From Bacteroidota bacterium (GTDB lineage Bacteria; Bacteroidota; Bacteroidia; B-17B0; Aurantibacillaceae), in the NCBI GenBank assembly GCA_021156365.1, contig JAJNDK010000007.1, forward strand, positions 186,001-250,000: 64,000 nucleotides of DNA. The letters run 5' to 3'. Under the pieces are notes generated by a model that was not told the DNA's origin, searched no databases, and saw only the letters and a list, made by a program, of their open reading frames with translations. Shown piece after piece: positions 1-64,000 of this stretch (the stretch's first letter is position 1; every line of letters starts with the position of its first letter). Made by a program: the position numbers and the translations under genes.

Positions 1-1
1 T

Positions 2-1846
2 GGAGCTACACTTGCTGAGCCTGGTATCCACAGGTTTGATTACAACAATTTAACAGGAGTAACAACAAAAAATCCGGCAGCGGCAGCTTATAATACACCG
101 GCTACTTTCCAGAGCTTCATCAATACATATGTAAAGCCACAAACGATCTGGGATCCTACAAAATACATGAATATCTGGGTAACAGATGAGAACAATGCTG
201 TAGGTTTATTAGGATATGCGACATTCCCTGCAGCTTCTACATTGACAGGTCTGCCAGGCGGTACAGGAACTTCTACAACAGATGGTTTATGGTGCTGGGG
301 CAGAGCTTTCGGTACTACCGGAACTCTTTCAGCTCCTTATAACAAAGGACGTACTGCAACACATGAGATCGGACATTGGTTAGGTCTGCGTCACATCTGG
401 GGAGATAACGGACAATGTGGAGCTACTGATTATTGCGTAGATACACCTCCACAAAGAGGAACTACAGGTCCTCCTGCAGGTTGCTACTACGGAAGTCCTA
501 CACATCCGCAAAATGCAGGAACATGTACAAGACCTGATGGTACTGCCGGAGCAAACGTTACAAATACGAATGGTGATATGTTTATGAACTTCATGGACTA
601 TACCGATGATATCGCGATGTACATGTTTACCCCTGATCAGACATTGCGTATCCAGACAGCTATGGCAAACGGAACGCACCGTAAATTTTTAGGTACGCAC
701 GGTATTTGTAACACAACTCCTGCTGCTCCGGTTGCTGCTTTCACTATTCCTGCTACAGGTTGTACAGGTAATGCGGTGGCTACTACCAATAACTCTACAG
801 GAACTCCAACTCCGACTTTTGCATGGTCTTCAGCACCTGCAACAGGCGTTAGTTTTTCCAATGCAACTGCATCTGCTCCGACTATTACATTTACAACTCC
901 GGGAACATACACGATCAGTGTTACAGCTACCAATACACAAGGCAATAACTCTGCTAACCAGACGATCGTTATCACCAACTGTACACTTACACAGTGTGAT
1001 ACGCTGATGAACCTTGCGGATACCAATACCATCACTATTTACAGGGTTCCGGCTGCACAAGGTGGTGGATATCTGTCAGGTAACAACGGTTATGGCGATA
1101 CGCACAAAGGCGAGTATTATACACAATCAGGTATCAGCGGAAGCCAGGTTACAGGTGTTATCACTTATTTCTATGCGAACGGTGCTATCGGAACAGGCGG
1201 AAACCCATCCGGAACATTGGCGTTCCAGCTTTATACCGGAAATGGTACAACTGGTCCTGCAGGAACTGCTGTAAGAAACGATAATGTTACTCTCGGTACT
1301 ATTGCATCCGGTGGTTTTGCAAGCGGAGCCCTCCTGGCTTATGCGCATACATTTTCCACTCCATACACACTGGCGGCTAATGAATTCCATACGGTTATTC
1401 AATTGCCTACTACCACCGGTGATACGGCAGTTGTATTATCCAGCTTGTTCAATATGACGAATCTGGGTGCTACAGGATGGGAAAAATGGAACGGAGCATG
1501 GGCAACTACTGCTGCCAATTACTCGCAGACTTCCATGGCTTTTGCTATCTTCCCGATCGTTTGCCCTGCATCGGTTGGTCTGGCTGCAAGCGAGCTGAAC
1601 TCACAGATCGCTGTATTCCCTAACCCAAGCACTGGTGTGATCAACATGGCATTTGCATTAAGCAATCAAAGCGATGTGAAGATCGATGTAACCAATATGC
1701 TGGGTCAGTCGGTTTACACTTCCTTGGAAAAAGCAATGAGCGCAGGTACTAAAACAATTGACCTGAGTCACGTTAGCAAAGGTGTTTACCTGGTAACTAT
1801 CTCTACAGGAAAAGATAAAATGGTGAGAAAAGTGGTTATTGACTAA
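2..1846 (+). CDS. Secreted M43-family (pappalysin-like) zinc metalloprotease with PKD and T9SS sorting domain, 5' partial
   Basis: The reading frame is open from base 2, so the N-terminus lies outside the window; 614 residues are visible. The zinc site HEIGHWLGLRH (HExxHxxGxxH, bases 362-394) and the Met-turn region around NFMDYTDD identify a metzincin of the M43 cytophagalysin/pappalysin type. A PKD-like beta domain follows (about bases 730-990), then a beta-rich region of unknown function. The last 80 or so residues form a T9SS type A sorting domain (FPNPSTG start, GVYLVTIS, basic end). Inference: the protein is exported, moved across the outer membrane by T9SS, and acts as a surface or extracellular protease. 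A stem-loop terminator follows the stop. Confidence 0.93.
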   Translation, partial: GATLAEPGIHRFDYNNLTGVTTKNPAAAAYNTPATFQSFINTYVKPQTIWDPTKYMNIWVTDENNAVGLLGYATFPAASTLTGLPGGTGTSTTDGLWCWGRAFGTTGTLSAPYNKGRTATHEIGHWLGLRHIWGDNGQCGATDYCVDTPPQRGTTGPPAGCYYGSPTHPQNAGTCTRPDGTAGANVTNTNGDMFMNFMDYTDDIAMYMFTPDQTLRIQTAMANGTHRKFLGTHGICNTTPAAPVAAFTIPATGCTGNAVATTNNSTGTPTPTFAWSSAPATGVSFSNATASAPTITFTTPGTYTISVTATNTQGNNSANQTIVITNCTLTQCDTLMNLADTNTITIYRVPAAQGGGYLSGNNGYGDTHKGEYYTQSGISGSQVTGVITYFYANGAIGTGGNPSGTLAFQLYTGNGTTGPAGTAVRNDNVTLGTIASGGFASGALLAYAHTFSTPYTLAANEFHTVIQLPTTTGDTAVVLSSLFNMTNLGATGWEKWNGAWATTAANYSQTSMAFAIFPIVCPASVGLAASELNSQIAVFPNPSTGVINMAFALSNQSDVKIDVTNMLGQSVYTSLEKAMSAGTKTIDLSHVSKGVYLVTISTGKDKMVRKVVID

Positions 1847-1868
1847 TTAACATCTCTTTCATATTTAG

Positions 1869-1906
1869 AAGCCGTTCCGACACATTCGTCGGGACGGCTT
1901 TTTTAT
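1869..1906 (+). terminator. Rho-independent terminator after the M43 protease gene
   Basis: An 11-bp stem (1871-1881 with 1888-1898, one G-U pair) encloses a 6-base loop and is followed by a T run. It lies 25 bases after the stop codon. Confidence 0.85.
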
Positions 1907-1952
1907 TTGTCTAATTTTCCTGCCCGGAGCGTAGAAACAGGTGCGAAGGGGG

Positions 1953-1960
1953 TATCTTTG
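1953..1960 (+). promoter_or_regulatory. Bacteroidota -7 box (TATCTTTG)
   Basis: TATCTTTG matches TAnnTTTG exactly and lies 29 bases before the ATG of the 70-residue ORF. No clear -33 TTG is seen. Confidence 0.6.
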
Positions 1961-1988
1961 CCACGTATTACCTTTAAAACCTAACTAA

Positions 1989-2201
1989 ATGCTTGAATCT
2001 ACTGTTGAACTTATCGGAGAAGCGCTTACAAGTGTACTCATCCGTTTGCCAGGTGCGTTTATACGCTGGATCGTTTTCGGAAAAATGGATTTTAATGAAT
2101 ACTTCGAAGATGACTGGGAAAGCAATTCAGTTCCGGTAATTATGGTGTTGGTCCCTTTGCTTATTGTTGTTACTTCTTTCAGAAGCACCTATTACATCTA
2201 A
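1989..2201 (+). CDS. Small hydrophobic protein, tandem paralogue 1
   Basis: This 70-residue protein has an amphipathic N-terminus, the segment LPGAFIRWIVFGK, an acidic middle and a C-terminal membrane helix (VPVIMVLVPLLIVVTSF). The same core occurs in the next ORF as FPGALIRWIVFRK, so the two are tandem paralogues; that conservation is the best evidence that this ORF is translated. It has its own TAnnTTTG box and a stem-loop terminator. The function is not recognised. Inference: a small inner-membrane protein. Confidence 0.7.
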   Translation: MLESTVELIGEALTSVLIRLPGAFIRWIVFGKMDFNEYFEDDWESNSVPVIMVLVPLLIVVTSFRSTYYI

Positions 2202-2235
2202 GTCTGGTTTTTTCTCTTTTTAGAATCATTAACAC

Positions 2236-2262
2236 GTCCTTCTGAACGAAGGTCTTTTCTTA
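2236..2262 (+). terminator. Stem-loop terminator after small ORF 1
   Basis: The stem CCTTC/GAAGG (2238-2242 with 2248-2252) is followed by a T-rich tract. It is preceded by AATCATTAACACG (2224-2236), and the same 13 bases precede the terminator of the next ORF. Confidence 0.65.
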
Positions 2263-2265
2263 TTC

Positions 2266-2273
2266 TATATTTG
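2266..2273 (+). promoter_or_regulatory. Bacteroidota -7 box (TATATTTG)
   Basis: This is an exact TAnnTTTG match 21 bases upstream of the ATG of the 84-residue ORF. Confidence 0.55.
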
Positions 2274-2293
2274 TTACAACTTGTTGAAGCAAA

Positions 2294-2548
2294 ATGGAGG
2301 AACTTCTCTTTTATATTTTAGCTGCAATTTTAGAATCGGTGCTTGTGCCCGTGTTAGGCTTTCCCGGGGCGCTTATCCGCTGGATAGTATTCAGAAAAAA
2401 GACATTACAGGAATACTGGCAGCGACATAAAGAGAAAGATGCGTCAATTGTATTCCTGCTATGTTTTGCAGTGTTTATTGGTATCGTAACGTTTCAAATA
2501 TACATTCACTCGTATTATCATCATCCCGTGCAGACCTTTGCCGCCTGA
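2294..2548 (+). CDS. Small hydrophobic protein, tandem paralogue 2
   Basis: The 84-residue protein has a hydrophobic N-terminal segment, the shared core FPGALIRWIVFRK, a charged stretch (QEYWQRHKEKD) and a second membrane helix (IVFLLCFAVFIGIVTFQIYI). It is paralogous to the upstream 70-residue ORF and carries the same promoter/terminator arrangement. Function unknown; the layout fits a two-helix membrane protein with a short cytoplasmic charged loop. Confidence 0.72.
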   Translation: MEELLFYILAAILESVLVPVLGFPGALIRWIVFRKKTLQEYWQRHKEKDASIVFLLCFAVFIGIVTFQIYIHSYYHHPVQTFAA

Positions 2549-2572
2549 TGCTCATTTTACAATCATTAACAC

Positions 2573-2606
2573 GCCTTGTGTAAAAGGCTGGTTGCTTTTT
2601 TTATTT
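2573..2606 (+). terminator. Stem-loop terminator after small ORF 2
   Basis: GCCTT/AAGGC (2573-2577 with 2584-2588) is followed by a T-rich tract. The flanking AATCATTAACACG at 2561-2573 repeats the one at 2224-2236, so the duplicated unit includes the terminator. Confidence 0.65.
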
Positions 2607-2631
2607 TTGATATAGTCAATCTTTGTATAGT

Positions 2632-2754
2632 ATGAAAGATCCCGGATACGTTTTTGTAAAAGTTATTTTATGGATATTGTTTCCGATAGATATGTTGTGG
2701 AACCTGATCGCAGGTGAAGAGAGGCACCACGGCCACTTCCGCCGGTGCATATAA
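2632..2754 (+). CDS. Tiny hydrophobic ORF, 40 residues
   Basis: The ORF runs from ATG 2632 to TAA 2752-2754. It has a hydrophobic stretch (YVFVKVILWILFPIDMLWNLI) and then a His/Arg-rich end. A near-consensus -7 box (AATCTTTG, 2618-2625) lies just upstream. No family is recognised. Its position between other tiny membrane ORFs and the promoter-like box support it, but no paralogue is visible in the window, so it may be a chance ORF. Confidence 0.4.
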   Translation: MKDPGYVFVKVILWILFPIDMLWNLIAGEERHHGHFRRCI

Positions 2755-2941
2755 ACAGGAAAAACAGAGATGCCCGCAGGCAAAAAAGAAAAAAATGCCT
2801 GTCCGTCACGTAGATTGATTTTTCAGTTTTGATGTGTTTCTGTTTTCCAATATTCCCTATTATAAAATTCTTCAGTCAGCATTTCCTGTTTCCTTTATGA
2901 ACTATTAACAAGAAACTAAACATAGCTTTTGGTGCTTCTTT

Positions 2942-2949
2942 TATCTTTG
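2942..2949 (+). promoter_or_regulatory. Bacteroidota -7 box (TATCTTTG)
   Basis: This is an exact TAnnTTTG match 31 bases before the ATG of the 57-residue ORF. The preceding 2755-2941 holds nothing else I can name. Confidence 0.55.
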
Positions 2950-2980
2950 TTTAGCCCCTTTACCGGTAAACAAAAGCATA

Positions 2981-3154
2981 ATGGAGATTTTTATAGAAAT
3001 TATACTTGAAGTGTTTTTTTCTCGTATACTCAGGTTATTAAACCTCTATTCTTCTTTCCTCAGGATCTTTTTTGCAGGTCTTCTTCTGATATGTTTTTCA
3101 CTTGTACTCATTGCGGTCTACTTGATATACATGGTACAAACGCACGCTCCTTAA
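2981..3154 (+). CDS. Tiny membrane ORF, 57 residues
   Basis: The ORF runs from ATG 2981 to TAA 3152-3154. It starts MEIFIEIILEVFFSRILRLL and has one strong membrane helix (IFFAGLLLICFSLVLIAVYL) near the C-terminus, a layout like the two paralogous ORFs upstream though the core motif is not conserved. A TATCTTTG box precedes it. Its stop overlaps the stop of the convergent LRR gene by four bases. Function unknown. Confidence 0.45.
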   Translation: MEIFIEIILEVFFSRILRLLNLYSSFLRIFFAGLLLICFSLVLIAVYLIYMVQTHAP

Positions 3155-4005
3155 TTCAGGATCTTACAACCGGGCAGCAATATTCTCAATTCTTCAAGGT
3201 CGTCTTTGGTAAGCTTGTTTCCCCGTAGGTCAAGCTGTGTAAGCTTCGTAAGCAGGCAGATAGTATCCGGGATCTTTGTGATCTTATTGTTTTTCAAAGA
3301 AAGATGGATCAGCTTATTGCATTTATAAATGGAACGCGGGATCTCTCTGATCTGGTTAAAATCAAGGATCAGTACTTCCAGTTCAGGTGTTCTGTCCATT
3401 TCGGGCAATGCCTGCACACGTGAATTGGAAACAGATATATATTTTGCGCCGGGTACACGAAAGATCTGTTTCGGGCAGCTGTCCAGCACCACACTTTCAA
3501 AAGCGATCTCCTGCAACAACGAAAGACGTTTCAGCTGGTTGCTGATGCGAAGTGTATCTTCTATATTCCCGATGTGCAGTACTTTCAGGCTATTCAGCGC
3601 CGCTATTTCATTGGGGATCGAATCGATCTTACAACCGAACAATTCCAGGTAGGTAAGATTGTGCAGGCCATGCATGTTTTTAGGGAAAGCGCTGAAATTA
3701 TTATTGATAGATGCAAAATACATCAGGCTGCTCAGCTTCGAAAAGTCCGGTGGGAATTGTTCCAGGCCATTGGATGACAACTGCAGCGCCTGCAGATGTT
3801 TCAGCTTGCCGATCTTGTTGAATAATTTAGGTTCCACGGTCTGGTAACTTAGATCCATCCTGTAAACATCCGAGGATACTTTTAATGCGCTTTTCAGATC
3901 TTTATAGGTTTGCGCGCCATACGGACCGTACTTTTCAAAAGGAGTTGCCTGTGCAGCGGCCAGGTAAACAGAGACAAGGAAAAGTATAGAGAGAATGGAC
4001 CGCAT
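3151..4005 (-). CDS. Secreted leucine-rich-repeat protein
   Basis: The start chosen is the Met of MRSILSILFLVSVYLAAAQA, a clear signal peptide, giving 284 residues. An upstream in-frame ATG (4078-4080) would add 25 residues before the signal peptide and overlap the helicase gene, so it is less likely. The rest is a run of LRRs of the bacterial/Ras-suppressor type (spacing about 23 residues, for example LIHLSLKNNKITKIPDTI and LTQLDLRGNKLT). LRRs give a curved binding surface; the ligand is unknown. There is no T9SS tail or lipobox, so it is probably periplasmic. It follows the helicase gene in the same orientation. Confidence 0.85.
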   Translation of the reverse strand: MRSILSILFLVSVYLAAAQATPFEKYGPYGAQTYKDLKSALKVSSDVYRMDLSYQTVEPKLFNKIGKLKHLQALQLSSNGLEQFPPDFSKLSSLMYFASINNNFSAFPKNMHGLHNLTYLELFGCKIDSIPNEIAALNSLKVLHIGNIEDTLRISNQLKRLSLLQEIAFESVVLDSCPKQIFRVPGAKYISVSNSRVQALPEMDRTPELEVLILDFNQIREIPRSIYKCNKLIHLSLKNNKITKIPDTICLLTKLTQLDLRGNKLTKDDLEELRILLPGCKILN

Positions 4006-4073
4006 AGCTAAAACAATTGTAGGGAATATTTTTAACAAAAGCAATGTTTTACACGGCGAGAATTCACATTCCG

Positions 4074-7000
4074 TCAACACTCTATTACGCTGCGGTCATA
4101 CAGGTACACCAGGAATTTTTTGCAGTTCGTATATCCCATCTCTGCCAGAGCGGTTGCATAGGAATCGAGCTGACCGATATAGGTATCGGAATGCTTACCT
4201 GTTTTGAAATCAATAATAAGAGTTGCATCGTCCTTAAAGATCAGGCGATCGGGGCGGAGCACATTTCCGTGTTGCGAAAGGATCTCTGTCTCATTCAGCA
4301 CCTTCAAACCCTCTTCAAAAAACGGTTGGATAGCTTCGGAGTGAATGATCTCCCGGATCTCTGTTTTCATCTCTGCCGCTTCTTCTGCATTGATCAGTCC
4401 TTCTACGATACATTGCTGTATTGCTTTCTCCACATCGACAGGAGTATTGATCCTTGAAAAGATATAATGCATCAACACACCGATCTCCCTGTTTTCGTGG
4501 TCGGCTTTCCGTCCTTTTTCTTCGTAACCCGATTTTATACTGATCACACGGCTCCAGTTTTTCAGTTCTACATCATAGGAAAAACGATTGATCTCTTTCT
4601 CGTGTTCCGTTCCCTGTGCAGGGCTTCCTATCTGCAAATGCATAGCTGTTTCGGGCAATCCGTGTTTTTCTTTTGCAAAATCCCGCAGAAAGGAATAGGT
4701 GTTCAAAGCCGTAGCCCTCGGTGCTTTGGAAATAATATGCAGATGATCGGCAGCCCGGGTAAAAGCTACATACAGGAGGTTCACGTTGTCCAGCACCTGC
4801 TTCTGTTTTTCTTCGTCATACACATCTGCAAACACGGTACGGCTCATTTCGGATGTAGGCTTCACCAGCGCTACACCGATATCCTCACCGGGTTCTATCC
4901 AGATGTAGTCGCTTCTGTCATACGCCCAGTTACAGAACGGAAGGATAACGACCGGGAACTCCAGCCCCTTCGATTTGTGAATGGTAATGATCCGCACGGC
5001 ATTGCTCCCTTCCGGCATTTTCAAAGAAGCGCTTGCACTCCGTTTGTCCCACCATTCAAGAAAAGCGGCAATACTGTTGGTGTTGAATGCAGTGAAAGAG
5101 ATCAGCTCATCAAGGAAGAACTGTATGTAATTTTTGCTCTCCTTCAATCCGAAGGTTTCGATCAGCTTGATCACACATTCCAGCAAGGGAAGGCTCACAA
5201 AGTCTGCAGGATTAAATTCAATGCCTGCTTCTCTCAGAATACGCCTTAGGTTTGTGCTCACGAACCCGGCATTCAGCTCTACGAAATACTCGCTTTTGCT
5301 TTTTCCGATCAGGATATTTTTATCCACCAGGAAATTGAGAATGGAAGTTGTGGACACGGCATTGTCCGGTTGCGACAGGAATTGCAGCATATCCAGCAGG
5401 AAACGGATCTCCGTGCTGTTCTTCAGCAGGAGCGAATCGGAAGAGATCACCGGGATGTTTTTTGAGGTAAGGAAATCAGCAACCAGGTTCCCTTCGAAAT
5501 TTTTGCGTACAACCACAACGATATCTCTCAGCTGATGGCCGTATTGCAGGTTTTCGTTTATATACACAAGCATCTGTTCGAGGCTCCTTTCCGGATCTTC
5601 GTCTTTCGCAATAAAGTCAAGCGTCACATAACCACCCTGTTTTTTATCCGTTGTTTTCTGGTTCACGGAATGGTAGATCTTTTTCCAGCGCTCGTGCAGC
5701 TCTTTTTCGCTGATCCAGCTGAAGAACGCATTGTTGAATTCGATCACATTTTTTAAGCTTCTGTAATTGTATTCCAGCTGGCGCACATGTGCATTCCTTG
5801 CCAATGATGCTTCCCAGAAATCTTTATTTTCTGTATTCCTTACCAGGGGCAATTCCGGGAGCGAGTCGAACTGCTCAGCCTCGCCACCTCTCCAGCGGTA
5901 AATGGATTGTTTACCGTCGCCAACGATCAGGTTAAAATTCCCTTCTGATAAAGAATTGTCGAGCAGGGGCAGAAGGTTCTGCCATTGTGTGGAAGAAGTA
6001 TCCTGGAACTCGTCGAGCAGGAAATGTTTGTACCGCTCCCCGATCTTTTCGTAAATGAACGGAACCGGCTCGGTACTGATGATCTGTGCTATGCGCTGGT
6101 TGAATTCGCTGATGAATAATATATTCTCTTCTTCCTTGAAAGCCTGCACCAGCTTATCGATCTCGTTGATCAGGCTCAGTGAATACAGGTCTTTCAGAAT
6201 GGAACGCCGGATAATATAATCACTGATGTTCTTTTCTATCAGCTCCTGCGCTTTTTCGAAAAGCCCGCGGATCTTTCCTTTAATGGAGTCGATCGTTGTT
6301 TCAGCAGCTCCGTTGCCTTTTTTTGCAGTGTACCATTTGTCTTCGTTAATGCTTGCCCGTACGTAACTTCCAACGAGGTTGTCTTCCGTAAATCGCAATT
6401 CGGACAGTTTTTTGAAATAGCCGCAAATCCCTTTGTCCGAATAATAAAAATCGGTTACCTGCAGGTTGTTTTGACGAAGCAATTCAAAAAATGTATCCCC
6501 AATCTCTTTCAGCTCTTTTTCCAGTGATTTGTTCCGCACGATCAATTGCCTGCGGATCTCGGTGAAATCGGAAATGCTCAGTGAACGTAGTACGGAAGTC
6601 TTTTCCACATCCGAATTGCGCAGGATCTTTTCTGCAAAGCTTTTGATCTCTTCATCTACCTGCCAGCTTTTCTGTTCGTCGGTCTTGCTTCTGGAAAATT
6701 CCAGCACCAGCTTTGTAATGTCTTCGTCGATACCGATCCGTGAGATAAGCTGATCGATACATTTCGAAATGATCTCACTTTCGTCGGTCTCGATATCGAA
6801 GTTCACCGGCAGATCCAGATCGTGCGAAAAATTCCGGATGATCGTATGCGTGAAGCTATCAATAGTGCTGATCGAAAAATTTCCGTAATTGTGCAGGATG
6901 TCGAAGAGCAAAGTGAGTGAGCGTTTTTTCAATGCTGTCTGATCTATGCTTAGTTCCGCGCAAAGGATCTCTTGCAGGTTTTCGTTCTTTCCTTCCGAAA

Positions 7001-7205
7001 GTTCTTTCAGCGCTCTCAGCACACGTTCTTTCATTTCGGCCGCAGCCTTGTTGGTAAAAGTGATGGCAAGGATGCGTTTGTATCGTTGCGGTGGGTTTTG
7101 CGTATCCGACAGAGCGATCTTCAGGAACTCTTTCACCAATGTGAAAGTCTTCCCTGAACCTGCTGAAGATTTATAAATGACGAAGTTTTTGCCGGCAGCG
7201 CTCAT
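4074..7205 (-). CDS. UvrD/RecB-like helicase with C-terminal PD-(D/E)XK nuclease (AddA-type)
   Basis: The 1043-residue protein has superfamily 1 helicase motifs: Walker A GSGKT (residues 16-20), motif II LLDEFQDTS, GDGKQSIYRWRGGE, motif IV-like YNYRSL, motif V TIHKSKGLEFP and motif VI YVAFTRAADHL. The C-terminal 150 residues carry a RecB-family nuclease (GVLMHYIF, LRPDRLIF, IIDFKTGK near residue 1000). Known role of the family: processing double-strand DNA ends for recombination. AddA normally works with an AddB partner; no AddB-like gene is in the window, and the gene upstream is a divergent protease. The start MSAAGKNF places Walker A at the usual distance. Confidence 0.93.
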   Translation of the reverse strand: MSAAGKNFVIYKSSAGSGKTFTLVKEFLKIALSDTQNPPQRYKRILAITFTNKAAAEMKERVLRALKELSEGKNENLQEILCAELSIDQTALKKRSLTLLFDILHNYGNFSISTIDSFTHTIIRNFSHDLDLPVNFDIETDESEIISKCIDQLISRIGIDEDITKLVLEFSRSKTDEQKSWQVDEEIKSFAEKILRNSDVEKTSVLRSLSISDFTEIRRQLIVRNKSLEKELKEIGDTFFELLRQNNLQVTDFYYSDKGICGYFKKLSELRFTEDNLVGSYVRASINEDKWYTAKKGNGAAETTIDSIKGKIRGLFEKAQELIEKNISDYIIRRSILKDLYSLSLINEIDKLVQAFKEEENILFISEFNQRIAQIISTEPVPFIYEKIGERYKHFLLDEFQDTSSTQWQNLLPLLDNSLSEGNFNLIVGDGKQSIYRWRGGEAEQFDSLPELPLVRNTENKDFWEASLARNAHVRQLEYNYRSLKNVIEFNNAFFSWISEKELHERWKKIYHSVNQKTTDKKQGGYVTLDFIAKDEDPERSLEQMLVYINENLQYGHQLRDIVVVVRKNFEGNLVADFLTSKNIPVISSDSLLLKNSTEIRFLLDMLQFLSQPDNAVSTTSILNFLVDKNILIGKSKSEYFVELNAGFVSTNLRRILREAGIEFNPADFVSLPLLECVIKLIETFGLKESKNYIQFFLDELISFTAFNTNSIAAFLEWWDKRSASASLKMPEGSNAVRIITIHKSKGLEFPVVILPFCNWAYDRSDYIWIEPGEDIGVALVKPTSEMSRTVFADVYDEEKQKQVLDNVNLLYVAFTRAADHLHIISKAPRATALNTYSFLRDFAKEKHGLPETAMHLQIGSPAQGTEHEKEINRFSYDVELKNWSRVISIKSGYEEKGRKADHENREIGVLMHYIFSRINTPVDVEKAIQQCIVEGLINAEEAAEMKTEIREIIHSEAIQPFFEEGLKVLNETEILSQHGNVLRPDRLIFKDDATLIIDFKTGKHSDTYIGQLDSYATALAEMGYTNCKKFLVYLYDRSVIEC

Positions 7206-7254
7206 CTTGCTTTAAACCCCTAAATTTAGTATTATTGTAGTAGAATCCGGGTAC

Positions 7255-8913
7255 ATGAAACGCCTTTTTTTATTTTTCTTTTTTCTTTCTGCCGGGGCAT
7301 ATGCAACGGCCGGTACTGATACCGCTCCCCACCGGAAAGGAGAGCTGATCGTATTAATGAAAGCAGGAGCGAATGTGCAAACCTTGCTGGAAAAAAACGC
7401 ATGGTGTAACGGCATTCCTACAAAACTGCAGATCTCTTTGTGCCTTGCAAAAACATCGGGTATCTGGCTCCTGCAATTCGATTCGATAGCAGTGGAGGAA
7501 GAACAATTACTCAGGAATGTTCGATCTGCTCCCGGCGTAGCATTGGCACAATTCAATCATTACATCAGCCAGCGTGGCATTCCGGATGATACTCAGTTTG
7601 CCAACCAGTATGCATTGAATAACACCGGGCAGGCAGGAGGAACAGTGGATGCGGATATCGATGCGGTGGAAGCCTGGGATGTTACTACGGGAGGTCTCAG
7701 TGCATTAGGCGATACGATCGTTGTAGCGGTTATCGATGCAGGCTTCCAGGTAACACATCCCGATCTTAATTTCTGGAAAAATTATCATGAAATAGCAGGC
7801 AATGGAATAGATGATGATGGCAATGGGTATGTGGACGATGTGAACGGATGGAATGTTTTTCTGCACAACAATACGATCGTTAACAACCAGCACGGCACCC
7901 ATGTGGCAGGCATAGTAGGAGCAAGGGGCAATAATAATTTAGGTGTATCGGGTGTATGCTGGAATGTGAAGCTGATGCCGGTGGTAGGAGCAACTACGGT
8001 TGAAAGCCAGGCCATTGAAGCGTATGATTATGTGATGGAATGCAGGCGACTTTACAATACCAGCAATGGTGCGAAAGGCGCTTTTGTAGTAGCTACCAAT
8101 TCATCATTTGGGGTGGATCATGGCTTACCGGCCAACTTTCCGATCTGGTGTGCGTATTATGATTCACTGGGCAGGGTAGGGGTATTGAGCGCCGGAGCTA
8201 CGGCTAACAGCAATTGGGATGTGGATGCAGCAGGTGATATTCCCTGCAATTGTCCGAGCCCGTTTTTTATCGGTGTATCCAGTACCGACAGGAACGATGC
8301 GAAAGTGGGTAATTCAGGTTACGGCGTGCAGTCGATCGACCTTGCTGCACCGGGAGCTTCCGTTTATTCAACGTATACAGGCAGCTCCTACAACACGCTG
8401 ACTGGCACATCCATGGCATCTCCGCATGTGGCAGGATCTATAGCACTTATGTATGCCGCCGCCTGCGATTCGTTCATGATGGATTATCGTTTGTATCCCG
8501 ATAGCATTGCCGGCATCATGAAAATGATCCTGATGAATGCGGTTGATCAGAAGATAGGGTTTGACACCCTCTATTATTCGGGTGGACGGTTGAATGTATC
8601 CAATGCAGTGCATGGGGTACAGCAGTATGGAGATTGTTCTACAATAGGGATGGGGGAACAGCCATCGGTATTTATACAGGCAATTTATCCGAATCCTTCT
8701 ATTGATGAAGTGAGTGTCGTATTTACGGAGACGAATGAACAAGTCAGCATAGAGTTAAGCGACATGGCAGGAAGATTGCTGAAGAATGTAGCTGTTGGCA
8801 AGGGATCTCCCATGCGGATCGATGTGTCGGGGCTGGAAACAGGGATTTATTTTTTAACAATCGTATCGGGAGCACAGAGAGGCAGGGCAGAAAAGCTGAT
8901 CAAAATAAATTAG
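7255..8913 (+). CDS. Secreted subtilisin-like serine protease (S8) with T9SS sorting domain
   Basis: The 552-residue protein has a signal peptide (residues 1-20) and a short inhibitor-like prosegment (about 28-100). The S8 catalytic domain has Asp161 (VIDAG), His213 (HGTHVAG) and Ser386 (GTSMASPH), with oxyanion Asn282 (TNSSFG). The C-terminal 80 residues are a T9SS type A domain (IYPNPSIDE, TGIYFLTIV). Family knowledge: a calcium-stabilised broad-specificity endopeptidase. Here it is probably cell-surface or extracellular. It is divergent from the helicase gene with only 49 bases between. Confidence 0.94.
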   Translation: MKRLFLFFFFLSAGAYATAGTDTAPHRKGELIVLMKAGANVQTLLEKNAWCNGIPTKLQISLCLAKTSGIWLLQFDSIAVEEEQLLRNVRSAPGVALAQFNHYISQRGIPDDTQFANQYALNNTGQAGGTVDADIDAVEAWDVTTGGLSALGDTIVVAVIDAGFQVTHPDLNFWKNYHEIAGNGIDDDGNGYVDDVNGWNVFLHNNTIVNNQHGTHVAGIVGARGNNNLGVSGVCWNVKLMPVVGATTVESQAIEAYDYVMECRRLYNTSNGAKGAFVVATNSSFGVDHGLPANFPIWCAYYDSLGRVGVLSAGATANSNWDVDAAGDIPCNCPSPFFIGVSSTDRNDAKVGNSGYGVQSIDLAAPGASVYSTYTGSSYNTLTGTSMASPHVAGSIALMYAAACDSFMMDYRLYPDSIAGIMKMILMNAVDQKIGFDTLYYSGGRLNVSNAVHGVQQYGDCSTIGMGEQPSVFIQAIYPNPSIDEVSVVFTETNEQVSIELSDMAGRLLKNVAVGKGSPMRIDVSGLETGIYFLTIVSGAQRGRAEKLIKIN

Positions 8914-8970
8914 GTAGTTAATAACTTTTACCTTCAGATTCGTTCCAATCTGATTAATTTCACAAAAAAA

Positions 8971-9615
8971 ATGCTGAGCTGGAAACTTGCTTTTAAGAAC
9001 AAACATTTTACGACGAAGTTTATTTTGTCGTTTCTGTTGCTTGCGGCGCTCATGTATTTTCTTGCATGGTTCCTTAATTATGTGGAACAACGCCAGGGGC
9101 ATGTCTTTTACGATCCGGTGCTCAATTTTTTCAGGCCGCGTGATGTTTCCGATATTATTTTTTATACCACCTATGGGGCTACACTGATCGCACTGGCCTA
9201 TTCCTTCGGAAGTCCATACCGTGTGTTGCACCTCTGCCAGATGTACTCGCTGCTCACCGTTTTCCGCATTATTACTTTATTTCTTTTTCCGCTTGATCCG
9301 CCTTCGTCCATCATCCCGTTGAAAGATGCGATCCTCGAGGGCACCGTATACAATGATGTGGGAAATGTGAAGGATCTTTTCTTTTCAGGGCATACTGCCA
9401 CGCTCTTCCTGTTCTTCTTTTTCACGAAGAACATCATCCTGAAATGGTTGTTCTTTGTATGCGCCTTGTGTGTAGCGGTAGCTGTGGTGATACAACATAT
9501 CCATTACAGCTACGATGTGCTGGCAGCTCCCTTGTTTGCATGGTTCGCCTGTAAGCTGGTGAAAAGACATTCAAAATTATACGAGACCGGCAACAATCTT
9601 CCGCAGTTGTTCTAA
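8971..9615 (+). CDS. PAP2_C / sphingomyelin-synthase-like membrane enzyme
   Basis: The 214-residue polytopic membrane protein has the PAP2_C (sphingomyelin synthase-related) signature: SGHTAT with His141, and HIHYSYDV with His178 and Asp182. These three residues match the His-His-Asp triad of that lipid phosphatase/transferase family. Family members move a phosphorylated head group between lipids or dephosphorylate lipids. Bacteroidota commonly make sphingolipids, so a role in head-group transfer to ceramide or diacylglycerol is plausible but inferred. Its stop overlaps the convergent kelch gene stop by four bases. Confidence 0.8.
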   Translation: MLSWKLAFKNKHFTTKFILSFLLLAALMYFLAWFLNYVEQRQGHVFYDPVLNFFRPRDVSDIIFYTTYGATLIALAYSFGSPYRVLHLCQMYSLLTVFRIITLFLFPLDPPSSIIPLKDAILEGTVYNDVGNVKDLFFSGHTATLFLFFFFTKNIILKWLFFVCALCVAVAVVIQHIHYSYDVLAAPLFAWFACKLVKRHSKLYETGNNLPQLF

Positions 9616-11219
9616 GGGCTTACAAGGATCTTTTTTGTTATTACGGAAGAGCCTGCAATACATTTTATAAAATAGATCCCCGGCTCAAGACTGCTCAGTT
9701 CCATTGAAATATTGTTGCTTCCTTTTTTGTATCTCTGCGCGGCGAGCTCTTTCGTTTTTTTGCCATTGATCGTATAGATGGAAAAGGATAGCTCTTTTGC
9801 TTCCCTGAGCTGAAAACGGATATAGATCTTCGAAGAAGCCGGGTTAGGGAACACATCCAGGAAGGTAAATTCATTCGGCACTTCTTTTATCGAAACAGTG
9901 GTATAGGGCTCGATAAAGACCCGGTACACGGTATCATTAACAAGCGAGCTCCCCAGGTTGGGCAGATCGGCACGGATGCCACCGTATAAATATCCGGCGA
10001 GTGTTTTCCCGCTTACCGCATTAAAATTCAATACACCGTTTGAGTACCAGGTTGCATTCGTGTTTGCCACAAATTTTGCATTGCTTCCCAATAAACCCGG
10101 AAGCTGCACCGGCAGTATCGCTTCTTCGCAGATATTACCCGGTTTGATGGTGAAACAGGTAATATCGGAAATGAATGGAACATTGGTGTCCTGCACGATC
10201 GTATTACCGGCCGGTTCGTAATCATTGAAGCTTATGCCTCCTAAAAAAACAGTATGCATCTTTTTCGAAACACTGTCATATACCGGCAACGAAGCACAAT
10301 TGTAATGGCTCATCACCTGTGTGTAATTAAGCACGGCATAAGAGCTGTTGTCAATAAATACAGGCTCGAAGTAAGGAAAGTCGTGCTGCTTCTGAAAAAC
10401 ACCACTGTAGGCCATCAGTGCCTCGCTCCCGTTTGGCTGAATGATCGGTAATACATTAAGATCACGGCGGTGAAAATTATTGGTGTCGGTAACGGTGCTG
10501 TAGTTATCGATCTGAAGGTTTCCTGCATTTTCGCTGATCGTGAATTTTTTTACCGAATTGGAGTAAACCTGTGTATAGATCGGTGCAAAGGGATTGGCAT
10601 AGCGACCGTTGAAATCATGACCAAATACCAGGTAAAACATATTGTCGTAGAAATGCATTTCACCGCCGCAGATCCGGAGGTTAGTGTCCGATACCTGTTT
10701 TATGCAATTCTGCATAGAAGTCTGATTGACAACGGCATCCATGATGCTGTCGATGCGGATCCGGCTTATAACGGGAAAGGTGACAAAGCGGTTCAGAATG
10801 CTGTCCCTGCCGTATCCGCCAACCATGTAGAGATAGTCCCCGTGCTGCACATATTGCATGTTCGTAGAACGAAGCGGATCAGCCACCGGTTTTGGTAAAG
10901 CGCTGAGAGAGGAGGTATAGATTTGCCAGTTAGTGGTATCGAACACCACAACATTGTTATTGGCCGATTCCAGGGGAAAAGGATCGTTGGAGTTAAGTCC
11001 GTGAAGGCCATTGGTCCTGCCACCCACGATCAGCCACCTCGATCCGAGCTGCGCAAAAGCAAATGAATGGAACCCTGCCGCTGCATTGGAGTTGAGCACA
11101 GGTTCTATGCTGATCCGGAAGGGTGGTTGTTGGGCAAATTGCGCCCTGAGCTCTACGTTAACTAAAAAGGCAAAAACCAAAAGATAGCTGATTACGTATG
11201 AATTTTTGAGCACTGGCAT
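9612..11219 (-). CDS. Kelch-like beta-propeller protein with T9SS sorting domain
   Basis: The 535-residue protein has a signal peptide (to about LRAQ) and then kelch-like blades (WLIVGGRTNG, YLYMVGGYG, TVFLGGISF, LAGYLYGGI). The T9SS domain at the end has VFPNPASSKIYIRF, EPGIYFIKC and KKILVSP. Inference: a surface or secreted propeller that binds a partner or is structural; no catalytic motif is seen. Confidence 0.85.
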   Translation of the reverse strand: MPVLKNSYVISYLLVFAFLVNVELRAQFAQQPPFRISIEPVLNSNAAAGFHSFAFAQLGSRWLIVGGRTNGLHGLNSNDPFPLESANNNVVVFDTTNWQIYTSSLSALPKPVADPLRSTNMQYVQHGDYLYMVGGYGRDSILNRFVTFPVISRIRIDSIMDAVVNQTSMQNCIKQVSDTNLRICGGEMHFYDNMFYLVFGHDFNGRYANPFAPIYTQVYSNSVKKFTISENAGNLQIDNYSTVTDTNNFHRRDLNVLPIIQPNGSEALMAYSGVFQKQHDFPYFEPVFIDNSSYAVLNYTQVMSHYNCASLPVYDSVSKKMHTVFLGGISFNDYEPAGNTIVQDTNVPFISDITCFTIKPGNICEEAILPVQLPGLLGSNAKFVANTNATWYSNGVLNFNAVSGKTLAGYLYGGIRADLPNLGSSLVNDTVYRVFIEPYTTVSIKEVPNEFTFLDVFPNPASSKIYIRFQLREAKELSFSIYTINGKKTKELAAQRYKKGSNNISMELSSLEPGIYFIKCIAGSSVITKKILVSP

Positions 11220-11246
11220 GATATTTTGAATAAGGTTGCCAAGTTA

Positions 11247-11259
11247 GTCGATTGTCGAC
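11247..11259. promoter_or_regulatory. Short palindrome in a divergent promoter region
   Basis: GTCGA-TTG-TCGAC is a perfect 13-base palindrome between the divergent kelch-like gene and the 1289-residue surface protein gene. It could be a regulator site; no regulator is known. Confidence 0.3.
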
Positions 11260-11286
11260 AAATATGGGGCCTTAACCGCAATTATT

Positions 11287-11317
11287 TTTGTTGAAAATCA
11301 AATGATTCGTATCTTTA
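11287..11317 (+). promoter_or_regulatory. Bacteroidota promoter for the 1289-residue surface protein
   Basis: TTTG (11287-11290), a 19-base spacer, then TATCTTTA (11310-11317) match the -33/-7 pattern with one change in the last base. The ATG is 23 bases downstream. Confidence 0.65.
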
Positions 11318-11340
11318 CCATGCAATTTAAACTTTAACCT

Positions 11341-14300
11341 ATGAAGAAATTAGTATCATCTTATCTTCTTGTTTTTACCTTTTTCACTTTTGCAGCTAAC
11401 GCTCAGGTAACATTATATTCACAGGCTTTTACCACCAGTCCGGCCGATTGGTCTGTTTCACACGCTGCACTTACAAAATTCCTGGCAACAGTTCCTACGC
11501 CTCCGGGCAATACCGCAAGTGTAGGCGGATCGGGTGGTGGAGGTGCAGGTTTGTATGCAAGCGGTGGAACTCCTACCGGTGGGGCGTTCCTGTCGATGAC
11601 TACGGATGTAAGCACAGTTGGTTATACCGGGCCCAAGGTACGCTTCTTTGCCTCCAGCAACCTGTTGACAGGGATTGCTTCTCCAACGAACATGACAGTT
11701 GATTTCAGTACCAACACGGGAAGCTCCTGGACACCGGTAACTTTCACACAGGTTACAGCCACCAACACCTGGACGCCGATCATTGTGAACCTGCCTGTAG
11801 CTGCTGAAAACCAGCCTACTTTACGGGTACGTTTTACGTTCAAAAACACCGGGAATAATAACAAATATTATGTCGACGACGTTACCCTTACGGGTGAATC
11901 ATCTACAACATTTTTTTCCAAAAGCACCGGAACACTTGATCTGCTTAGCTCCTGGACCAATGATCCGGCGGGTGTGGCGGGTACTTCTCCATCCAACTTT
12001 ACAAATGCCGGGCAGGCATTCATCGTGCGGAACGGGAATCCCGGAACACTGGCAGGCAATCTTACCATCTCGGGTTTGAACTCTACGCTTTCCATCGAAT
12101 CAGGACATACCTTCTCCACCAATGCAACCAATTCATTTACCGGAACAGTGAACGTAAACAATGGCGGTACATTGAACCTCGTACATACGACCATACCAAC
12201 ATTCGGTACCCTCGGTTCTTCCAGTACGGTGATCTATGCCGGGGCAACCAGCCAGACGATCCCGGTGGCTACCTATGGAAATGTAACGATCAGCAATGCA
12301 ACCCATACACTTGGCGGAAACGTTTCCGTTCCGGGAACACTGACCATCAATTCAGGCGCTGTACTTGCTGTAGGAGATAACAATACGCTGACCATAACCG
12401 GTACTATTACAGGTTCAGGTTTTTTAGGCGGGGCTGCTACTGCCAATGCTACTACTAATCCATCCCTGACGTATTCAAGCGTATCGAGCGGAACGATCAA
12501 TGTTTCATCCAACTATCATTTCAGGAACGTGACGATCTCCAATGGAGTAACACTTACGCTCGGAACATTGCAGAGCTCACGGTTTGAAGTAAACAACATC
12601 CTGAATTATGGTAATGCAACATCTACCATAAGCATTGGAACCGGGGAATTGATCGTGGAAGGTAATATTACCGGATCGATATGCCGCATCGTGGGAAATA
12701 ATGCAGGTAGCTTATCCATCAAGAACACATTCATATCAACTCCTGTCACACAATCTCTGGTATTTGTCACCACTGCAAGCCTTGCTAATTTTTCCATAAC
12801 GGGCCGTAGTGTTACATTGAATTCCAATTTAACAGTTCTTACTTCCCTTTCTCTGGATGCTGCAGCACTTACGGTAGTAGGTACCAGAACAGTTTCGGTG
12901 CAGGGCGCATTCCCTGTTACGAACGGAGGAAGTTTAGTACCGGGATCAAGTACCTTCAATTTTAACGGTTCAGGTGCTCAATCCGTTCCTGCTGTGAATT
13001 TTCATAACCTTACACTTGCAGGTACAAGAACAACCAATTCTATAACACTTGCACCCGGAACAATAGGTGTAAATTCAACTTTAAATGTTGTGGCATCTTT
13101 TACCAGCGGAAGCTATATTGTAACTGGAAGCACCATGAATTTTAACGGTACTACGACGCAGATCCTTAAGTCAGCTACACAGCCTTGTATTTTAGGAGGC
13201 CTGATGGTATCTACGGGTACTTTGACCGATGGATCAAGCGGTTCGGTTGGTCAACCGGGAATCCGTGTAAGAGGCGATTTTACCAATAACGCTACATTTG
13301 TCTGCCACAGTACTAATCCTCTGATCCTCGATGGTACCGGGGCTCAGAATATCGGAGGAACTACCACTACTAATTTTAATAACCTGACCATTTCTTCTTC
13401 GGGAACGAGGACACTGAGCTTTGTAAACCCGATCACGATCACCAGAGACCTTAGCATTAGCGGACCGGCAACAGGAACCATTACTATTGCCCTGGGCGGA
13501 AATGTGAGCCTCAAATCGACCAGCACTTCTTCCACTGCATATATGTCTGCTGTAACCAATCCGAACAATGTAACGTTTACAGGCAATATGATCGTGGAGC
13601 GTTTTGCTCCGGGCGGGCTTACCGGCTGGAACAACCTAAGCTCTCCGGGCCTGAGCAATCAGACATTTGCAGAATGGAATGACGAATTTACCATTACCTG
13701 TGCAAACTGTCCTGACGGATGGGATGTGGCCGGAGATCATTTCGGTTCTATCCAAACGTATAATGAACAGCTGAATGTGATACAGGACGATCCTTCCCGT
13801 TACGAAGAGATCGAGAACGTGACCGATCCGATGGTTAACGGAAAAGGCTACTGGGTATATATGGGAGACGATGCGGTTAACACGGGTAATATAATTATCG
13901 ATCAGAGCGGAACACCTGTAAAAGGGAATGTAACGTTCCCGCTTACTGTTACCGGAGGCGCATCACAGGATCATGGCTGGAATTTCCTTGGTAATCCATA
14001 TCCTGCAGCTATCGATTTCGATCTGTTGAGAAACGGGAATGCCAATGTGGAAAACCTGATGCAGGTATACAACCCGGATGTATCTGATTATGGTGTTTAT
14101 TCCGGTGGAGTAGGTACCAATGGACTGGATAATAACGGAACGATCCCGATGGGCCAGGCATTTTATGTGCATGCCACTGCTGCCACCACGCTTACCTGTA
14201 CCGAATCCTGCAAATCAGCAGTGAGATCAGCTCTTTTAAGAACAGCTAATCCTGCACAAAATGTATTCCGCCTCAAAATTGACGGGCTTTCTTTCCACGA

Positions 14301-15210
14301 TGAAACCGTATTCCATTTTAATACGAATGCTACAAAGAAATGGGATTCCGGTCTGGACGCACCAAACTGGTATAATCGTAACAAAAAAGCAGTAAATCTT
14401 TCGAGCTTGATGGGCGGAGAGCGTATGGCGATCAATGCCCTTCCTCCGGTATCGGATAACGGGATCACGGTTCCTGTGCTGGTATCGGCCGGTACTGAAG
14501 GAGAATACACCATTTCACCGGTAGATATCAATAGCCTGCCTGCCTGCTACAGCGTTATTCTGCACGATATTAAAAACAATGTGGATCACGATCTGAGAAA
14601 AGGAGCCTATACAGTGCTGATCTCTGAAACAGATGCTACCGAGCCTAATTTTGAGCTGATCATCAGCCCGGAAATGAATGTAAAAGCGGCTTTCACTGCA
14701 CCAAAAGAAGTATACATGGAGAATGGCGCGGCGCCGGTTAGTTTTAAGAACACTTCACAATCAGCTAATTCATTTACCTGGAATGTTGGAGACGGATCAC
14801 CGGTGATCAACACCCTGAACCCTTTCTATGTGTACAATGCAACCGGAACGTTTACGGTTACACTGACTGCTTCCAATACAGGCTGTGGAAAATCAGATGA
14901 GCTGCAGCAGGTGGTGGTGGTAATGAACCAATCGTCTACGGTAGGTTTGATGAATAACCCGGTTCTGGATAATACTTCGGTTCAACAGGACCAGAACGAT
15001 GCCTATGTTAGCTTCCAGACAGAGAATGATAAAAACGCCGTGATCCGTGTGACGGATGTTTTGGGCAGGGAGCTGGTAAGCCCGATCACTGTGAAAGCCA
15101 CAGGTAACCAAACGGTGGCACTGGGCCTGGGTGATATCAGGAACCAGGTGGTATTTATTACGATTACATCCGGTAACCAGCAAAAAACAATGAAAATCGT
15201 TAAAAACTAA
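11341..15210 (+). CDS. Large secreted beta-rich surface protein with PKD domain and T9SS-like tail
   Basis: The 1289-residue protein starts with a clear signal peptide (MKKLVSSYLLVFTFFTFAANA). Next comes a jelly-roll-like anchor region (about residues 25-190), then long Thr/Ser/Asn/Gly-rich repeats typical of beta-helical adhesin-like stalks (about 200-750). After a globular region (about 760-1120), a PKD domain (AAFTAPKEVYMENG to TASNTGCG) precedes a last 80 residues that resemble a T9SS domain (IRVTDVLGRELVS, NQVVFITITSG, basic end). The usual PNP motif is replaced by NNPVLDN. Role inferred as adhesion or surface structure. A strong promoter and terminator make it a single-gene unit. Confidence 0.85.
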   Translation: MKKLVSSYLLVFTFFTFAANAQVTLYSQAFTTSPADWSVSHAALTKFLATVPTPPGNTASVGGSGGGGAGLYASGGTPTGGAFLSMTTDVSTVGYTGPKVRFFASSNLLTGIASPTNMTVDFSTNTGSSWTPVTFTQVTATNTWTPIIVNLPVAAENQPTLRVRFTFKNTGNNNKYYVDDVTLTGESSTTFFSKSTGTLDLLSSWTNDPAGVAGTSPSNFTNAGQAFIVRNGNPGTLAGNLTISGLNSTLSIESGHTFSTNATNSFTGTVNVNNGGTLNLVHTTIPTFGTLGSSSTVIYAGATSQTIPVATYGNVTISNATHTLGGNVSVPGTLTINSGAVLAVGDNNTLTITGTITGSGFLGGAATANATTNPSLTYSSVSSGTINVSSNYHFRNVTISNGVTLTLGTLQSSRFEVNNILNYGNATSTISIGTGELIVEGNITGSICRIVGNNAGSLSIKNTFISTPVTQSLVFVTTASLANFSITGRSVTLNSNLTVLTSLSLDAAALTVVGTRTVSVQGAFPVTNGGSLVPGSSTFNFNGSGAQSVPAVNFHNLTLAGTRTTNSITLAPGTIGVNSTLNVVASFTSGSYIVTGSTMNFNGTTTQILKSATQPCILGGLMVSTGTLTDGSSGSVGQPGIRVRGDFTNNATFVCHSTNPLILDGTGAQNIGGTTTTNFNNLTISSSGTRTLSFVNPITITRDLSISGPATGTITIALGGNVSLKSTSTSSTAYMSAVTNPNNVTFTGNMIVERFAPGGLTGWNNLSSPGLSNQTFAEWNDEFTITCANCPDGWDVAGDHFGSIQTYNEQLNVIQDDPSRYEEIENVTDPMVNGKGYWVYMGDDAVNTGNIIIDQSGTPVKGNVTFPLTVTGGASQDHGWNFLGNPYPAAIDFDLLRNGNANVENLMQVYNPDVSDYGVYSGGVGTNGLDNNGTIPMGQAFYVHATAATTLTCTESCKSAVRSALLRTANPAQNVFRLKIDGLSFHDETVFHFNTNATKKWDSGLDAPNWYNRNKKAVNLSSLMGGERMAINALPPVSDNGITVPVLVSAGTEGEYTISPVDINSLPACYSVILHDIKNNVDHDLRKGAYTVLISETDATEPNFELIISPEMNVKAAFTAPKEVYMENGAAPVSFKNTSQSANSFTWNVGDGSPVINTLNPFYVYNATGTFTVTLTASNTGCGKSDELQQVVVVMNQSSTVGLMNNPVLDNTSVQQDQNDAYVSFQTENDKNAVIRVTDVLGRELVSPITVKATGNQTVALGLGDIRNQVVFITITSGNQQKTMKIVKN

Positions 15211-15244
15211 AAAACAGAACTGATTTTATACTATATAAAGAAAA

Positions 15245-15269
15245 GCTCTCCTAATGGAGGGCTTTTTTT
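15245..15269 (+). terminator. Terminator after the 1289-residue protein gene
   Basis: The stem GCTCTCC/GGAGGGC (15245-15251 with 15256-15262, one G-U pair) with loop TAAT is followed by seven T. Confidence 0.9.
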
Positions 15270-15399
15270 GTTACTTCCGGTTGTTTTTTGGAAGATTTTT
15301 GTGGACGATCGCAAAGCCCTGCAACGAATAAAGATAAAAAAGAGGAATAAGCGGGTATAAAAAATCAAAAAAGGCCCTGGATCCGCTTCAAAAATCCCG

Positions 15400-15407
15400 T
15401 ATCTTTG
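15400..15407 (+). promoter_or_regulatory. Possible distal promoter of the rplM operon (TATCTTTG)
   Basis: An exact TAnnTTTG box lies 170 bases before rplM. If used, it would give a long leader. Between 15270 and 15490 I see no gene. Confidence 0.4.
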
Positions 15408-15491
15408 CCTGATTTTTCAACCGGTCAATAGCCTGAATTCCAGTTTGTTTTGAACCGTAAGCTAAATAAGTGAACAATTTTTATTTATTAA

Positions 15492-15523
15492 TTTGTTCAA
15501 ACCAAAAACTTGTACTATCTTCG
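15492..15523 (+). promoter_or_regulatory. Proximal promoter of the rplM-rpsI-rpsB-tsf operon
   Basis: TTTG (15492-15495), a 20-base spacer, then TATCTTCG (15516-15523) fit the Bacteroidota consensus. A small hairpin (CCCCT/AGGGG, 15527-15531 with 15538-15542) would lie at the very 5' end of the transcript and could protect the mRNA or regulate translation. Confidence 0.65.
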
Positions 15524-15577
15524 CACCCCCTAATTAAAGGGGATGTTGTATATTTTAACGAAATAAAGTAAAGAAAA

Positions 15578-16036
15578 GTGGACGCATTAAGTTACAAAAC
15601 AGTACATGCCAACAAGGCTACCACCCAGAAAAAATGGATACTTGTTGATGCTGAAAACGAAGTAGTAGGTCGTTTAGCTTCTAAAGTAGCTGTTATTCTA
15701 TTAGGAAAGCACAAAACTGATTACACACCTCACGTTGATAACGGAGATAATGTGATTATCATCAACGCGGAAAAAGTTCGCTTTACCGGCAATAAAATGC
15801 AGGATAAAGAATACGTAAGACATACCGGTTATCATGGTGGACAACGTATTGCTACTCCAAAACAGTGGATCTCTAAAAAACCAACAGAGATCTTAACCTG
15901 GGCTATCCACGGGATGCTTCCAAAAGGCCGTATGGGTCGTGCATTGAACACTAACGTGTTTATCTATGCAGGCACAGACCACAAGCACGAAGCACAACAA
16001 CCAGTTAAAATAGATTTAAAAACCATCAAAGGCTAA
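15578..16036 (+). CDS. rplM: 50S ribosomal protein L13
   Basis: The 152-residue sequence is a standard L13 (WILVDAENEVVGRLAS, GKHKTDYTPHVDNGD, VRHTGYHGG, MLPKGRMGR). The start is GTG at 15578: an in-frame TAA at 15569-15571 excludes an upstream start, and the next Met lies well inside the conserved fold. It is the first gene of a four-gene translation operon, 9 bases before rpsI. Confidence 0.97.
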   Translation: MDALSYKTVHANKATTQKKWILVDAENEVVGRLASKVAVILLGKHKTDYTPHVDNGDNVIIINAEKVRFTGNKMQDKEYVRHTGYHGGQRIATPKQWISKKPTEILTWAIHGMLPKGRMGRALNTNVFIYAGTDHKHEAQQPVKIDLKTIKG

Positions 16037-16045
16037 TTATAAATA

Positions 16046-16432
16046 ATGGAAGTAACAAACACATCCGGACGCAGAAAAACAGCGGTAGCCCGTGTTTACC
16101 TGAAAAAAGGTAAAGGAGACATCGTAGTAAACGGAAAAGACTACAAAACGTACTTTCCGGTAGCTACTTTACAGTATTATGTTGAGCAATCGCTTAATAT
16201 CTCTAAAGTAAGAAACGAATACGATATCACTGTAAATGTACAGGGAGGCGGAACAACAGGACAGGCGCAGGCGATCCGTTTAGGTATTGCAAAAGCACTG
16301 GTTGAGCTCAACGCGGAATTAAAACCGGCTTTACGCGCAGAAGGATTGATGACACGTGATCCACGTATGGTTGAGCGTAAGAAATTCGGTCAGAAGAAAG
16401 CCCGTAAACGTTTCCAATTCAGCAAACGTTAA
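16046..16432 (+). CDS. rpsI: 30S ribosomal protein S9
   Basis: The 128-residue S9 has the N-terminal SGRRKTAVARVYL motif and ends in KKARKRFQFSKR, the basic tail that reaches the P-site tRNA. The order rplM-rpsI-rpsB-tsf is conserved in Bacteroidota. Confidence 0.98.
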   Translation: MEVTNTSGRRKTAVARVYLKKGKGDIVVNGKDYKTYFPVATLQYYVEQSLNISKVRNEYDITVNVQGGGTTGQAQAIRLGIAKALVELNAELKPALRAEGLMTRDPRMVERKKFGQKKARKRFQFSKR

Positions 16433-16461
16433 TAGTAACACAAATTCAATACAGAATAGAA

Positions 16462-17319
16462 ATGTCAAGAACATCATTCAACGAATTATTAGAAGCAGGA
16501 GCGCACTTTGGACATTTGCGCAGAAAATGGAACCCTGCTATGGCTCCTTATATCTTTGCTGAGAAAAATGGTATCCATATCATTGATCTTAACAAAACAG
16601 TGGTAAAAGCTGAAGAAGCTGCAAATGCTCTGAAGCAAATTGCACGCTCCGGTAAAAAAATCCTGTTTGTTGCTACCAAAAAGCAGGCAAAAGAGATCGT
16701 TTCCGAAAAGATCAAAGCGATCAATATGCCGTATGTTACTGAGCGCTGGCCGGGTGGTATGCTTACCAACTTCGCTACGATCCGTAAAGCGGTACGTAAA
16801 ATGGGGCAGCTGGAAAAAATGGAAACAGACGGAACGTTTGCAAACGTGTCTAAAAGAGAGCGTTTGATGTTCTCCCGTGAAAGAGCGAAACTGGAAACCC
16901 AGTTCGGTTCTATCGCTGACCTTACACGTCTTCCTTCAGCTATCTTCATCGTTGACATCAGCAAAGAGCATATCGCTGTTGCCGAAGCAAAACGTCTGAA
17001 CATCCCTACATTTGCGATCGTGGATACTAATTCAAACCCGAATGATGTGGATTACGCTATTCCGGCTAATGACGATGCTTCTACATCTATTTCTTATATC
17101 ATCGACGTAATGGCCAAAGCAATTGCTGAAGGTCTGTCGGACAGAAAAGTAGATAAAGAAACGCAAACTGAAGAGAAAGAAGCTACTTCTTCCAAAGAGC
17201 ACGCAGAAGAATTGGCAGAAGCAGTGAAAGGGAAATTCTCGAAAGACGAAACCGAAGAGTCCAAAGGACCAGGAAAACGTCCTCGTACGAACCCGGCTTT
17301 CGCAAAAAAGAAAAAATAA
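16462..17319 (+). CDS. rpsB: 30S ribosomal protein S2
   Basis: The protein has S2 signatures (LLEAGAHFGHLRRKWNPAM, TERWPGGMLTNF, IVDTNSNPNDVDYAIPANDDA). At 285 residues it carries a charged, probably disordered C-terminal extension of about 50 residues (from about 225) after the conserved fold. It lies 30 bases before tsf. Confidence 0.97.
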   Translation: MSRTSFNELLEAGAHFGHLRRKWNPAMAPYIFAEKNGIHIIDLNKTVVKAEEAANALKQIARSGKKILFVATKKQAKEIVSEKIKAINMPYVTERWPGGMLTNFATIRKAVRKMGQLEKMETDGTFANVSKRERLMFSRERAKLETQFGSIADLTRLPSAIFIVDISKEHIAVAEAKRLNIPTFAIVDTNSNPNDVDYAIPANDDASTSISYIIDVMAKAIAEGLSDRKVDKETQTEEKEATSSKEHAEELAEAVKGKFSKDETEESKGPGKRPRTNPAFAKKKK

Positions 17320-17349
17320 TTTTATAACATTTTAGAGAGGGTATAAATC

Positions 17350-18174
17350 ATGGCTATTACAGCTTCTGAAGTAAATAAATTACGCCAGCAAACAGGCGCA
17401 GGAATGATGGATTGCAAAAAAGCCTTAGAAGAATCTAATGGTGATTTTGAAAAAGCAGTTGATTTCCTGAGGAAAAAAGGACAAAAAGTAGCGGCTAACC
17501 GCGCTGACAGAGATGCAAACGAAGGATTGGTGATCGCTAAAACGACTGCTGACAACAAACGTGGCACACTGGTAGTGGTTAACTGCGAAACAGATTTCGT
17601 AGCGAAGAACGAAGATTTCGGTGTGTTCGCTGATACCGTTGCAAAAGCAGCTATCGAAAAAAATCCTGCAAGCATTGATGCACTGAAAGCATTGCCTTTC
17701 AACGGTGAGATCACTATCGGTGACAAATTCATCGAGCAGATCGGTAAGATCGGTGAGAAGATCGATCTTCCATACTACGAAAATGTAACAGGGGAAACAG
17801 TGATCGCATACAACCACCCGGGAAACCGTTTGGCTTGCGTAGTTGCTTTCAACAAAACTGTTACGGACGAAGTTGCTAAGAACATAGCAATGCAGGTGGC
17901 AGCAATGGCTCCTGTAGCGGTTGATAAAGAAGGTGTGAGCCAGGAAATGCTGGACAGGGAGTTGGATATTGCCCGTGAGCAGGTTCGTGCTGAAGGTAAA
18001 GCAGAAGACATGGTAGAGAAGATCGCACAAGGAAAGATCAATAAATTCTACAAAGAATCTACTTTACTGAACCAGGAATTTATTAAAGACAATAAATTAA
18101 CTATCAGACAGTATTTGCAGAGTATCGATAAAGACCTAACGGTTAGCTCCTTCAAACGCTATTCGTTAAGCTAA
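17350..18174 (+). CDS. tsf: Translation elongation factor Ts
   Basis: The 274-residue EF-Ts has the N-terminal UBA-like motif (VNKLRQQTGAGMMDCKKALEE) and the conserved NCETDFVAKNEDF. It is the guanine-nucleotide exchange factor for EF-Tu. It is the last gene of the operon and is followed by a perfect stem-loop terminator. Confidence 0.98.
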   Translation: MAITASEVNKLRQQTGAGMMDCKKALEESNGDFEKAVDFLRKKGQKVAANRADRDANEGLVIAKTTADNKRGTLVVVNCETDFVAKNEDFGVFADTVAKAAIEKNPASIDALKALPFNGEITIGDKFIEQIGKIGEKIDLPYYENVTGETVIAYNHPGNRLACVVAFNKTVTDEVAKNIAMQVAAMAPVAVDKEGVSQEMLDRELDIAREQVRAEGKAEDMVEKIAQGKINKFYKESTLLNQEFIKDNKLTIRQYLQSIDKDLTVSSFKRYSLS

Positions 18175-18191
18175 TAAGTTTTTTAAAAATC

Positions 18192-18220
18192 TCCCTCTTA
18201 GTTTAAGAGGGATTTTTTTT
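18192..18220 (+). terminator. Terminator of the rplM-tsf operon
   Basis: A perfect 9-bp stem (18192-18200 with 18204-18212) is followed by eight T. Confidence 0.93.
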
Positions 18221-18254
18221 GCCCTGTTGAATGTAAACACACAAACAAGACTAT

Positions 18255-18962
18255 ATGAAGTACAAACGTATACTTTTAAAATTAAGCGGTGAAGCCCTGA
18301 TGGGCAGTAAAAATTTCGGGATCGACAACGACCGTCTGGCGCAGTACGCGATAGAGATAAAAGAAGCAGTAGATGCCGGCTGCGAGGTAGCGATCGTGAT
18401 CGGGGGAGGAAATATTTTCCGGGGGATACAGGCGGAAAAAGGCGGAATGGACAGGGTGCAGGGAGACTATATGGGAATGCTGGCAACCGTTATCAATTCC
18501 ATGGCCCTGCAATCGGCGCTGGAAGGAATGCAGGTTCAGACGCGCCTGCAGAGCGCCATCAAAATGGAGCAGATCTGCGAGGCTTTCATCCGCAGAAAAG
18601 CGGTAAGGCACCTCGAAAAAGGCCGTGTCGTGATCTTCGGTGCAGGTACCGGGAATCCTTATTTTACAACGGATACAGCAGCTACGTTGCGTGCCATTGA
18701 AATAGAAGCGGATGTGATCCTGAAAGGAACACGTGTGGATGGTATCTATACCGCAGATCCGGAGAAGGATCCAAACGCAAAGAAATACGAGACCATTACC
18801 TTTGGTGAAGTATACGAAAAAGGGCTGGAAGTAATGGATATGACGGCTTTCACCCTGTGTAAGGAAAATGAATTGCCGATCATCGTATTTGATATGAACA
18901 AAAAAGGCAACCTGAGAAGGATCCTGGATGGAGAGAAGCTCGGAACTTTGGTGACCTTTTAA
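18255..18962 (+). CDS. pyrH: UMP kinase
   Basis: The 235-residue amino-acid-kinase-fold protein has bacterial UMP kinase motifs ([49 protein letters not shown]). It phosphorylates UMP to UDP in pyrimidine synthesis. It lies between tsf and frr, a common arrangement. Confidence 0.98.
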
Positions 18963-18988
18963 GAGGTAATAATAAATTTTAAAAATCG

Positions 18989-18996
18989 TATCTTTA
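18989..18996 (+). promoter_or_regulatory. Possible promoter box before frr (TATCTTTA)
   Basis: TATCTTTA differs from TAnnTTTG only in the last base and lies 25 bases before the frr ATG. frr could also be read from upstream of pyrH. Confidence 0.45.
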
Positions 18997-19021
18997 CATC
19001 GCTAAACAAAACAGGAATTGT

Positions 19022-19585
19022 ATGAACGAGAATCTTAAGAAAATAATGGACGATGCAAAGGATGGTATGGAAAAAGCCATATCCCATCTGGAGCTTGAAT
19101 TGGCCAAGATCCGGGCAGGAAGGGCAAATCCTTCCATATTCGACAATGTGCATGTCGACTATTACGGATCCAGTGTTCCCCTTAGCCAGGTAGCTAATAT
19201 CAATACCCAGGACGCACGTACCATCGTGATCCAGCCATGGGAAAAAAGCATGCTGACACCGATCGAAAAATCGATCCAGGCAGCTAATCTGGGCTTTAAC
19301 CCGCAGAACGACGGGATTATTATCCGTATTGTGGTGCCGCCGCTTACCGAAGACAGGCGTAAGGACCTGGTGAAAAAAGCCAAGCAGGAAAGCGAAGATG
19401 CCAAAGTCGGTATTCGCAGCGCCCGTAAGGATGCGATGGAAGCCTGTAAAAAACTCGGCAAAGAAGGTGTTACCGAAGATGAGGTAAAAGATGCGGAAGC
19501 GAAGATCCAGCTGCTTACCGATTCGTATGTGACCAAATGCGACAAACACCTTGAGTCGAAAGAAAAAGAGATCATGACCGTGTAA
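19022..19585 (+). CDS. frr: Ribosome recycling factor
   Basis: The 187-residue protein has RRF signatures (ELAKIRAGRANPSIFDNV, PLSQVANINTQDARTI, NDGIIIRIVVPPLTEDRRKDLVK). With EF-G it splits post-termination ribosomes. A stem-loop terminator follows. Confidence 0.98.
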   Translation: MNENLKKIMDDAKDGMEKAISHLELELAKIRAGRANPSIFDNVHVDYYGSSVPLSQVANINTQDARTIVIQPWEKSMLTPIEKSIQAANLGFNPQNDGIIIRIVVPPLTEDRRKDLVKKAKQESEDAKVGIRSARKDAMEACKKLGKEGVTEDEVKDAEAKIQLLTDSYVTKCDKHLESKEKEIMTV

Positions 19586-19606
19586 ACTGTTGATAAAACA
19601 ATAATG

Positions 19607-19638
19607 AAAAGCCCGATGAGATCACTTATCGGGCTTTT
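19607..19638. terminator. Terminator after frr, potentially bidirectional
   Basis: An 11-bp perfect stem (19607-19617 with 19628-19638) has A tracts on the left and T tracts on the right. Confidence 0.88.
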
Positions 19639-19666
19639 GTATAAGAACAACACTGATACCTTCATC

Positions 19667-19719
19667 CGCGTTAATTAATTAATTCAGATTATCCGCGCCA
19701 TCTGCGCAATCCGTGTCCG
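19667..19719. repeat. Interspersed intergenic repeat, ATCCGCG/ATCTGCG family
   Basis: The segment holds ATCCGCG twice, ATCTGCGCAATCCGTG and related short words. Similar words recur at 34554-34581 and 34631-34658 in this window. Confidence 0.55.
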
Positions 19720-19776
19720 GCCAGCTAAACTGCGGCCCTGAGGAAGTAATCAGTAGAATGACCAAAACCTCATATG

Positions 19777-19810
19777 TTTGACCTGTCAAATCATAATTTT
19801 TCTATCTTTG
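19777..19810 (+). promoter_or_regulatory. Promoter of the nucleotide-sugar operon
   Basis: TTTG (19777-19780), a 22-base spacer, then TATCTTTG (19803-19810). The -33 element is part of a 14-base palindrome TTTGAC-CT-GTCAAA (19777-19790), which could be a regulator site over the promoter. Confidence 0.6.
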
Positions 19811-19825
19811 TTTCGCTTTTAAACT

Positions 19826-20404
19826 ATGGAAAATAAAGAGTATTTCGCGCACGAGAGCGCCTTTGTAGACGAAGGATGTAAGATCGGTAAAGGAACAAAG
19901 ATCTGGCATTTTTCACACATCATGCCCAACTGTGTTTTAGGTGAGAATTGTAACATCGGGCAGAATGTAGTGATCTCCCCTGAAGTAGTGCTGGGACGAA
20001 ATGTAAAGGTGCAGAACAATGTTTCCATTTATACAGGCGTTACCTGCGATGATGATGTATTCCTCGGTCCGTCCATGGTATTCACCAACGTGATCAATCC
20101 GCGCAGTGCCGTTAATCGTAAGAGCGAATATGCCAAAACACATGTAGGAAAAGGTGCCAGCATTGGTGCCAACGCAACCATCGTTTGCGGGCATGATATC
20201 GGGGCTTTTGCATTTATCGGTGCAGGAGCTGTGGTTACGAAAAATGTACCTGCATATGCATTGGTGGTGGGTAATCCTTCCCGCCAGACAGGATGGATGA
20301 GTGAGTTTGGGAACAAACTGGAATTTGATAAAGACGGGAATGCTACCTGCAAAGAAAGCAACGAAAAATATAAACTGGAAAACGGAACAGTTAGAAAAGC
20401 CTGA
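19826..20404 (+). CDS. wbpD: WbpD/WlbB-like N-acetyltransferase (left-handed beta-helix)
   Basis: The 192-residue hexapeptide-repeat acyltransferase closely follows the WbpD/WlbB layout: IVD-like start, KIWHFSHIM, NIGQNVVI, VQNNVSIY, GPSMVFTNVINPRS, GANATIVCG, GAGAVVTKNVPAYALVVGNPSRQTGWMSEFG (read as separate motifs). Family role: transfers acetyl from acetyl-CoA to the 3-amino group of UDP-2-acetamido-3-amino-2,3-dideoxyglucuronate, on the way to di-acetamido uronic acids of O-antigen or capsule. The next two genes supply the oxidation steps; the 3-aminotransferase (WbpE type) is not in the window. Confidence 0.9.
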   Translation: MENKEYFAHESAFVDEGCKIGKGTKIWHFSHIMPNCVLGENCNIGQNVVISPEVVLGRNVKVQNNVSIYTGVTCDDDVFLGPSMVFTNVINPRSAVNRKSEYAKTHVGKGASIGANATIVCGHDIGAFAFIGAGAVVTKNVPAYALVVGNPSRQTGWMSEFGNKLEFDKDGNATCKESNEKYKLENGTVRKA

Positions 20405-20467
20405 TGTTTATCATTTCGGGTTAATGAACAAAATGAACGTGCACAACCCGGAACAAGAAATAATAGA

Positions 20468-21493
20468 ATGAGTAAAATTAAATTTGCCGTAATAGGGCAG
20501 GGACATATCGGAAAACGCCATGCAGAGATGGTTCGCAGGAATGAAGATTGCGAGCTGATCGCGGTGTGTGATATAGTACCAAAAGAAAAGATAGGACTGG
20601 AAGGTCTGCAGGAAAACTATTACACTTCGGTTGACGAATTGCTGAAAGCACATCCTGAAGTGGAAGTGGTGAATGTGTGTACGCCAAACGGATTGCATGC
20701 AGAGCATTCGTTGAAAGCATTGGCAGCAGGGAAGAATGTGGTGGTGGAAAAACCGATGGCTTTGAGTAAGGCAGATTGTGAAAAGATCATTTACGAAGCA
20801 TTGCACCAGCACAAAACTGTTTTCTGTGTAATGCAGAACCGTTACTCACCTCCAAGTGTGTGGCTGAAAGAAATGGTGGACAGCAAACGGCTTGGCGATA
20901 TTTACATGGTGCAATTGAACTGCTATTGGAACCGCGACGACAGGTATTACAAAGCGGGTGGCTGGAAAGGTACACAGGATCTCGATGGAGGTACCCTGTT
21001 CACACAGTTCAGCCACTGGATCGATATTATGTACTGGTTGTTCGGTGATATTACCAATATCCAGGCGAAGTTTGCCGACTTTAATCACAAACACTCCACG
21101 GCTTTTGAAGACAGTGGATTTGTGAGCTTTGATTTCGTGAAAGGCGGAATGGGTTGTGTCAATTACAGCACTGCCGTGTGGGATAAGAATCTCGAAAGCT
21201 CACTGACGATCGTAGGCAGCCAGGGAAGCGTTAAAGTAGGGGGGCAGTATATGGACCAGGTAGAGATCTGTAATATCAAAGATTATGTAATGCCGGAACT
21301 GGCGGCAGTGAACCCTGCCAATGATTATGGCGCTTATAAGGGATCTGCCAACAATCACAGCAATATGATCGAGAATGTGGTGAGTACCATCAAGGGCACC
21401 AACAAGATCACTACCAATGCTCTCGAAGGTTTGAAAGTAGTGGATATAATCGAACGCATTTATTCATTAAGAAAAGAAGATAGAAAATCATAA
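20468..21493 (+). CDS. Gfo/Idh/MocA oxidoreductase, WbpB/WlbA-like UDP-sugar 3-dehydrogenase
   Basis: The 341-residue protein has the N-terminal Rossmann motif (FAVIGQGHIGKRHAE), CTPNGLHAEHSLKAL, the family EKP motif (VVEKPMALS) and LDGGTLFTQFSHWIDIMYWLFG. Between wbpD-like and UDP-sugar 6-dehydrogenase genes it most likely oxidises C3 of UDP-GlcNAcA before amination. The substrate is inferred from context. 63 bases separate it from wbpD. Confidence 0.88.
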   Translation: MSKIKFAVIGQGHIGKRHAEMVRRNEDCELIAVCDIVPKEKIGLEGLQENYYTSVDELLKAHPEVEVVNVCTPNGLHAEHSLKALAAGKNVVVEKPMALSKADCEKIIYEALHQHKTVFCVMQNRYSPPSVWLKEMVDSKRLGDIYMVQLNCYWNRDDRYYKAGGWKGTQDLDGGTLFTQFSHWIDIMYWLFGDITNIQAKFADFNHKHSTAFEDSGFVSFDFVKGGMGCVNYSTAVWDKNLESSLTIVGSQGSVKVGGQYMDQVEICNIKDYVMPELAAVNPANDYGAYKGSANNHSNMIENVVSTIKGTNKITTNALEGLKVVDIIERIYSLRKEDRKS

Positions 21494-21505
21494 TGATGTA
21501 AGACC

Positions 21506-21539
21506 GATCCCGTCGCGAGGTTTCGCGAGCTATCGGGAC
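21506..21539. repeat. Intergenic palindrome inside the sugar operon
   Basis: The outer arms GATCCCG and CGGGAC enclose the inner hairpin CGCGA-GGTT-TCGCG. It is untranslated between two co-directional genes, so it would fold in the mRNA. A related TCCCGAAGCATCGGGA palindrome occurs at about 35554. Confidence 0.55.
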
Positions 21540-21571
21540 TAACACAGAACAAACAAGAATTAAATTCATAT

Positions 21572-22864
21572 ATGAGCATTTACAACAAAATCCTGAAGAA
21601 AGAAGCAAAGATCGCCGTTATCGGCCTTGGCTACGTTGGACTACCTATTGCACTGGCATTTGCTAAAAAAGTAAAAGTGATCGGTTTCGATATCAACGAA
21701 AAACGCGTTGGTATGATGAAAAAAGGGGTCGATCCGAGTAATGAATTAACGAAGGAAGATTTCAAAGGCGCGGATATCCAGTTCACCCATAAGCTGGAAG
21801 ACCTGAAAACCGCCAACTTTTTTATTGTAGCCGTTCCTACACCTATCGACGATCATAACCTGCCCGATCTGAAACCATTGATCGGTGCCTCTACTACAGT
21901 AGGCAAGGTGTTGAAAAAAGGCGATTACGTGGTCTATGAATCCACGGTATATCCGGGTTGCACGGAAGATGATTGCATTCCAATCCTCGAACAGCATTCG
22001 GGCCTGAAGTTCGTGAAGGATTTTAAAGTGGGTTATTCTCCGGAGCGTATCAACCCGGGTGATAAAGAACATACCATTACTAAAATATTGAAGATCGTTT
22101 CGGGTTGCGATAAAGAAAGCCTGGAGAATATTGCCAAAACCTACGAGATCATTGTAGAGCCTGGCACACACAGGGCATCTTCCATTAAAGTAGCGGAGGC
22201 AGCTAAAATTATTGAGAACACACAGCGCGATGTGAACATTGCCCTGATGAACGAATTGTCCATCATTTTCTCCCGGATAGGTATCAACACCTACGATGTG
22301 CTGGAAGCGGCAGGCACCAAATGGAATTTCCTGAAATTCTTCCCGGGCCTGGTAGGTGGGCATTGCATCGGTGTCGATCCGTATTACCTTACGTATAAAG
22401 CCGAAGAAATGGGCTACCATGCACGTGTGATCAACAGCGGTCGTTATGTGAACGACAGTATGGGATTCTATGTGGCAAAGACCTGTGTAAAAAGGATCAT
22501 TGCAGCCGGCAAGAACATCAGTAAATCGAAAGTACTTGTAATGGGCGCCACATTTAAAGAAGATGTAAGTGATATCCGTAACAGCAAAGTGGCAGATATC
22601 GTGAAGGAACTGAAATCCTTCGGGGTGAAAGTAGAGATCGTGGATCCACATGCCGACAGTGGCGAGCTGAAACATGAATATGGATTTGGCCTCAACAAGC
22701 TGGGCAAAGGTTACGACGGTGTTATTGTGGCTGTAAACCATAAGGAATACAAAACCCTGGATGAAAAATACTTTACCGGTCTGCTTTCCAAAAAAGGAGT
22801 GCTGGTGGATGTAAAAGGCATGTACAGGAGCAAGATCAAAGGAATTACCTACTGGAGCCTGTAA
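21572..22864 (+). CDS. Nucleotide-sugar 6-dehydrogenase (WbpA/TviB-like)
   Basis: The 430-residue UDP-glucose/GDP-mannose dehydrogenase family protein has NAD-binding GLGYVGLP (residues 18-25), STVYPG and catalytic Cys265 in GGHCIGVDP. The length and the segment KIIENTQRDVNIALMNE match the UDP-HexNAc branch (WbpA, TviB) rather than UDP-glucose dehydrogenase. It makes a UDP-N-acetyl-hexosaminuronic acid. It could serve the di-acetamido pathway here or, with the WbpP-like epimerase at 33.5 kb, UDP-GalNAcA. Confidence 0.92.
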   Translation: MSIYNKILKKEAKIAVIGLGYVGLPIALAFAKKVKVIGFDINEKRVGMMKKGVDPSNELTKEDFKGADIQFTHKLEDLKTANFFIVAVPTPIDDHNLPDLKPLIGASTTVGKVLKKGDYVVYESTVYPGCTEDDCIPILEQHSGLKFVKDFKVGYSPERINPGDKEHTITKILKIVSGCDKESLENIAKTYEIIVEPGTHRASSIKVAEAAKIIENTQRDVNIALMNELSIIFSRIGINTYDVLEAAGTKWNFLKFFPGLVGGHCIGVDPYYLTYKAEEMGYHARVINSGRYVNDSMGFYVAKTCVKRIIAAGKNISKSKVLVMGATFKEDVSDIRNSKVADIVKELKSFGVKVEIVDPHADSGELKHEYGFGLNKLGKGYDGVIVAVNHKEYKTLDEKYFTGLLSKKGVLVDVKGMYRSKIKGITYWSL

Positions 22865-22920
22865 AACTCCTAACGCAGACATAAAGAATACAAGCCTGCC
22901 GGAGAAGATCGCCGGTATTT

Positions 22921-22950
22921 CTTTGCGCTCTTTGCGCCTCTGCGTGAAAT
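22921..22950. repeat. Interspersed intergenic repeat, CTTTGCG/CTCTGCGT family
   Basis: CTTTGCGCTCTTTGCGCCTC followed by TGCGTGAAAT is one of at least five related copies (also 35595-35620, 35704-35729, 38151-38177 and, degenerate, 57191-57243), all between genes. Confidence 0.65.
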
Positions 22951-23036
22951 AGTTTATTTTTTATGGAATTGAAGCAATTCCGCCGTCTTATACTAAACGA
23001 AATAGATTTTCGTTATATTTAATACGTATAAGCCGA

Positions 23037-24986
23037 ATGCCCATGAAAAAACTTCTTATTCTCTTTGTTGCACTGATTACTGCAACACCTGTTTTTTGCA
23101 CTACCATCATTCCCGATAATAAAGACATGACAGCCGAAGCGAAGATCGTTTCGGCTACTTTGTTTTTCAGCGGGGTGCAATTGCAGAACGAATGTTCCAC
23201 AAGCATTACCGCCACCGGTAAAACGCTCATTAAAATAAAGAACATATCTTCCTATGCCGATGAAAAAAGCGTGCAGGTAAGCGGTGAAGGCAAGTTCACT
23301 ATCCTTTCGGTGAATTACAAAAGCTCCACCGAAAAGCCCGAGGATACGGATGCCTACAAAAAAATGGAAAAGGAATCCAAAGCCATTGAAGACAAAATAA
23401 AGGAAGAAAAGACCTGGATACAGATCCTGCACAAACGCGAAGGTTTTTACAATTCCAATATTTCCGTGGCCGGCAAAGATCAGGTGATCACGGTAGAACA
23501 GCTGAAAGCGTTAGGCGATATGTATTCCAAAAATATCGAGACCATTAAATTCGCCATTACCGAAAAGGCAAAGAAGATCGACGATCTGGAAGAAGACCTG
23601 AAAAAAGCGAATGAAAAGCTGAATGGTTTCAAAACAGAGCAGCTTACCTCGGGTGGTGAGATCTGGGTGTTGCTGAGTACTTCTGCACCACTCACTGCTA
23701 AATTCAGCATTTCTTATTTTACCTACAACGCGGGCTGGTACCCGAGCTACGATATCCGTGTGAACAAGCTGAACGAACCCATGTCCTTTATCTACAAAGC
23801 CAATATTTACCAGAACTCCGGGCTCGACTGGAAAAATATTGCGATCAAATGTTCTAACGCCACACCTTTCCAGCAGGGCGATATGCCGGAACTGGACCCA
23901 TACTATCTCAACTATGGGAATTATTCGCAACCCTCGCAATACAATCCTGCTATCCGCCAGGTGAGCGGCATGGTGAAAGACCAGGAAACGGGAGAAGCCC
24001 TGCCTTTTGTAAATGTGATGATCAAAGGAACGAACTTTGGCACCACAACGGATATAGACGGAAAATTCAAACTGAACATACCGCAGAACTCAACAACGAT
24101 CCAGGTTTCTTATGTAGGGTACTCACCGGCAGATTACCCGATCAGCAATACTTACATGGATATCGCACTGAGAGCGAATACTGTTCAGTTGGATGAAGTG
24201 GTGGTGAATACAGGTGGTGTTCCTGCTTCGTATGGAGCAGTACAAGGTGAGCTCTATAATAAAATTTCTGCTGAAAAATTATATTCTAAATCCGCAAAAA
24301 GAAATGTCATACGTGGAGGTACCTGGAAAGATGTTGACGGCCAATCGGCTATTCCCGAAGTAAACACACAATTCGCAGCCACCAGCATTGATTTCGAGAT
24401 CAAAGAACCCTATACGGTGAAGTCCGACGGGGCCATCATGACAGTTGATATCAAAGAAGCGGAAGTAACTGCTTTCTTCGAATATCACACTACACCTAAG
24501 TTAGAAGCCAGTGCATTCCTGATCGCACGGATCCCTGATTGGGAAAAATACAGTTTGCTTGCCGGTGATGCCAACCTCTATATCGAAAATACTTTTGTAG
24601 GAAAATCGACGCTCGATATTTCGCAGATGAAAGATACGCTCAGTATTTCATTAGGGCGTGATAAAAATGTGGTGATCAAACGTGAAAAAATAAAAGAGAC
24701 CTCGCAGAAACAATTCCTGGGCAATAACCGCACCGTGACCCGCTCCTGGAAGATATCTGCACGAAGCAACAAGAGCAGCCCTGTTCAGTTATTCATCCAC
24801 GATCAGCTGCCCGTGTCGGAGAACAAGGATTTCACGGTAGAAAAGATAGATATCTCCGGTGCCAAAGAGAATACCGAAAAAGGAAGCCTCGAATGGAAGC
24901 TGGATATGCAGCCGAATGAAACCAAAGAAGTGCTCCTGAAGTATTCGGTGAAATTCCCGAAGAACTCCGGTATTATCGTGTATTGA
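23037..24986 (+). CDS. DUF4139-family protein with inserted carboxypeptidase-regulatory-like domain, copy 1
   Basis: The 649-residue protein has a signal peptide (start at the first ATG, or at 23043 two codons later). An N-terminal DUF4140-like region (about 30-110) is followed by a charged coiled coil (about 100-210) and the DUF4139 start (WYPSYDIRVNKLNEPMSFIY). A CarboxypepD_reg-like domain (VSGMVKDQETGEALPFVNV to VSYVGYSPADY) ends in a TonB-plug-like LDEVVVNTG. DUF4139 then resumes (ATSIDFEIKEPYTV to the C-terminus). Function unknown; relatives include mucoidy-inhibitor-like proteins. Probably envelope-located. The downstream gene is a close paralogue. Confidence 0.88.
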   Translation: MPMKKLLILFVALITATPVFCTTIIPDNKDMTAEAKIVSATLFFSGVQLQNECSTSITATGKTLIKIKNISSYADEKSVQVSGEGKFTILSVNYKSSTEKPEDTDAYKKMEKESKAIEDKIKEEKTWIQILHKREGFYNSNISVAGKDQVITVEQLKALGDMYSKNIETIKFAITEKAKKIDDLEEDLKKANEKLNGFKTEQLTSGGEIWVLLSTSAPLTAKFSISYFTYNAGWYPSYDIRVNKLNEPMSFIYKANIYQNSGLDWKNIAIKCSNATPFQQGDMPELDPYYLNYGNYSQPSQYNPAIRQVSGMVKDQETGEALPFVNVMIKGTNFGTTTDIDGKFKLNIPQNSTTIQVSYVGYSPADYPISNTYMDIALRANTVQLDEVVVNTGGVPASYGAVQGELYNKISAEKLYSKSAKRNVIRGGTWKDVDGQSAIPEVNTQFAATSIDFEIKEPYTVKSDGAIMTVDIKEAEVTAFFEYHTTPKLEASAFLIARIPDWEKYSLLAGDANLYIENTFVGKSTLDISQMKDTLSISLGRDKNVVIKREKIKETSQKQFLGNNRTVTRSWKISARSNKSSPVQLFIHDQLPVSENKDFTVEKIDISGAKENTEKGSLEWKLDMQPNETKEVLLKYSVKFPKNSGIIVY

Positions 24987-24998
24987 TCTTAAATTAAA

Positions 24999-26975
24999 AT
25001 GAATCTCAAATCAACCCGCATGAAAACGTATTGCATTTTATTTATCACCCTGTTTACAGCAAAGGCTGTCTTTTCCGCTCCTGTTGTTCCCGACAATAAA
25101 GAGATCAGCACCGAAGCGAAGATACTTTCGGCTACCCTGTTTTTCAGCGGGGTACAATTGCAGAACGAATGCTCCGCAGGTATTACAGCTACAGGGAAAA
25201 CACTGGTCAAAATAAAAAATATTTCCTCGTATGCCGATGAAAAAAGCGTGCAGGTGAGTGGCGAAGGAAAATTCACTATTCTTTCTGTGAATTACAAAAG
25301 CTCTACCGGGAAACCGGAGGATACCGAAGCCTACAAAAAAATGGAAAAGGAGTCCAAAGCCATCGAAGATAAAATAAAAGAGGAGAAGACCTGGATACAG
25401 ATCCTACATCAGCGCGAGAGCTTTTATGATGCCAATGTATCGGTAACCGGGAAGAGCCAGGTAATAAGCATCGAGCAGCTGAAAGCATTGGGCGATATGT
25501 ATGCAAAGAATATCGAGACCATAAAATTCGCTATCACCGAAAAGGCGAAGAAGATCGATGACTTAGAAGAAGAGCTGAAAAAAGCAAACGAGAAGCTGAA
25601 CGACTTTAAGAACGCGCAGCTGACTTCGGGTGGCGAGATCTGGGTGCTGCTGAGTACTACTGCACCGCTCACTGCTAAATTCCATATCTCTTATTTTACC
25701 TACAATGCAGGTTGGTACCCGAGCTATGATATTCGTGTGAACAAGCTGAATGAACCGATGTCTTTTATCTACAAAGCTAATATCTACCAGAATTCCGGGC
25801 TCGATTGGAAAAATATTTCAATTAAATGTTCCAATGCTACACCTTTCCAACAAGGTGACATGCCGCAACTCAATCCTTATTACCTGAATTATGGCAGTAG
25901 CTACGAACCTACTGCAGCTGTGACGGCTGTGAAACAGGTAAGTGGTATGGTGCGTGATGAACGAACCAGTGAAGCATTGCCGGGTGCAACTGTATTGGTA
26001 AAGGGAACCAATTTCGGGACTGTAACGGGCAGTGACGGACAGTTCAGGTTGAATGTCCCGGCAGGTGAATCGAAACTGGAATTTCACTATGTGGGATATG
26101 TATCTACCGACCGCAACGTGATGGATTCCTATATGGATATTACTCTGCAGCCGCTGAGAGTGGATGTGGACAAAGAAGTTCTTTACCCGGATATAACAGT
26201 GGCCGGCAATACCCATGAAGTTACCCGGCTGATCAAGCAGGTACCAGGTGTTACCGACTCTAAAAAAATGTTCTTCAGCGGTAAGCGAAAATCTTCCGGG
26301 TATACCAATCCCAGGTTCTTAGACGATGGTGAATCGGATATCCCTGAAGTGGCTACTCAGGTAGCAGCAACCAGCATCGACTTCGAGATCAAAGAACCCT
26401 ATACGGTAAAATCGGACGGCGCTATCATGACCGTAGATATTAAGGAAGGAGAAGTGGTCGCTTCTTTCGAATACCATACTACACCTAAGCTGGAAGCAAG
26501 CGCTTTCCTGATCGCACGTATTCCCGACTGGGAAAAATACAACCTGCTGGAAGGCGATGCCAACCTGTATATCGAAAACACCTTTGTGGGAAAATCCACG
26601 CTTGATATTTCGCAGATGAAAGATACACTCAGTATTTCATTAGGACGTGATAAGAATGTGGTGATCAAACGCGAAAAGATAAAAGAGACTACGCAGAAAC
26701 AATTATTGGGCAGTAACCGTATCGTTACACGCTCCTGGAAGATCTCTGCAAGAAGTAATAAGAATACAGCCATTCAATTGTATATCCATGATCAGCTGCC
26801 GGTGTCGGAGAACAAGGATATCACCGTGGAAAAGATCGACATATCAGGCGCCAAAGAGAATACCGAAAAAGGAAACCTCGAATGGAAGTTAGAATTACAG
26901 CCGAATGAAACCAAAGAAGTGAGCCTGAAGTATTCCGTAAAATATCCGAAGAATTCGGTGATAGAAGTGTATTAG
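24999..26975 (+). CDS. DUF4139-family protein with inserted carboxypeptidase-regulatory-like domain, copy 2
   Basis: The 658-residue tandem paralogue starts 12 bases after copy 1. A second ATG at 25020 (MKTYCILFITLFTAKAVFSA) gives a cleaner signal peptide and may be the true start. The N-terminal and C-terminal DUF4139 parts are almost the same as copy 1. The inserted domain and the roughly 50 residues after it differ strongly (VDKEVLYPDITVAGN, GVTDSKKMFFSGKRK). Probably co-transcribed with copy 1 and located in the envelope. Confidence 0.88.
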   Translation: MNLKSTRMKTYCILFITLFTAKAVFSAPVVPDNKEISTEAKILSATLFFSGVQLQNECSAGITATGKTLVKIKNISSYADEKSVQVSGEGKFTILSVNYKSSTGKPEDTEAYKKMEKESKAIEDKIKEEKTWIQILHQRESFYDANVSVTGKSQVISIEQLKALGDMYAKNIETIKFAITEKAKKIDDLEEELKKANEKLNDFKNAQLTSGGEIWVLLSTTAPLTAKFHISYFTYNAGWYPSYDIRVNKLNEPMSFIYKANIYQNSGLDWKNISIKCSNATPFQQGDMPQLNPYYLNYGSSYEPTAAVTAVKQVSGMVRDERTSEALPGATVLVKGTNFGTVTGSDGQFRLNVPAGESKLEFHYVGYVSTDRNVMDSYMDITLQPLRVDVDKEVLYPDITVAGNTHEVTRLIKQVPGVTDSKKMFFSGKRKSSGYTNPRFLDDGESDIPEVATQVAATSIDFEIKEPYTVKSDGAIMTVDIKEGEVVASFEYHTTPKLEASAFLIARIPDWEKYNLLEGDANLYIENTFVGKSTLDISQMKDTLSISLGRDKNVVIKREKIKETTQKQLLGSNRIVTRSWKISARSNKNTAIQLYIHDQLPVSENKDITVEKIDISGAKENTEKGNLEWKLELQPNETKEVSLKYSVKYPKNSVIEVY

Positions 26976-27062
26976 GTTTCTGGTTACTCGTTTCTGGTTT
27001 TACGATTCCGTGTATATATTATTTGGACAAGTAACTGAAACTTCAATTTTGTTATTGTTGAA

Positions 27063-28835
27063 CTATTTTTTAATGACCTTTCTGATTGCCATTCCTTTGT
27101 CCGTGTAGGTACTTATAAAATAAATACCACTCTCTAAGTCTGCGAGGCTGATCTCACACTGATTTGTTTTGCCGATAGCTACATTCCGGATCGTGCGTCC
27201 CGTGATATCGCTGATCGAAATTGTTTCGATAAATGCATCTGTATGAATATTCAACAGATCGTTCGCCGGGTTCGGATAGATGTTGAGATAAACAGCCTCT
27301 GCCTTTTTTTCTTTAAGGCCTACTGTTACCGGAAGCATCAGGGAAGTGCAGAGTCCGTCATTATCCCTGTCCGTGTCGTGCTCATGATCGGGGACACTGG
27401 TATGGAAACAAACATTTATCGGCGCAGAAGAAGGGACCGGACCCGTTGATGGTGTATTCAAGGCCTGGCTGTGTTTCCACCCGAGGTCGAACACCAGGGT
27501 ATCACCTGGATTAAGATGCAGGTTCGAAAAATTGGCGGTATCAAATACATGATAGCTGCAGCCAACATTGACATTAAGAAAATGATTGATCTGTAAATTC
27601 TCTACCGGGCTAAAACCAAAATTCTTTACCGTCACTTTCACTTTATAATATCTGTCGGTAAGCTGATAATAAGCGGGGCCGGAGGGAGGATACCAGCCTA
27701 CATAGGGTACAATATAGCCGGAATCCAGCCATATTCGGGTTACTCCCACATCTTTGGTGAAACTATAGATACCATTATCGGGCATGGAGTAAATACCCGT
27801 GATGCCGTTGGATACCGGCAATCCTTGCAGGCTCGTCGCTGTAGGCATGCTTTGTGAATTGAGCAGGAGCGTGGTTTTCGTATCGTGTACGATCCCCTCC
27901 GGGCGGACTCCCTTAGTGAAATTGAAATTCATACCCATGATATGCAATGAACTGTCCATCCGAAGTGTAAAAGAAGTGTAAGGATTACCGGATATATTGT
28001 ATCCGCAGGCATAGATTGTATCATTGTGAAGCACGAAGTCCGTAATCACATTTCCGAGCAGGCTATCCTGCGACATTGCACTGCTTGCCATTATCTGCAT
28101 GGAAGCATTCCTTTTCTGTATCGTCTTATTAAGTGTATATAAACTGGAAAGGTTCTTCAATACGGTTTTGTCGGATATTCCGTTCAGTACCTGCTGGCTG
28201 ATCAATACGGCACTGGTATCTGTAACGTAAACCGTATTGGTTGAGAATGGATGGTTTGTGGCTAATACCAATTTTCCATTACTGTTCACATTGATAGAAG
28301 CGAGCCCGGTGAGCCCGGTATTCCTTCGCGTATATTGCTGGCCCGTTTTCGAAAAGTGAAAAAGAATGCTGTCTGTGATCACAAAATAGCTGCTGTCGCT
28401 GTATTGTACCAGATCTCTGAAATTGTCGCTGTTTCCGTCAGGCTGAAGTGAACGGTCGATCAGCGTAAATCCAAAAGAAGCATTGATTTTCATAAAGAAG
28501 GTCTTGCTGCTGTTATCTATAAAATCACATTGATTGGCGCTACCGATAAGGGCAATCTGGTTATCCAGTGTACGGATCATTTTCGTAATGCCCGTGTAGG
28601 CATTTTTTATGATACTTCTTCTGAAAAGTACCTGTCCGTTAGCATCTATGCCTGTGACCATTGTTGTATCAGCATAAGGTGTGTATACGATAGAGGAAAA
28701 GTAGCTCTTGTTATTGATCCTGACCAGGCTTGTTGCCTGATCGTTGTAATGATTGAGCGCCCGGTTGATGAAGGTTTGGCCGTAAAGCCCGGCAAACGAA
28801 ACGGTAAAGAGCAGGAAGATGTAAATTTTTTTCAT
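27063..28835 (-). CDS. T9SS-secreted propeller-like protein, paralogue C of a tandem trio
   Basis: The 590-residue protein has a signal peptide (MKKIYIFLLFTVSFAGLYG), a beta-propeller-like N-terminal region of repeated short strands (about 20-370), a CARDB-like domain about 380-500 (YKVKVTVKNFGFSPVENLQINHF) with the Asp-rich turn DTDRDNDGLC, and a T9SS domain (IYPNPANDLLNIHTD, SGIYFISTYTDKG). The two upstream genes share the layout. It is third in the trio, 15 bases after paralogue B. Function unknown. Confidence 0.85.
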   Translation of the reverse strand: MKKIYIFLLFTVSFAGLYGQTFINRALNHYNDQATSLVRINNKSYFSSIVYTPYADTTMVTGIDANGQVLFRRSIIKNAYTGITKMIRTLDNQIALIGSANQCDFIDNSSKTFFMKINASFGFTLIDRSLQPDGNSDNFRDLVQYSDSSYFVITDSILFHFSKTGQQYTRRNTGLTGLASINVNSNGKLVLATNHPFSTNTVYVTDTSAVLISQQVLNGISDKTVLKNLSSLYTLNKTIQKRNASMQIMASSAMSQDSLLGNVITDFVLHNDTIYACGYNISGNPYTSFTLRMDSSLHIMGMNFNFTKGVRPEGIVHDTKTTLLLNSQSMPTATSLQGLPVSNGITGIYSMPDNGIYSFTKDVGVTRIWLDSGYIVPYVGWYPPSGPAYYQLTDRYYKVKVTVKNFGFSPVENLQINHFLNVNVGCSYHVFDTANFSNLHLNPGDTLVFDLGWKHSQALNTPSTGPVPSSAPINVCFHTSVPDHEHDTDRDNDGLCTSLMLPVTVGLKEKKAEAVYLNIYPNPANDLLNIHTDAFIETISISDITGRTIRNVAIGKTNQCEISLADLESGIYFISTYTDKGMAIRKVIKK

Positions 28836-28850
28836 AGACGTTGGTTTAAA

Positions 28851-30548
28851 TTATTCTTTTACAACTTTTCTTGTCGCTGTTCCTTTATCGGTGCTGATCG
28901 TAACAAAATAGATCCCCGCTTCAAATGCGCGCAGATCAATGCTTTCAGCCGATCCTGAGATCAGGATAGTTCTTCCTGAAAGATCCGTAACAAATGCCGA
29001 TAGCACCCGCGCATCTGTTTTTATACCAAGCAATCCATCTGTCGGATTCGGGAACAGGTTTAGCAACAGATCGTTCCTATTGCCCTCCATTCCCACGGTG
29101 GAAATAGTGAATGAAGCACAGGCTCCGTCGTTATCAATGTTTACATCGTTCAGGTAATTGGGAATACTCGTATTGAAACAGATCGGTCCGAAAGAGATCT
29201 GCGCCGGCATCGTGGCCCCAAGAAAATACTGGTAGCCATTGGTGATCCAGTCGGTGAGAATATTCATAGAGGCTCCCGGAGCAAGATTGGCCCCACCTAT
29301 ATACTTGGTGTAAAAAACTTTTCCGCATATCCAGGTATCTACATAATGGTTCAGCTGAAAATTGTTGATAGTAGTGCTTCCGAAATTGGTAACGATAATC
29401 TTCAGCCGGTAGGATTTGGAGTATAAAACATAACCGTTTGCTGCACTCAGGTAGCCTGTGTTTGCGTAGGCGGAATCCATTGTGACATTACTTACGCCTA
29501 TATCTGCCGTAAAATCATAATTCTGATCTTTCGGAAAGTCGGAATAGCTGATCAGGGCATTGTTGGCCGGTTGGCTGGTACAGTTGCTGATCATATGGAT
29601 CGTATTGTCCACATAGATGCCGGCCGGATGAATATTTTTTGTACTGTTTACAATTTGCGAAAGTACATTCAGCGAAGTATCCATCAGTAATACAAAGGAG
29701 GTGTTCGCTGTTGGATTATCCCCGCAGGCATAGATCGTATCATTGCGCAGGCAGAAATCCCGGATCACGGTTCCTGCAGGCTGAGTGGCGCTACTGTTGA
29801 CTACTTCTGTCATTGAAGCATCTTTTTTACTGATGCTGTTTTTCAGCGTATAAGTAGTGTAACTGTTTTTTATAAGTGTTTTGCGCGGCAGGTCGTTCAG
29901 GGTGTATTGGTTCAGGATAGTTGCCGTGGTGGTCATTGTATTCATTGCAGCTACTCCAGCTTGCAAGGTACTTACCAGGAGGTTTCCATCCGGTGTGAGG
30001 TCGATTTCCCGCTGCCCGCTGAGTGAAGTGTTTGTAACGCTTATTATGTTCCCGTTCTTATCGAAGTGATACAGCGTACTGTCGGTAATGCCATAATAGC
30101 TGCTGTCGGGATACTGAATGAAGTCGAAGAGTGAATTGTTGTACCCATCGCAGTTTGCATCCTGAAAATTGGTTTCGAAAAGAGTCAGACCATTCTCATC
30201 CAGCTTCATAAAAAACAGGTATGCAGTATCTACATAGTCGCAGGGCATTCCATAGCCGATGAAAGCAATTTTATCATCGAGCGTATGGCGGATGCGGGCA
30301 ATATTAGGGAACTCATACCTGTTGATGATCTTTTTGAAATTGATAAGTCCTGCGGCATCGATGCTGGTTATTGTACAATCATCAACAAAGTCGAAAGTGT
30401 AGGTATGCGAGTTGAAATAATAATGTCCGTTGGCTTCTGTCAGCTCATAAGCATTGTCATCGTAATCATGAAAAGCCCTGTTGATGATTTGAGAACGAAC
30501 TGAGCTAAACGAAGCACATAAAATGATAAACAAATAGATTTTTTTCAT
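28851..30548 (-). CDS. T9SS-secreted propeller-like protein, paralogue B of a tandem trio
   Basis: The 565-residue protein has the same order as its neighbours: signal peptide, propeller-like region (opening INRAFHDYDDNAYELTEANG), CARDB-like domain (YRLKIIVTNFGSTTINNFQL) with VNIDNDGACASF, and a T9SS tail (LFPNPTDGLLGIKTD, AGIYFVTISTDKGTATRKVV). It lies 10 bases after paralogue A, so the three are probably one operon. Confidence 0.86.
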   Translation of the reverse strand: MKKIYLFIILCASFSSVRSQIINRAFHDYDDNAYELTEANGHYYFNSHTYTFDFVDDCTITSIDAAGLINFKKIINRYEFPNIARIRHTLDDKIAFIGYGMPCDYVDTAYLFFMKLDENGLTLFETNFQDANCDGYNNSLFDFIQYPDSSYYGITDSTLYHFDKNGNIISVTNTSLSGQREIDLTPDGNLLVSTLQAGVAAMNTMTTTATILNQYTLNDLPRKTLIKNSYTTYTLKNSISKKDASMTEVVNSSATQPAGTVIRDFCLRNDTIYACGDNPTANTSFVLLMDTSLNVLSQIVNSTKNIHPAGIYVDNTIHMISNCTSQPANNALISYSDFPKDQNYDFTADIGVSNVTMDSAYANTGYLSAANGYVLYSKSYRLKIIVTNFGSTTINNFQLNHYVDTWICGKVFYTKYIGGANLAPGASMNILTDWITNGYQYFLGATMPAQISFGPICFNTSIPNYLNDVNIDNDGACASFTISTVGMEGNRNDLLLNLFPNPTDGLLGIKTDARVLSAFVTDLSGRTILISGSAESIDLRAFEAGIYFVTISTDKGTATRKVVKE

Positions 30549-30558
30549 CGATAGTATA

Positions 30559-32289
30559 TTATTCTTTTATAATTTTTCTGGTTACGGTTCCTTTATCCGT
30601 GCTGATCGTTATAAGATAGATCCCCGCTTCAAATGTCCGCATATCAATGTTTTCAATCGATCCGGATCTCAGTATGGTTCTTCCTGAAATATCTGTAACA
30701 AATACTGACAGTATCTTCGCATCTGTTTTTATAGTAAGCAGCCCATCTGTGGGATTAGGAAAAACACTGAGCTTTACTTCATTTTCCGAACCTTCCAGCC
30801 CTGTGACAGCTATAGTGAAAGCCGCGCAGGTCTGATCATTGTCAATGTTCACATCGTTTTTATCGTTTGGTATGGTAGTAAAAAAACACACGTTACCGGT
30901 TGATATAATACTTGGAAGAGTTGGAATTATAGGAATAGGACCGGGAGCCGCTGAATGGATCCAATCGGAAAGAAAGGTAAGGGAATCGCCGGGTGCTATA
31001 TTCACACCATTTATTCTCTCAGAGTAAAAATTGTACCCGCAGATACGTTGGTCTAAATAAGCATTTGCCCGGAAACTATTGATCGAAGTGGCACCATAGT
31101 TTTTTACCGTTATCAGTACCCGGTAATGCAATCCTGAGATAAAATAACCGTTCATTGAAGAGACATAGTAGGAAGAAGCATAGGCTGTATCCATTGCTAC
31201 ATGGGTCACGCCTATATCACTGGTAAAGGAGTATGTTACATTTCGTGTGAGCCTGGAAAAGCCTAAATGCGCATTAGTGGAAGGAACACTTCTGCAGCTG
31301 TTAAAAAGCGCAACTGTTGAATTGTCGGTCAGTATAGCTTTTGGAGATATTCCTTTGGAAGTATTGATGCGTGTATACAAAAGGTTCAATGACGTATCCA
31401 TCGCCATGAAGCCGGAACTACCAGAGGAGGTATTGAAACCACAGGCATACACAGTATCGTGGAGTAACTGAAGACCGGTAATATGTGTAAAGTTTCCGTT
31501 CATTGCAGCAGTACCATTGGCTGTCACCTGCATGGCAGAATCCAGTTTGTAAATGCCTCCGTTCACAACATAAGTAGTGTGGATGCCGTTAACCAGGGTT
31601 TTACTCATTGCACTGACCCCGGAAGGGTAGAGATGAATGATGGTGGCTGAAGTATCGATAAGTGCAAAAGCGTCTGCTACGCCCCACTGAATAGTTGCAT
31701 ACGTCAGCAGCAGTTTTCCATCCGGTTTCAGCTTGATTTCGGAGAGACCTGAAAGCAGCGTGTTTTTGCGGCTAAGTATATTTCCGTATTTATCGAAATG
31801 TAACAGCAGGCTGTCACTGATGGCAAAATACGAGCTGTCGGTATATTGGAGAAAATCTTTCAGGCGATCGTTGCTATTACTTGCCGGATCAAAAGTAGTG
31901 ACCATACGATCAAAAAGAATAGCCCCGTTAGCATCCATTTTTATGAGAAAGCCTTTTTGCAACGAATCCAGATAATCGCATCCCTGGGCGAAACCTATAA
32001 AAGCGATCTGATCGTCAAGTGTGGGAATGATCTGAAGAATCTGTGTGTATTCGTGTTTGACAATATTTCGCCTGAACCGTAAATTGCCAGCTGCATCCAG
32101 GCAGGTGACAAAGCAGGAATCTATAAAATCATTTGTGAAAACGTTTGAGGACAGGTAATAATTACCATTCGCTTTTGCCATTCCCAAAGCCTGATCGTTG
32201 TATTCATGCATGGCCTTGTTAATGTGTGACTGGGAATGAAGGCTAATAAATGAAACACAGAGTAAAGCAACAAAGTAGAGTTTCCTCAT
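30559..32289 (-). CDS. T9SS-secreted propeller-like protein, paralogue A of a tandem trio
   Basis: The 576-residue first gene of the trio has a signal peptide (MRKLYFVALLCVSFISLHS), a propeller-like region (INKAMHEYNDQALGMAKANG), a CARDB-like domain (YRVLITVKNYGATSINSFRA), the Asp-rich VNIDNDQTCAAF and a T9SS tail (VFPNPTDGLLTIKTD). A and B are nearly identical over the T9SS domain. The intergenic DNA upstream (32290-32483) shows no convincing promoter box. Confidence 0.86.
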   Translation of the reverse strand: MRKLYFVALLCVSFISLHSQSHINKAMHEYNDQALGMAKANGNYYLSSNVFTNDFIDSCFVTCLDAAGNLRFRRNIVKHEYTQILQIIPTLDDQIAFIGFAQGCDYLDSLQKGFLIKMDANGAILFDRMVTTFDPASNSNDRLKDFLQYTDSSYFAISDSLLLHFDKYGNILSRKNTLLSGLSEIKLKPDGKLLLTYATIQWGVADAFALIDTSATIIHLYPSGVSAMSKTLVNGIHTTYVVNGGIYKLDSAMQVTANGTAAMNGNFTHITGLQLLHDTVYACGFNTSSGSSGFMAMDTSLNLLYTRINTSKGISPKAILTDNSTVALFNSCRSVPSTNAHLGFSRLTRNVTYSFTSDIGVTHVAMDTAYASSYYVSSMNGYFISGLHYRVLITVKNYGATSINSFRANAYLDQRICGYNFYSERINGVNIAPGDSLTFLSDWIHSAAPGPIPIIPTLPSIISTGNVCFFTTIPNDKNDVNIDNDQTCAAFTIAVTGLEGSENEVKLSVFPNPTDGLLTIKTDAKILSVFVTDISGRTILRSGSIENIDMRTFEAGIYLITISTDKGTVTRKIIKE

Positions 32290-32483
32290 AGGTATTATGA
32301 TTTAATGCCCTAATATACTGCTTTTAAAGCCGAAAACCACTCAGAGTTAGCATACATCCATTTTGGCTTTATAAGTGGTCGGTTTTCCAGAAAGCCCTAT
32401 AGAAAAGGCAAAATAGCCGATAAATAATTTTTCCCTATCCCCACGATTTTTAGTAAATTTAGGGCTTATTTACCACTATCAAA

Positions 32484-33533
32484 ATGAAAATACTCATTAC
32501 AGGAGGAGCAGGATTTATCGGATCGCATGTCGTACGATTGTTCGTGAACAAATACCCGGACTACACTATTTATAATCTCGATAAGCTTACCTATGCCGGC
32601 AACCTGGCCAACCTGAAAGATATAGAAGACAAACCGAATTACAAATTCGTGAAAGGTGATATCGTGGATGCGGAATTTATCAATAAGCTCTTCAAAGCCG
32701 AGCAGTTCAATGCCGTGATCCACCTTGCTGCCGAAAGCCATGTGGATCGCAGTATCACCAACCCGCTCGAGTTTGTGTACACCAATGTGATCGGTACGGT
32801 GAACCTGCTGAATGCAGCAAAGGAATTGTACAAAGCAGAAGGAAGTACCTTCAAACGTTTTTATCATGTGAGTACGGATGAAGTATACGGCTCGTTGGGA
32901 GAAACCGGTATGTTCACCGAAACCACGGCCTACGATCCGCATAGTCCATACTCTGCATCCAAAGCCAGTTCCGACCATTTTGTAAGAGCGTATCACGATA
33001 CCTATAAAATGCCCTGCGTGATCTCCAATTGCAGCAATAATTACGGGCCTTACCATTTCCCGGAGAAGCTGATCCCGCTGTGCATCAATAATATCAAACA
33101 CAATAAATCACTGCCCATATACGGGAAAGGCGAGAACGTACGCGACTGGCTTTTTGTGGAAGACCATGCACGTGCCATCGATGTGATCTTTCACAATTCG
33201 AAGGACGGAACGACCTACAATATCGGCGGACATAATGAGTGGACAAATATCGATGTGATCCGCCTGCTTTGCCGCATCATGGATAAAAAACTGAACAGGA
33301 CAGAAGGCAGCAACGAAAAGCTGATCACGTTTGTTACCGACAGGGCCGGGCACGATCTGCGTTATGCCATCGACAGCACAAAGCTGCAGAACGACCTTGG
33401 ATGGAAACCAAGCCTGCAATTCGAAGAAGGACTGGAGCGTACCGTGGACTGGTACCTGCAGAACGAAGAGTGGCTGAACAATGTTACTTCGGGTGAATAT
33501 CAAAAGTATTACAACGTTCAATACACACGTTAA
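32484..33533 (+). CDS. rfbB: dTDP-glucose 4,6-dehydratase
   Basis: The 349-residue extended SDR has GGAGFIGSH (residues 7-15), the dehydratase triad Thr131-Asp132-Glu133 (HVSTDEVYG) and Tyr156/Lys160 (YSASK), plus RDWLFVEDHARAI. It converts dTDP-glucose to dTDP-4-keto-6-deoxyglucose for rhamnose and other deoxysugars. rfbA, rfbC and rfbD are not in the window. The stop overlaps the next start (TAATG). Confidence 0.95.
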   Translation: MKILITGGAGFIGSHVVRLFVNKYPDYTIYNLDKLTYAGNLANLKDIEDKPNYKFVKGDIVDAEFINKLFKAEQFNAVIHLAAESHVDRSITNPLEFVYTNVIGTVNLLNAAKELYKAEGSTFKRFYHVSTDEVYGSLGETGMFTETTAYDPHSPYSASKASSDHFVRAYHDTYKMPCVISNCSNNYGPYHFPEKLIPLCINNIKHNKSLPIYGKGENVRDWLFVEDHARAIDVIFHNSKDGTTYNIGGHNEWTNIDVIRLLCRIMDKKLNRTEGSNEKLITFVTDRAGHDLRYAIDSTKLQNDLGWKPSLQFEEGLERTVDWYLQNEEWLNNVTSGEYQKYYNVQYTR

Positions 33534-34519
33534 TGTACGATACACCTTTTCATACAAAAGACATTTCGAAATTTTCTTTTCTCGTAACGGGTGGCGCCGG
33601 GTTCATCGGATCGCATATCGTGGAGTACCTGCTGAAACAAGGAGCAGGTAAAGTTACGGTGCTGGACGATCTTTCCACCGGTTCCATAGAGAATGTACAT
33701 ATCTTTGAAAAGCATCCCCAGTATCGTTTTATCCGGGGCGATATCCGCAATCCTGACGATTGTAAAAAAGCCTGTGAAGGAATAGATTATGTTACACACC
33801 AGGGAGCGCTTGGTTCGGTGCCGCGCAGTATCGAAAATCCGCTGGCAACCCATTCAGTAAATGCAACCGGTTTTATCAATATGCTGGTGGCTGCCCGCGA
33901 TGCAAAGGTAAAACGGGTGGTATATGCCAGTTCCTCTTCGGTATATGGTGATCTGAATGAATCGCCGAAAACAGAAGAACGCATTGGCAAGCCTTTATCT
34001 CCGTATGCAGTAAGCAAGTTAGTGAATGAACAATATGCGGCTATCTTTGCGAGTACCTATGCCATGCAGATCACGGGATTACGTTACTTCAATATTTTTG
34101 GCCCGCGCCAGAATCCCAACGGAGCCTATGCTGCAGCCATTCCTTTGTTTATCCAATCGGTGCTCAGCAACAAGCCTGTTTACATCAATGGGAGCGGGGA
34201 GCAAAGCCGTGATTTTACGTTTGTGGAGAATGCTGTGCAGGCCAATATCAAAGCCCTGCTTACGGATGAACCGTCAGCGATAAACAAGGTATTCAATATT
34301 GCATGTGGCGACAGCATCAGTGTGAACGAAATGTTCGATAAGATCCGTACGCAGCTGCATTCCGGTGTGAAAGCCATTTACCGCGAAGAGCGTTTCGGTG
34401 ATGTTAAGAATTCCAAAGCCAATATCAGCGCTGCCCGGCAGGAGATCGGGTATGTTCCTGTAAAAAGCTTTGATGAAGGATTGACAGAAACGATAGCGTA
34501 TTACAAGGAAATTCAATAA
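33533..34519 (+). CDS. WbpP/TviC-like UDP-HexNAc 4-epimerase
   Basis: The 328-residue extended SDR has TGGAGFIGSH, the WbpP-type segment GALGSVPRSIENP, SSSSVYGD, Tyr158-x-x-x-Lys162 (YAVSK), RYFNIFGPRQNPNGAYAAAIP and SRDFTFVENAVQA. Known relatives interconvert UDP-GlcNAc(A) and UDP-GalNAc(A). It is translationally coupled to rfbB by TAATG. The substrate is inferred. Confidence 0.9.
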   Translation: MYDTPFHTKDISKFSFLVTGGAGFIGSHIVEYLLKQGAGKVTVLDDLSTGSIENVHIFEKHPQYRFIRGDIRNPDDCKKACEGIDYVTHQGALGSVPRSIENPLATHSVNATGFINMLVAARDAKVKRVVYASSSSVYGDLNESPKTEERIGKPLSPYAVSKLVNEQYAAIFASTYAMQITGLRYFNIFGPRQNPNGAYAAAIPLFIQSVLSNKPVYINGSGEQSRDFTFVENAVQANIKALLTDEPSAINKVFNIACGDSISVNEMFDKIRTQLHSGVKAIYREERFGDVKNSKANISAARQEIGYVPVKSFDEGLTETIAYYKEIQ

Positions 34520-34553
34520 CGGTTAATTGTAGATAGCGCGAAGAAAAAAGACA

Positions 34554-34581
34554 GCCGCAGATTTTCGCGGATTCCACAGAT
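34554..34581 (+). repeat. Left arm of a 28-base inverted repeat (ATCCGCG/ATCTGCG family)
   Basis: This arm matches the reverse complement of 34631-34658 at 24 of 28 positions. The arms flank 49 bases and could fold into a long hairpin. Confidence 0.7.
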
Positions 34582-34630
34582 TTTTGTTGACACTTATAGC
34601 TGATGAACAATAGAATTTTGCGTTAATTTT

Positions 34631-34658
34631 ATCTGCGACATCCGTGAAAATCTGCGGC
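34631..34658 (-). repeat. Right arm of a 28-base inverted repeat
   Basis: Partner of 34554-34581. The pair lies between the convergent epimerase and PAS genes. Confidence 0.7.
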
Positions 34659-34697
34659 CAAATCAAAAGTTTTATTTAATTGTTGCGGTTAAAGGAG

Positions 34698-35090
34698 TTA
34701 ATGCATTTCCCCGTCTCTAAGCTCTCTTGTGAGCTTGGTAAAGCCAATGACATCGTCGTTCTTGTTATGCAGTGCAGTGATGAGGATGCTTCCCCAGAAA
34801 GTAGTTCCGTCTTTTCGCACTCTCCGACCGATGTGCCGGGCCCTGCCTTCTTTTTCTGCGAGTGCCAACAATTGCTCGGGAAGCTTTGCCTGCCGGTCCT
34901 GTGGCATATAGAAGATATTAAAATTCTGGCCTATTATTTCAACCTCGGAGTAACCTTTTATTTGTTGAACTCCCTTGTTCCAGGAAAGAATGGTGCCGTC
35001 TTTATCAAGTAATATAATTGCGAAATCCTGGATCTCTTCTATCATTTTCTTATGCAGCTCGGCCAGCACTGCTATTTTTTCATCAGTCAT
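34698..35090 (-). CDS. Single PAS-domain protein
   Basis: The chosen start MTDEKIAVLAELHKKM gives 130 residues; an upstream in-frame ATG (to 35153) would add 21 poorly conserved-looking residues. A PAS fold is clear: IQDFAIILLDKDGTILSWNKG, IKGYSEVEIIGQNF, RRVRKDGTTFWGSI, GFTKLTREL. PAS domains sense small molecules or redox/light, but there is no kinase, GGDEF or HTH domain. It may act as a sensor partner in trans or be a truncated sensor kinase. Confidence 0.8.
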   Translation of the reverse strand: MTDEKIAVLAELHKKMIEEIQDFAIILLDKDGTILSWNKGVQQIKGYSEVEIIGQNFNIFYMPQDRQAKLPEQLLALAEKEGRARHIGRRVRKDGTTFWGSILITALHNKNDDVIGFTKLTRELRDGEMH

Positions 35091-35212
35091 CTTGTGAAGA
35101 TATGTTTTTGAAAAACTTTTGCCTGCATAAAGCCCGGGGTAAATGTTCCCCAAATCAAACTATTTTACATGTTTTAACATAAGATCCTTTCATCATTTCT
35201 GCCATAATTTAT

Positions 35213-35371
35213 ATGCAGAAACTTATATCCGGAAAACATAATAGTGTAATTTGTTTCGCAAAAAAGAGCGGCGCGGGGACAAAGATGTACAAATTCCCTG
35301 CAGAGATGCTGGCATTTGGTTTTCTACAGGAGGATATCAGATCGTTTTTAAGTGTTTCGAAAAAAGGGTAA
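35213..35371 (+). CDS. Small hypothetical protein, 52 residues
   Basis: The ORF runs from ATG 35213 to TAA 35369-35371. The middle (MYKFPAEMLAFGFLQEDIRS) has protein-like composition with a plausible amphipathic helix. A stem-loop terminator follows 41 bases later. There is no clear -7 box and no known family. It sits alone in a 590-base gap, so it remains uncertain. Confidence 0.4.
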   Translation: MQKLISGKHNSVICFAKKSGAGTKMYKFPAEMLAFGFLQEDIRSFLSVSKKG

Positions 35372-35411
35372 GCCCCTGATTCGGACAAGAAAACTTACAA
35401 ATGATCAAAAC

Positions 35412-35442
35412 TTAAAGGTCTCCTTTACGGGAGGCCTTTTTG
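35412..35442 (+). terminator. Stem-loop terminator (element 1 of 2)
   Basis: AAAGGTCTCC/GGAGGCCTTT (35414-35423 with 35430-35439, one G-U pair) is followed by T. It is preceded by CAAAACTTAAAGGTCT-type sequence shared with the next element. Confidence 0.75.
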
Positions 35443-35541
35443 TAAAGCACATACAATCTATATATACCGGATCATCTGTAAATCGTTTACCAGGGGAAGA
35501 CCCCCTAACAGGATACTAAGTTTACAGACGACCAAAAACTT

Positions 35542-35583
35542 AAAGGTCTTTCGTCCCGAAGCATCGGGAGAAGGGCCTTTTTG
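35542..35583 (+). terminator. Stem-loop terminator (element 2 of 2) with nested palindrome
   Basis: The outer stem AAAGGTCTTT/AAGGGCCTTT with G-U pairs encloses the inner TCCCGA-AGCA-TCGGGA, followed by T. The sequence before it (CCAAAAACTTAAAGGTCT) repeats that before element 1. No ORF is seen between them, so an untranslated small RNA is possible. Confidence 0.6.
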
Positions 35584-35594
35584 TGTTATGATCT

Positions 35595-35620
35595 CACGCA
35601 AAGACGCAGAGAGCGCAAAG
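35595..35620 (+). repeat. Left arm of a 26-base inverted repeat (ACGCAAAGACGCAGAG family)
   Basis: This arm matches the reverse complement of 35704-35729 at 24 of 26 positions. The arms flank 83 AT-rich bases. Confidence 0.75.
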
Positions 35621-35703
35621 CTGTATTGTTCTGATCAGTACTATGATGAGCAAAATCTACCTAATATGAAATACTGTAAATAATTTGAACGGTAATATCT
35701 ATC

Positions 35704-35729
35704 CTCTGCGCTCTCTGCGTCTTTGCGCG
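35704..35729 (-). repeat. Right arm of a 26-base inverted repeat
   Basis: Partner of 35595-35620. It ends 16 bases before the tcdA stop codon. Confidence 0.75.
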
Positions 35730-35745
35730 AAAATTCAGAGTAAAA

Positions 35746-36486
35746 TTATCTCCCTATCAGATCCCTGATCACCACCGAAGCACAGGCCAGGCCGAACACT
35801 GCGGGAATAAAAGACACCGTGCCGTATGCCGATTTTTTAAAATTGCTGCCATCAGTGAACATCACTGATTTCTTATCCGGTGGCTCGGTAGAGTACACCG
35901 TTTTTATACCATTACGGATACCGTATGTTTTAAGGACTTTCCGCACCTGCTGCGCAAATGGGCACATCTCTGTTTTCGAGATGTCGGCTACTTTCAGTTT
36001 GGTGGGATCCAGCTTGCCGCCCGCTCCCATAGATGAAACGATGGGATGTCCGAGTGCATGACAGGTTTTTATGAGGAAGACCTTCGGGGTAATGCTGTCG
36101 ATGGCATCTACTACATAATCGAATTTATTTTGCAGCAACTTTTCCATTTTATCCGGAGTTTTGAATTCCTTGTGCACATGCAGTTTACAATTCGGATTGA
36201 TCTGAAGGATGCGTTCTGCCATCAGCTCTGCCTTCGACTGGCCATGTGTAGTATAGAGTGCCTGCAGCTGCCGGTTGCGGTTGCTCGGGTCCACCACATC
36301 GCCGTCTACGATGGTCATTTCTCCCACGCCAGCACGGGCAATGGCTTCTGCGCAGTATGAGCCCACGCCGCCAAGTCCTATCACCAATACATGTGAGGTT
36401 TTTAATTTTTCGATGGCTTCCGTTCCTACGAGGAGACGGGTGCGTTCCATCCATTTTTCATTTTGTTCGATCAATTCCATGTACAA
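35746..36486 (-). CDS. tcdA: tRNA threonylcarbamoyladenosine dehydratase (ThiF/E1-like)
   Basis: The 246-residue E1-like protein has the nucleotide site VIGLGGVGSYCAEAIARAG, IVDGDVVDPSNRNRQ, DAIDSITPKVFLI and SSMGAGGKLDPTK. This is the TcdA/CsdL pattern: ATP-dependent cyclisation of t6A37 to ct6A in tRNA. The start may be the third codon (MELIEQN, 36480). It overlaps the upstream TatD gene end by about 25 bases, suggesting translational coupling. Confidence 0.93.
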   Translation of the reverse strand: MYMELIEQNEKWMERTRLLVGTEAIEKLKTSHVLVIGLGGVGSYCAEAIARAGVGEMTIVDGDVVDPSNRNRQLQALYTTHGQSKAELMAERILQINPNCKLHVHKEFKTPDKMEKLLQNKFDYVVDAIDSITPKVFLIKTCHALGHPIVSSMGAGGKLDPTKLKVADISKTEMCPFAQQVRKVLKTYGIRNGIKTVYSTEPPDKKSVMFTDGSNFKKSAYGTVSFIPAVFGLACASVVIRDLIGR

Positions 36487-37141
36487 ATACTTTTTTGTAG
36501 TTGCGCAGCACCTGGTCCGATAATTCGTTTACGGACATGCCTTTAATTTCGGCGGCTCTAAAATACACATTTTTAATATCCGTGCTTCGGTCATCTGTTT
36601 CGAGGAAACATTTTTCCGGGTCCAGGCTTTTGAAGATCGTTTCCGCATTGCTTCCCGGCTGCAATACAGCTGTTCCGAAGGAGAAGAAAGCATTTTGCAT
36701 CTGCAGGAATGGTTTTATGTTTTCGGGATTCGTATTGATCCCGTGAAGCATAAAACGACCTCCGAAGTTCTCTGCTTCGAGACAATGCAGTACTTCGGCA
36801 AAACGTTTTACACAATGGATGATCAGTGGTTTTTCCAGTGCTGCTGCCATTTCGATCTGCGATCTGAAAACGGATTCCTGTAGATCTGGAGCGGAGCCTT
36901 TCAGTTTGTCGAGCCCGCATTCGCCGATAGCGATGCACTTGTCGTCGGAAGCAAGGACAAAAAGCTCGCTCAGCTGCATTTCAGGAAGATCCTCATTAAT
37001 ATACCAGGGATGAATGCCTGCACTGAACAATCCTACCGGATCTTCATCCTTCCCGATAATGCAGTTGTAGACACGGATCGTATCGGATTCTGTTGACCGG
37101 GAATGACTATGGATGTTTATGAATGGAGTGGAGGCCATCAA
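36458..37141 (-). CDS. TatD-family metal-dependent hydrolase
   Basis: The 227-residue protein has the TatD metal ligands: INIHSH near the N-terminus, GECGLD, LIIHCVK and ETDD. Family members are Mg-dependent DNases or phosphoesterases. It is shorter than E. coli TatD (260) and lacks an obvious second-His motif of the standard type, as in the compact Bacteroidota forms. It is upstream of and overlapping tcdA. Confidence 0.88.
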   Translation of the reverse strand: MMASTPFINIHSHSRSTESDTIRVYNCIIGKDEDPVGLFSAGIHPWYINEDLPEMQLSELFVLASDDKCIAIGECGLDKLKGSAPDLQESVFRSQIEMAAALEKPLIIHCVKRFAEVLHCLEAENFGGRFMLHGINTNPENIKPFLQMQNAFFSFGTAVLQPGSNAETIFKSLDPEKCFLETDDRSTDIKNVYFRAAEIKGMSVNELSDQVLRNYKKVFVHGIDRTK

Positions 37142-37213
37142 CTGATTAATGGATGCTAAGATAATTTATCCTGTTTAGAAAACAATATCATCCGGGCATT
37201 CAGGTAGAGTCCT

Positions 37214-37480
37214 TTATTCCACTCCCAGGTACTTCCGTAATTCCTTTTCGATCTTGCTGCAGGGAATGATCCCGGGTTTATCGGTGATCTCAAAACGGAT
37301 TGTGCTGTCCTGCGCAGTGTATGTACCGCTAATGCTGCCCAATGCTGTGGGGATGGAATAGTTTCCTTTTTCATTGTTGCCTTCAAAGCTGCCGTTGGCC
37401 GAGCTGATGCCGCTCCGGGCTTTTGCTATGAGTTGTTCAACCGGCTCTTTCACCGCGATATCAAAATTACATTTTGCCAT
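37214..37480 (-). CDS. Small conserved-type hypothetical protein, 88 residues
   Basis: The soluble protein has an alternating beta pattern (GSFEGNNEKGNYSIPTALG, SISGTYTAQDSTIRFEITDKP) and a helical end, suggesting a small compact fold. No signal peptide. Family role unknown. It lies upstream of the TatD-tcdA pair in the same direction. Confidence 0.7.
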   Translation of the reverse strand: MAKCNFDIAVKEPVEQLIAKARSGISSANGSFEGNNEKGNYSIPTALGSISGTYTAQDSTIRFEITDKPGIIPCSKIEKELRKYLGVE

Positions 37481-37608
37481 GTTGTGCTTTTTTGGTGTTA
37501 CAAAAATGGCTCCTGATATTGCTGAGTGGGGTGGACAAATATACGCAATTTTTCGACCGGATGTTTTATACTTCCTGTCGTTGTGGATCTTCCGGCGATC
37601 GGAAAATA

Positions 37609-38106
37609 TTATGAAATTTCTTTAGGCGCATCCTCCACATCGCTGCTTTTCCCTCTGTATTTCAGCTGTAATCCATGCAGGAAATTCCGGAGGATCTGGT
37701 CCTTGCACTGGCGGTATTGTTTTTGTCCGGGCTTGCGGAAAAAGGCACTCAGCTCGTGTTTGCTGATCCGCATATCCACCGATTCGAGGATGGCGAGGAT
37801 ATCTTCATCCTTCTGGTTCAGCGCGATCTTCAGCTTACGGAAAATGGAATTGTTGCTGAGCTGTGGCTCCGGGGCAGGCTGTTCGCCTTCTTTTTTGCCG
37901 CGCTTATCACTGATAAAGCCATCCAGGAAAATGCAGAGATGCAGGTCATCAATGACGGCAAAACCTTCGTCCTCTTCTTTACGGAGCCAGTCGCTGATCT
38001 CGGCGCGCGTGGCGGTGTAATTGGCATGGGCAAAGATCTCCGCCATTTTTGTATCGCTCAGTTCAAAGGTGTAGCGCAGGCGGCGCAGGATATCGTTGTT
38101 GGTCAT
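37609..38106 (-). CDS. DUF1456 (YehS-like) protein
   Basis: The 165-residue protein contains two DUF1456 repeats, NDILRRLRYTFELSDTKMAEIF and NSIFRKLKIALNQKDEDILAI (each first 20 or so residues), separated by a charged linker. The family is widespread with no established function. Cytoplasmic. Confidence 0.88.
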   Translation of the reverse strand: MTNNDILRRLRYTFELSDTKMAEIFAHANYTATRAEISDWLRKEEDEGFAVIDDLHLCIFLDGFISDKRGKKEGEQPAPEPQLSNNSIFRKLKIALNQKDEDILAILESVDMRISKHELSAFFRKPGQKQYRQCKDQILRNFLHGLQLKYRGKSSDVEDAPKEIS

Positions 38107-38150
38107 TTTATTCCGGGTTTCTTATTTGGAGTTTCGGGTTGTTCTAATGG

Positions 38151-38177
38151 CACGCAGAGACGCAGAGTTCGCAAAGA
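38151..38177. repeat. Interspersed repeat, ACGCAGAGACGCAGAG family
   Basis: CACGCAGAGACGCAGAGTTC followed by GCAAAGA is a further copy of the family, between the DUF1456 and NYN genes. Confidence 0.65.
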
Positions 38178-38234
38178 GTTTATCGATTTACGAGATGCGT
38201 CCTACATCTTGCGTCCTGCTATCCTGTATCTGTT

Positions 38235-38972
38235 CTACTTTATCTTTATAAAAATATGCTTGTGGTGTTTGTTCCCTGTATCTCTTTCGTCGATCAGGAA
38301 TTTATTTGTGCTTTTGATGAGGGGCAGTAATTTACCGAAGCCATAATTCCGGGAATCGAAATCGGGTTTCTTTTTCAGAATGAAATTACCCAAGTCGCCT
38401 AAGAAGGTCCAGCCATCTTCATCGGCCAGGTCGGTAATGCTTTCTTCGAGCAGGTCGATCAGGGTGTCGTCCATTTTATTCAGGGCCTGGTGGGCAGGTT
38501 TTCCTTTCTGCTCTTTCGGCTCTTTTGCTTTGGTGGCAGCCGATTTCAGGATCTCGATGTAGACGAATTTATCGCAGGCCGTAATAAAAGGATGTGGTGT
38601 TTTTTTCTCCCCGATGCCGATCACTTTCATGCCTGCTTCCCGCAGACGGGTTGCAAGCCTTGTAAAATCACTGTCGCTGGAAACAATACAGAAGCCATCT
38701 ACTTTTTCGGAATAGAGGATATCCATCGCATCGATAATGAGTGCGCTGTCGCTGGAATTTTTCCCGCTTGTATAGCTGTATTGCTGTATGGGAGTGATGG
38801 CGTTTTCAAGCAATACGTTTTTCCAGCCGGCCAAAGTGGGTTTGGTCCAGTCGGCATAAATACGTTTGATGGTAGGAGTACCGCTTTTGGAAACTTCTTC
38901 CAGCATTTCTTTTACGTTAGCGTAGGGCACATTATCTGCGTCGATGAGGACTGCAAGGCGAAGGTCATTCAT
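38235..38972 (-). CDS. NYN-domain (LabA-like) protein with C-terminal OST-HTH/LOTUS domain
   Basis: The 245-residue protein starts with the PIN-like NYN nuclease domain: LAVLIDADN (residues 6-14), DSALIIDAMDILY and FCIVSSDSDFTRLATRLRE, which carry the acidic residues of the active site. A basic linker (about 165-185) leads to an OST-HTH/LOTUS domain (DDTLIDLLEESI, DGWTFLGDLGNFI, YGFGKLLPLI) that in relatives binds RNA. Likely an RNA-processing enzyme; the substrate is unknown. Confidence 0.9.
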   Translation of the reverse strand: MNDLRLAVLIDADNVPYANVKEMLEEVSKSGTPTIKRIYADWTKPTLAGWKNVLLENAITPIQQYSYTSGKNSSDSALIIDAMDILYSEKVDGFCIVSSDSDFTRLATRLREAGMKVIGIGEKKTPHPFITACDKFVYIEILKSAATKAKEPKEQKGKPAHQALNKMDDTLIDLLEESITDLADEDGWTFLGDLGNFILKKKPDFDSRNYGFGKLLPLIKSTNKFLIDERDTGNKHHKHIFIKIK

Positions 38973-39057
38973 GATCTCTGAGATTTAAGCAAATATAAGG
39001 TTATTTATTGTTCTTGTTGTGATGGTTTTATAGGAAGCGAAGCGACCATGTCCGACA

Positions 39058-39080
39058 CCCTTCTCCCATCGGGAGAAGGG
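39058..39080. repeat. Perfect 10-bp palindromic hairpin (CCCTTCTCCC/GGGAGAAGGG)
   Basis: The arms 39058-39067 and 39071-39080 are perfect inverted copies with a 3-base loop, in a GC-rich island (39050-39150) unlike its AT-rich surroundings. Similar CTCTCCC-GGGAGAG hairpins are found as dispersed elements in many bacteria. Confidence 0.6.
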
Positions 39081-39162
39081 GCGCGAAAGGCGGCAGCGCA
39101 GGCCGGGGTTGAGGGCGTACATCCCAACCCTGCGGCTCTGGTATTGTGGAGGCTACACAACA

Positions 39163-39192
39163 AAAAAGCATTCGCTGCAGCAAATGCTTTTT
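39163..39192 (-). terminator. Terminator at the 3' end of the 12-gene minus-strand cassette
   Basis: A 10-bp stem (39163-39172 with 39183-39192) has its A tract on the plus strand at the left, so it reads as stem plus T run on the minus strand. It lies 58 bases after the stop of the last cassette gene. Confidence 0.8.
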
Positions 39193-39249
39193 CAAATAGG
39201 GTAAGCAGCAGATCAAATGTAAGGGTTTGTGAGCGGAATTCATGTGCAT

Positions 39250-40011
39250 TTAGTGGACATCCCCCGGTGAAGCCGGATTTAAGAAGTAGAGCAACAGAAA
39301 TACAGCTATCCAGCCTGCGGCTCTTATTGCGAGACCTGTTTGTAATGTCCATTTTACATTTACATTCCCTTCGATTAACGATGCAGCAACAATTGAAATA
39401 GAAAGTGAGAAAAAGCCCTTTAAAAAGATTAATTGTATACCGTTAAAACTTTTCCCTATTAATAGTTCTCCAAATAGGATTATTGCACCGCATAAAAGTA
39501 AAAGTGGAATGCCGATGTATAGTTGTAATTTTATAAATTTAGTTTTCATTGTTTTGTTGAATTTCTGATTAAAACCACTAATTGAAATACCTTTATCATT
39601 GAAGGATTTTGTTAAATTCTTTTTCGAGGATTCTTCAGCGAAAGTATTTATAAATCGTTGTACAGTCGTATAGGATTTCGGGGAAACTTTGATTTTTGTT
39701 AATCCTTTTGAACTTGCAATTTGATTTATTGTATCGATCAGTTTTAACGAAGTGGGAATGAAATTTTCCACTGTCGCCACATAATCCTGCTGTAAATCTT
39801 TGTTTTCAAAAAAATCTTTTTCCTCATGCAGTTCAGCAATTACTTTATTGACGGTATTCAAAATCGCAGAATGCTTAACAGACATTTCCACGACTAACTG
39901 AGATACACATTCTTCCGTGTTACAATTATTGAAATTACTGATAAAGCTTTTAAGAGCTTTGTTCAGTTCCTCTTTAGCATTTAGTATTTGGTCCGAGCCA
40001 CTGATTGCCAC
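39250..40011 (-). CDS. Helical protein with three C-terminal membrane segments, unknown function
   Basis: The 253-residue protein has a soluble, helix-rich N-terminal part (1-160) and hydrophobic segments LYIGIPLLLLCGAIILFGEL, LIFLKGFFSLSISIVAASLI and AAGWIAVFLLLYFL. No signal peptide. The gene is AT-rich compared with its neighbours and is the last gene of the cassette, one base after the 80-residue ORF. Not recognised; the shape (cytosolic helical domain plus membrane hairpins) is also seen in immunity and effector proteins, which is only a suggestion. Confidence 0.75.
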   Translation of the reverse strand: MAISGSDQILNAKEELNKALKSFISNFNNCNTEECVSQLVVEMSVKHSAILNTVNKVIAELHEEKDFFENKDLQQDYVATVENFIPTSLKLIDTINQIASSKGLTKIKVSPKSYTTVQRFINTFAEESSKKNLTKSFNDKGISISGFNQKFNKTMKTKFIKLQLYIGIPLLLLCGAIILFGELLIGKSFNGIQLIFLKGFFSLSISIVAASLIEGNVNVKWTLQTGLAIRAAGWIAVFLLLYFLNPASPGDVH

Positions 40012-40012
40012 T

Positions 40013-40255
40013 TTATTTCTTGTTAATAATATCCGCTATCATATCAATCAAATAATCAGTATCGCTAAAATCGATAGATTCTTTTATCAAGTAGTCCCCG
40101 GAACTTATTTTAGTCCGTATTTCATCCCTTGTTGGTGCTGATAACACACTTAAGGTATCGACAATGCTATCAATTTTTGCTGTAGATAAACTTGTGATTT
40201 TCTTTTTTTCAAGAAGTAGATGTACTACTACCTTGATCTCATCTTTTTTATTCAT
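40013..40255 (-). CDS. Small soluble hypothetical protein, 80 residues
   Basis: The protein is charged and helical (MNKKDEIKVVVHLLLEKKKI) and ends ADIINKK. It is AT-rich and tightly packed against the downstream membrane protein (one-base gap), so the two are probably co-expressed partners. No domain recognised. Confidence 0.65.
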   Translation of the reverse strand: MNKKDEIKVVVHLLLEKKKITSLSTAKIDSIVDTLSVLSAPTRDEIRTKISSGDYLIKESIDFSDTDYLIDMIADIINKK

Positions 40256-40286
40256 TTTCCTGGTTTTATAATTTACTATTATTATT

Positions 40287-41228
40287 CTACTGCTTCTTCA
40301 TATACAGCTCATTGTCTTCCATCCTTAGCTCCCGTGTCGGGATCACATTGCGGTCCATATCACCGTTCAGGGTAAATACTAAGTCTTTCAGGAAAGCATC
40401 GCTCCAGAAATGCCAGGAGTGTGCTTTGAAAGCACGTTCAACTGTCAGCTCATTCTCATGTGCTTTGTAATACTCGCTGCAGTTCACATCTACGGCTTTC
40501 ATCGGCGATCCGTAGGGAAGCCCCACACGACCCACCCGGTTTTCCATACCAAGGCGTTTTACATTGGAGAGGGCCAGCACCGAATCGTAATTGCTGAAAT
40601 AATTGGTGAAGCGCGCACAGTGCTTATAGATCGGATCGCCTTCCGGCCCTTCCATCGATCGGGAAGAAACATCTCCGGCAATGAAAACGATCTGCGAGGC
40701 TGTCCATTTGTCGTGGGCATATTCGGTGCTCTGTGCATCGCAGAAAGATTCACGCACAATAAAAGCGCCGGTGGAATGAGCGATCACATGTACATTGATG
40801 CGGCAGCCTGCCTCTACCTGCTGTGCAAAAAAGCGGAGACCTTTGTCCACCAATTCCATCGATACTTTTTTGGCATCGTGACGGTCTTCCAAATAGAGCA
40901 GGGGTTTCGTGGAGCTGGGCCAGGCAAAGGTAACGAGCTCACCTTTCCAGCCATTGCGTTTCAGACCTTCTTTCAGCACCTTGTGCCGGTGCACCACATT
41001 AGAAATATCCATATCGAAGCCGTGCACATATACCAGGATGTCTTTGATGTCGCGGCCGGCTAACAATTTAGTGAGCCATGCTTTCTGGCTGGGCACTTTG
41101 TGTTGCGGACCGAAGGTTTCATTGGCTTCGGGAACAGCAAGGAATGTTGCTTCTCCGGGTTCGTCACCAAAGCGGGAAGTAGCTCCTTTGCCTTTTGTGT
41201 TGCGTGTGCAGATAAAGTAATTGTCCAT
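40287..41228 (-). CDS. DUF900-type alpha/beta hydrolase
   Basis: The 313-residue protein has the DUF900 layout: strand plus oxyanion VYVHGFD (residues about 66-72), WKGELVTFAWPSS, the nucleophile elbow AHSTGAF (Ser in AHSTG), a following Asp in FIAGDVSS and a late His in KAHSWHF. No signal peptide. Family members are serine esterase/lipase-like; the substrate is unknown. It is separated by 33 bases from the phospholipase D-like gene upstream. Confidence 0.87.
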   Translation of the reverse strand: MDNYFICTRNTKGKGATSRFGDEPGEATFLAVPEANETFGPQHKVPSQKAWLTKLLAGRDIKDILVYVHGFDMDISNVVHRHKVLKEGLKRNGWKGELVTFAWPSSTKPLLYLEDRHDAKKVSMELVDKGLRFFAQQVEAGCRINVHVIAHSTGAFIVRESFCDAQSTEYAHDKWTASQIVFIAGDVSSRSMEGPEGDPIYKHCARFTNYFSNYDSVLALSNVKRLGMENRVGRVGLPYGSPMKAVDVNCSEYYKAHENELTVERAFKAHSWHFWSDAFLKDLVFTLNGDMDRNVIPTRELRMEDNELYMKKQ

Positions 41229-41261
41229 GTGTTTGAGTTTTAAAGTTCTGTATTGGTAAGA

Positions 41262-42992
41262 TCAAAGCTCCAGCGGCATGCTTGCCAGCTGTTCCTGCAT
41301 TTTTACTTTCACTTCGTCCCTGTTAAAGGAGGCAACCCATTCGTTAGTGGTCTTCAGGTGAATAGGATTATAGGTACTGTTTACGATAGCATCCTGGTCC
41401 TTGTTTATTTCCTGTGTAGCTTTTCTCACAAAGAAATGATGGAAGACACGATAGAATTCCGTGAAATAAATATCGCAAACGCGTCGCAGGTCTTCACCCC
41501 CTTTGATCACGATCGTATTCTCATCGTTGGAACCAACGGAAGCATCACTGAAATTGGCAGAGCCTGTAATGATCACCGGTTTCTCCCCGAGCGGATCGAT
41601 CAGCAATACTTTGTTGTGCACATAATTGGTACCGATGGTGGGATTATGGTTTTTGTTCAGCAATACACCCGAATTGATCTCTTCCAGCCAGTCGAACATG
41701 GGCTTGGCAAAATAAGCTCCGTTCACGATCACCGTGTCCCCGTCTTTTTTCTCTATGCCTTTTGCATTGCCGATCTTGTCTACGAGTATGTATTTCAGCG
41801 CACCTGTTTTTTTACCGATCGCGGCTTTCATGTCTTTGCTGAAAGAGAAAGGAAAAATACCACAGACCATTTGCTCTGCATTCTCCATAAAGTCTGCATA
41901 GGTTTTCAGGATCGTTTTTTTAGGCCGCGGACTAAAGAAGGCAGTGATGTCGCTGGTAAAATCAGTACTGGCAGCGATGTCATCCTGTATGCCTGCCACT
42001 TCCGTTCGTATATCGGTAAGCTCCGGATCTTTGCGAAGCGCTGTCCAGTATGCGAGGTATTGCGCAGCTAATTCAGGGGAGCGGATGATATGTCCCACGT
42101 TGCTGTGCCCGAGGATCCCTTTGTCTGTGATATTGGTAGAGCCTGTCCACACTTCGACAGGATCTTTGCCATCCATCAGGATCATGAATTTGTTGTGAGC
42201 AGGCACCTGCGGATCGTTGCTGCGCCGGGTGAGCACTGCAGTTTTTTTTCCATTGATGGTGGCGCTGCGTTTCAGCCCTGCCTGCGCAATGGCTTCATCA
42301 TTTTCCTCTTCCTGTTCTCTCGAATCGTAAACGATCTGTACATCGCAACCCTGTGAGATGGCTTCCTGTAATCTCTCTAACACAGGCTCGTAGGTAAACT
42401 CATAAAAAGCGATCCGCAATCCGAATTTGTTCTCTATAGCCTTGTCGATGAAACCTAAGAGCGCTTCCTCCAACCCTCGTGAAAGCCATGACCGCACTTC
42501 CTGTTTTTCTTTTTCGGTCATCTGGTCAGGACGCTTGTTCGCGAATTTCCTCGAATAGGCCAGGCTACCGGATACGCCCATATTAAAATAGATAGAATGC
42601 AAACTGCCTTCCTTATGCTCCGATGCAATATCTACCGACACGCCTTTTCCGTAGCGGATTTTTTTAGGCTTGCCATACACGGGGATAATGTGGTAAGTAT
42701 AGCTGTGCTCGTATTTTGCCGTGAAGTCTTCCCAGAAAAAAGACTGTATAGGATGTTTGTCGGTGTCCAGCAATTGCCCCGGTTCCAGCTTTCCGGCAGT
42801 TTCCGGAAAATATTTGAAGCCCCGCAGCGGATAGCTTTCATCCTCGGTGTGGTCATCGCGTTTTATAGCAAAGCCCAGGAAGTCGGGTTTGTTCACTTTA
42901 TCGCTATCGGTTATGCGAATAGAGATCAGCGCTCCGTTGGTACCTGTGATAACGGTTACTTCCAGGCCGTTTTCTTCGTTCCGGTTTCTCAT
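41262..42992 (-). CDS. Phospholipase D-like protein with two HKD motifs
   Basis: The 576-residue protein has an N-terminal beta-sandwich-like region (about 1-140) followed by two PLD half-sites: HNKFMILMD...GSTN near residue 265 and HNKVLLIDPLGEKPVIITGSANFS near 459. Both carry the complete HxKx4D plus GSxN pattern, so an active phosphodiesterase is expected. Substrates in the family range from phospholipids to nucleic acids. There is no signal peptide. It lies in the cassette between the GYF_2 and hydrolase genes. Confidence 0.9.
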   Translation of the reverse strand: MRNRNEENGLEVTVITGTNGALISIRITDSDKVNKPDFLGFAIKRDDHTEDESYPLRGFKYFPETAGKLEPGQLLDTDKHPIQSFFWEDFTAKYEHSYTYHIIPVYGKPKKIRYGKGVSVDIASEHKEGSLHSIYFNMGVSGSLAYSRKFANKRPDQMTEKEKQEVRSWLSRGLEEALLGFIDKAIENKFGLRIAFYEFTYEPVLERLQEAISQGCDVQIVYDSREQEEENDEAIAQAGLKRSATINGKKTAVLTRRSNDPQVPAHNKFMILMDGKDPVEVWTGSTNITDKGILGHSNVGHIIRSPELAAQYLAYWTALRKDPELTDIRTEVAGIQDDIAASTDFTSDITAFFSPRPKKTILKTYADFMENAEQMVCGIFPFSFSKDMKAAIGKKTGALKYILVDKIGNAKGIEKKDGDTVIVNGAYFAKPMFDWLEEINSGVLLNKNHNPTIGTNYVHNKVLLIDPLGEKPVIITGSANFSDASVGSNDENTIVIKGGEDLRRVCDIYFTEFYRVFHHFFVRKATQEINKDQDAIVNSTYNPIHLKTTNEWVASFNRDEVKVKMQEQLASMPLEL

Positions 42993-43083
42993 GGGTGGGT
43001 AAGAGTTTGGTGGTTGATTAGTTTATATTATGTTGAGTGTGTAGGTAAAGTCATTGTGCATGGATTGGTTGTTTGAGAAACTA

Positions 43084-43809
43084 TTAATATGGAGTCGCTA
43101 TTATCGCATTCCACCCCAATTTTTTGCAGGCTTGTGGTCTATTTAGCTTCAGTTTAAAAGCAGTAGTGCTGTGAGCAGGAAAATACTCAAATATAGTATA
43201 CTGTTTTCTGTCTAATTCAGTATCTGTTTCACTATAAAATATTACTTCTACTACCACATCTTTATAATTAGCAACTGTAGCTTTGTTAGTTATAGTCCCC
43301 TCTACTTTCATTGCATCTCCCCATAAATTTTCTCTATAAGTTCCACTGGCATCCAGGAACCGAGCGGGATCAGCTTGTTCTATTTCTTCTACAGTCATTA
43401 CTTTTTCCTGGTATGTTTGATTATTAATGGCCTCGTTTCCTGCGGCACCTGATTTTTTTAGGTTTGCCATAACCATAGCAACTATAATAATTACGACTAC
43501 GACTACACCAATTAATATAATGGGTAAGGAATTATTTCCTTTAGGTGGCGTAGCATTTATTGGATTTTTTTGTTGGGTTTGTTCATTTGTTTTTTGAATA
43601 GGTGGAGGCATAGATTTGGTTTCTCCGAATGGAGGCGGACCTGAAATCTTAAACAAATCATTTAATTCTTCTATTTCACCAGCTTTTTTCCATTCGGAAA
43701 GCCCTTCATACCATATTGGTGTTTCTTTTGTAATGATTTTTGATTTTAATTCTTCCAGACTAAAAGGTCCCGATTGTGCCGTTCCATTATGAGTATAATA
43801 TTTTTGCAT
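43084..43809 (-). CDS. GYF_2-domain membrane protein
   Basis: The 241-residue protein starts with a GYF_2 domain (YYTHNGTAQSGPFSLEELKS, PIWYEGLSEWKKAGEI; residues 1-52). A Pro-rich linker (53-92), one membrane helix (PIILIGVVVVVIIIVAMVMA, about 95-115) and a beta-rich C-terminal domain (VEGTITNKATVANYKDVVVE) follow. The topology puts GYF_2 in the cytoplasm and the C-terminal domain outside. GYF-type domains bind Pro-rich segments; two other cassette proteins have Pro-rich tracts. AT-rich relative to its neighbours. Confidence 0.85.
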   Translation of the reverse strand: MQKYYTHNGTAQSGPFSLEELKSKIITKETPIWYEGLSEWKKAGEIEELNDLFKISGPPPFGETKSMPPPIQKTNEQTQQKNPINATPPKGNNSLPIILIGVVVVVIIIVAMVMANLKKSGAAGNEAINNQTYQEKVMTVEEIEQADPARFLDASGTYRENLWGDAMKVEGTITNKATVANYKDVVVEVIFYSETDTELDRKQYTIFEYFPAHSTTAFKLKLNRPQACKKLGWNAIIATPY

Positions 43810-43904
43810 ATTACCGTTTTGTTATTATGATTAATTTGTTGTTAACACTAGCTCCCTCGTTCCATGTCAATAGTATGCTGTTATTTCGACTCTGGTAGAT
43901 TTTT

Positions 43905-44402
43905 TTAATTCGAATGAATTCCAGTACAGCCGTCTGTTTTCATTTTTGGGATGTCGGTGGAATTAATAGTACAATCCGGGGGGCTGTGATTGGAACAGCA
44001 GAACATGACCAGGCTGTACTCAACGATCTTTTTTTGCTGGGTTTTTTCCTGTATATACTCTACGATCATTTTTTTTCCGCCTTCCAGCAGTCGCACTTTT
44101 CCATAGTACGACAGGAACTTGTGGCTTTTCGCATCAAGGACTGAGTTTTTGATCGTTGCTTTCCCTGAATCGGTACTGATGATGGTAGTAAAGTTCAGTG
44201 AATCGGAAGCGGGTTTGATAAGGATCATTGAATCTTTAAACAGATCGAAGGTCATGGTTTGGGGCATAACTGTTTTTTCGAACTCTTTGGTTACTTTCCA
44301 GCTGCCTAACAGGGATTTCTGTGCAGACAGCGGATTTGCGCAAAGCACGAAAAACAGGACGGGAATAAAAAATTTATTCAGGATCTTTTTTGTCTTTTTC
44401 AT
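43905..44402 (-). CDS. Secreted lipocalin-like-sized hypothetical protein
   Basis: The start chosen is the Met of MKKTKKILNKFFIPVLFFVL, a clear signal peptide ending in SAQ (165 residues); the longer frame to 44471 lacks a sensible N-terminus. The mature part begins LLGSWKVTKEF and has short beta strands as in lipocalin-like domains. The C-terminus is Cys-rich (FCCSNHSPPDC). It overlaps the upstream gene by 29 bases. Function unknown, probably periplasmic. Confidence 0.72.
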   Translation of the reverse strand: MKKTKKILNKFFIPVLFFVLCANPLSAQKSLLGSWKVTKEFEKTVMPQTMTFDLFKDSMILIKPASDSLNFTTIISTDSGKATIKNSVLDAKSHKFLSYYGKVRLLEGGKKMIVEYIQEKTQQKKIVEYSLVMFCCSNHSPPDCTINSTDIPKMKTDGCTGIHSN

Positions 44403-44955
44403 TTTTGAAGAGTTTGGTTTGTGCAACATGCGTAAGAAATTCATAAAAGTGGCGGGAATACATGCCTGCAAAAAGGCTGAAAAAAAGAAGGGTAATAGGT
44501 TTTATTTTATTACTCCCTTCCACGAGCAGCGTAGGCACCAGGTAGCTCAAACCAAGGATAACGAGCCCCGTAAAAAAGCTCAGCAGGGGAATCGAGACGT
44601 AATTACTGTCTTCCGGTTTTGCTTTGTCCAGGGCTATTCCTTTCAGGATGGAGATGATGCCACCTAACATACCGAAGAAACAAGCGGTAAGCAGGTAGCC
44701 AATATAATCGGGAAGGGCTGCAATAAAAGGAAAGATCTTTTTGGATTTATCGTATTCTTTTACCAGCATCATTTCAGCCTTGTTGCTGTATATGACTTTT
44801 GTCTCAAAATCCTTTGCCTTTATCGTATCCTTAAAGTCGTATTTAGCACTGATCTGGTTATAGATCTCCGTATTCAATGCTCCGCCCAGTCCAAAATACA
44901 GACTGACCAGTGCAAAAAAGGTAAGGGAAAAAATGGCAGGGAATTTCTTTTTCAT
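44374..44955 (-). CDS. Polytopic membrane protein, unknown function
   Basis: The 193-residue protein has an N-terminal hydrophobic segment (FPAIFSLTFFALVSLYFGLG), a periplasm-sized loop (about 30-75) and three further membrane segments (YIGYLLTACFFGMLGGIISI, IPLLSFFTGLVILGLSYLV, PITLLFFSLFAGMYS). The end is very charged (FKNEKDKKDPE). Cassette gene, 10 bases after the coiled-coil protein gene. Not recognised. Confidence 0.78.
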   Translation of the reverse strand: MKKKFPAIFSLTFFALVSLYFGLGGALNTEIYNQISAKYDFKDTIKAKDFETKVIYSNKAEMMLVKEYDKSKKIFPFIAALPDYIGYLLTACFFGMLGGIISILKGIALDKAKPEDSNYVSIPLLSFFTGLVILGLSYLVPTLLVEGSNKIKPITLLFFSLFAGMYSRHFYEFLTHVAQTKLFKNEKDKKDPE

Positions 44956-44965
44956 GATGTTTCTG

Positions 44966-45937
44966 TTAAGTAGTGGTGGGAGGCTCTTTGGTTGTCGTCG
45001 TATTACTCTGTGTAGTACTGGTGGTCGTTGTCACTACCGGCGCCGGCGGATTCGGGTTCGGTGGCGGGTTGTTGGTAGGAGGCGGGTTTTGTACCGGCGA
45101 AGTCCTTGTTTTTCCAAGTATGTAACCGGAGATCCCGGCAAGTATCGCAGCTAATTCTTTACCTTCTAATATGCCTAATATCCCGAAAAGGATGATGGCA
45201 ATGATCAATACAAAAATGGTAATGAACTGAAGTCCCGTATCGCTGAAAAAATAATCTGCCACATTTTTTCGTGAGCGCAGGATCACTACAATAAAGATGA
45301 TCAGCAAACCGCCTAAGAGGAAAGCAAAGCCGATGCTGATGTCCTTACGGAATTCCTGGTTGTGGTATTCCGGTGCAAGCGTGGAGTCGAGCTGATCCTG
45401 GCAGCAAGCCAGATCGGCTTTCACTACCCTCAGGTTCTTCTTCAGCGTTTCGTATTCCTGCTGGCGTTTTTTCTCTCCCAAGGCACAGGTCTGCAGTTGT
45501 GATTTCAGATCCCTGAGCTCAGGAATGGTTTGTTTGGTGCTGCCATATACATTGATATTGCAGTTGGGCAGGTACACATCTATCGCCGCATCTTTGGTTT
45601 CGGAAGCAGTCGCAATTTTAATCGCTTCATCGATCTGGCCGCTTTTCAGTGTGATCAGCTCCAGGTTCCGATTGATGTCGGTGTAGTTGGCGAGCTCCAT
45701 CTGTATCAATTCCTGCAGGTTTTGTTTCTCCTGCAGATAACCGCGCAGCTTCTTGAAATTTATTTTGTCGTCGGGGGTATCAAAGGTTTTGGCAAAATCC
45801 GGCTGGATCGAATCAGTCTTGTACTCGTCGATACTTATTTTTTCAGGGTTCGGATTCTCCTGCGCTCTCAGTGCCGGAGTGGCAAAGAACGCAAGCAGGA
45901 TAAGTAGGCTGAAGGAGGATAGAAATGTTTTCTTCAT
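44966..45937 (-). CDS. Envelope protein with coiled-coil domain, two-helix GIS module and Pro/Thr-rich tail
   Basis: The 323-residue protein has a signal peptide (to LRAQ), a helical, coiled-coil-like domain (about 45-195), a membrane helix (GFAFLLGGLLIIFIVVIL) and then a second module: LQFITIFVLIIAIILFGIL followed by ELAAILAGISGYILGK. The last 45 residues are low-complexity Pro then Thr (NPPPTNNPPPNPNPP). The module resembles two copies in the 432-residue protein at 50413-51711. Inference: a structural inner-membrane component of the cassette. Confidence 0.8.
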   Translation of the reverse strand: MKKTFLSSFSLLILLAFFATPALRAQENPNPEKISIDEYKTDSIQPDFAKTFDTPDDKINFKKLRGYLQEKQNLQELIQMELANYTDINRNLELITLKSGQIDEAIKIATASETKDAAIDVYLPNCNINVYGSTKQTIPELRDLKSQLQTCALGEKKRQQEYETLKKNLRVVKADLACCQDQLDSTLAPEYHNQEFRKDISIGFAFLLGGLLIIFIVVILRSRKNVADYFFSDTGLQFITIFVLIIAIILFGILGILEGKELAAILAGISGYILGKTRTSPVQNPPPTNNPPPNPNPPAPVVTTTTSTTQSNTTTTKEPPTTT

Positions 45938-45980
45938 TGTTTTTTAGTTTAAATGGGTTAGATCCGGGAGTCCCGGCTTT

Positions 45981-48422
45981 TTATTTTTTAAAATCCGTTA
46001 CCTTGAGATTGTACAATGGAATATCCACCACGATCGATGCCTGCCAGCGCCATGCCCTGTTTGCAGTGATATTGGAACCGGAGCTGATCTGGTCTACATT
46101 GTTAAGTGCCGGTACCAATTGTCCGCCACCGGTGAGGGTGATCGGTGTTTTCGGGATGTTGATACCTAACTGTGCACCCGGTGCAAAAATATTGGCCACG
46201 CTCACTTTAAAGTCAGAAGGAAGTGCTGTCTGATCACCGTTCAGCATATAAAAATTCACCAGGGCACCGAGGTCGGCAAGCTGGAAGATAGCGCTCACAC
46301 CCCAGCCGCATTTCGAACCTTTGTTGAAGGCAATACCAATAGGTGCATACAGTCCGTATGAATTAAAAGAAGCCGCTTTGCGAATGGTGTCGTATCTGTT
46401 CATGGTGGCATTCCATACCGTATCGCTGATATGCGTATTCACCTTGCCGTAAAATGCTCCGCAATAAGCGTTGAGTGTAATACTGCAGTTAGAGTTACGT
46501 TTGATGGCAGAGCTTCCTACCGGTAGTACCGATGCTTCGAGAGCTTTTTTAACTTCATCCGAAGACTTTGCGCTGGCCACGGTTGAGATCACGGTTCCGT
46601 ATTTTACAAAAGGACTGCCAATAGGCTTTAATAAAGGATCACTTTTGGTAAGCTTGCCCAGCAGGATACTGGCATCATATATAGCGGCTGAGTATTGTTT
46701 CACCGAGATGTGATACACCATGTCTACGGATGGTGTGAGGTAGGATTCCACCAAAAAGTATTTTGCTTCCAGGCTGTCACCCACCATGCGTTTCAGGATC
46801 GGGCTCTGGATCACCGGTTTCAGGGAAGCATTGAAGGTTTGATAATAATTATACAGTGCCTGCGGATCGGCTTCGGTGGAATTGTCGATGGCAATTTTTA
46901 TTTTCTTTACTGCATTGTTGGCCGCATTAAAGGCAGCATAGCCGTTCTTTACCAGTACTTCATATTCTTTTAGCGTAACAGCTTTATTCATTAAGATCTC
47001 CTGGAAAGTGACAGTGGTAAGCTTGTCATTCTTATAGAATTTTATTTTTTGTTCCTCTGCTTTCACCTGCTCAATGGCAAGCAGCAGTCCTACGTATGCT
47101 TTGAAAGCCAGCTTTGTTTTGAACAGGGCAGTCAGCTCTTTCTGGTTGATCCAGACTTGCTCTTCATCCTTGCTTAGCAGGCTCTGTGAGAGCAGATTGC
47201 TCAGCTCGATAGAAGAGACCACATTATAACTTAGCTTGTTCTTGTCTTCGGTGATCTGTTTCAATTCTGTAAATTCAGAAGATTCCGTTACGGAATTAAG
47301 CAGGACAGAAGGATTGGGAGTTTGGGGAGCTTCTTTGGCAGTGTACATGCCCAGCGCAACCCATTTGCCGGCTTCTGTTTTAAAGAAGGCCTCTATTTTC
47401 AGCATTCGTGCCTTGCAATCAGCTTCCTTGGTTGTTTTCTTTTTCTTCCTGTCGCCATCAAGGCTCACGTCTTTACAATCGTTTGTATCCAGATCCTTTA
47501 TCCCGTAAAAATTCTCGGGGAGGTTCCGTACATCAGTTTCGAATGCTTCTTTTAATATCTGGATCACGGAAGCATAGGAATAAGATTCGATGATCTTCAA
47601 ACATCCGGTCGTTTTAGGGAATATAGTTGTCAGCTCCGGATAGGCAATGAGCTGCTCTTTCATATGACGGAAAAAGGCTTCGTTCAGTTCTTCTTTGGTA
47701 CGCTCTGCAATCAGGCGGGCCATGCCGGCTGCAGCATAAGTGATATCGGTACTCCCGATCCCTGTTACCAGGCTGGCAATGCCACCGCCATGGATATTTG
47801 TGTTGGGAAAGGGATTGCGGCCCAGAACATCTTTTAAATATTCGTTTTTTTCCAAAAGGTCGTAATTCAGTCCGTATTGAATGAGAATAGTGGACCGAAG
47901 GCTATCGGATGTAGAATCATTGACGAGTTTCAAGGCATCATAATATACATACCCGGATTCGTAGCCTTCTTCTTCTTTTCGCAGCTCCTTTTTGCGTACT
48001 TTAGTTCCAGGGACAGTTGTTACTGTTGGCGTTTGTGGTGAAGTGGAGAGGATCTTTACGGTAAAGAGCTCATTGCCGATTTTAAATCTGAACTCATTGG
48101 GATTCAGTTTTTCTACTCCCATGTTGGTGGTACGGTCTTCATTAATTACAATTTTATACCCGCCGTCCCTATTGCGAAACCCTGCAGCGTTATCGAAATT
48201 TTTTGCAGGGAGTGTCGGGAAGCCGCTGGTTCCCGGGAATTCTATTTTTTTTCCGTCAAAGCCGGCGCTAAAATATAAACGGAGGGGCAGCACTACTTTC
48301 TGCAGGCTGTCTTTGTTTGTTACGTTAATAGTGGTTCCCTGTATGTCAAAGGTAACATTGGTGCCCTGTGCAAAGGTGAACACAGATAGGAATAAAAATG
48401 CTGCGAATAATAGATTTTTCAT
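45981..48422 (-). CDS. Large secreted protein, possible outer-membrane component, unknown family
   Basis: The 813-residue protein has a signal peptide (MKNLLFAAFLFLSVFTFAQG). There is a beta-rich N-terminal domain (about 20-130), a long helical middle (about 190-640) and a C-terminal part (about 650-813) of alternating strands (YGLYAPIGIAFNKG, GWGVSAIFQLADLGALVNF, PITLTGGGQLVPALNN) ending in an aromatic strand, as in beta-barrel ends. There is no T9SS tail. It lies 3 bases after the protease gene, so they are likely coupled. No family recognised. Confidence 0.8.
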   Translation of the reverse strand: MKNLLFAAFLFLSVFTFAQGTNVTFDIQGTTINVTNKDSLQKVVLPLRLYFSAGFDGKKIEFPGTSGFPTLPAKNFDNAAGFRNRDGGYKIVINEDRTTNMGVEKLNPNEFRFKIGNELFTVKILSTSPQTPTVTTVPGTKVRKKELRKEEEGYESGYVYYDALKLVNDSTSDSLRSTILIQYGLNYDLLEKNEYLKDVLGRNPFPNTNIHGGGIASLVTGIGSTDITYAAAGMARLIAERTKEELNEAFFRHMKEQLIAYPELTTIFPKTTGCLKIIESYSYASVIQILKEAFETDVRNLPENFYGIKDLDTNDCKDVSLDGDRKKKKTTKEADCKARMLKIEAFFKTEAGKWVALGMYTAKEAPQTPNPSVLLNSVTESSEFTELKQITEDKNKLSYNVVSSIELSNLLSQSLLSKDEEQVWINQKELTALFKTKLAFKAYVGLLLAIEQVKAEEQKIKFYKNDKLTTVTFQEILMNKAVTLKEYEVLVKNGYAAFNAANNAVKKIKIAIDNSTEADPQALYNYYQTFNASLKPVIQSPILKRMVGDSLEAKYFLVESYLTPSVDMVYHISVKQYSAAIYDASILLGKLTKSDPLLKPIGSPFVKYGTVISTVASAKSSDEVKKALEASVLPVGSSAIKRNSNCSITLNAYCGAFYGKVNTHISDTVWNATMNRYDTIRKAASFNSYGLYAPIGIAFNKGSKCGWGVSAIFQLADLGALVNFYMLNGDQTALPSDFKVSVANIFAPGAQLGINIPKTPITLTGGGQLVPALNNVDQISSGSNITANRAWRWQASIVVDIPLYNLKVTDFKK

Positions 48423-48425
48423 GTG

Positions 48426-49631
48426 TTATAGTATATTAAAGTTAAATGAATCGAGAGTTGGATGAACCGGGAGAACAAAAGAGAATTTATCATTACCACC
48501 CAGAAGCATCCCGATGAGCTTACCTGTTTTTTTGTGGTACACTGCACTGCCGGAGTCGCCTCCTACAGATATACCCTTCGATTTCTGCCGGTCGTTATTG
48601 GTCCCGATCAGGATAATATTGCTCAGCTCCTTGCTTATATTGGTGTAACTGATCTCGAAAGAAACATTGTAATCAAGGATATAGGCATCACGTTTGTTGT
48701 TTCGCCGCGATACGATAGTAACATTCGGCTCCGGACTGTGCAGGTCATCATCTGAAATAATATACTGTCCCTTGCTGAACGAAATGTAATTTTTCAATAA
48801 GTTGGATTTATTGGTAAGCTCCGCAATAGCCAGATCCTGGTTGAATTGCATTTGCTGGAAAAGCAGTGTTGCTTTCGGCTCGAAATTTATCAGCACATTT
48901 CTTTTCTGTTCCTCAGAAAGAATGCCACCATAATCTATGCATTTCCCATGAGTAAAAATATGTCCGGAGGTTACTACACCTACGAACTCCGGGTTATCAC
49001 GCGGGCTCACCAGGCAACAGATGGTACCCATGTAATTGGAACTTACGCTGTCACTCAGCTCATCCGTAGCCTGCCCGATATGCGGGATAGCTTCGCCCAT
49101 GCCTGTTACTATTTCGGTTTTCACTTTGATGGAAGAACCATCAGGAAGCATTACCTCCAGCTCCAGGGGAAGACGTGTTTTATTCGAGTCCTTTATATAT
49201 ATAGCTACAATGTGTTTGCCATTGTGAAGGGTATCGCTCAGCGACAGGATGTTTTTGAAATTAGCCATCAATACGCCTTTGTGCTGTTGGATCGCTAAAC
49301 GGGTAATATCGGTAGGGCTCAGGCCGTGTGCGGAAGGAGCCGGCTTTGTTACTTTTTTAGTTATAACTTTCGTTGGTACCGGCTTCGGACTTTTCTTTTT
49401 CACGATAGGTGCCGTTGTTTTCCTGGCAATTGGTTTTACCGTTTTCTTCTTAACAGTCTTCGTGATTTTTTTAGGGGCAGCTTTCACTGCCTTCTTCTTT
49501 GCAGGCAGTTTGGCTTTTGCCGTTTTTTTAGCAGCGGGCTTCACCGCTTTCCGGCGGGTAGGTTTCGCTGCAGGCTTTGTTTTCTTTTTTCCTGCCTTAG
49601 CTGCCGGCGCTGTTTTTTTCTTTGTAGCCAT
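48426..49631 (-). CDS. Trypsin-like serine protease with histone-H1-like Lys/Ala/Pro tail
   Basis: The 401-residue protein has residues 1-98 almost entirely of Lys, Ala, Pro, Thr and Val in AAK/PAAKK-type repeats, like bacterial histone-H1-like proteins. A chymotrypsin-fold domain follows, with the triad read as His224 (VTSGHIF), Asp266 (NQDLAIAEL) and Ser360 (GGDSGSAVY), which are the standard contexts. There is no signal peptide. The basic tail could bind DNA, RNA or an anionic envelope polymer. Inference: a localised protease, perhaps activating or cutting a cassette partner. Very unusual fusion. Confidence 0.87.
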   Translation of the reverse strand: MATKKKTAPAAKAGKKKTKPAAKPTRRKAVKPAAKKTAKAKLPAKKKAVKAAPKKITKTVKKKTVKPIARKTTAPIVKKKSPKPVPTKVITKKVTKPAPSAHGLSPTDITRLAIQQHKGVLMANFKNILSLSDTLHNGKHIVAIYIKDSNKTRLPLELEVMLPDGSSIKVKTEIVTGMGEAIPHIGQATDELSDSVSSNYMGTICCLVSPRDNPEFVGVVTSGHIFTHGKCIDYGGILSEEQKRNVLINFEPKATLLFQQMQFNQDLAIAELTNKSNLLKNYISFSKGQYIISDDDLHSPEPNVTIVSRRNNKRDAYILDYNVSFEISYTNISKELSNIILIGTNNDRQKSKGISVGGDSGSAVYHKKTGKLIGMLLGGNDKFSFVLPVHPTLDSFNFNIL

Positions 49632-49688
49632 TTGGATAGTGGTATTTGTGTGTTTGTTTTCAGTATTAGTATGTAACGTAATGCAGTG

Positions 49689-50387
49689 TCAAAGTCCTTT
49701 CAGCATCGCGATCAGGTTGTCCTGTGGCGAGCAGTCCGATTTGTCTTTGCGCACATTGGTATGTGTCCACAGGCCCGGTTTGCCCTCTATGGCATCCGGG
49801 TGTTGCAAAAAAGCTTCTGCTCCTTTCCCTTCATTCAGCAGTGCCGGCAGACCGCTTTTCAGATCGATGTTGTAGCGCGTTCCAAGATCCAGCAGCAGGT
49901 CCTTCAACGCACTTAACTGTTTGTCGGTATACCGGTGATAATACTGATACCCTTTGAAAGGAGTTTCCAGCTTCACTACCATTTCTTCGGGAACAGGCTT
50001 GTTCACATAGTTGTAATACTTACCATCAAAAGATAGTTTGAGCGGACCGTAGTTGCAGATCTCAATAGCTATCGACTTTTTGTTGAGTGCGGCGTTGTTG
50101 GATGTTGTCAGTCCCAAATGATGCGCCCAGTATTGATCGGGAAAACAATTGCAGATCACACCATCCCAGGATACATCGTTATCGTATGTGGAGATCCCTC
50201 CGATGATATATGCCGTAGCTACCCGCAATTGCTCGTCGTTGGCTGTACGATCACCATTCCAGCCTGCTATTGTCCAGTCGGGACGATGCCCACCCGCAGT
50301 GTGATGGATCACGATCGTATCTTTTGCGATCTCTGCTTCGTAATACTCTCCTTTTTTCAGAGGAATATTTTTAATGGTAAGTGACAT
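49689..50387 (-). CDS. N-acetylmuramoyl-L-alanine amidase (Amidase_2 type)
   Basis: The 232-residue protein has the first zinc ligand in IVIHHTAGG (His28/29), YWAHHLG (about 87-92), IEICNYG and the late ligands in GLWTHTNVRKDKSDCSP (His209 and Cys219, T7-lysozyme-like spacing). It cuts the bond between MurNAc and L-Ala of peptidoglycan. It lacks a signal peptide, so it must be delivered by another route, act on lysis, or act on cytosolic muropeptides. It is second gene of the cassette, 25 bases after the membrane protein. Confidence 0.9.
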   Translation of the reverse strand: MSLTIKNIPLKKGEYYEAEIAKDTIVIHHTAGGHRPDWTIAGWNGDRTANDEQLRVATAYIIGGISTYDNDVSWDGVICNCFPDQYWAHHLGLTTSNNAALNKKSIAIEICNYGPLKLSFDGKYYNYVNKPVPEEMVVKLETPFKGYQYYHRYTDKQLSALKDLLLDLGTRYNIDLKSGLPALLNEGKGAEAFLQHPDAIEGKPGLWTHTNVRKDKSDCSPQDNLIAMLKGL

Positions 50388-50412
50388 GTGCTGATTTTAT
50401 GATTTATTTTTA

Positions 50413-51711
50413 TTACTCTTTTGTTTTCAGGCCGGCATACAATCCGCTGCTGATCCCCATCAGGGTCATCATGGTCTCGCTGAACTGTGGTAATTTCAGA
50501 CAATACAGCACCTGCCAGATAAAATAGATACCAAGGAAAATAGTGAATAGCAGGAGCTGCAAACGATGAAGGCTGATGGTTTTTCCGTCGTTCAGCAGGT
50601 CATATGGCCAGCCTTTGCTCTTTGATTTCTTGTCGATAAATTCCTGCACCAGCGCAGTTGATTTCTGTTTGGATTCTGCTGCCAGCTGTTCGGGCGTTTT
50701 ATTAGGATCGGTATCTTCTTCGTTCTCCGGCTTCGAATCGATCAGCTTACCGAGATAGAAAGTACTTCCGCTGATACCTAAGAGGATCAGCACCGTTCCG
50801 GTTGGTGCAGCGAGATCGTCGGTTACAGCCCAGATATGAATGATACTGAAAAAGATAATGAGCAGCCAGAAGAGGAATTGGAAACGGGCAAGGCTGTAAG
50901 GAATATCTTTTATATTAATAGTACCCGATGCAGCATTTGTTTTAGTATTGTCGAAAACGATCTTTACGCCATTCTGTGCATACAGGCCGCTGTCCTTGCC
51001 CATGCCCTTTCCATAGCGCCACAGCAATATAAGGATGATAACAATAAGCGGATAGGCGATCAGCCACATCATCCACCAGGAAGAAGTGTGCAGCTTTAAG
51101 CTGGATATTTCGCAATCCGGGCTCCGGAATTCGTCGTAGAATGTTCCCAGGCTGAAGATAGCTATACGGCTCTTTGTCCAGTAGTTGGGCCATGCATAGA
51201 ACATTTTCCAGGGAGAAGTGCGGGTCGTGTCCGTATTCAGCCGGAAAACAATGGAAGAATTGGTTTTGTTTACAAAGAGCGGTTTGATATTCGTGAAGCA
51301 GACCCCGTTGATCCAAAGCCTTAGCGAATCAGGACGTTTTTGAGCATACTCTACTCCGGCGGCGTTTGTATAAACGATTATATAGTCTTCGGGATACACA
51401 CACTTGCAGGTGGACGTATCCTGTTTGCCACAGGCATCGGCACTGGTGAAAAACTTTGTTACTTTAAGTGTCACGATCTTTTGCTCCGCTGTTTTTTTTG
51501 CTGCCAGCGCCTTTTTCAGGGAATCGATGGTGACTTTTTGCTTTGTGTCGTCAGTTGCAGCAGGTGTTGTTGTAGTTGTAGCAGCAGTTGTTGTTGTTCC
51601 TGTGGGTGGCGGAATTGGCGCCTGTGCGTTTGCAGTAAAGAATAAAAAGCAGCCTGCAATGATCAGGAGCGTGTTTCGGCGAATTGCCTTTGTGGGTAGA
51701 TGAATATTCAT
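50413..51711 (-). CDS. Envelope membrane protein with duplicated two-helix GIS module
   Basis: The 432-residue protein has a signal peptide (to FTANAQ), a Pro/Thr-rich linker (APIPPPTGTTTTAATTTTTP), a periplasmic domain with several Cys (about 85-205) and a membrane helix (WLIAYPLIVIILILLW). Two related modules follow: LARFQFLFWLLIIFFSIIHI with VLILLGISGSTFYLGKLID, and LHRLQLLLFTIFLGIYFIW with MMTLMGISSGLYAGLK. A charged loop separates them. First gene of the cassette, directly downstream of the promoter/activator array. Family not recognised. Confidence 0.82.
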   Translation of the reverse strand: MNIHLPTKAIRRNTLLIIAGCFLFFTANAQAPIPPPTGTTTTAATTTTTPAATDDTKQKVTIDSLKKALAAKKTAEQKIVTLKVTKFFTSADACGKQDTSTCKCVYPEDYIIVYTNAAGVEYAQKRPDSLRLWINGVCFTNIKPLFVNKTNSSIVFRLNTDTTRTSPWKMFYAWPNYWTKSRIAIFSLGTFYDEFRSPDCEISSLKLHTSSWWMMWLIAYPLIVIILILLWRYGKGMGKDSGLYAQNGVKIVFDNTKTNAASGTINIKDIPYSLARFQFLFWLLIIFFSIIHIWAVTDDLAAPTGTVLILLGISGSTFYLGKLIDSKPENEEDTDPNKTPEQLAAESKQKSTALVQEFIDKKSKSKGWPYDLLNDGKTISLHRLQLLLFTIFLGIYFIWQVLYCLKLPQFSETMMTLMGISSGLYAGLKTKE

Positions 51712-51738
51712 AATTTAACTGTCAAGGGGTTAATGCAC

Positions 51739-51769
51739 CAAACATATAACATTCCTGCTCCTAAAACAA
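51739..51769 (-). promoter_or_regulatory. Promoter of the 12-gene cassette
   Basis: On the minus strand, TTG (51767-51769), a 20-base spacer and TATGTTTG (51739-51746) match the Bacteroidota -33/-7 consensus. The start codon of the first cassette gene is 28 bases downstream. Confidence 0.75.
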
Positions 51770-51770
51770 G

Positions 51771-51834
51771 CGTAGAACTACGGTATTTTTTATACGTAGA
51801 AATACGGGTGTTTTCATACGTAGAAATACGGGTA
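51771..51834. promoter_or_regulatory. Three CGTA-N4-TACG palindromes at an exact 24-base period (putative activator sites)
   Basis: CGTAGAACTACGG (from 51771), CGTAGAAATACGG (from 51795) and CGTAGAAATACGG (from 51819) are each a CGTA/TACG inverted repeat with a 4-base centre. They begin one base beyond the cassette -33 element. Position and phasing fit cooperative binding of a dimeric activator. The TACG half-site would suit a NarL/LuxR-type HTH protein, but that identification is inference. The rest of 51712-52046 (to the cupin ATG) shows no gene. Confidence 0.7.
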
Positions 51835-52046
51835 GGGGCGTGGTGTTTTTACGCAGTCGGGCAAAAAAATCCTTAATTTACGGGCTTTTTATGGAGGTGC
51901 CCGAAAAGGGTTTTTTCGACCTTTTTTTGCACCGGAAATGAGCCGGAAGAAAGCAAATCCTGCCCGGAACGAAAAAATCCGCTATTGTTTTCCAACTGCT
52001 GCAGTACCAATTTTTATTAGTTTTAAAGCTGAAAAGCCCAATTCAC

Positions 52047-52448
52047 ATGAAAACACTTTTTGTTAGTATAGCCTGTGTAGCAACTTTCTTCGCAAAAGCA
52101 CAGAACATTTACCAAAACCTGGATACGATCAAAGCCCCGGCAGTTTACGACAATATCTATGTGCGCCCGCTATACACCGACAGCGTTACGGTTTCGGGTT
52201 TTGTGATCTTTATTAAGAAAGAAGTGAAAGCCCATAAGCATCTTGGTCATACGGAGCAGGTGCTTGTACTTGAGGGGGAAGGACTGATGAGATTAGGCGA
52301 AAAGGAATTTAAAATCAAGAAAGGCGATCTGATCCCGATCCCGAAAGATACCTTCCACTCCGTGAAAACGATCTCCAAAAAGCCGCTGAAAGTGTTGTCG
52401 GTGCAGGCGCCTTATTTTGATGGAAAAGACAGGGTGTTCAAGGAGTAG
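52047..52448 (+). CDS. Exported cupin-domain protein
   Basis: The 133-residue protein has a signal peptide (MKTLFVSIACVATFFAKAQ). The cupin motifs are HKHLGHTEQVLVLEGEG (metal ligands His-x-His and Glu) and PIPKDTFHSVK (last His). A small metal-binding beta-barrel in the periplasm or outside; the role is unknown. It is divergent from the cassette, sharing the 334-base intergenic region. Confidence 0.86.
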   Translation: MKTLFVSIACVATFFAKAQNIYQNLDTIKAPAVYDNIYVRPLYTDSVTVSGFVIFIKKEVKAHKHLGHTEQVLVLEGEGLMRLGEKEFKIKKGDLIPIPKDTFHSVKTISKKPLKVLSVQAPYFDGKDRVFKE

Positions 52449-52463
52449 ATTTAAGTTTATAGC

Positions 52464-53084
52464 TTATTTCCTCGCATACTTCCAGTGCCGGATCTTGCCT
52501 TCGCTCATCCATTCGATCGCATCGGCCAGTCTTTTTTCGCGGGTGGCTTCCGTTTTCGCATCCGCCAGCCATACTACGTATTCTTTTTTATTGCTGTAGC
52601 TGAATGCATCGAAGGTCGCTTTTGCTTTTTTGTTTTTCTTCAGGGCAGCTGTCAGGAAATCCGGGATCTCCAGCTCCTGGGCCACATCCGTTTTTTTTCT
52701 TCCCGGAGTTTTTATACCCGCCTCATTCAGCTTCATAGCATCTTTAATATAATCCAGCATGATCTTATCCGAAGGCAGGTCTTTCAGAGAAGTTATCCGT
52801 CCCAGGTGTCCCATGGCTTCTTCCGTTTTTGCCATGCCCACCAGCTTATCCGCATCTTTCATCAGGGCCGCTTTCCAGAAACTGAAGGCACAATGCTGTT
52901 TAAAAGAAGCCATGCTGCACATCACGCTTCCTTTATAATCAAAATGCGGAAAGCTCCACTTCATGGTCTCTTCCACTTCGGGGCAGGCTTTGTGAACCAG
53001 TGCACGCAGATGTGTTAAGATCGGTTTTGCAAATGTTTCGGCATTTGTAATGTATGCGTCGATACGTTTGTCTTTTGTTGGCAT
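52464..53084 (-). CDS. YdeI/OmdA-like protein with DUF1801 domain
   Basis: The 206-residue cytosolic protein joins an N-terminal DUF1801 part (HLRALVHKACPEVEETMKWS, PHFDYKG, FKQHCAFSFWKA) to a C-terminal bacteriocin-protection YdeI/OmdA part (FLTAALKKNKKAKATFDAFS, EYVVWLADAKTEATREKRL, AIEWMSEGK). This pairing is frequent in Bacteroidota. Biochemical function unknown. Confidence 0.88.
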   Translation of the reverse strand: MPTKDKRIDAYITNAETFAKPILTHLRALVHKACPEVEETMKWSFPHFDYKGSVMCSMASFKQHCAFSFWKAALMKDADKLVGMAKTEEAMGHLGRITSLKDLPSDKIMLDYIKDAMKLNEAGIKTPGRKKTDVAQELEIPDFLTAALKKNKKAKATFDAFSYSNKKEYVVWLADAKTEATREKRLADAIEWMSEGKIRHWKYARK

Positions 53085-53097
53085 AGTAGGATCGGTT

Positions 53098-54792
53098 TTA
53101 TTTTTTCAAAATACGAAGACGTCCGTCTATATATATCGTCTGCCCGTCTTTTTTCGCTTTAACTTGTGGAGCTGAGTCTTCCCAATAATAATGCAAATTC
53201 TTCATATCAGGAAATTCGTCCAGGAAAATAAAATGAAAAGCATTCGGGACACAAACCGCAACACATTTATTGCCATTAACGATACCGGCAATATACATGG
53301 CGTAATCGCTGCAGTATACTTTCTGCACTTTGTCAAAAAATGCCGGGGTTTTGCATACGAAACCATTAGTGTTTTCCGGGTTGTAAAAGCTGAACAAGGC
53401 TGCCCCGGTTTTGCCATCCCGGTTAAATAGAAAAGCCTGGAATCCGTTATCTTCTTTACTGCTTACAACAGCCCGGACAGGTATATAGTTGACGGTGCTG
53501 TCATAAACAGTCAGTACACCGTACATCAGATTTGCTATCTGCGGTCCTTTTCCGATATCGATCATATACACCCACGAATCCTCCTTCTCATACAGGAGCT
53601 TATAAGGTACGGCTTTGCCTTCTTTCGAAAATACCTGCAAGGTGTTTTTATACTGGTCAGGATCGGAAACTGCAATAAAATCTTTTATCGCCTTTCTTTT
53701 GTCATTTACTATATCGGTTACAGTCAGGTTGGCCTTCGGATTCTGTGCAATAATAGTGCTATTCATGGCCAATACAGGTGGAGCATCGTCGGAAACATTT
53801 TGCAGCAGAAAAATAGTTCCGAAGCCATATTCGATGCCCTGGTATTCGTCTTCAGTAGCCGGCCATTTCAGAAATAATTCGCCCTGTTCCGTGTAGTATT
53901 CTGCCACTTTTCCATTTAGCAGGGAGAAGTACGGAACATACTTCCCGCTTACGTGATCCTTATAACTTGCAGACTCTGTTATTTGACTGGCCGGCCTTGT
54001 GAAAAAAGGTTTAGCTTGCCCGGTTTCATATACTTCTGCCTGTTGGACCCCGTTTACTGTACGGAGCCGGATCGCTTTGCCATTTATGAAATCAAGCTCA
54101 TCGTTATCGAAAGGTATAAGTGTACTGCCGTTTAGATCTATGAGTCCGTACTTCCATAAATTATTCATGAGTACGAGGTTGCTGTCGACAAAGCGCGGAT
54201 AGCTGTAACCGGTATATTCTTTGAAAATGCTGCCATCCATACGATACAGGGTAACAGTATCCCTGATGTGCGGAAAATAAATGAGCTTCGTTTTTGAATC
54301 GGCCTCCGGTCCCCACCTGGACCTTGCTTTGCGGGTAAACAACACTTTTCCGGAATTGGTAATAATTGTCCATTCTTTTAATCCTGGCCCCTTTTCTTCC
54401 GATAGTTTGAACAGAGAATCGGAGAAGGGTATGATCTGGCCGGTAGACCAATTGGAAATAAAACTGCCGGTAACAGGGTTGAAAAGATTGAACTCTTTTT
54501 TTTCTTTTTCAGGGTAGCGCGAAACATAGAATACACCATGAAGTACGGCAGAGTTGAATTGGTAATCATGGCCCCATTGGGCTTTCAGGACTTCTTTTCC
54601 TCCGGTGTTTTCAAAAAGCTGATAATGCACTTCCGAAGCAGGCTTTTCGGGCAATTCAACCAATCGGAACTTTTCGTTGCTGAAAATTGTTGTCTGGGAA
54701 AATAATACCGTGGATTGCAGCAAAAGAACGTATACTGCAAGCGTGGTAAAAACTGATCGCTTTGTTCTATAATTTTTTTCCGTTGACATCAA
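53098..54792 (-). CDS. Exported WG-repeat-like beta protein, long form
   Basis: The 564-residue protein has a signal anchor or signal peptide (SVFTTLAVYVLLLQSTVLFS) and many short strands in a propeller-like order, with degenerate WG-like units (WKYGLIDLNGSTLIPFDNDE). No catalytic motif. The start overlaps the end of the upstream WG gene by about 26 bases, so they are one transcription unit. Confidence 0.78.
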   Translation of the reverse strand: MMSTEKNYRTKRSVFTTLAVYVLLLQSTVLFSQTTIFSNEKFRLVELPEKPASEVHYQLFENTGGKEVLKAQWGHDYQFNSAVLHGVFYVSRYPEKEKKEFNLFNPVTGSFISNWSTGQIIPFSDSLFKLSEEKGPGLKEWTIITNSGKVLFTRKARSRWGPEADSKTKLIYFPHIRDTVTLYRMDGSIFKEYTGYSYPRFVDSNLVLMNNLWKYGLIDLNGSTLIPFDNDELDFINGKAIRLRTVNGVQQAEVYETGQAKPFFTRPASQITESASYKDHVSGKYVPYFSLLNGKVAEYYTEQGELFLKWPATEDEYQGIEYGFGTIFLLQNVSDDAPPVLAMNSTIIAQNPKANLTVTDIVNDKRKAIKDFIAVSDPDQYKNTLQVFSKEGKAVPYKLLYEKEDSWVYMIDIGKGPQIANLMYGVLTVYDSTVNYIPVRAVVSSKEDNGFQAFLFNRDGKTGAALFSFYNPENTNGFVCKTPAFFDKVQKVYCSDYAMYIAGIVNGNKCVAVCVPNAFHFIFLDEFPDMKNLHYYWEDSAPQVKAKKDGQTIYIDGRLRILKK

Positions 54793-55648
54793 TATAGAAT
54801 TCCTCCTCTTTCAGCGTTACTTTTGCTTTGCCGTTTGCGAAAGGCTCTGCACTGTCGTAGATCGTGGCGATCACTTCTTTACCTGCCTTGTTTACAAAAC
54901 CTTTTTTCTTTTTGCATTCCACTATGATCAGGCCATCGCTGATCCTATCCGTAATGTCATCGTATTTGAGCGAGAGCACTTTTTTTGCAGCCGTATCGGC
55001 TATTCCGAAATGATCGTTCAGCTTCACCACGATGAGCCCGGTAGCATACTGCTGGTATACGGCATCGTATTTTACAGGGGTGATCTCTTTGCCACTCCTG
55101 TTGATCAGTCCGTGTTTATGGTTTTTCATCACTTCCGCTATGCCTCCCTGGAAATCATGGATGTTCTCGTATTTCATCGGAGTCAGCTCTTTGCCGGTTT
55201 TGGAAATGAAGCCCCATTTGTCCTGCATCGCCACAGCGGCATATCCTTCGTGGAAACTATGGGCGGAGCTGTATTTAAGATCAATGACCTCTTCCCCGGT
55301 TCTGTCGATAAAGCCATACTTGCCATTGTTCATTACATCAGCCATGTCTTCATCAAAATCATATACAAAATCATATTTGGGAGCAACGATCTCTTTGCCC
55401 TGCGGATTGAGGAAACCCCACTTTTTTGCGTTACGGATCCTTGCTGCTCCGTGCACATAGGCATCCACTTCGGCATAGGGCAAATTGGCAGCGATTATTT
55501 CTTTCGTGGTTTTATCACTGATCTTCCAGTTCCCACTGTCCCCGCTGATCTGCAGCGAAGCTTCTGCACTATTTTTCTGTGCATTCAGCCCTGTGATGCA
55601 CAGGCTAAGGATGGCTATACAGGCGCCGGTCTTAAAACGTTTTTTCAT
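54767..55648 (-). CDS. WG-repeat-containing exported protein
   Basis: The 293-residue protein has a signal peptide (ACIAILSLCITGLNAQ) and then about seven WG/KWG repeats of about 30 residues (KKWGFLNPQGKEIVAPKYD, GKYGFIDRTGEEVIDLKYS, DKWGFISKTGKELTPMKYE). WG repeats form beta-rich scaffolds; the ligand is unknown. It is 20 bases downstream of the histidine kinase gene. Confidence 0.88.
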   Translation of the reverse strand: MKKRFKTGACIAILSLCITGLNAQKNSAEASLQISGDSGNWKISDKTTKEIIAANLPYAEVDAYVHGAARIRNAKKWGFLNPQGKEIVAPKYDFVYDFDEDMADVMNNGKYGFIDRTGEEVIDLKYSSAHSFHEGYAAVAMQDKWGFISKTGKELTPMKYENIHDFQGGIAEVMKNHKHGLINRSGKEITPVKYDAVYQQYATGLIVVKLNDHFGIADTAAKKVLSLKYDDITDRISDGLIIVECKKKKGFVNKAGKEVIATIYDSAEPFANGKAKVTLKEEEFYIDVNGKKL

Positions 55649-55668
55649 AATTTTTCGAATGGGTAAAT

Positions 55669-57093
55669 TTAGTTTTTTTCCTTGAAATGGATACTGATCT
55701 GCGTTCCTTTATCCTGATGAAAATGAACGCTGGCATCGATCTGCTCAGCGAGTAAATAAATAAGCTCGGTGCCAAAGCTGGAATTGCCTTTACTGATGGG
55801 CTTTCCGGTGATGCCGATCCCGTTGTCGGATATGCTGAATGAATCGTCTTTGCTGCGGACCGTGATCTCTCCCTGTCCTTCCGGGAATGCATATTTGAAT
55901 GAATTGCTCATAGCCTCATTCAGGATCAGGCCGAGCGGGATCATTTTATCCACCTCAAAGGAAACAGAGGAAGGGATCTGCAGCTGAAGCCGTATACCCG
56001 GTTTGTTGTAGCTGGTTTGCAATTGTCCGAAAAGCGAACGTACATATTTCGACACATTGATAGCGCTCAGGTTGGAATTGGCATAGAGCATCTCGTGGAT
56101 CAGCGCCATGGAAATGATACGGTTCTGACTTTCGGCCACCATCTCGGAGAACTGCTTGTCGTTGGCTTTTTCTGCGTGCAGCTTCAGCAGGCTGGTGATC
56201 ACCTGCAGGTTGTTCTTCACCCGGTGATGGATCTCACGAAGAAGCGTTTCTTTTTCTTTCAGCGCGGCTGCAATTTTTTCTTCATTCTTTTTACGTTCGA
56301 AAAAGAGCGGGACATTGTATTTTGTTCTGCGTTTATCCGGCTGCGATTCTTTCTTCAGGTAGTCATTGATCCGCGAAGGTGGTGCCATGATAAAAGTGCA
56401 GTTCTTGTCGCCCTTTGCCCTGCAGCTTATTTCCACGGCAGTAAGCTCGATACCGAAGCTCTCTTCGCACCAGCCCGACGAATAGCCCGCATTCATGGAA
56501 CAGACCGCAAAATCCGTTTTCTCACCCGAGCGTATCCAGGAGTCCGCTTCGAAGGAATAGGGATGATGGTATTTGATGTAAAATTTCTCATCCGGTGAAG
56601 GATTACTTTCCGGTAATATATCCACAAAAGCCCAGCCGGTATAGGCAAAATGGATAGGGCCTGCAGAGAGCTTGGAAATAGGATCTTTCAGCTTCATTTT
56701 CGAATGGAAGTTCCGGGCATCTTCGATTCCGATCAGGTGCGCCATATCGAACAGCAGATTGCTCCCGATCCGGATCGCTTCGGGAGTGGGGCGATCGGCA
56801 TACAGCTTAATGATGTTCTTCAGGAAGTCGCTGGACAATGCTTCGGCGCGCATCAGGATATAACGTTGCCCGCTGATCTCTATTCTCGAAAGGCTCGGAT
56901 TGGTTTTGAAAGACTGAAAATATTTTTTCACACTGAGTGCTGCCTTGTCAAAAGCAGGCTCGATATTCTTAGGTGTTTTAACTGTTTTCTTCTCGGTGTA
57001 AAAAGGCTCTTTCTTTTTTTTGAGCAGCGCATTTTCTTTCTCCAGGTCGCGGATACGCTTTTTCAATTCCGGTATGTTGTCCCTGGTTTTCAT
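55669..57093 (-). CDS. Soluble V4R-domain sensor histidine kinase (HisKA_2/HWE type)
   Basis: The 474-residue protein has no membrane segment. There is an N-terminal coiled coil, then a V4R/XylR_N-like ligand domain (about 100-250; GYSSGWCEESFGIELTAVEI and CRAKGDKNCTF). The phospho-acceptor box is EIHHRVKNNLQVI near residue 288, and the HATPase domain has LILNEAMSNSFKYAF, ISDNGIG and SSFGTELIYLLAEQ. V4R domains bind small hydrophobic ligands or metals in relatives. No response regulator is nearby. Confidence 0.9.
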   Translation of the reverse strand: MKTRDNIPELKKRIRDLEKENALLKKKKEPFYTEKKTVKTPKNIEPAFDKAALSVKKYFQSFKTNPSLSRIEISGQRYILMRAEALSSDFLKNIIKLYADRPTPEAIRIGSNLLFDMAHLIGIEDARNFHSKMKLKDPISKLSAGPIHFAYTGWAFVDILPESNPSPDEKFYIKYHHPYSFEADSWIRSGEKTDFAVCSMNAGYSSGWCEESFGIELTAVEISCRAKGDKNCTFIMAPPSRINDYLKKESQPDKRRTKYNVPLFFERKKNEEKIAAALKEKETLLREIHHRVKNNLQVITSLLKLHAEKANDKQFSEMVAESQNRIISMALIHEMLYANSNLSAINVSKYVRSLFGQLQTSYNKPGIRLQLQIPSSVSFEVDKMIPLGLILNEAMSNSFKYAFPEGQGEITVRSKDDSFSISDNGIGITGKPISKGNSSFGTELIYLLAEQIDASVHFHQDKGTQISIHFKEKN

Positions 57094-57190
57094 TCAGAAA
57101 GGAATGCGATTTTGAAGAGTAAAGGTATAAAAATCGAATATCCGGGGAAATTTATTTTAAATCCGGAAAGATGTGGGTAACCACTCGCGA

Positions 57191-57243
57191 GCACGCAGAG
57201 AAACCTTTGCTGCCTTCGCGTAAAACTTCGCGCTCCTTTGCGG
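57191..57243. repeat. Degenerate interspersed repeat, ACGCAGAG/CTTTGCG family
   Basis: The segment between the kinase and symporter genes contains GCACGCAGAGAAACCTTTGC, CTTCGCG and CTCCTTTGCGG, related to the other copies in the window. Confidence 0.5.
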
Positions 57244-58752
57244 TTAACCTTTCACCGCTGTGGCAACGATCTCCGGCTCCCGCTTCACAATGAAGAGCAG
57301 CCCGAGAAAGGTCAGCAATCCGTTCCAGATGATCAGGTCGTTGCCGATCACATATCCCCCGAACCAGTCCTTGGAGTATGTACTCAGCAGGTAACAAAGA
57401 GCGGGTGCGATCACACAGACAAGAGGCACCATTTTGTCCATCAGTTTTTTCTTCAGCAGGAGCCCGAAGGCGAACAGCCCTAACAGCGGACCATAGGTAT
57501 AGCCTGCCACTTTAAGGATGGTATCAATGATGGCCGAATCATTCAGTGCGTCAAAGATCAGGATCACCAGCCAGAGCAATACGGCAAAGCTGATGTGGAT
57601 AATATGCCGGTACTTGTTTTTTTTCTGTTCGGAAATATGGCCTTTTTTATCCAGCTCCAGCATATCGATGTACATGGAAGTGGTAAGTGTGGTTAGCACA
57701 GAATCTGCACTGCTGAAGGTAGCTGCAGTGAGCCCGATGATGAAGACCAGGCCGGCAAAAACACCCAGGTGATTCAGAGCGAGGTTCGGGAATACTTTAT
57801 CGGTGATGACTTTTGTAGCGGTGCCGTCCATCGGCAGGGCAATACCGTTTTCATTGTAATACAGGTAAAGCAATGCGCCCAGGGCCAGGAAGAAAATATT
57901 GACAATGATCAGCACAATGCTGAACCAGAAAATATTTTTCTGCGCTTCGCCAAGTGTTTTCATGCTCAGGTTCTTTTGCATCATGTTCTGATCGAGACCT
58001 GTCATGGTAACGGCAATAAAGATCCCGCCGAGGAACTGCTTGGGAAAGAATGAAGCGGCCTTCCAGTCACCAAAGAATGTTTTGGAATACTCCGAAGCAC
58101 TGATCTTAGAAACGACATCACTTATGTTCCAGCCGGTATGGTTCATAATGGCTGCGATAGAAAGCACTACGCCCAATATGAGGAAAAGCGATTGAAAAGT
58201 ATCGGTCCACACGAGTGTTTTGATGCCGCCTTTGTAAGTGTATACGAGCATCAGGGCAATGATCACCGAAACGCTTACGGCAAAAGGAATATGAAATCCT
58301 TCGATGCGGTCGAATACAAAATACTGGATCACGCCGGCTGCAAGGAAAAGCCTGCCCGCCGCTCCTAAGACGCGCGAAAGGATAAAGTAAAAAGCACCTG
58401 TTTTCTGTGTAATGCGTCCGAAGCGGGTTTCCAGGTAGGTGTAGATGGAAAGCAAATTCATCCGGTAATAGAGTGGAAGCAGCACATGTGAAATGATCAG
58501 GTAACCGAAAAAATAGCCCAGCACCAATTGCATATAGGAGAAACCATTCGCGCCCACAGCACCCGGAACAGAGATATACGTTACGCCCGAAAGAGAGTCG
58601 CCAAGCATACCGAATGCCACTGCGTACCAGGGAGAAGCTTTGTTACCGATGAAATAGGATTCGGAATTACTGTTGCGGGAAGTGATCCAGGCAATGACCA
58701 GCAAAAAACCGAAGTAACCGAGTATGCAGGAAATGACGAGCAGTGATGACAT
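57244..58752 (-). CDS. Sodium:solute symporter family (SSS) transporter
   Basis: The 502-residue polytopic protein of about 13 helices has SSS signatures: AFGMLGDSLSGVTYISVPG early, RFGRITQKTGAFYFILSRVLG (two adjacent stretches), TYKGGIKTLVWTDTFQSL and ATFSSADSVLTTLTTSMY. It couples Na+ entry to uptake of an organic solute that cannot be read from the sequence. Divergent from recR. Confidence 0.92.
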   Translation of the reverse strand: MSSLLVISCILGYFGFLLVIAWITSRNSNSESYFIGNKASPWYAVAFGMLGDSLSGVTYISVPGAVGANGFSYMQLVLGYFFGYLIISHVLLPLYYRMNLLSIYTYLETRFGRITQKTGAFYFILSRVLGAAGRLFLAAGVIQYFVFDRIEGFHIPFAVSVSVIIALMLVYTYKGGIKTLVWTDTFQSLFLILGVVLSIAAIMNHTGWNISDVVSKISASEYSKTFFGDWKAASFFPKQFLGGIFIAVTMTGLDQNMMQKNLSMKTLGEAQKNIFWFSIVLIIVNIFFLALGALLYLYYNENGIALPMDGTATKVITDKVFPNLALNHLGVFAGLVFIIGLTAATFSSADSVLTTLTTSMYIDMLELDKKGHISEQKKNKYRHIIHISFAVLLWLVILIFDALNDSAIIDTILKVAGYTYGPLLGLFAFGLLLKKKLMDKMVPLVCVIAPALCYLLSTYSKDWFGGYVIGNDLIIWNGLLTFLGLLFIVKREPEIVATAVKG

Positions 58753-58878
58753 AGCACGAAGTTCGCCTTCTGAATGCTAAAATACCGGTACGGGAGCGAT
58801 TAGTTCTTCACAGGAATTTGTTCACTAAATAGCCTGTTTTTTTAACTCTTTTCGGGACTTTATACCACGGAATTGCCG

Positions 58879-58886
58879 TATTTTTG
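58879..58886 (+). promoter_or_regulatory. -7 box of recR (TATTTTTG)
   Basis: An exact TAnnTTTG match ends five bases before the recR ATG, so the mRNA would have a very short or absent leader. Confidence 0.6.
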
Positions 58887-58891
58887 CAGTT

Positions 58892-59512
58892 ATGGAATTT
58901 TCTTCGAAACTGATCGAACGCGCAGTAAATGAGTTTTCTCAGCTACCGGGTGTTGGCAAGAAAACGGCGCTCCGTTTTGTGCTACATATGTTGAAAAAGG
59001 AAAAGGAGGAAGTAGAAGGTTTTTCCGAATCACTGCTAAGGCTCCGCAATGAGATCTGCTTCTGTAAGAACTGCTACAATATTTCGGATAAAGAACTGTG
59101 TGAGATCTGCTCCAATCCTTCGCGCGACGAAAGGGTGATCTGTGTGGTACAGGACATCCGTGATGTGATGGCGATCGAGAATACCGGTTTGTTCAGGGGA
59201 CAGTATCATATTTTAGGAGGAGTTATTTCTCCGATCGAAGGAATCGGTCCGGCTAACCTTACTGTAGAACCTTTGGTAAGGAAAATAGAAAGCACAGGAG
59301 TGCAGGAAATCATCATGGCGTTGCCGGCTACCATGGAAGGAGAAACAACGAATTTTTATATCTACAAAAAGATAGCGGCTTTCAATATCACCGTTTCCAC
59401 TATTGCACGTGGTATTGCCATTGGCGATGAGCTGGAATATGCAGATGAAGTAACCTTAGGAAGATCCATTCAGTTCAGGGTGCCGTACAGCAATCAATTG
59501 GTAAATAAGTAA
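58892..59512 (+). CDS. recR: Recombination mediator RecR
   Basis: The 206-residue protein has the N-terminal HhH ([20 protein letters not shown]), C4 zinc finger (Cys58, 61, 70, 73) and Toprim domain ([28 protein letters not shown]). RecR works with RecO and RecF to load RecA on gapped DNA. Convergent with the next gene. Confidence 0.97.
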
Positions 59513-59516
59513 GCCC

Positions 59517-61112
59517 TTAATTTTCCAGTTTCAACACCTTCACCGGTTTGCACTGATCAATGCTGATATAATACACACCAGCCGATAAGTTGGAGCCTAC
59601 CGTGATCTCCCCCGAATTATTTTGTAGTACTCGCTCTTCAGCCAGTCTGCCAATATTGTCGTATACTTTCAACGTATGTTCCTGATCGTCGCTTTTTAAT
59701 GTGTAATATACGCTGAGCTCTTGTATAAATGGATTTTTTCCGCATTTGAAATCCGTCACCTCATTTGCATAATCCGCAATGCCCGTACCCAAAGGAAGCA
59801 GCTTCCTGTTTAAAAGCGTTAGCACTCCGTTTGTAAGTATCACATTGTTTACCACCAATGTCTGGTATCCGGCTTTGGAAAGCTGCACGGAATAGCTTCC
59901 CGCATCCACTGTCCCTGTTGCATACGTTCCGCCATTGGCAGTGGTTACGTCTGCTGTGCTTAATCCGATGATCTCTACCAGCACACCATTCAGGTTGGCT
60001 AATGTAACGGAGTCCTTTATGTTTCCTTCCAGCCAGCAGGCATGGATGTAAGTGGGTGTAAGCACATGCAATCCGTCTTCGATATTGGATACGACAATGG
60101 TGCCGGAAGGAAGGAAAGGATACACCCCCCATGCTCCGTGAAAGCCATCGCCCAACGAACCGCTGTAGGTATCGTATTTGCCCACTTCGATCATGTTGTG
60201 CGGACGGCTCACGTCTACAATATTAAATCCTTCCGTATACCAGGAAGTAACGGCAAAGCTGTCGTTTCGCACATGTACATTGTGTACAATGGAATTGCTT
60301 CCCGGATTGGTTTGCAGCCGGTCCAGTTCTGTAACGTTCCCCAGGTCACTGATATCATAGGAAGTAAGGAAGGAGTTGTTCACTTCATCGGTAGTGAACA
60401 ATGTTTTTTTATCGGGCGAAGGCCAGGTATTGTGGGTGAAATTTCCGGGAGTAGGAAAGGACGAAATGGTTTGAGGGCTTGTCTTATTAGTAAAATCAAT
60501 GATCGTACAGGTACCGTGAAAAACTTCTCCCCCGTAAAGTGTATCATTGTCTACATATCCGTCGTGCACATAACGCACATTGTATCTGCCCAGGTAAACG
60601 GGATTGTATGGATCTGCAAGACTTGCACACAAAGCACCGCTGTTTCCGATATTGGAGCCATACAGGTATATATTGCCTTTAGTGGTATCTACATGCAGTG
60701 CATGAATGCTACTTAATGTATTTGGACCGAAACTCGGTGTCCAGTGATGATAAGGCAACGTAGTTCCCGGCAAATTGCTGAGATCCACGATTTGTAAACC
60801 GCTTCCCGCCTCTGATGTTACATAGGCATATTTTTTATAAACTTTAATTTCTTTCCAGATCTGGTTAGGGCCTGCAGGCCATGGAATAGCTGCCAGCTCA
60901 AAAGGATTATCAGGATCGGTAACATCCACTATCGACATGCCGGTTTCCACACCTACCAGTGCATATTCTTTACCGGTGCTGTCAACATAGCCACAAATAT
61001 TGGCACATTCTTCCCCCGGATACGGGAGATTGCTGCGGTGGACGATATTGAAATTCTGCGCCATGCCGCTCAGGCTCAGTAGCGTGATGGCTATACATAC
61101 CAGTGTTTTCAT
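59517..61112 (-). CDS. Choice-of-anchor-B secreted protein with T9SS sorting domain
   Basis: The 531-residue protein has a signal peptide (CIAITLLSLSGMAQ) and then LVIVD-type propeller repeats (MSIVDVTDPDNPFELAAIPW, LQIVDLSNLPG, FNIVDVSRPHNMIEVGKYD). A CarboxypepD_reg-like domain follows (about 375-450; NLNGVLVEIIGLSTADVTTA). The T9SS-like tail ends LKVYDNIGRLAEERVLQ and GVYYISIDQCKPVKVL. Surface or secreted; function unknown. TACATTTG on the minus strand (61130-61137) is its likely -7 box. Confidence 0.88.
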   Translation of the reverse strand: MKTLVCIAITLLSLSGMAQNFNIVHRSNLPYPGEECANICGYVDSTGKEYALVGVETGMSIVDVTDPDNPFELAAIPWPAGPNQIWKEIKVYKKYAYVTSEAGSGLQIVDLSNLPGTTLPYHHWTPSFGPNTLSSIHALHVDTTKGNIYLYGSNIGNSGALCASLADPYNPVYLGRYNVRYVHDGYVDNDTLYGGEVFHGTCTIIDFTNKTSPQTISSFPTPGNFTHNTWPSPDKKTLFTTDEVNNSFLTSYDISDLGNVTELDRLQTNPGSNSIVHNVHVRNDSFAVTSWYTEGFNIVDVSRPHNMIEVGKYDTYSGSLGDGFHGAWGVYPFLPSGTIVVSNIEDGLHVLTPTYIHACWLEGNIKDSVTLANLNGVLVEIIGLSTADVTTANGGTYATGTVDAGSYSVQLSKAGYQTLVVNNVILTNGVLTLLNRKLLPLGTGIADYANEVTDFKCGKNPFIQELSVYYTLKSDDQEHTLKVYDNIGRLAEERVLQNNSGEITVGSNLSAGVYYISIDQCKPVKVLKLEN

Positions 61113-61129
61113 GTGAATAGTGCTTGGTC

Positions 61130-61137
61130 CAAATGTA
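61130..61137 (-). promoter_or_regulatory. -7 box of the choice-of-anchor-B gene (TACATTTG)
   Basis: This is an exact TAnnTTTG match on the minus strand, 17 bases before the ATG, in the 62-base divergent gap with recQ. Confidence 0.6.
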
Positions 61138-61153
61138 GCAAAATAATTTTTTA

Positions 61154-61161
61154 TACTTTTG
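61154..61161 (+). promoter_or_regulatory. -7 box of recQ (TACTTTTG)
   Basis: This is an exact TAnnTTTG match 13 bases before the recQ ATG. Confidence 0.6.
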
Positions 61162-61174
61162 AAGAATAGGTTAA

Positions 61175-63076
61175 ATGATAAAACCCCGCGACATATTGGC
61201 CCGTTACTGGGGTTATGACAATTTCAGGCCCGGCCAGGAAGAAATTGTTAAATCCGTACTGGACGGGAAGGATACACTTGCTCTGCTGCCAACCGGCGGC
61301 GGAAAATCCATTTGTTTTCAGGTGCCTGCCCTGGCGCAGGATGGTTTGTGCCTCGTTATATCCCCGCTGATAGCCCTGATGAACGACCAGGTGGAAAACC
61401 TCATGAAACGGGGCATCAAAGCGATGGCCATTACTTCGGCCATGAACTGGCACGAGATCCGCATCGCCTTTTCCAACTGCATCAACGGGAATTATAAGTT
61501 CCTGTATGTTTCGCCTGAACGGATGCAGACGGAGGTTTTCCTCAAGAATTTGCATGATCTTTCCATCAGCATGATAGCAGTGGATGAGGCGCATTGTATC
61601 TCCCAATGGGGTTATGATTTTCGTCCCAGCTACCTGAAGATCGCAGAATTGCGCGATTCGCTGCCGAAGGTTCCCATTATTGCACTCACGGCCAGCGCTA
61701 CACAAAAAGTAATAGTAGATATCCAGGAGAAGCTGCATTTTAAGGATCAGCAGGTTTTTAAATCCAGCTTTGCCCGCCCCAATCTGCATTACATTGTGCA
61801 GCCGGAGGAAGATAAGATCGGCAGGCTGTTTTCCATTTGCAACAAAATAAAAGGAACAGGAGTGGTGTATGTGCGTAATCGCCGCAAAACGGTAGAGACT
61901 GCGATGCTCCTGAGCCAGCACGGGATCACAGCCGACTATTACCATGCCGGTCTTTCATCGGATGACCGGAAAACAAAACAGGCAAACTGGATCGCAGACA
62001 AGACACGTGTTATTGTAGCCACCAATGCTTTTGGAATGGGGATCGACAAACCGGATGTACGATTTGTGGTGCATCTCGATCTGCCGGACAGCCTCGAAGC
62101 TTACTTCCAGGAAGCAGGCAGGGGAGGGCGCGATGGGAAAACAGCCTATGCAGTGCTTCTGTTCCAGGAAATGGATGCAGAGCAATTAAAACAATCCATC
62201 GAGCTTTCGTTTCCTTCCTTCGATGATATCAAACAAACCTATGCAGCTATTTCCAATTACTGCCAGGTAGCGATAGGAGCGGGTTTGGGAATGGCCTACG
62301 ATTTGGACCTCGATGCGATCAGCAGTAATTATAAACTAAAACCCGCTACTGTTTTTAATTCCGTACGGTTCCTTGAAAAGGAAGGATATCTCTCTTACCA
62401 GGATAATTCCTTCGAACAATCGAAAGTATTGTTGTTGTATAACAAAGAAGATCTGTATAATTTCGAGATCAAGTATCCGAAGTTCGAGCGGGTGCTGAAA
62501 TCACTGCTGCGTAATTACGGCGGCCTGTTCGAACAGCATACCTACATCAATGAGAACCAATTGGCCAACCGTTTAATGATGCGCCCGGAGGAATTAAAAG
62601 AACAGTTAACGCGTCTTCACAAAATGGAAGTGCTGGAGTATATTCCCAAATCGCAATTGCCGAAGATCATCTATACAGCCAACCGTATTGATAATAAACA
62701 CCTGGATTTTTTGCCGGAGAATTACAAAAAGCTGAAACAGGTGGCAGAAGAACGTGCAGCTGCTGTGATCCGCTATGCAAAAGAAAAGCATGTGTGCCGC
62801 AACCGTTTGCTCCTTGCTTATTTTGATGAAACGAACATCAAGGATTGCGGACACTGTGATGTATGTCTGAAAAAGAAACGCGATGAACACAGCTCGGAGC
62901 TCGACAGCCTCTCCACACAGATCCTGAATGTATTGCACAACCACCCGCATAAGTTAGACGAGCTGATCAGCCTCTTCTACCGGCATGATAAAGTATTGGT
63001 AGTAGAATCCATCAATGAGCTGGCAGAAGCCAATGAGATTGTAATTACGAGAGAGAAACTGGTGAGGCTGAAATGA
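61175..63076 (+). CDS. recQ: ATP-dependent DNA helicase RecQ
   Basis: The 633-residue SF2 helicase has motif 0 (FRPGQEEIV), Walker A PTGGGKS (residues 39-45), DEAH in VDEAHCISQWGYDFRPSY (near 138), motif V TNAFGMGIDKPDVRFVVH and motif VI QEAGRGGRDG. The RecQ zinc-binding region has CRNRLLLAYFDE and CGHCDVC, near residues 540-565. A winged-helix/RQC region is present; the HRDC domain of E. coli RecQ is not evident. It unwinds recombination and replication intermediates. The stop overlaps the next start (ATGA). Confidence 0.97.
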   Translation: MIKPRDILARYWGYDNFRPGQEEIVKSVLDGKDTLALLPTGGGKSICFQVPALAQDGLCLVISPLIALMNDQVENLMKRGIKAMAITSAMNWHEIRIAFSNCINGNYKFLYVSPERMQTEVFLKNLHDLSISMIAVDEAHCISQWGYDFRPSYLKIAELRDSLPKVPIIALTASATQKVIVDIQEKLHFKDQQVFKSSFARPNLHYIVQPEEDKIGRLFSICNKIKGTGVVYVRNRRKTVETAMLLSQHGITADYYHAGLSSDDRKTKQANWIADKTRVIVATNAFGMGIDKPDVRFVVHLDLPDSLEAYFQEAGRGGRDGKTAYAVLLFQEMDAEQLKQSIELSFPSFDDIKQTYAAISNYCQVAIGAGLGMAYDLDLDAISSNYKLKPATVFNSVRFLEKEGYLSYQDNSFEQSKVLLLYNKEDLYNFEIKYPKFERVLKSLLRNYGGLFEQHTYINENQLANRLMMRPEELKEQLTRLHKMEVLEYIPKSQLPKIIYTANRIDNKHLDFLPENYKKLKQVAEERAAAVIRYAKEKHVCRNRLLLAYFDETNIKDCGHCDVCLKKKRDEHSSELDSLSTQILNVLHNHPHKLDELISLFYRHDKVLVVESINELAEANEIVITREKLVRLK

Positions 63077-63834
63077 AAAAGAGCGTTTTGTATATATGTT
63101 TTTTGCTGCCTCTTCTTTTGACAGGACAAACGAATCTCGTAACGATCAGTAAAGCTTACGAAACAGACACCGAACCGTATGTCAGTTATAAATGGATCCT
63201 CAATGGAAAAGTGCTGGGACCAAAAACAAAGACCATAAAGGTGAAAACGCATTATCCGCTTTTTGATACGATAATTTTTATGAATGGTGTATCCCGGGAA
63301 AAAGTGATCACCCGATTTAAGCCGGGCAAAAAATATGTGATAACTCTTGGTTGCTGTGATGCAGGATTTGATATACATGATGCAGAACCCAGACACTATG
63401 AGAGACTATTTGACTCGATCCCCGACTGGCAATATGATTCGATCCGGCTAAGCGAAGAAAATCCCCCGATCGATTTTAATGTAATTAATCATATCTCAAA
63501 AGATACACTGATAGGTTTGTATGCAGATTTATATGCCTGCCTTGGAAATGGGTTTATGCTTAAAAATAATATGCATAAAAGGGATCTTTGGCCTTCTAAA
63601 TCGGGTTATGCAGATAACAGGGATTTTATCATGGTTGCCGTGCGAAAAGACACGTTGTTACCTGAAGTATGGGATAATGGATGGTTTCGTATAGATGAAA
63701 ATGAAGGGTTCAATCTCTGGTGCGAAAGCATACGTGTTGTAACAAAAGTGCAGGTTCGGTTTATGTATCATGAAAAAATACTCGCGGTATATGATGCAAA
63801 AAGAAAAAGGTTGAAGTTGAAGATTCTTAACTGA
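63073..63834 (+). CDS. Exported hypothetical protein coupled to recQ
   Basis: The 253-residue protein has an N-terminal signal sequence (MKKSVLYICFLLPLLLTGQ); it could be cleaved after TGQ. The mature part is beta-rich with two Cys in TLGCCDAGFD and LWCESIRVV. No family recognised. It overlaps recQ by four bases, so it is translated from the recQ message although a functional link is not apparent. Confidence 0.78.
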   Translation: MKKSVLYICFLLPLLLTGQTNLVTISKAYETDTEPYVSYKWILNGKVLGPKTKTIKVKTHYPLFDTIIFMNGVSREKVITRFKPGKKYVITLGCCDAGFDIHDAEPRHYERLFDSIPDWQYDSIRLSEENPPIDFNVINHISKDTLIGLYADLYACLGNGFMLKNNMHKRDLWPSKSGYADNRDFIMVAVRKDTLLPEVWDNGWFRIDENEGFNLWCESIRVVTKVQVRFMYHEKILAVYDAKRKRLKLKILN

Positions 63835-63841
63835 GGATCGT

Positions 63842-64000
63842 TTATTTCCCCCCTCCTTCTACCAGGAACATCAATGCTTTGATACGTGTGATGGTATTTT
63901 CCGGGCAGCTTTTGTCGAGCAGTGAATAGTATTGTTTTTTATAGCTAAAGGTGATAATGTGTGGAATGCAGGTACTGGCAGGCAATGTTTTCACTGCTTT
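63842..64000 (-). CDS. C-terminal fragment of an unidentified protein, cut by the window end
   Basis: On the minus strand the frame is open from base 64000 to the TAA at 63842-63844, giving 52 visible residues ending IKALMFLVEGGGK. It includes FSYKKQYYSLLDKSCPEN and two Cys. Too short to assign. Convergent with the recQ-linked gene, 7 bases apart. Confidence 0.6.
   Translation of the reverse strand, partial: KAVKTLPASTCIPHIITFSYKKQYYSLLDKSCPENTITRIKALMFLVEGGGK

Follow-up and report, generated by a model that had tools for sequence, protein, structure and literature searches.

A Phased Palindrome Array Upstream of a Bacteroidota Gene Cassette as a Likely Operator for a NarL/FixJ-Family Response Regulator

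Introduction

Class II transcription activators, such as CRP, bind at a site at -41.5. Escherichia coli NarL, a regulator with REC and GerE domains, acts at promoters with several sites, which are inverted 16-bp sequences with TAC...GTA outer ends; an engineered site reads TACCCCT-AA-AGGGGTA (PMC4549865). Bacteroidota sigma-A promoters have the form TTG ... TAnnTTTG, and the -7 box was mapped to positions -12 to -5 in Flavobacterium psychrophilum (PMC9723704).

We analyzed a stretch of 64 kb (hereafter, the window), corresponding to positions 186001-250000 of contig C9 in a 5.31-Mb Bacteroidota genome, in which a cassette of seven genes is preceded by a tandem array of palindromes. Judging from its sequence context and comparative genomics, the array is likely to be bound cooperatively, as an operator, by a NarL/FixJ-family response regulator whose gene lies on another contig, C17.

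The Operator Array and Its Promoter

The window contains three exact CGTANNNNTACG sites and no other exact match (Table 1). The initial annotation had reported CGTA-N4-TACG palindromes with a period of 24 bases, and exact matches indeed start at 51771, 51795 and 51819; in 100 dinucleotide-shuffled versions of the window, the mean number of exact sites was 0.29, and no 24-spaced pair occurred. The sites are inverted repeats, as described, and their 12-mers form the core of a larger 14-16 bp palindrome, TA-X-GTA-N4-TAC-X'-TA. The 14-mer of the degenerate fourth site, TGCGTAAAAACACC, is common to four of the genome's five arrays (one copy has one mismatch) and is found elsewhere only once, with one mismatch.

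Table 1. Coordinates of the array, promoter, cassette and candidate regulator (positions in the window unless a contig is given)
Feature	Position	Strand	Remarks
Operator site 1	51771..51782	-	promoter-proximal; CGTAGTTCTACG on the minus strand; centre about -42 relative to the predicted start
Operator site 2	51795..51806	-	CGTATTTCTACG; 24 bp upstream of site 1
Operator site 3	51819..51830	-	CGTATTTCTACG; 24 bp upstream of site 2
Degenerate fourth site	51842..51855	-	TGCGTAAAAACACC; half-site CGTA plus CACC; 23 bp beyond site 3
-33 element	51767..51769	-	TTG; one base from site 1
-7 element	51739..51746	-	TATGTTTG; 20 bases from TTG
Cassette gene 1	50413..51711	-	432-aa secreted/membrane protein without family match
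Cassette gene 2	49689..50387	-	N-acetylmuramoyl-L-alanine amidase (Amidase_2)
Cassette gene 3	48426..49631	-	401 aa; N-terminus rich in Lys/Ala/Pro; GGDSGS motif resembling that of trypsin-like proteases (by eye)
Cassette gene 4	45981..48422	-	813-aa secreted protein without family match
Cassette gene 5	44966..45937	-	323-aa membrane protein without family match
Cassette gene 6	44374..44955	-	193-aa membrane protein without family match
Cassette gene 7	43905..44402	-	small secreted protein; last of the close-packed run; ATG chosen by eye within the listed TTG ORF 43905-44471
NarL/FixJ-family response regulator	G000:C17:45352-46008	-	last gene of a four-gene operon

On the minus strand, the sequence reads site-C-TTG-N20-TATGTTTG, placing the array one base beyond the TTG, as annotated, and matching TTG-N20-TAnnTTTG perfectly. 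With the -7 box at -12 to -5, the predicted transcription start would lie near 51734, leaving 23 nt to the ATG at 51711, and the three sites near -42, -66 and -90. Site 1 would thus occupy a class II position, centred at about -42 (-42.5 with this placement of the box) and beside the -33 element. A genome-wide search for the composite layout (array, one base, TTG-N20-TAnnTTTG) found four places: the window cassette, a type I restriction-modification operon and a secreted nuclease, all three free of mismatches, and one further place with a single mismatch. The next-best places have two mismatches, and up to three mismatches a control pattern matches about equally often, so the weaker matches are ascribed to chance. 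The recurrence of one register at four promoters of the genome supports the cooperative-activator geometry put forward in the initial annotation.

The cassette genes are separated by gaps of 4-58 bases or overlap slightly, and the only terminator-like match on their minus strand is weak and lies inside a gene; we infer a single operon reaching from 51711 to about 43905. Searches of PADLOC, Pfam and NCBIfam gave no match for five of the first six cassette proteins, and no relative of the 813-aa protein was found in the plasmid collection. The 401-aa protein, which matched no family and no solved structure, combines a histone-H1-like tail with a trypsin-like-looking protease domain.

Arrays Elsewhere in the Genome and the C17 Two-Component Operon

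The genome-wide motif scan suggested in the initial annotation found palindrome pairs at 23-24 bp at only five places (one each on C6, C7 and in the window, and two on C17), with none for a reversed-pattern control. One array precedes a type I restriction-modification operon, hsdM-S-R (PADLOC), whose last gene encodes an ATPase (678 aa) of the defence-candidate type PDC-M62A; another precedes a secreted DNA/RNA non-specific endonuclease, and another a 77-aa DUF3606-like protein (just below the Pfam cut-off). The two C17 arrays flank a four-gene operon encoding, in this order, a 104-aa protein that matched no known family, a ~240-aa membrane protein, a DesK/NarX-like histidine kinase and a NarL/FixJ-family response regulator. 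An acyltransferase gene lies at a C17 array, divergent from the two-component operon, and the array between them has the TTG-N20-TAnnTTTG register on neither side.

Among the 23 GerE-domain genes of the genome, the C17 regulator gene is the only one adjoining an array. The expectation that the regulator is encoded outside the window is supported, as the window encodes no GerE protein and the sole C9 match lies beyond it; the earlier guess of a LuxR/NarL-type regulator likewise finds its best candidate in the C17 protein. This protein (L006:7353-8009, minus strand) belongs to the NarL/FixJ family by its domains, with Response_reg at 86.5 bits and GerE at 54.8 bits, both above cut-off, and the adjacent kinase (L006:8022-8846, minus strand) matches HisKA_3 (28.0 bits) and HATPase_c (28.2 bits), also above cut-off. 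It is not a NarL ortholog, scoring 98.6 bits against a cut-off of 250 with the NCBIfam NarL model, and no equivalog among the 25 families listed was reached at its own cut-off. The closest solved full-length structures are of the VraR/LiaR type (5hev, E 3.4e-28), and the kinase matches LiaS weakly (35 bits against a cut-off of 450).

Homologous Operons and Arrays in Relatives

The small protein of the C17 operon is present in 40 of 87 family genomes, and in nearly all of the ~40 family loci examined, it is followed by the membrane protein, kinase and regulator. By the criterion of tandem core GTA-N4-TAC palindromes spaced 21-26 bp, 17 of 42 homologous loci have an array upstream of the first gene of the operon, versus 0.01 expected from shuffles, with no such array at the remaining 25. 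Promoter layout scores of at least 8/9 were obtained for 10 of 42 arrays of family genomes, versus 0.63 expected. In more distant Bacteroidota, triple arrays also occur upstream of the homologous operon in Sphingobacteriales JAD_PAG50586_3 (G142) and 0.3-0.5 kb downstream of the regulator gene in Draconibacterium aestuarii and Maribellus sediminis, and an array precedes the gene for a 102-aa small-protein homolog in G383.

The base flanking the array core varies by lineage, i.e., ACGTA...TACGT (C-type), AAGTA...TACTT (A-type) or AGGTA...TACCT (G-type), with some GAGTA or CCGTA. A search of the family genomes returned pairs of the A type in 11, of the G type in 13 and of the C type in 6; control patterns matched almost nowhere. 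The types match genome by genome; for example, G012 has 13 G-type pairs, G015 has seven, and the genome of the window has only C-type. None of the 86 other family genomes has an exact C-type pair at 23-24 bp, so the array at first seemed species-specific; this idea was rejected once A- and G-type arrays were found upstream of operon homologs. With the spacing range widened, G047, a member of the same genus, also proved to have a C-type array. The small-protein gene was not detected in the array-bearing genomes G068, G073 (family-genome search) and G056, and array type and regulator disagree for one C array in G067 and one A array in G026; other regulators may therefore share such sites.

Similar palindromes were also seen in other contexts. 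Triple-array matches from Streptomyces and Tannerellaceae were discounted, being regarded as GC-rich or minisatellite repeats, and a match in L268, inside a coding region, looks like chance. The Tannerellaceae genomes L067, L068, L069, L077 and L078 carry long 23-bp tandem repeats of the CGTAACGTTACGAAGAGGCGCTT type, which share the palindrome shape and look like minisatellites. Two related viral contigs (L092:8778-8837 and L093:5828-5887) carry the same 24-spaced CGTA-N4-TACG triple with conserved spacers, and no recognisable promoter context was found at either. A third viral-classed contig, IMGVR_UViG_3300005663_000145 (L094:5087-5175), has a triple array in the exact array-C-TTG-N20-TACTTTTG layout before a small lipoprotein-like gene. 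In G381 (contigs C44 and C54; L060, L061), TACGTA-N4-TACGTA arrays at 23 bp precede genes for secreted or surface proteins (one Kelch-like by eye), and the neighbouring sequence that was read contains no two-component genes.

Covariation of Operator Base and Recognition Helix

The operator base varies together with one residue of the regulator's recognition helix, located by alignment to NarL-family structures. This residue is Asp in all eight regulators with G-type arrays, versus none of the 17 with A- or C-type arrays, in which it is Glu or, once, Asn (Fisher 9e-7, a value that ignores kinship and is inflated by near-identical copies). We take it to correspond to the base-contacting Lys188 of NarL. 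On the regulator tree, the G type requires at least three independent changes, so that the association does not stem from one inherited event. The homologous operon of G058 (L122/L174) has the pair GGGTG-N4-CACCC / GCGTG-N4-CACGG in place of GTA-N4-TAC, together with Asp in the recognition helix, possibly representing a fourth change towards a G-type operator. Across dozens of genomes, C/A/G operator bases that track recognition-helix residues form a natural specificity series, making a NarL-type code directly testable.

Arrays Upstream of Defence Genes

Beyond the restriction-modification operon described above, array promoters precede a SIR2-Argonaute protein in Chitinophagales MAG-368 (L070:3102-8000; PADLOC 1195 bits) and, in G073 (L265:161-2655), a PHP/AAA ATPase partly similar to Ppl. 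The last operator site and promoter (GCGTAGAAATACGGTTGGTATTGTG...GGGGAGGTTTGG) are nearly identical at these two loci, before unrelated defence genes, and no relative of the G073 array promoter was found in the plasmid collection. G- and A-type arrays also precede YqaE/Pmp3-like membrane proteins, small unassigned proteins and an NYN-like nuclease (named by eye), so the regulon would not consist of defence genes only. Array control of defence genes across genomes is a lead rather than an established finding. A broader proposal, which we consider tentative and somewhat doubtful, is that a Bacteroidota-wide module (~104-aa protein, membrane protein, kinase and NarL-type regulator) changes operator base and helix per lineage, thereby rewiring its regulon, and controls anti-phage genes in several lineages (type I restriction-modification, SIR2-Argonaute and Ppl-like ATPase); the protease/amidase cassette of the window would then be a candidate inducible defence or conflict system. 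If the defence link is true, restriction and Argonaute systems in Bacteroidota would be under two-component control.

Proposed Mechanism and Alternative Explanations

Adjacency of the arrays to the C17 operon and co-divergence of array base and helix identify the C17 response regulator as the likely binder. In the proposed mechanism, the kinase would phosphorylate the regulator, whose dimers would then occupy the 16-bp palindromes (TA-C-GTA-N4-TAC-G-TA), one dimer per palindrome. The three or four bound dimers, one every 23-24 bp, would align on one helix face, the innermost at about -42 and in contact with the -33 element, and would bring in the housekeeping RNA polymerase. Besides its own operon and the divergent acyltransferase gene, the regulator would activate the type I restriction-modification operon, the secreted DNA/RNA endonuclease, the DUF3606-like gene and the seven-gene cassette. 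An anonymous operon would thereby be tied to a specific signalling system, with a regulon of five promoters in one genome.

The array could instead be an activator array for one of the 22 other GerE proteins or for some other dimeric regulator, of which the C17 operon would be just one target. The genome does encode 23 GerE proteins, and arrays occur in genomes in which the small-protein gene is not detectable (G068, G073), but this assignment is unlikely: arrays are found on both sides of the C17 operon and next to its homologs in other families, and the array base varies in step with the recognition helix of the C17 regulator itself, with three independent changes for the G type. Nor do the palindromes look like an accidental cluster, a minisatellite or the remains of a DNA element with no role in regulation, readings to which we give next to no credence: unrelated tandem repeats with a similar 12-mer do exist in Tannerellaceae and Streptomyces, but the shuffles and the genome-wide control yielded nothing comparable, and sites and register are kept although the spacers, both between sites and within the promoter, vary between loci.

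As for the direction of control, the geometry suggests that the C17 regulator probably acts as an activator at about -42. With site 1 only one base from the TTG, a bound dimer could also exclude RNA polymerase, making the array a repressor operator. We regard this as very improbable: the -7 element and the start are both free of sites, the array continues upstream for 85 bp in a single register, and the -42 position, the classic one for class II activators, is conserved at four promoters. NarL itself uses a 7-2-7 site at about -40 to -49 to activate napF, and sites near the start to repress frdA (PMC4549865).

Comparison with Known Systems

The type of mechanism is known, i.e., a NarL-family regulator, 7-2-7-like inverted 16-bp sites and a class II position. 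The module, motif and specificity switch appear to be undescribed so far, as no description of the motif or module was found in the open-access literature. The -7 box of the array promoters agrees with the published Bacteroidota consensus (PMC9723704) and is perfect in three promoters here; unlike in Bacteroidota sigma-A promoters at large, the spacing here is always 20 and linked to the array. As in class II activation by CRP, the proximal site abuts the promoter's upstream element, but the protein family and promoter class are different, and a tandem array replaces the single site. The VraR/LiaR envelope-stress regulators, although closest in solved full-length structure, are similar at the family level only and belong to another phylum, with a different operon and operator. 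NarL shares with the system described here the domain architecture, the multiple sites per promoter and the inverted 16-bp format, the full palindrome here being TACGTAG-AA-ATACGTA. In contrast to NarL, three to four sites with a GTA-N4-TAC core stand in strict 23-24 bp phase before a Bacteroidota -33/-7 promoter, the operon includes two extra genes without a family, and the regulator is not an ortholog.
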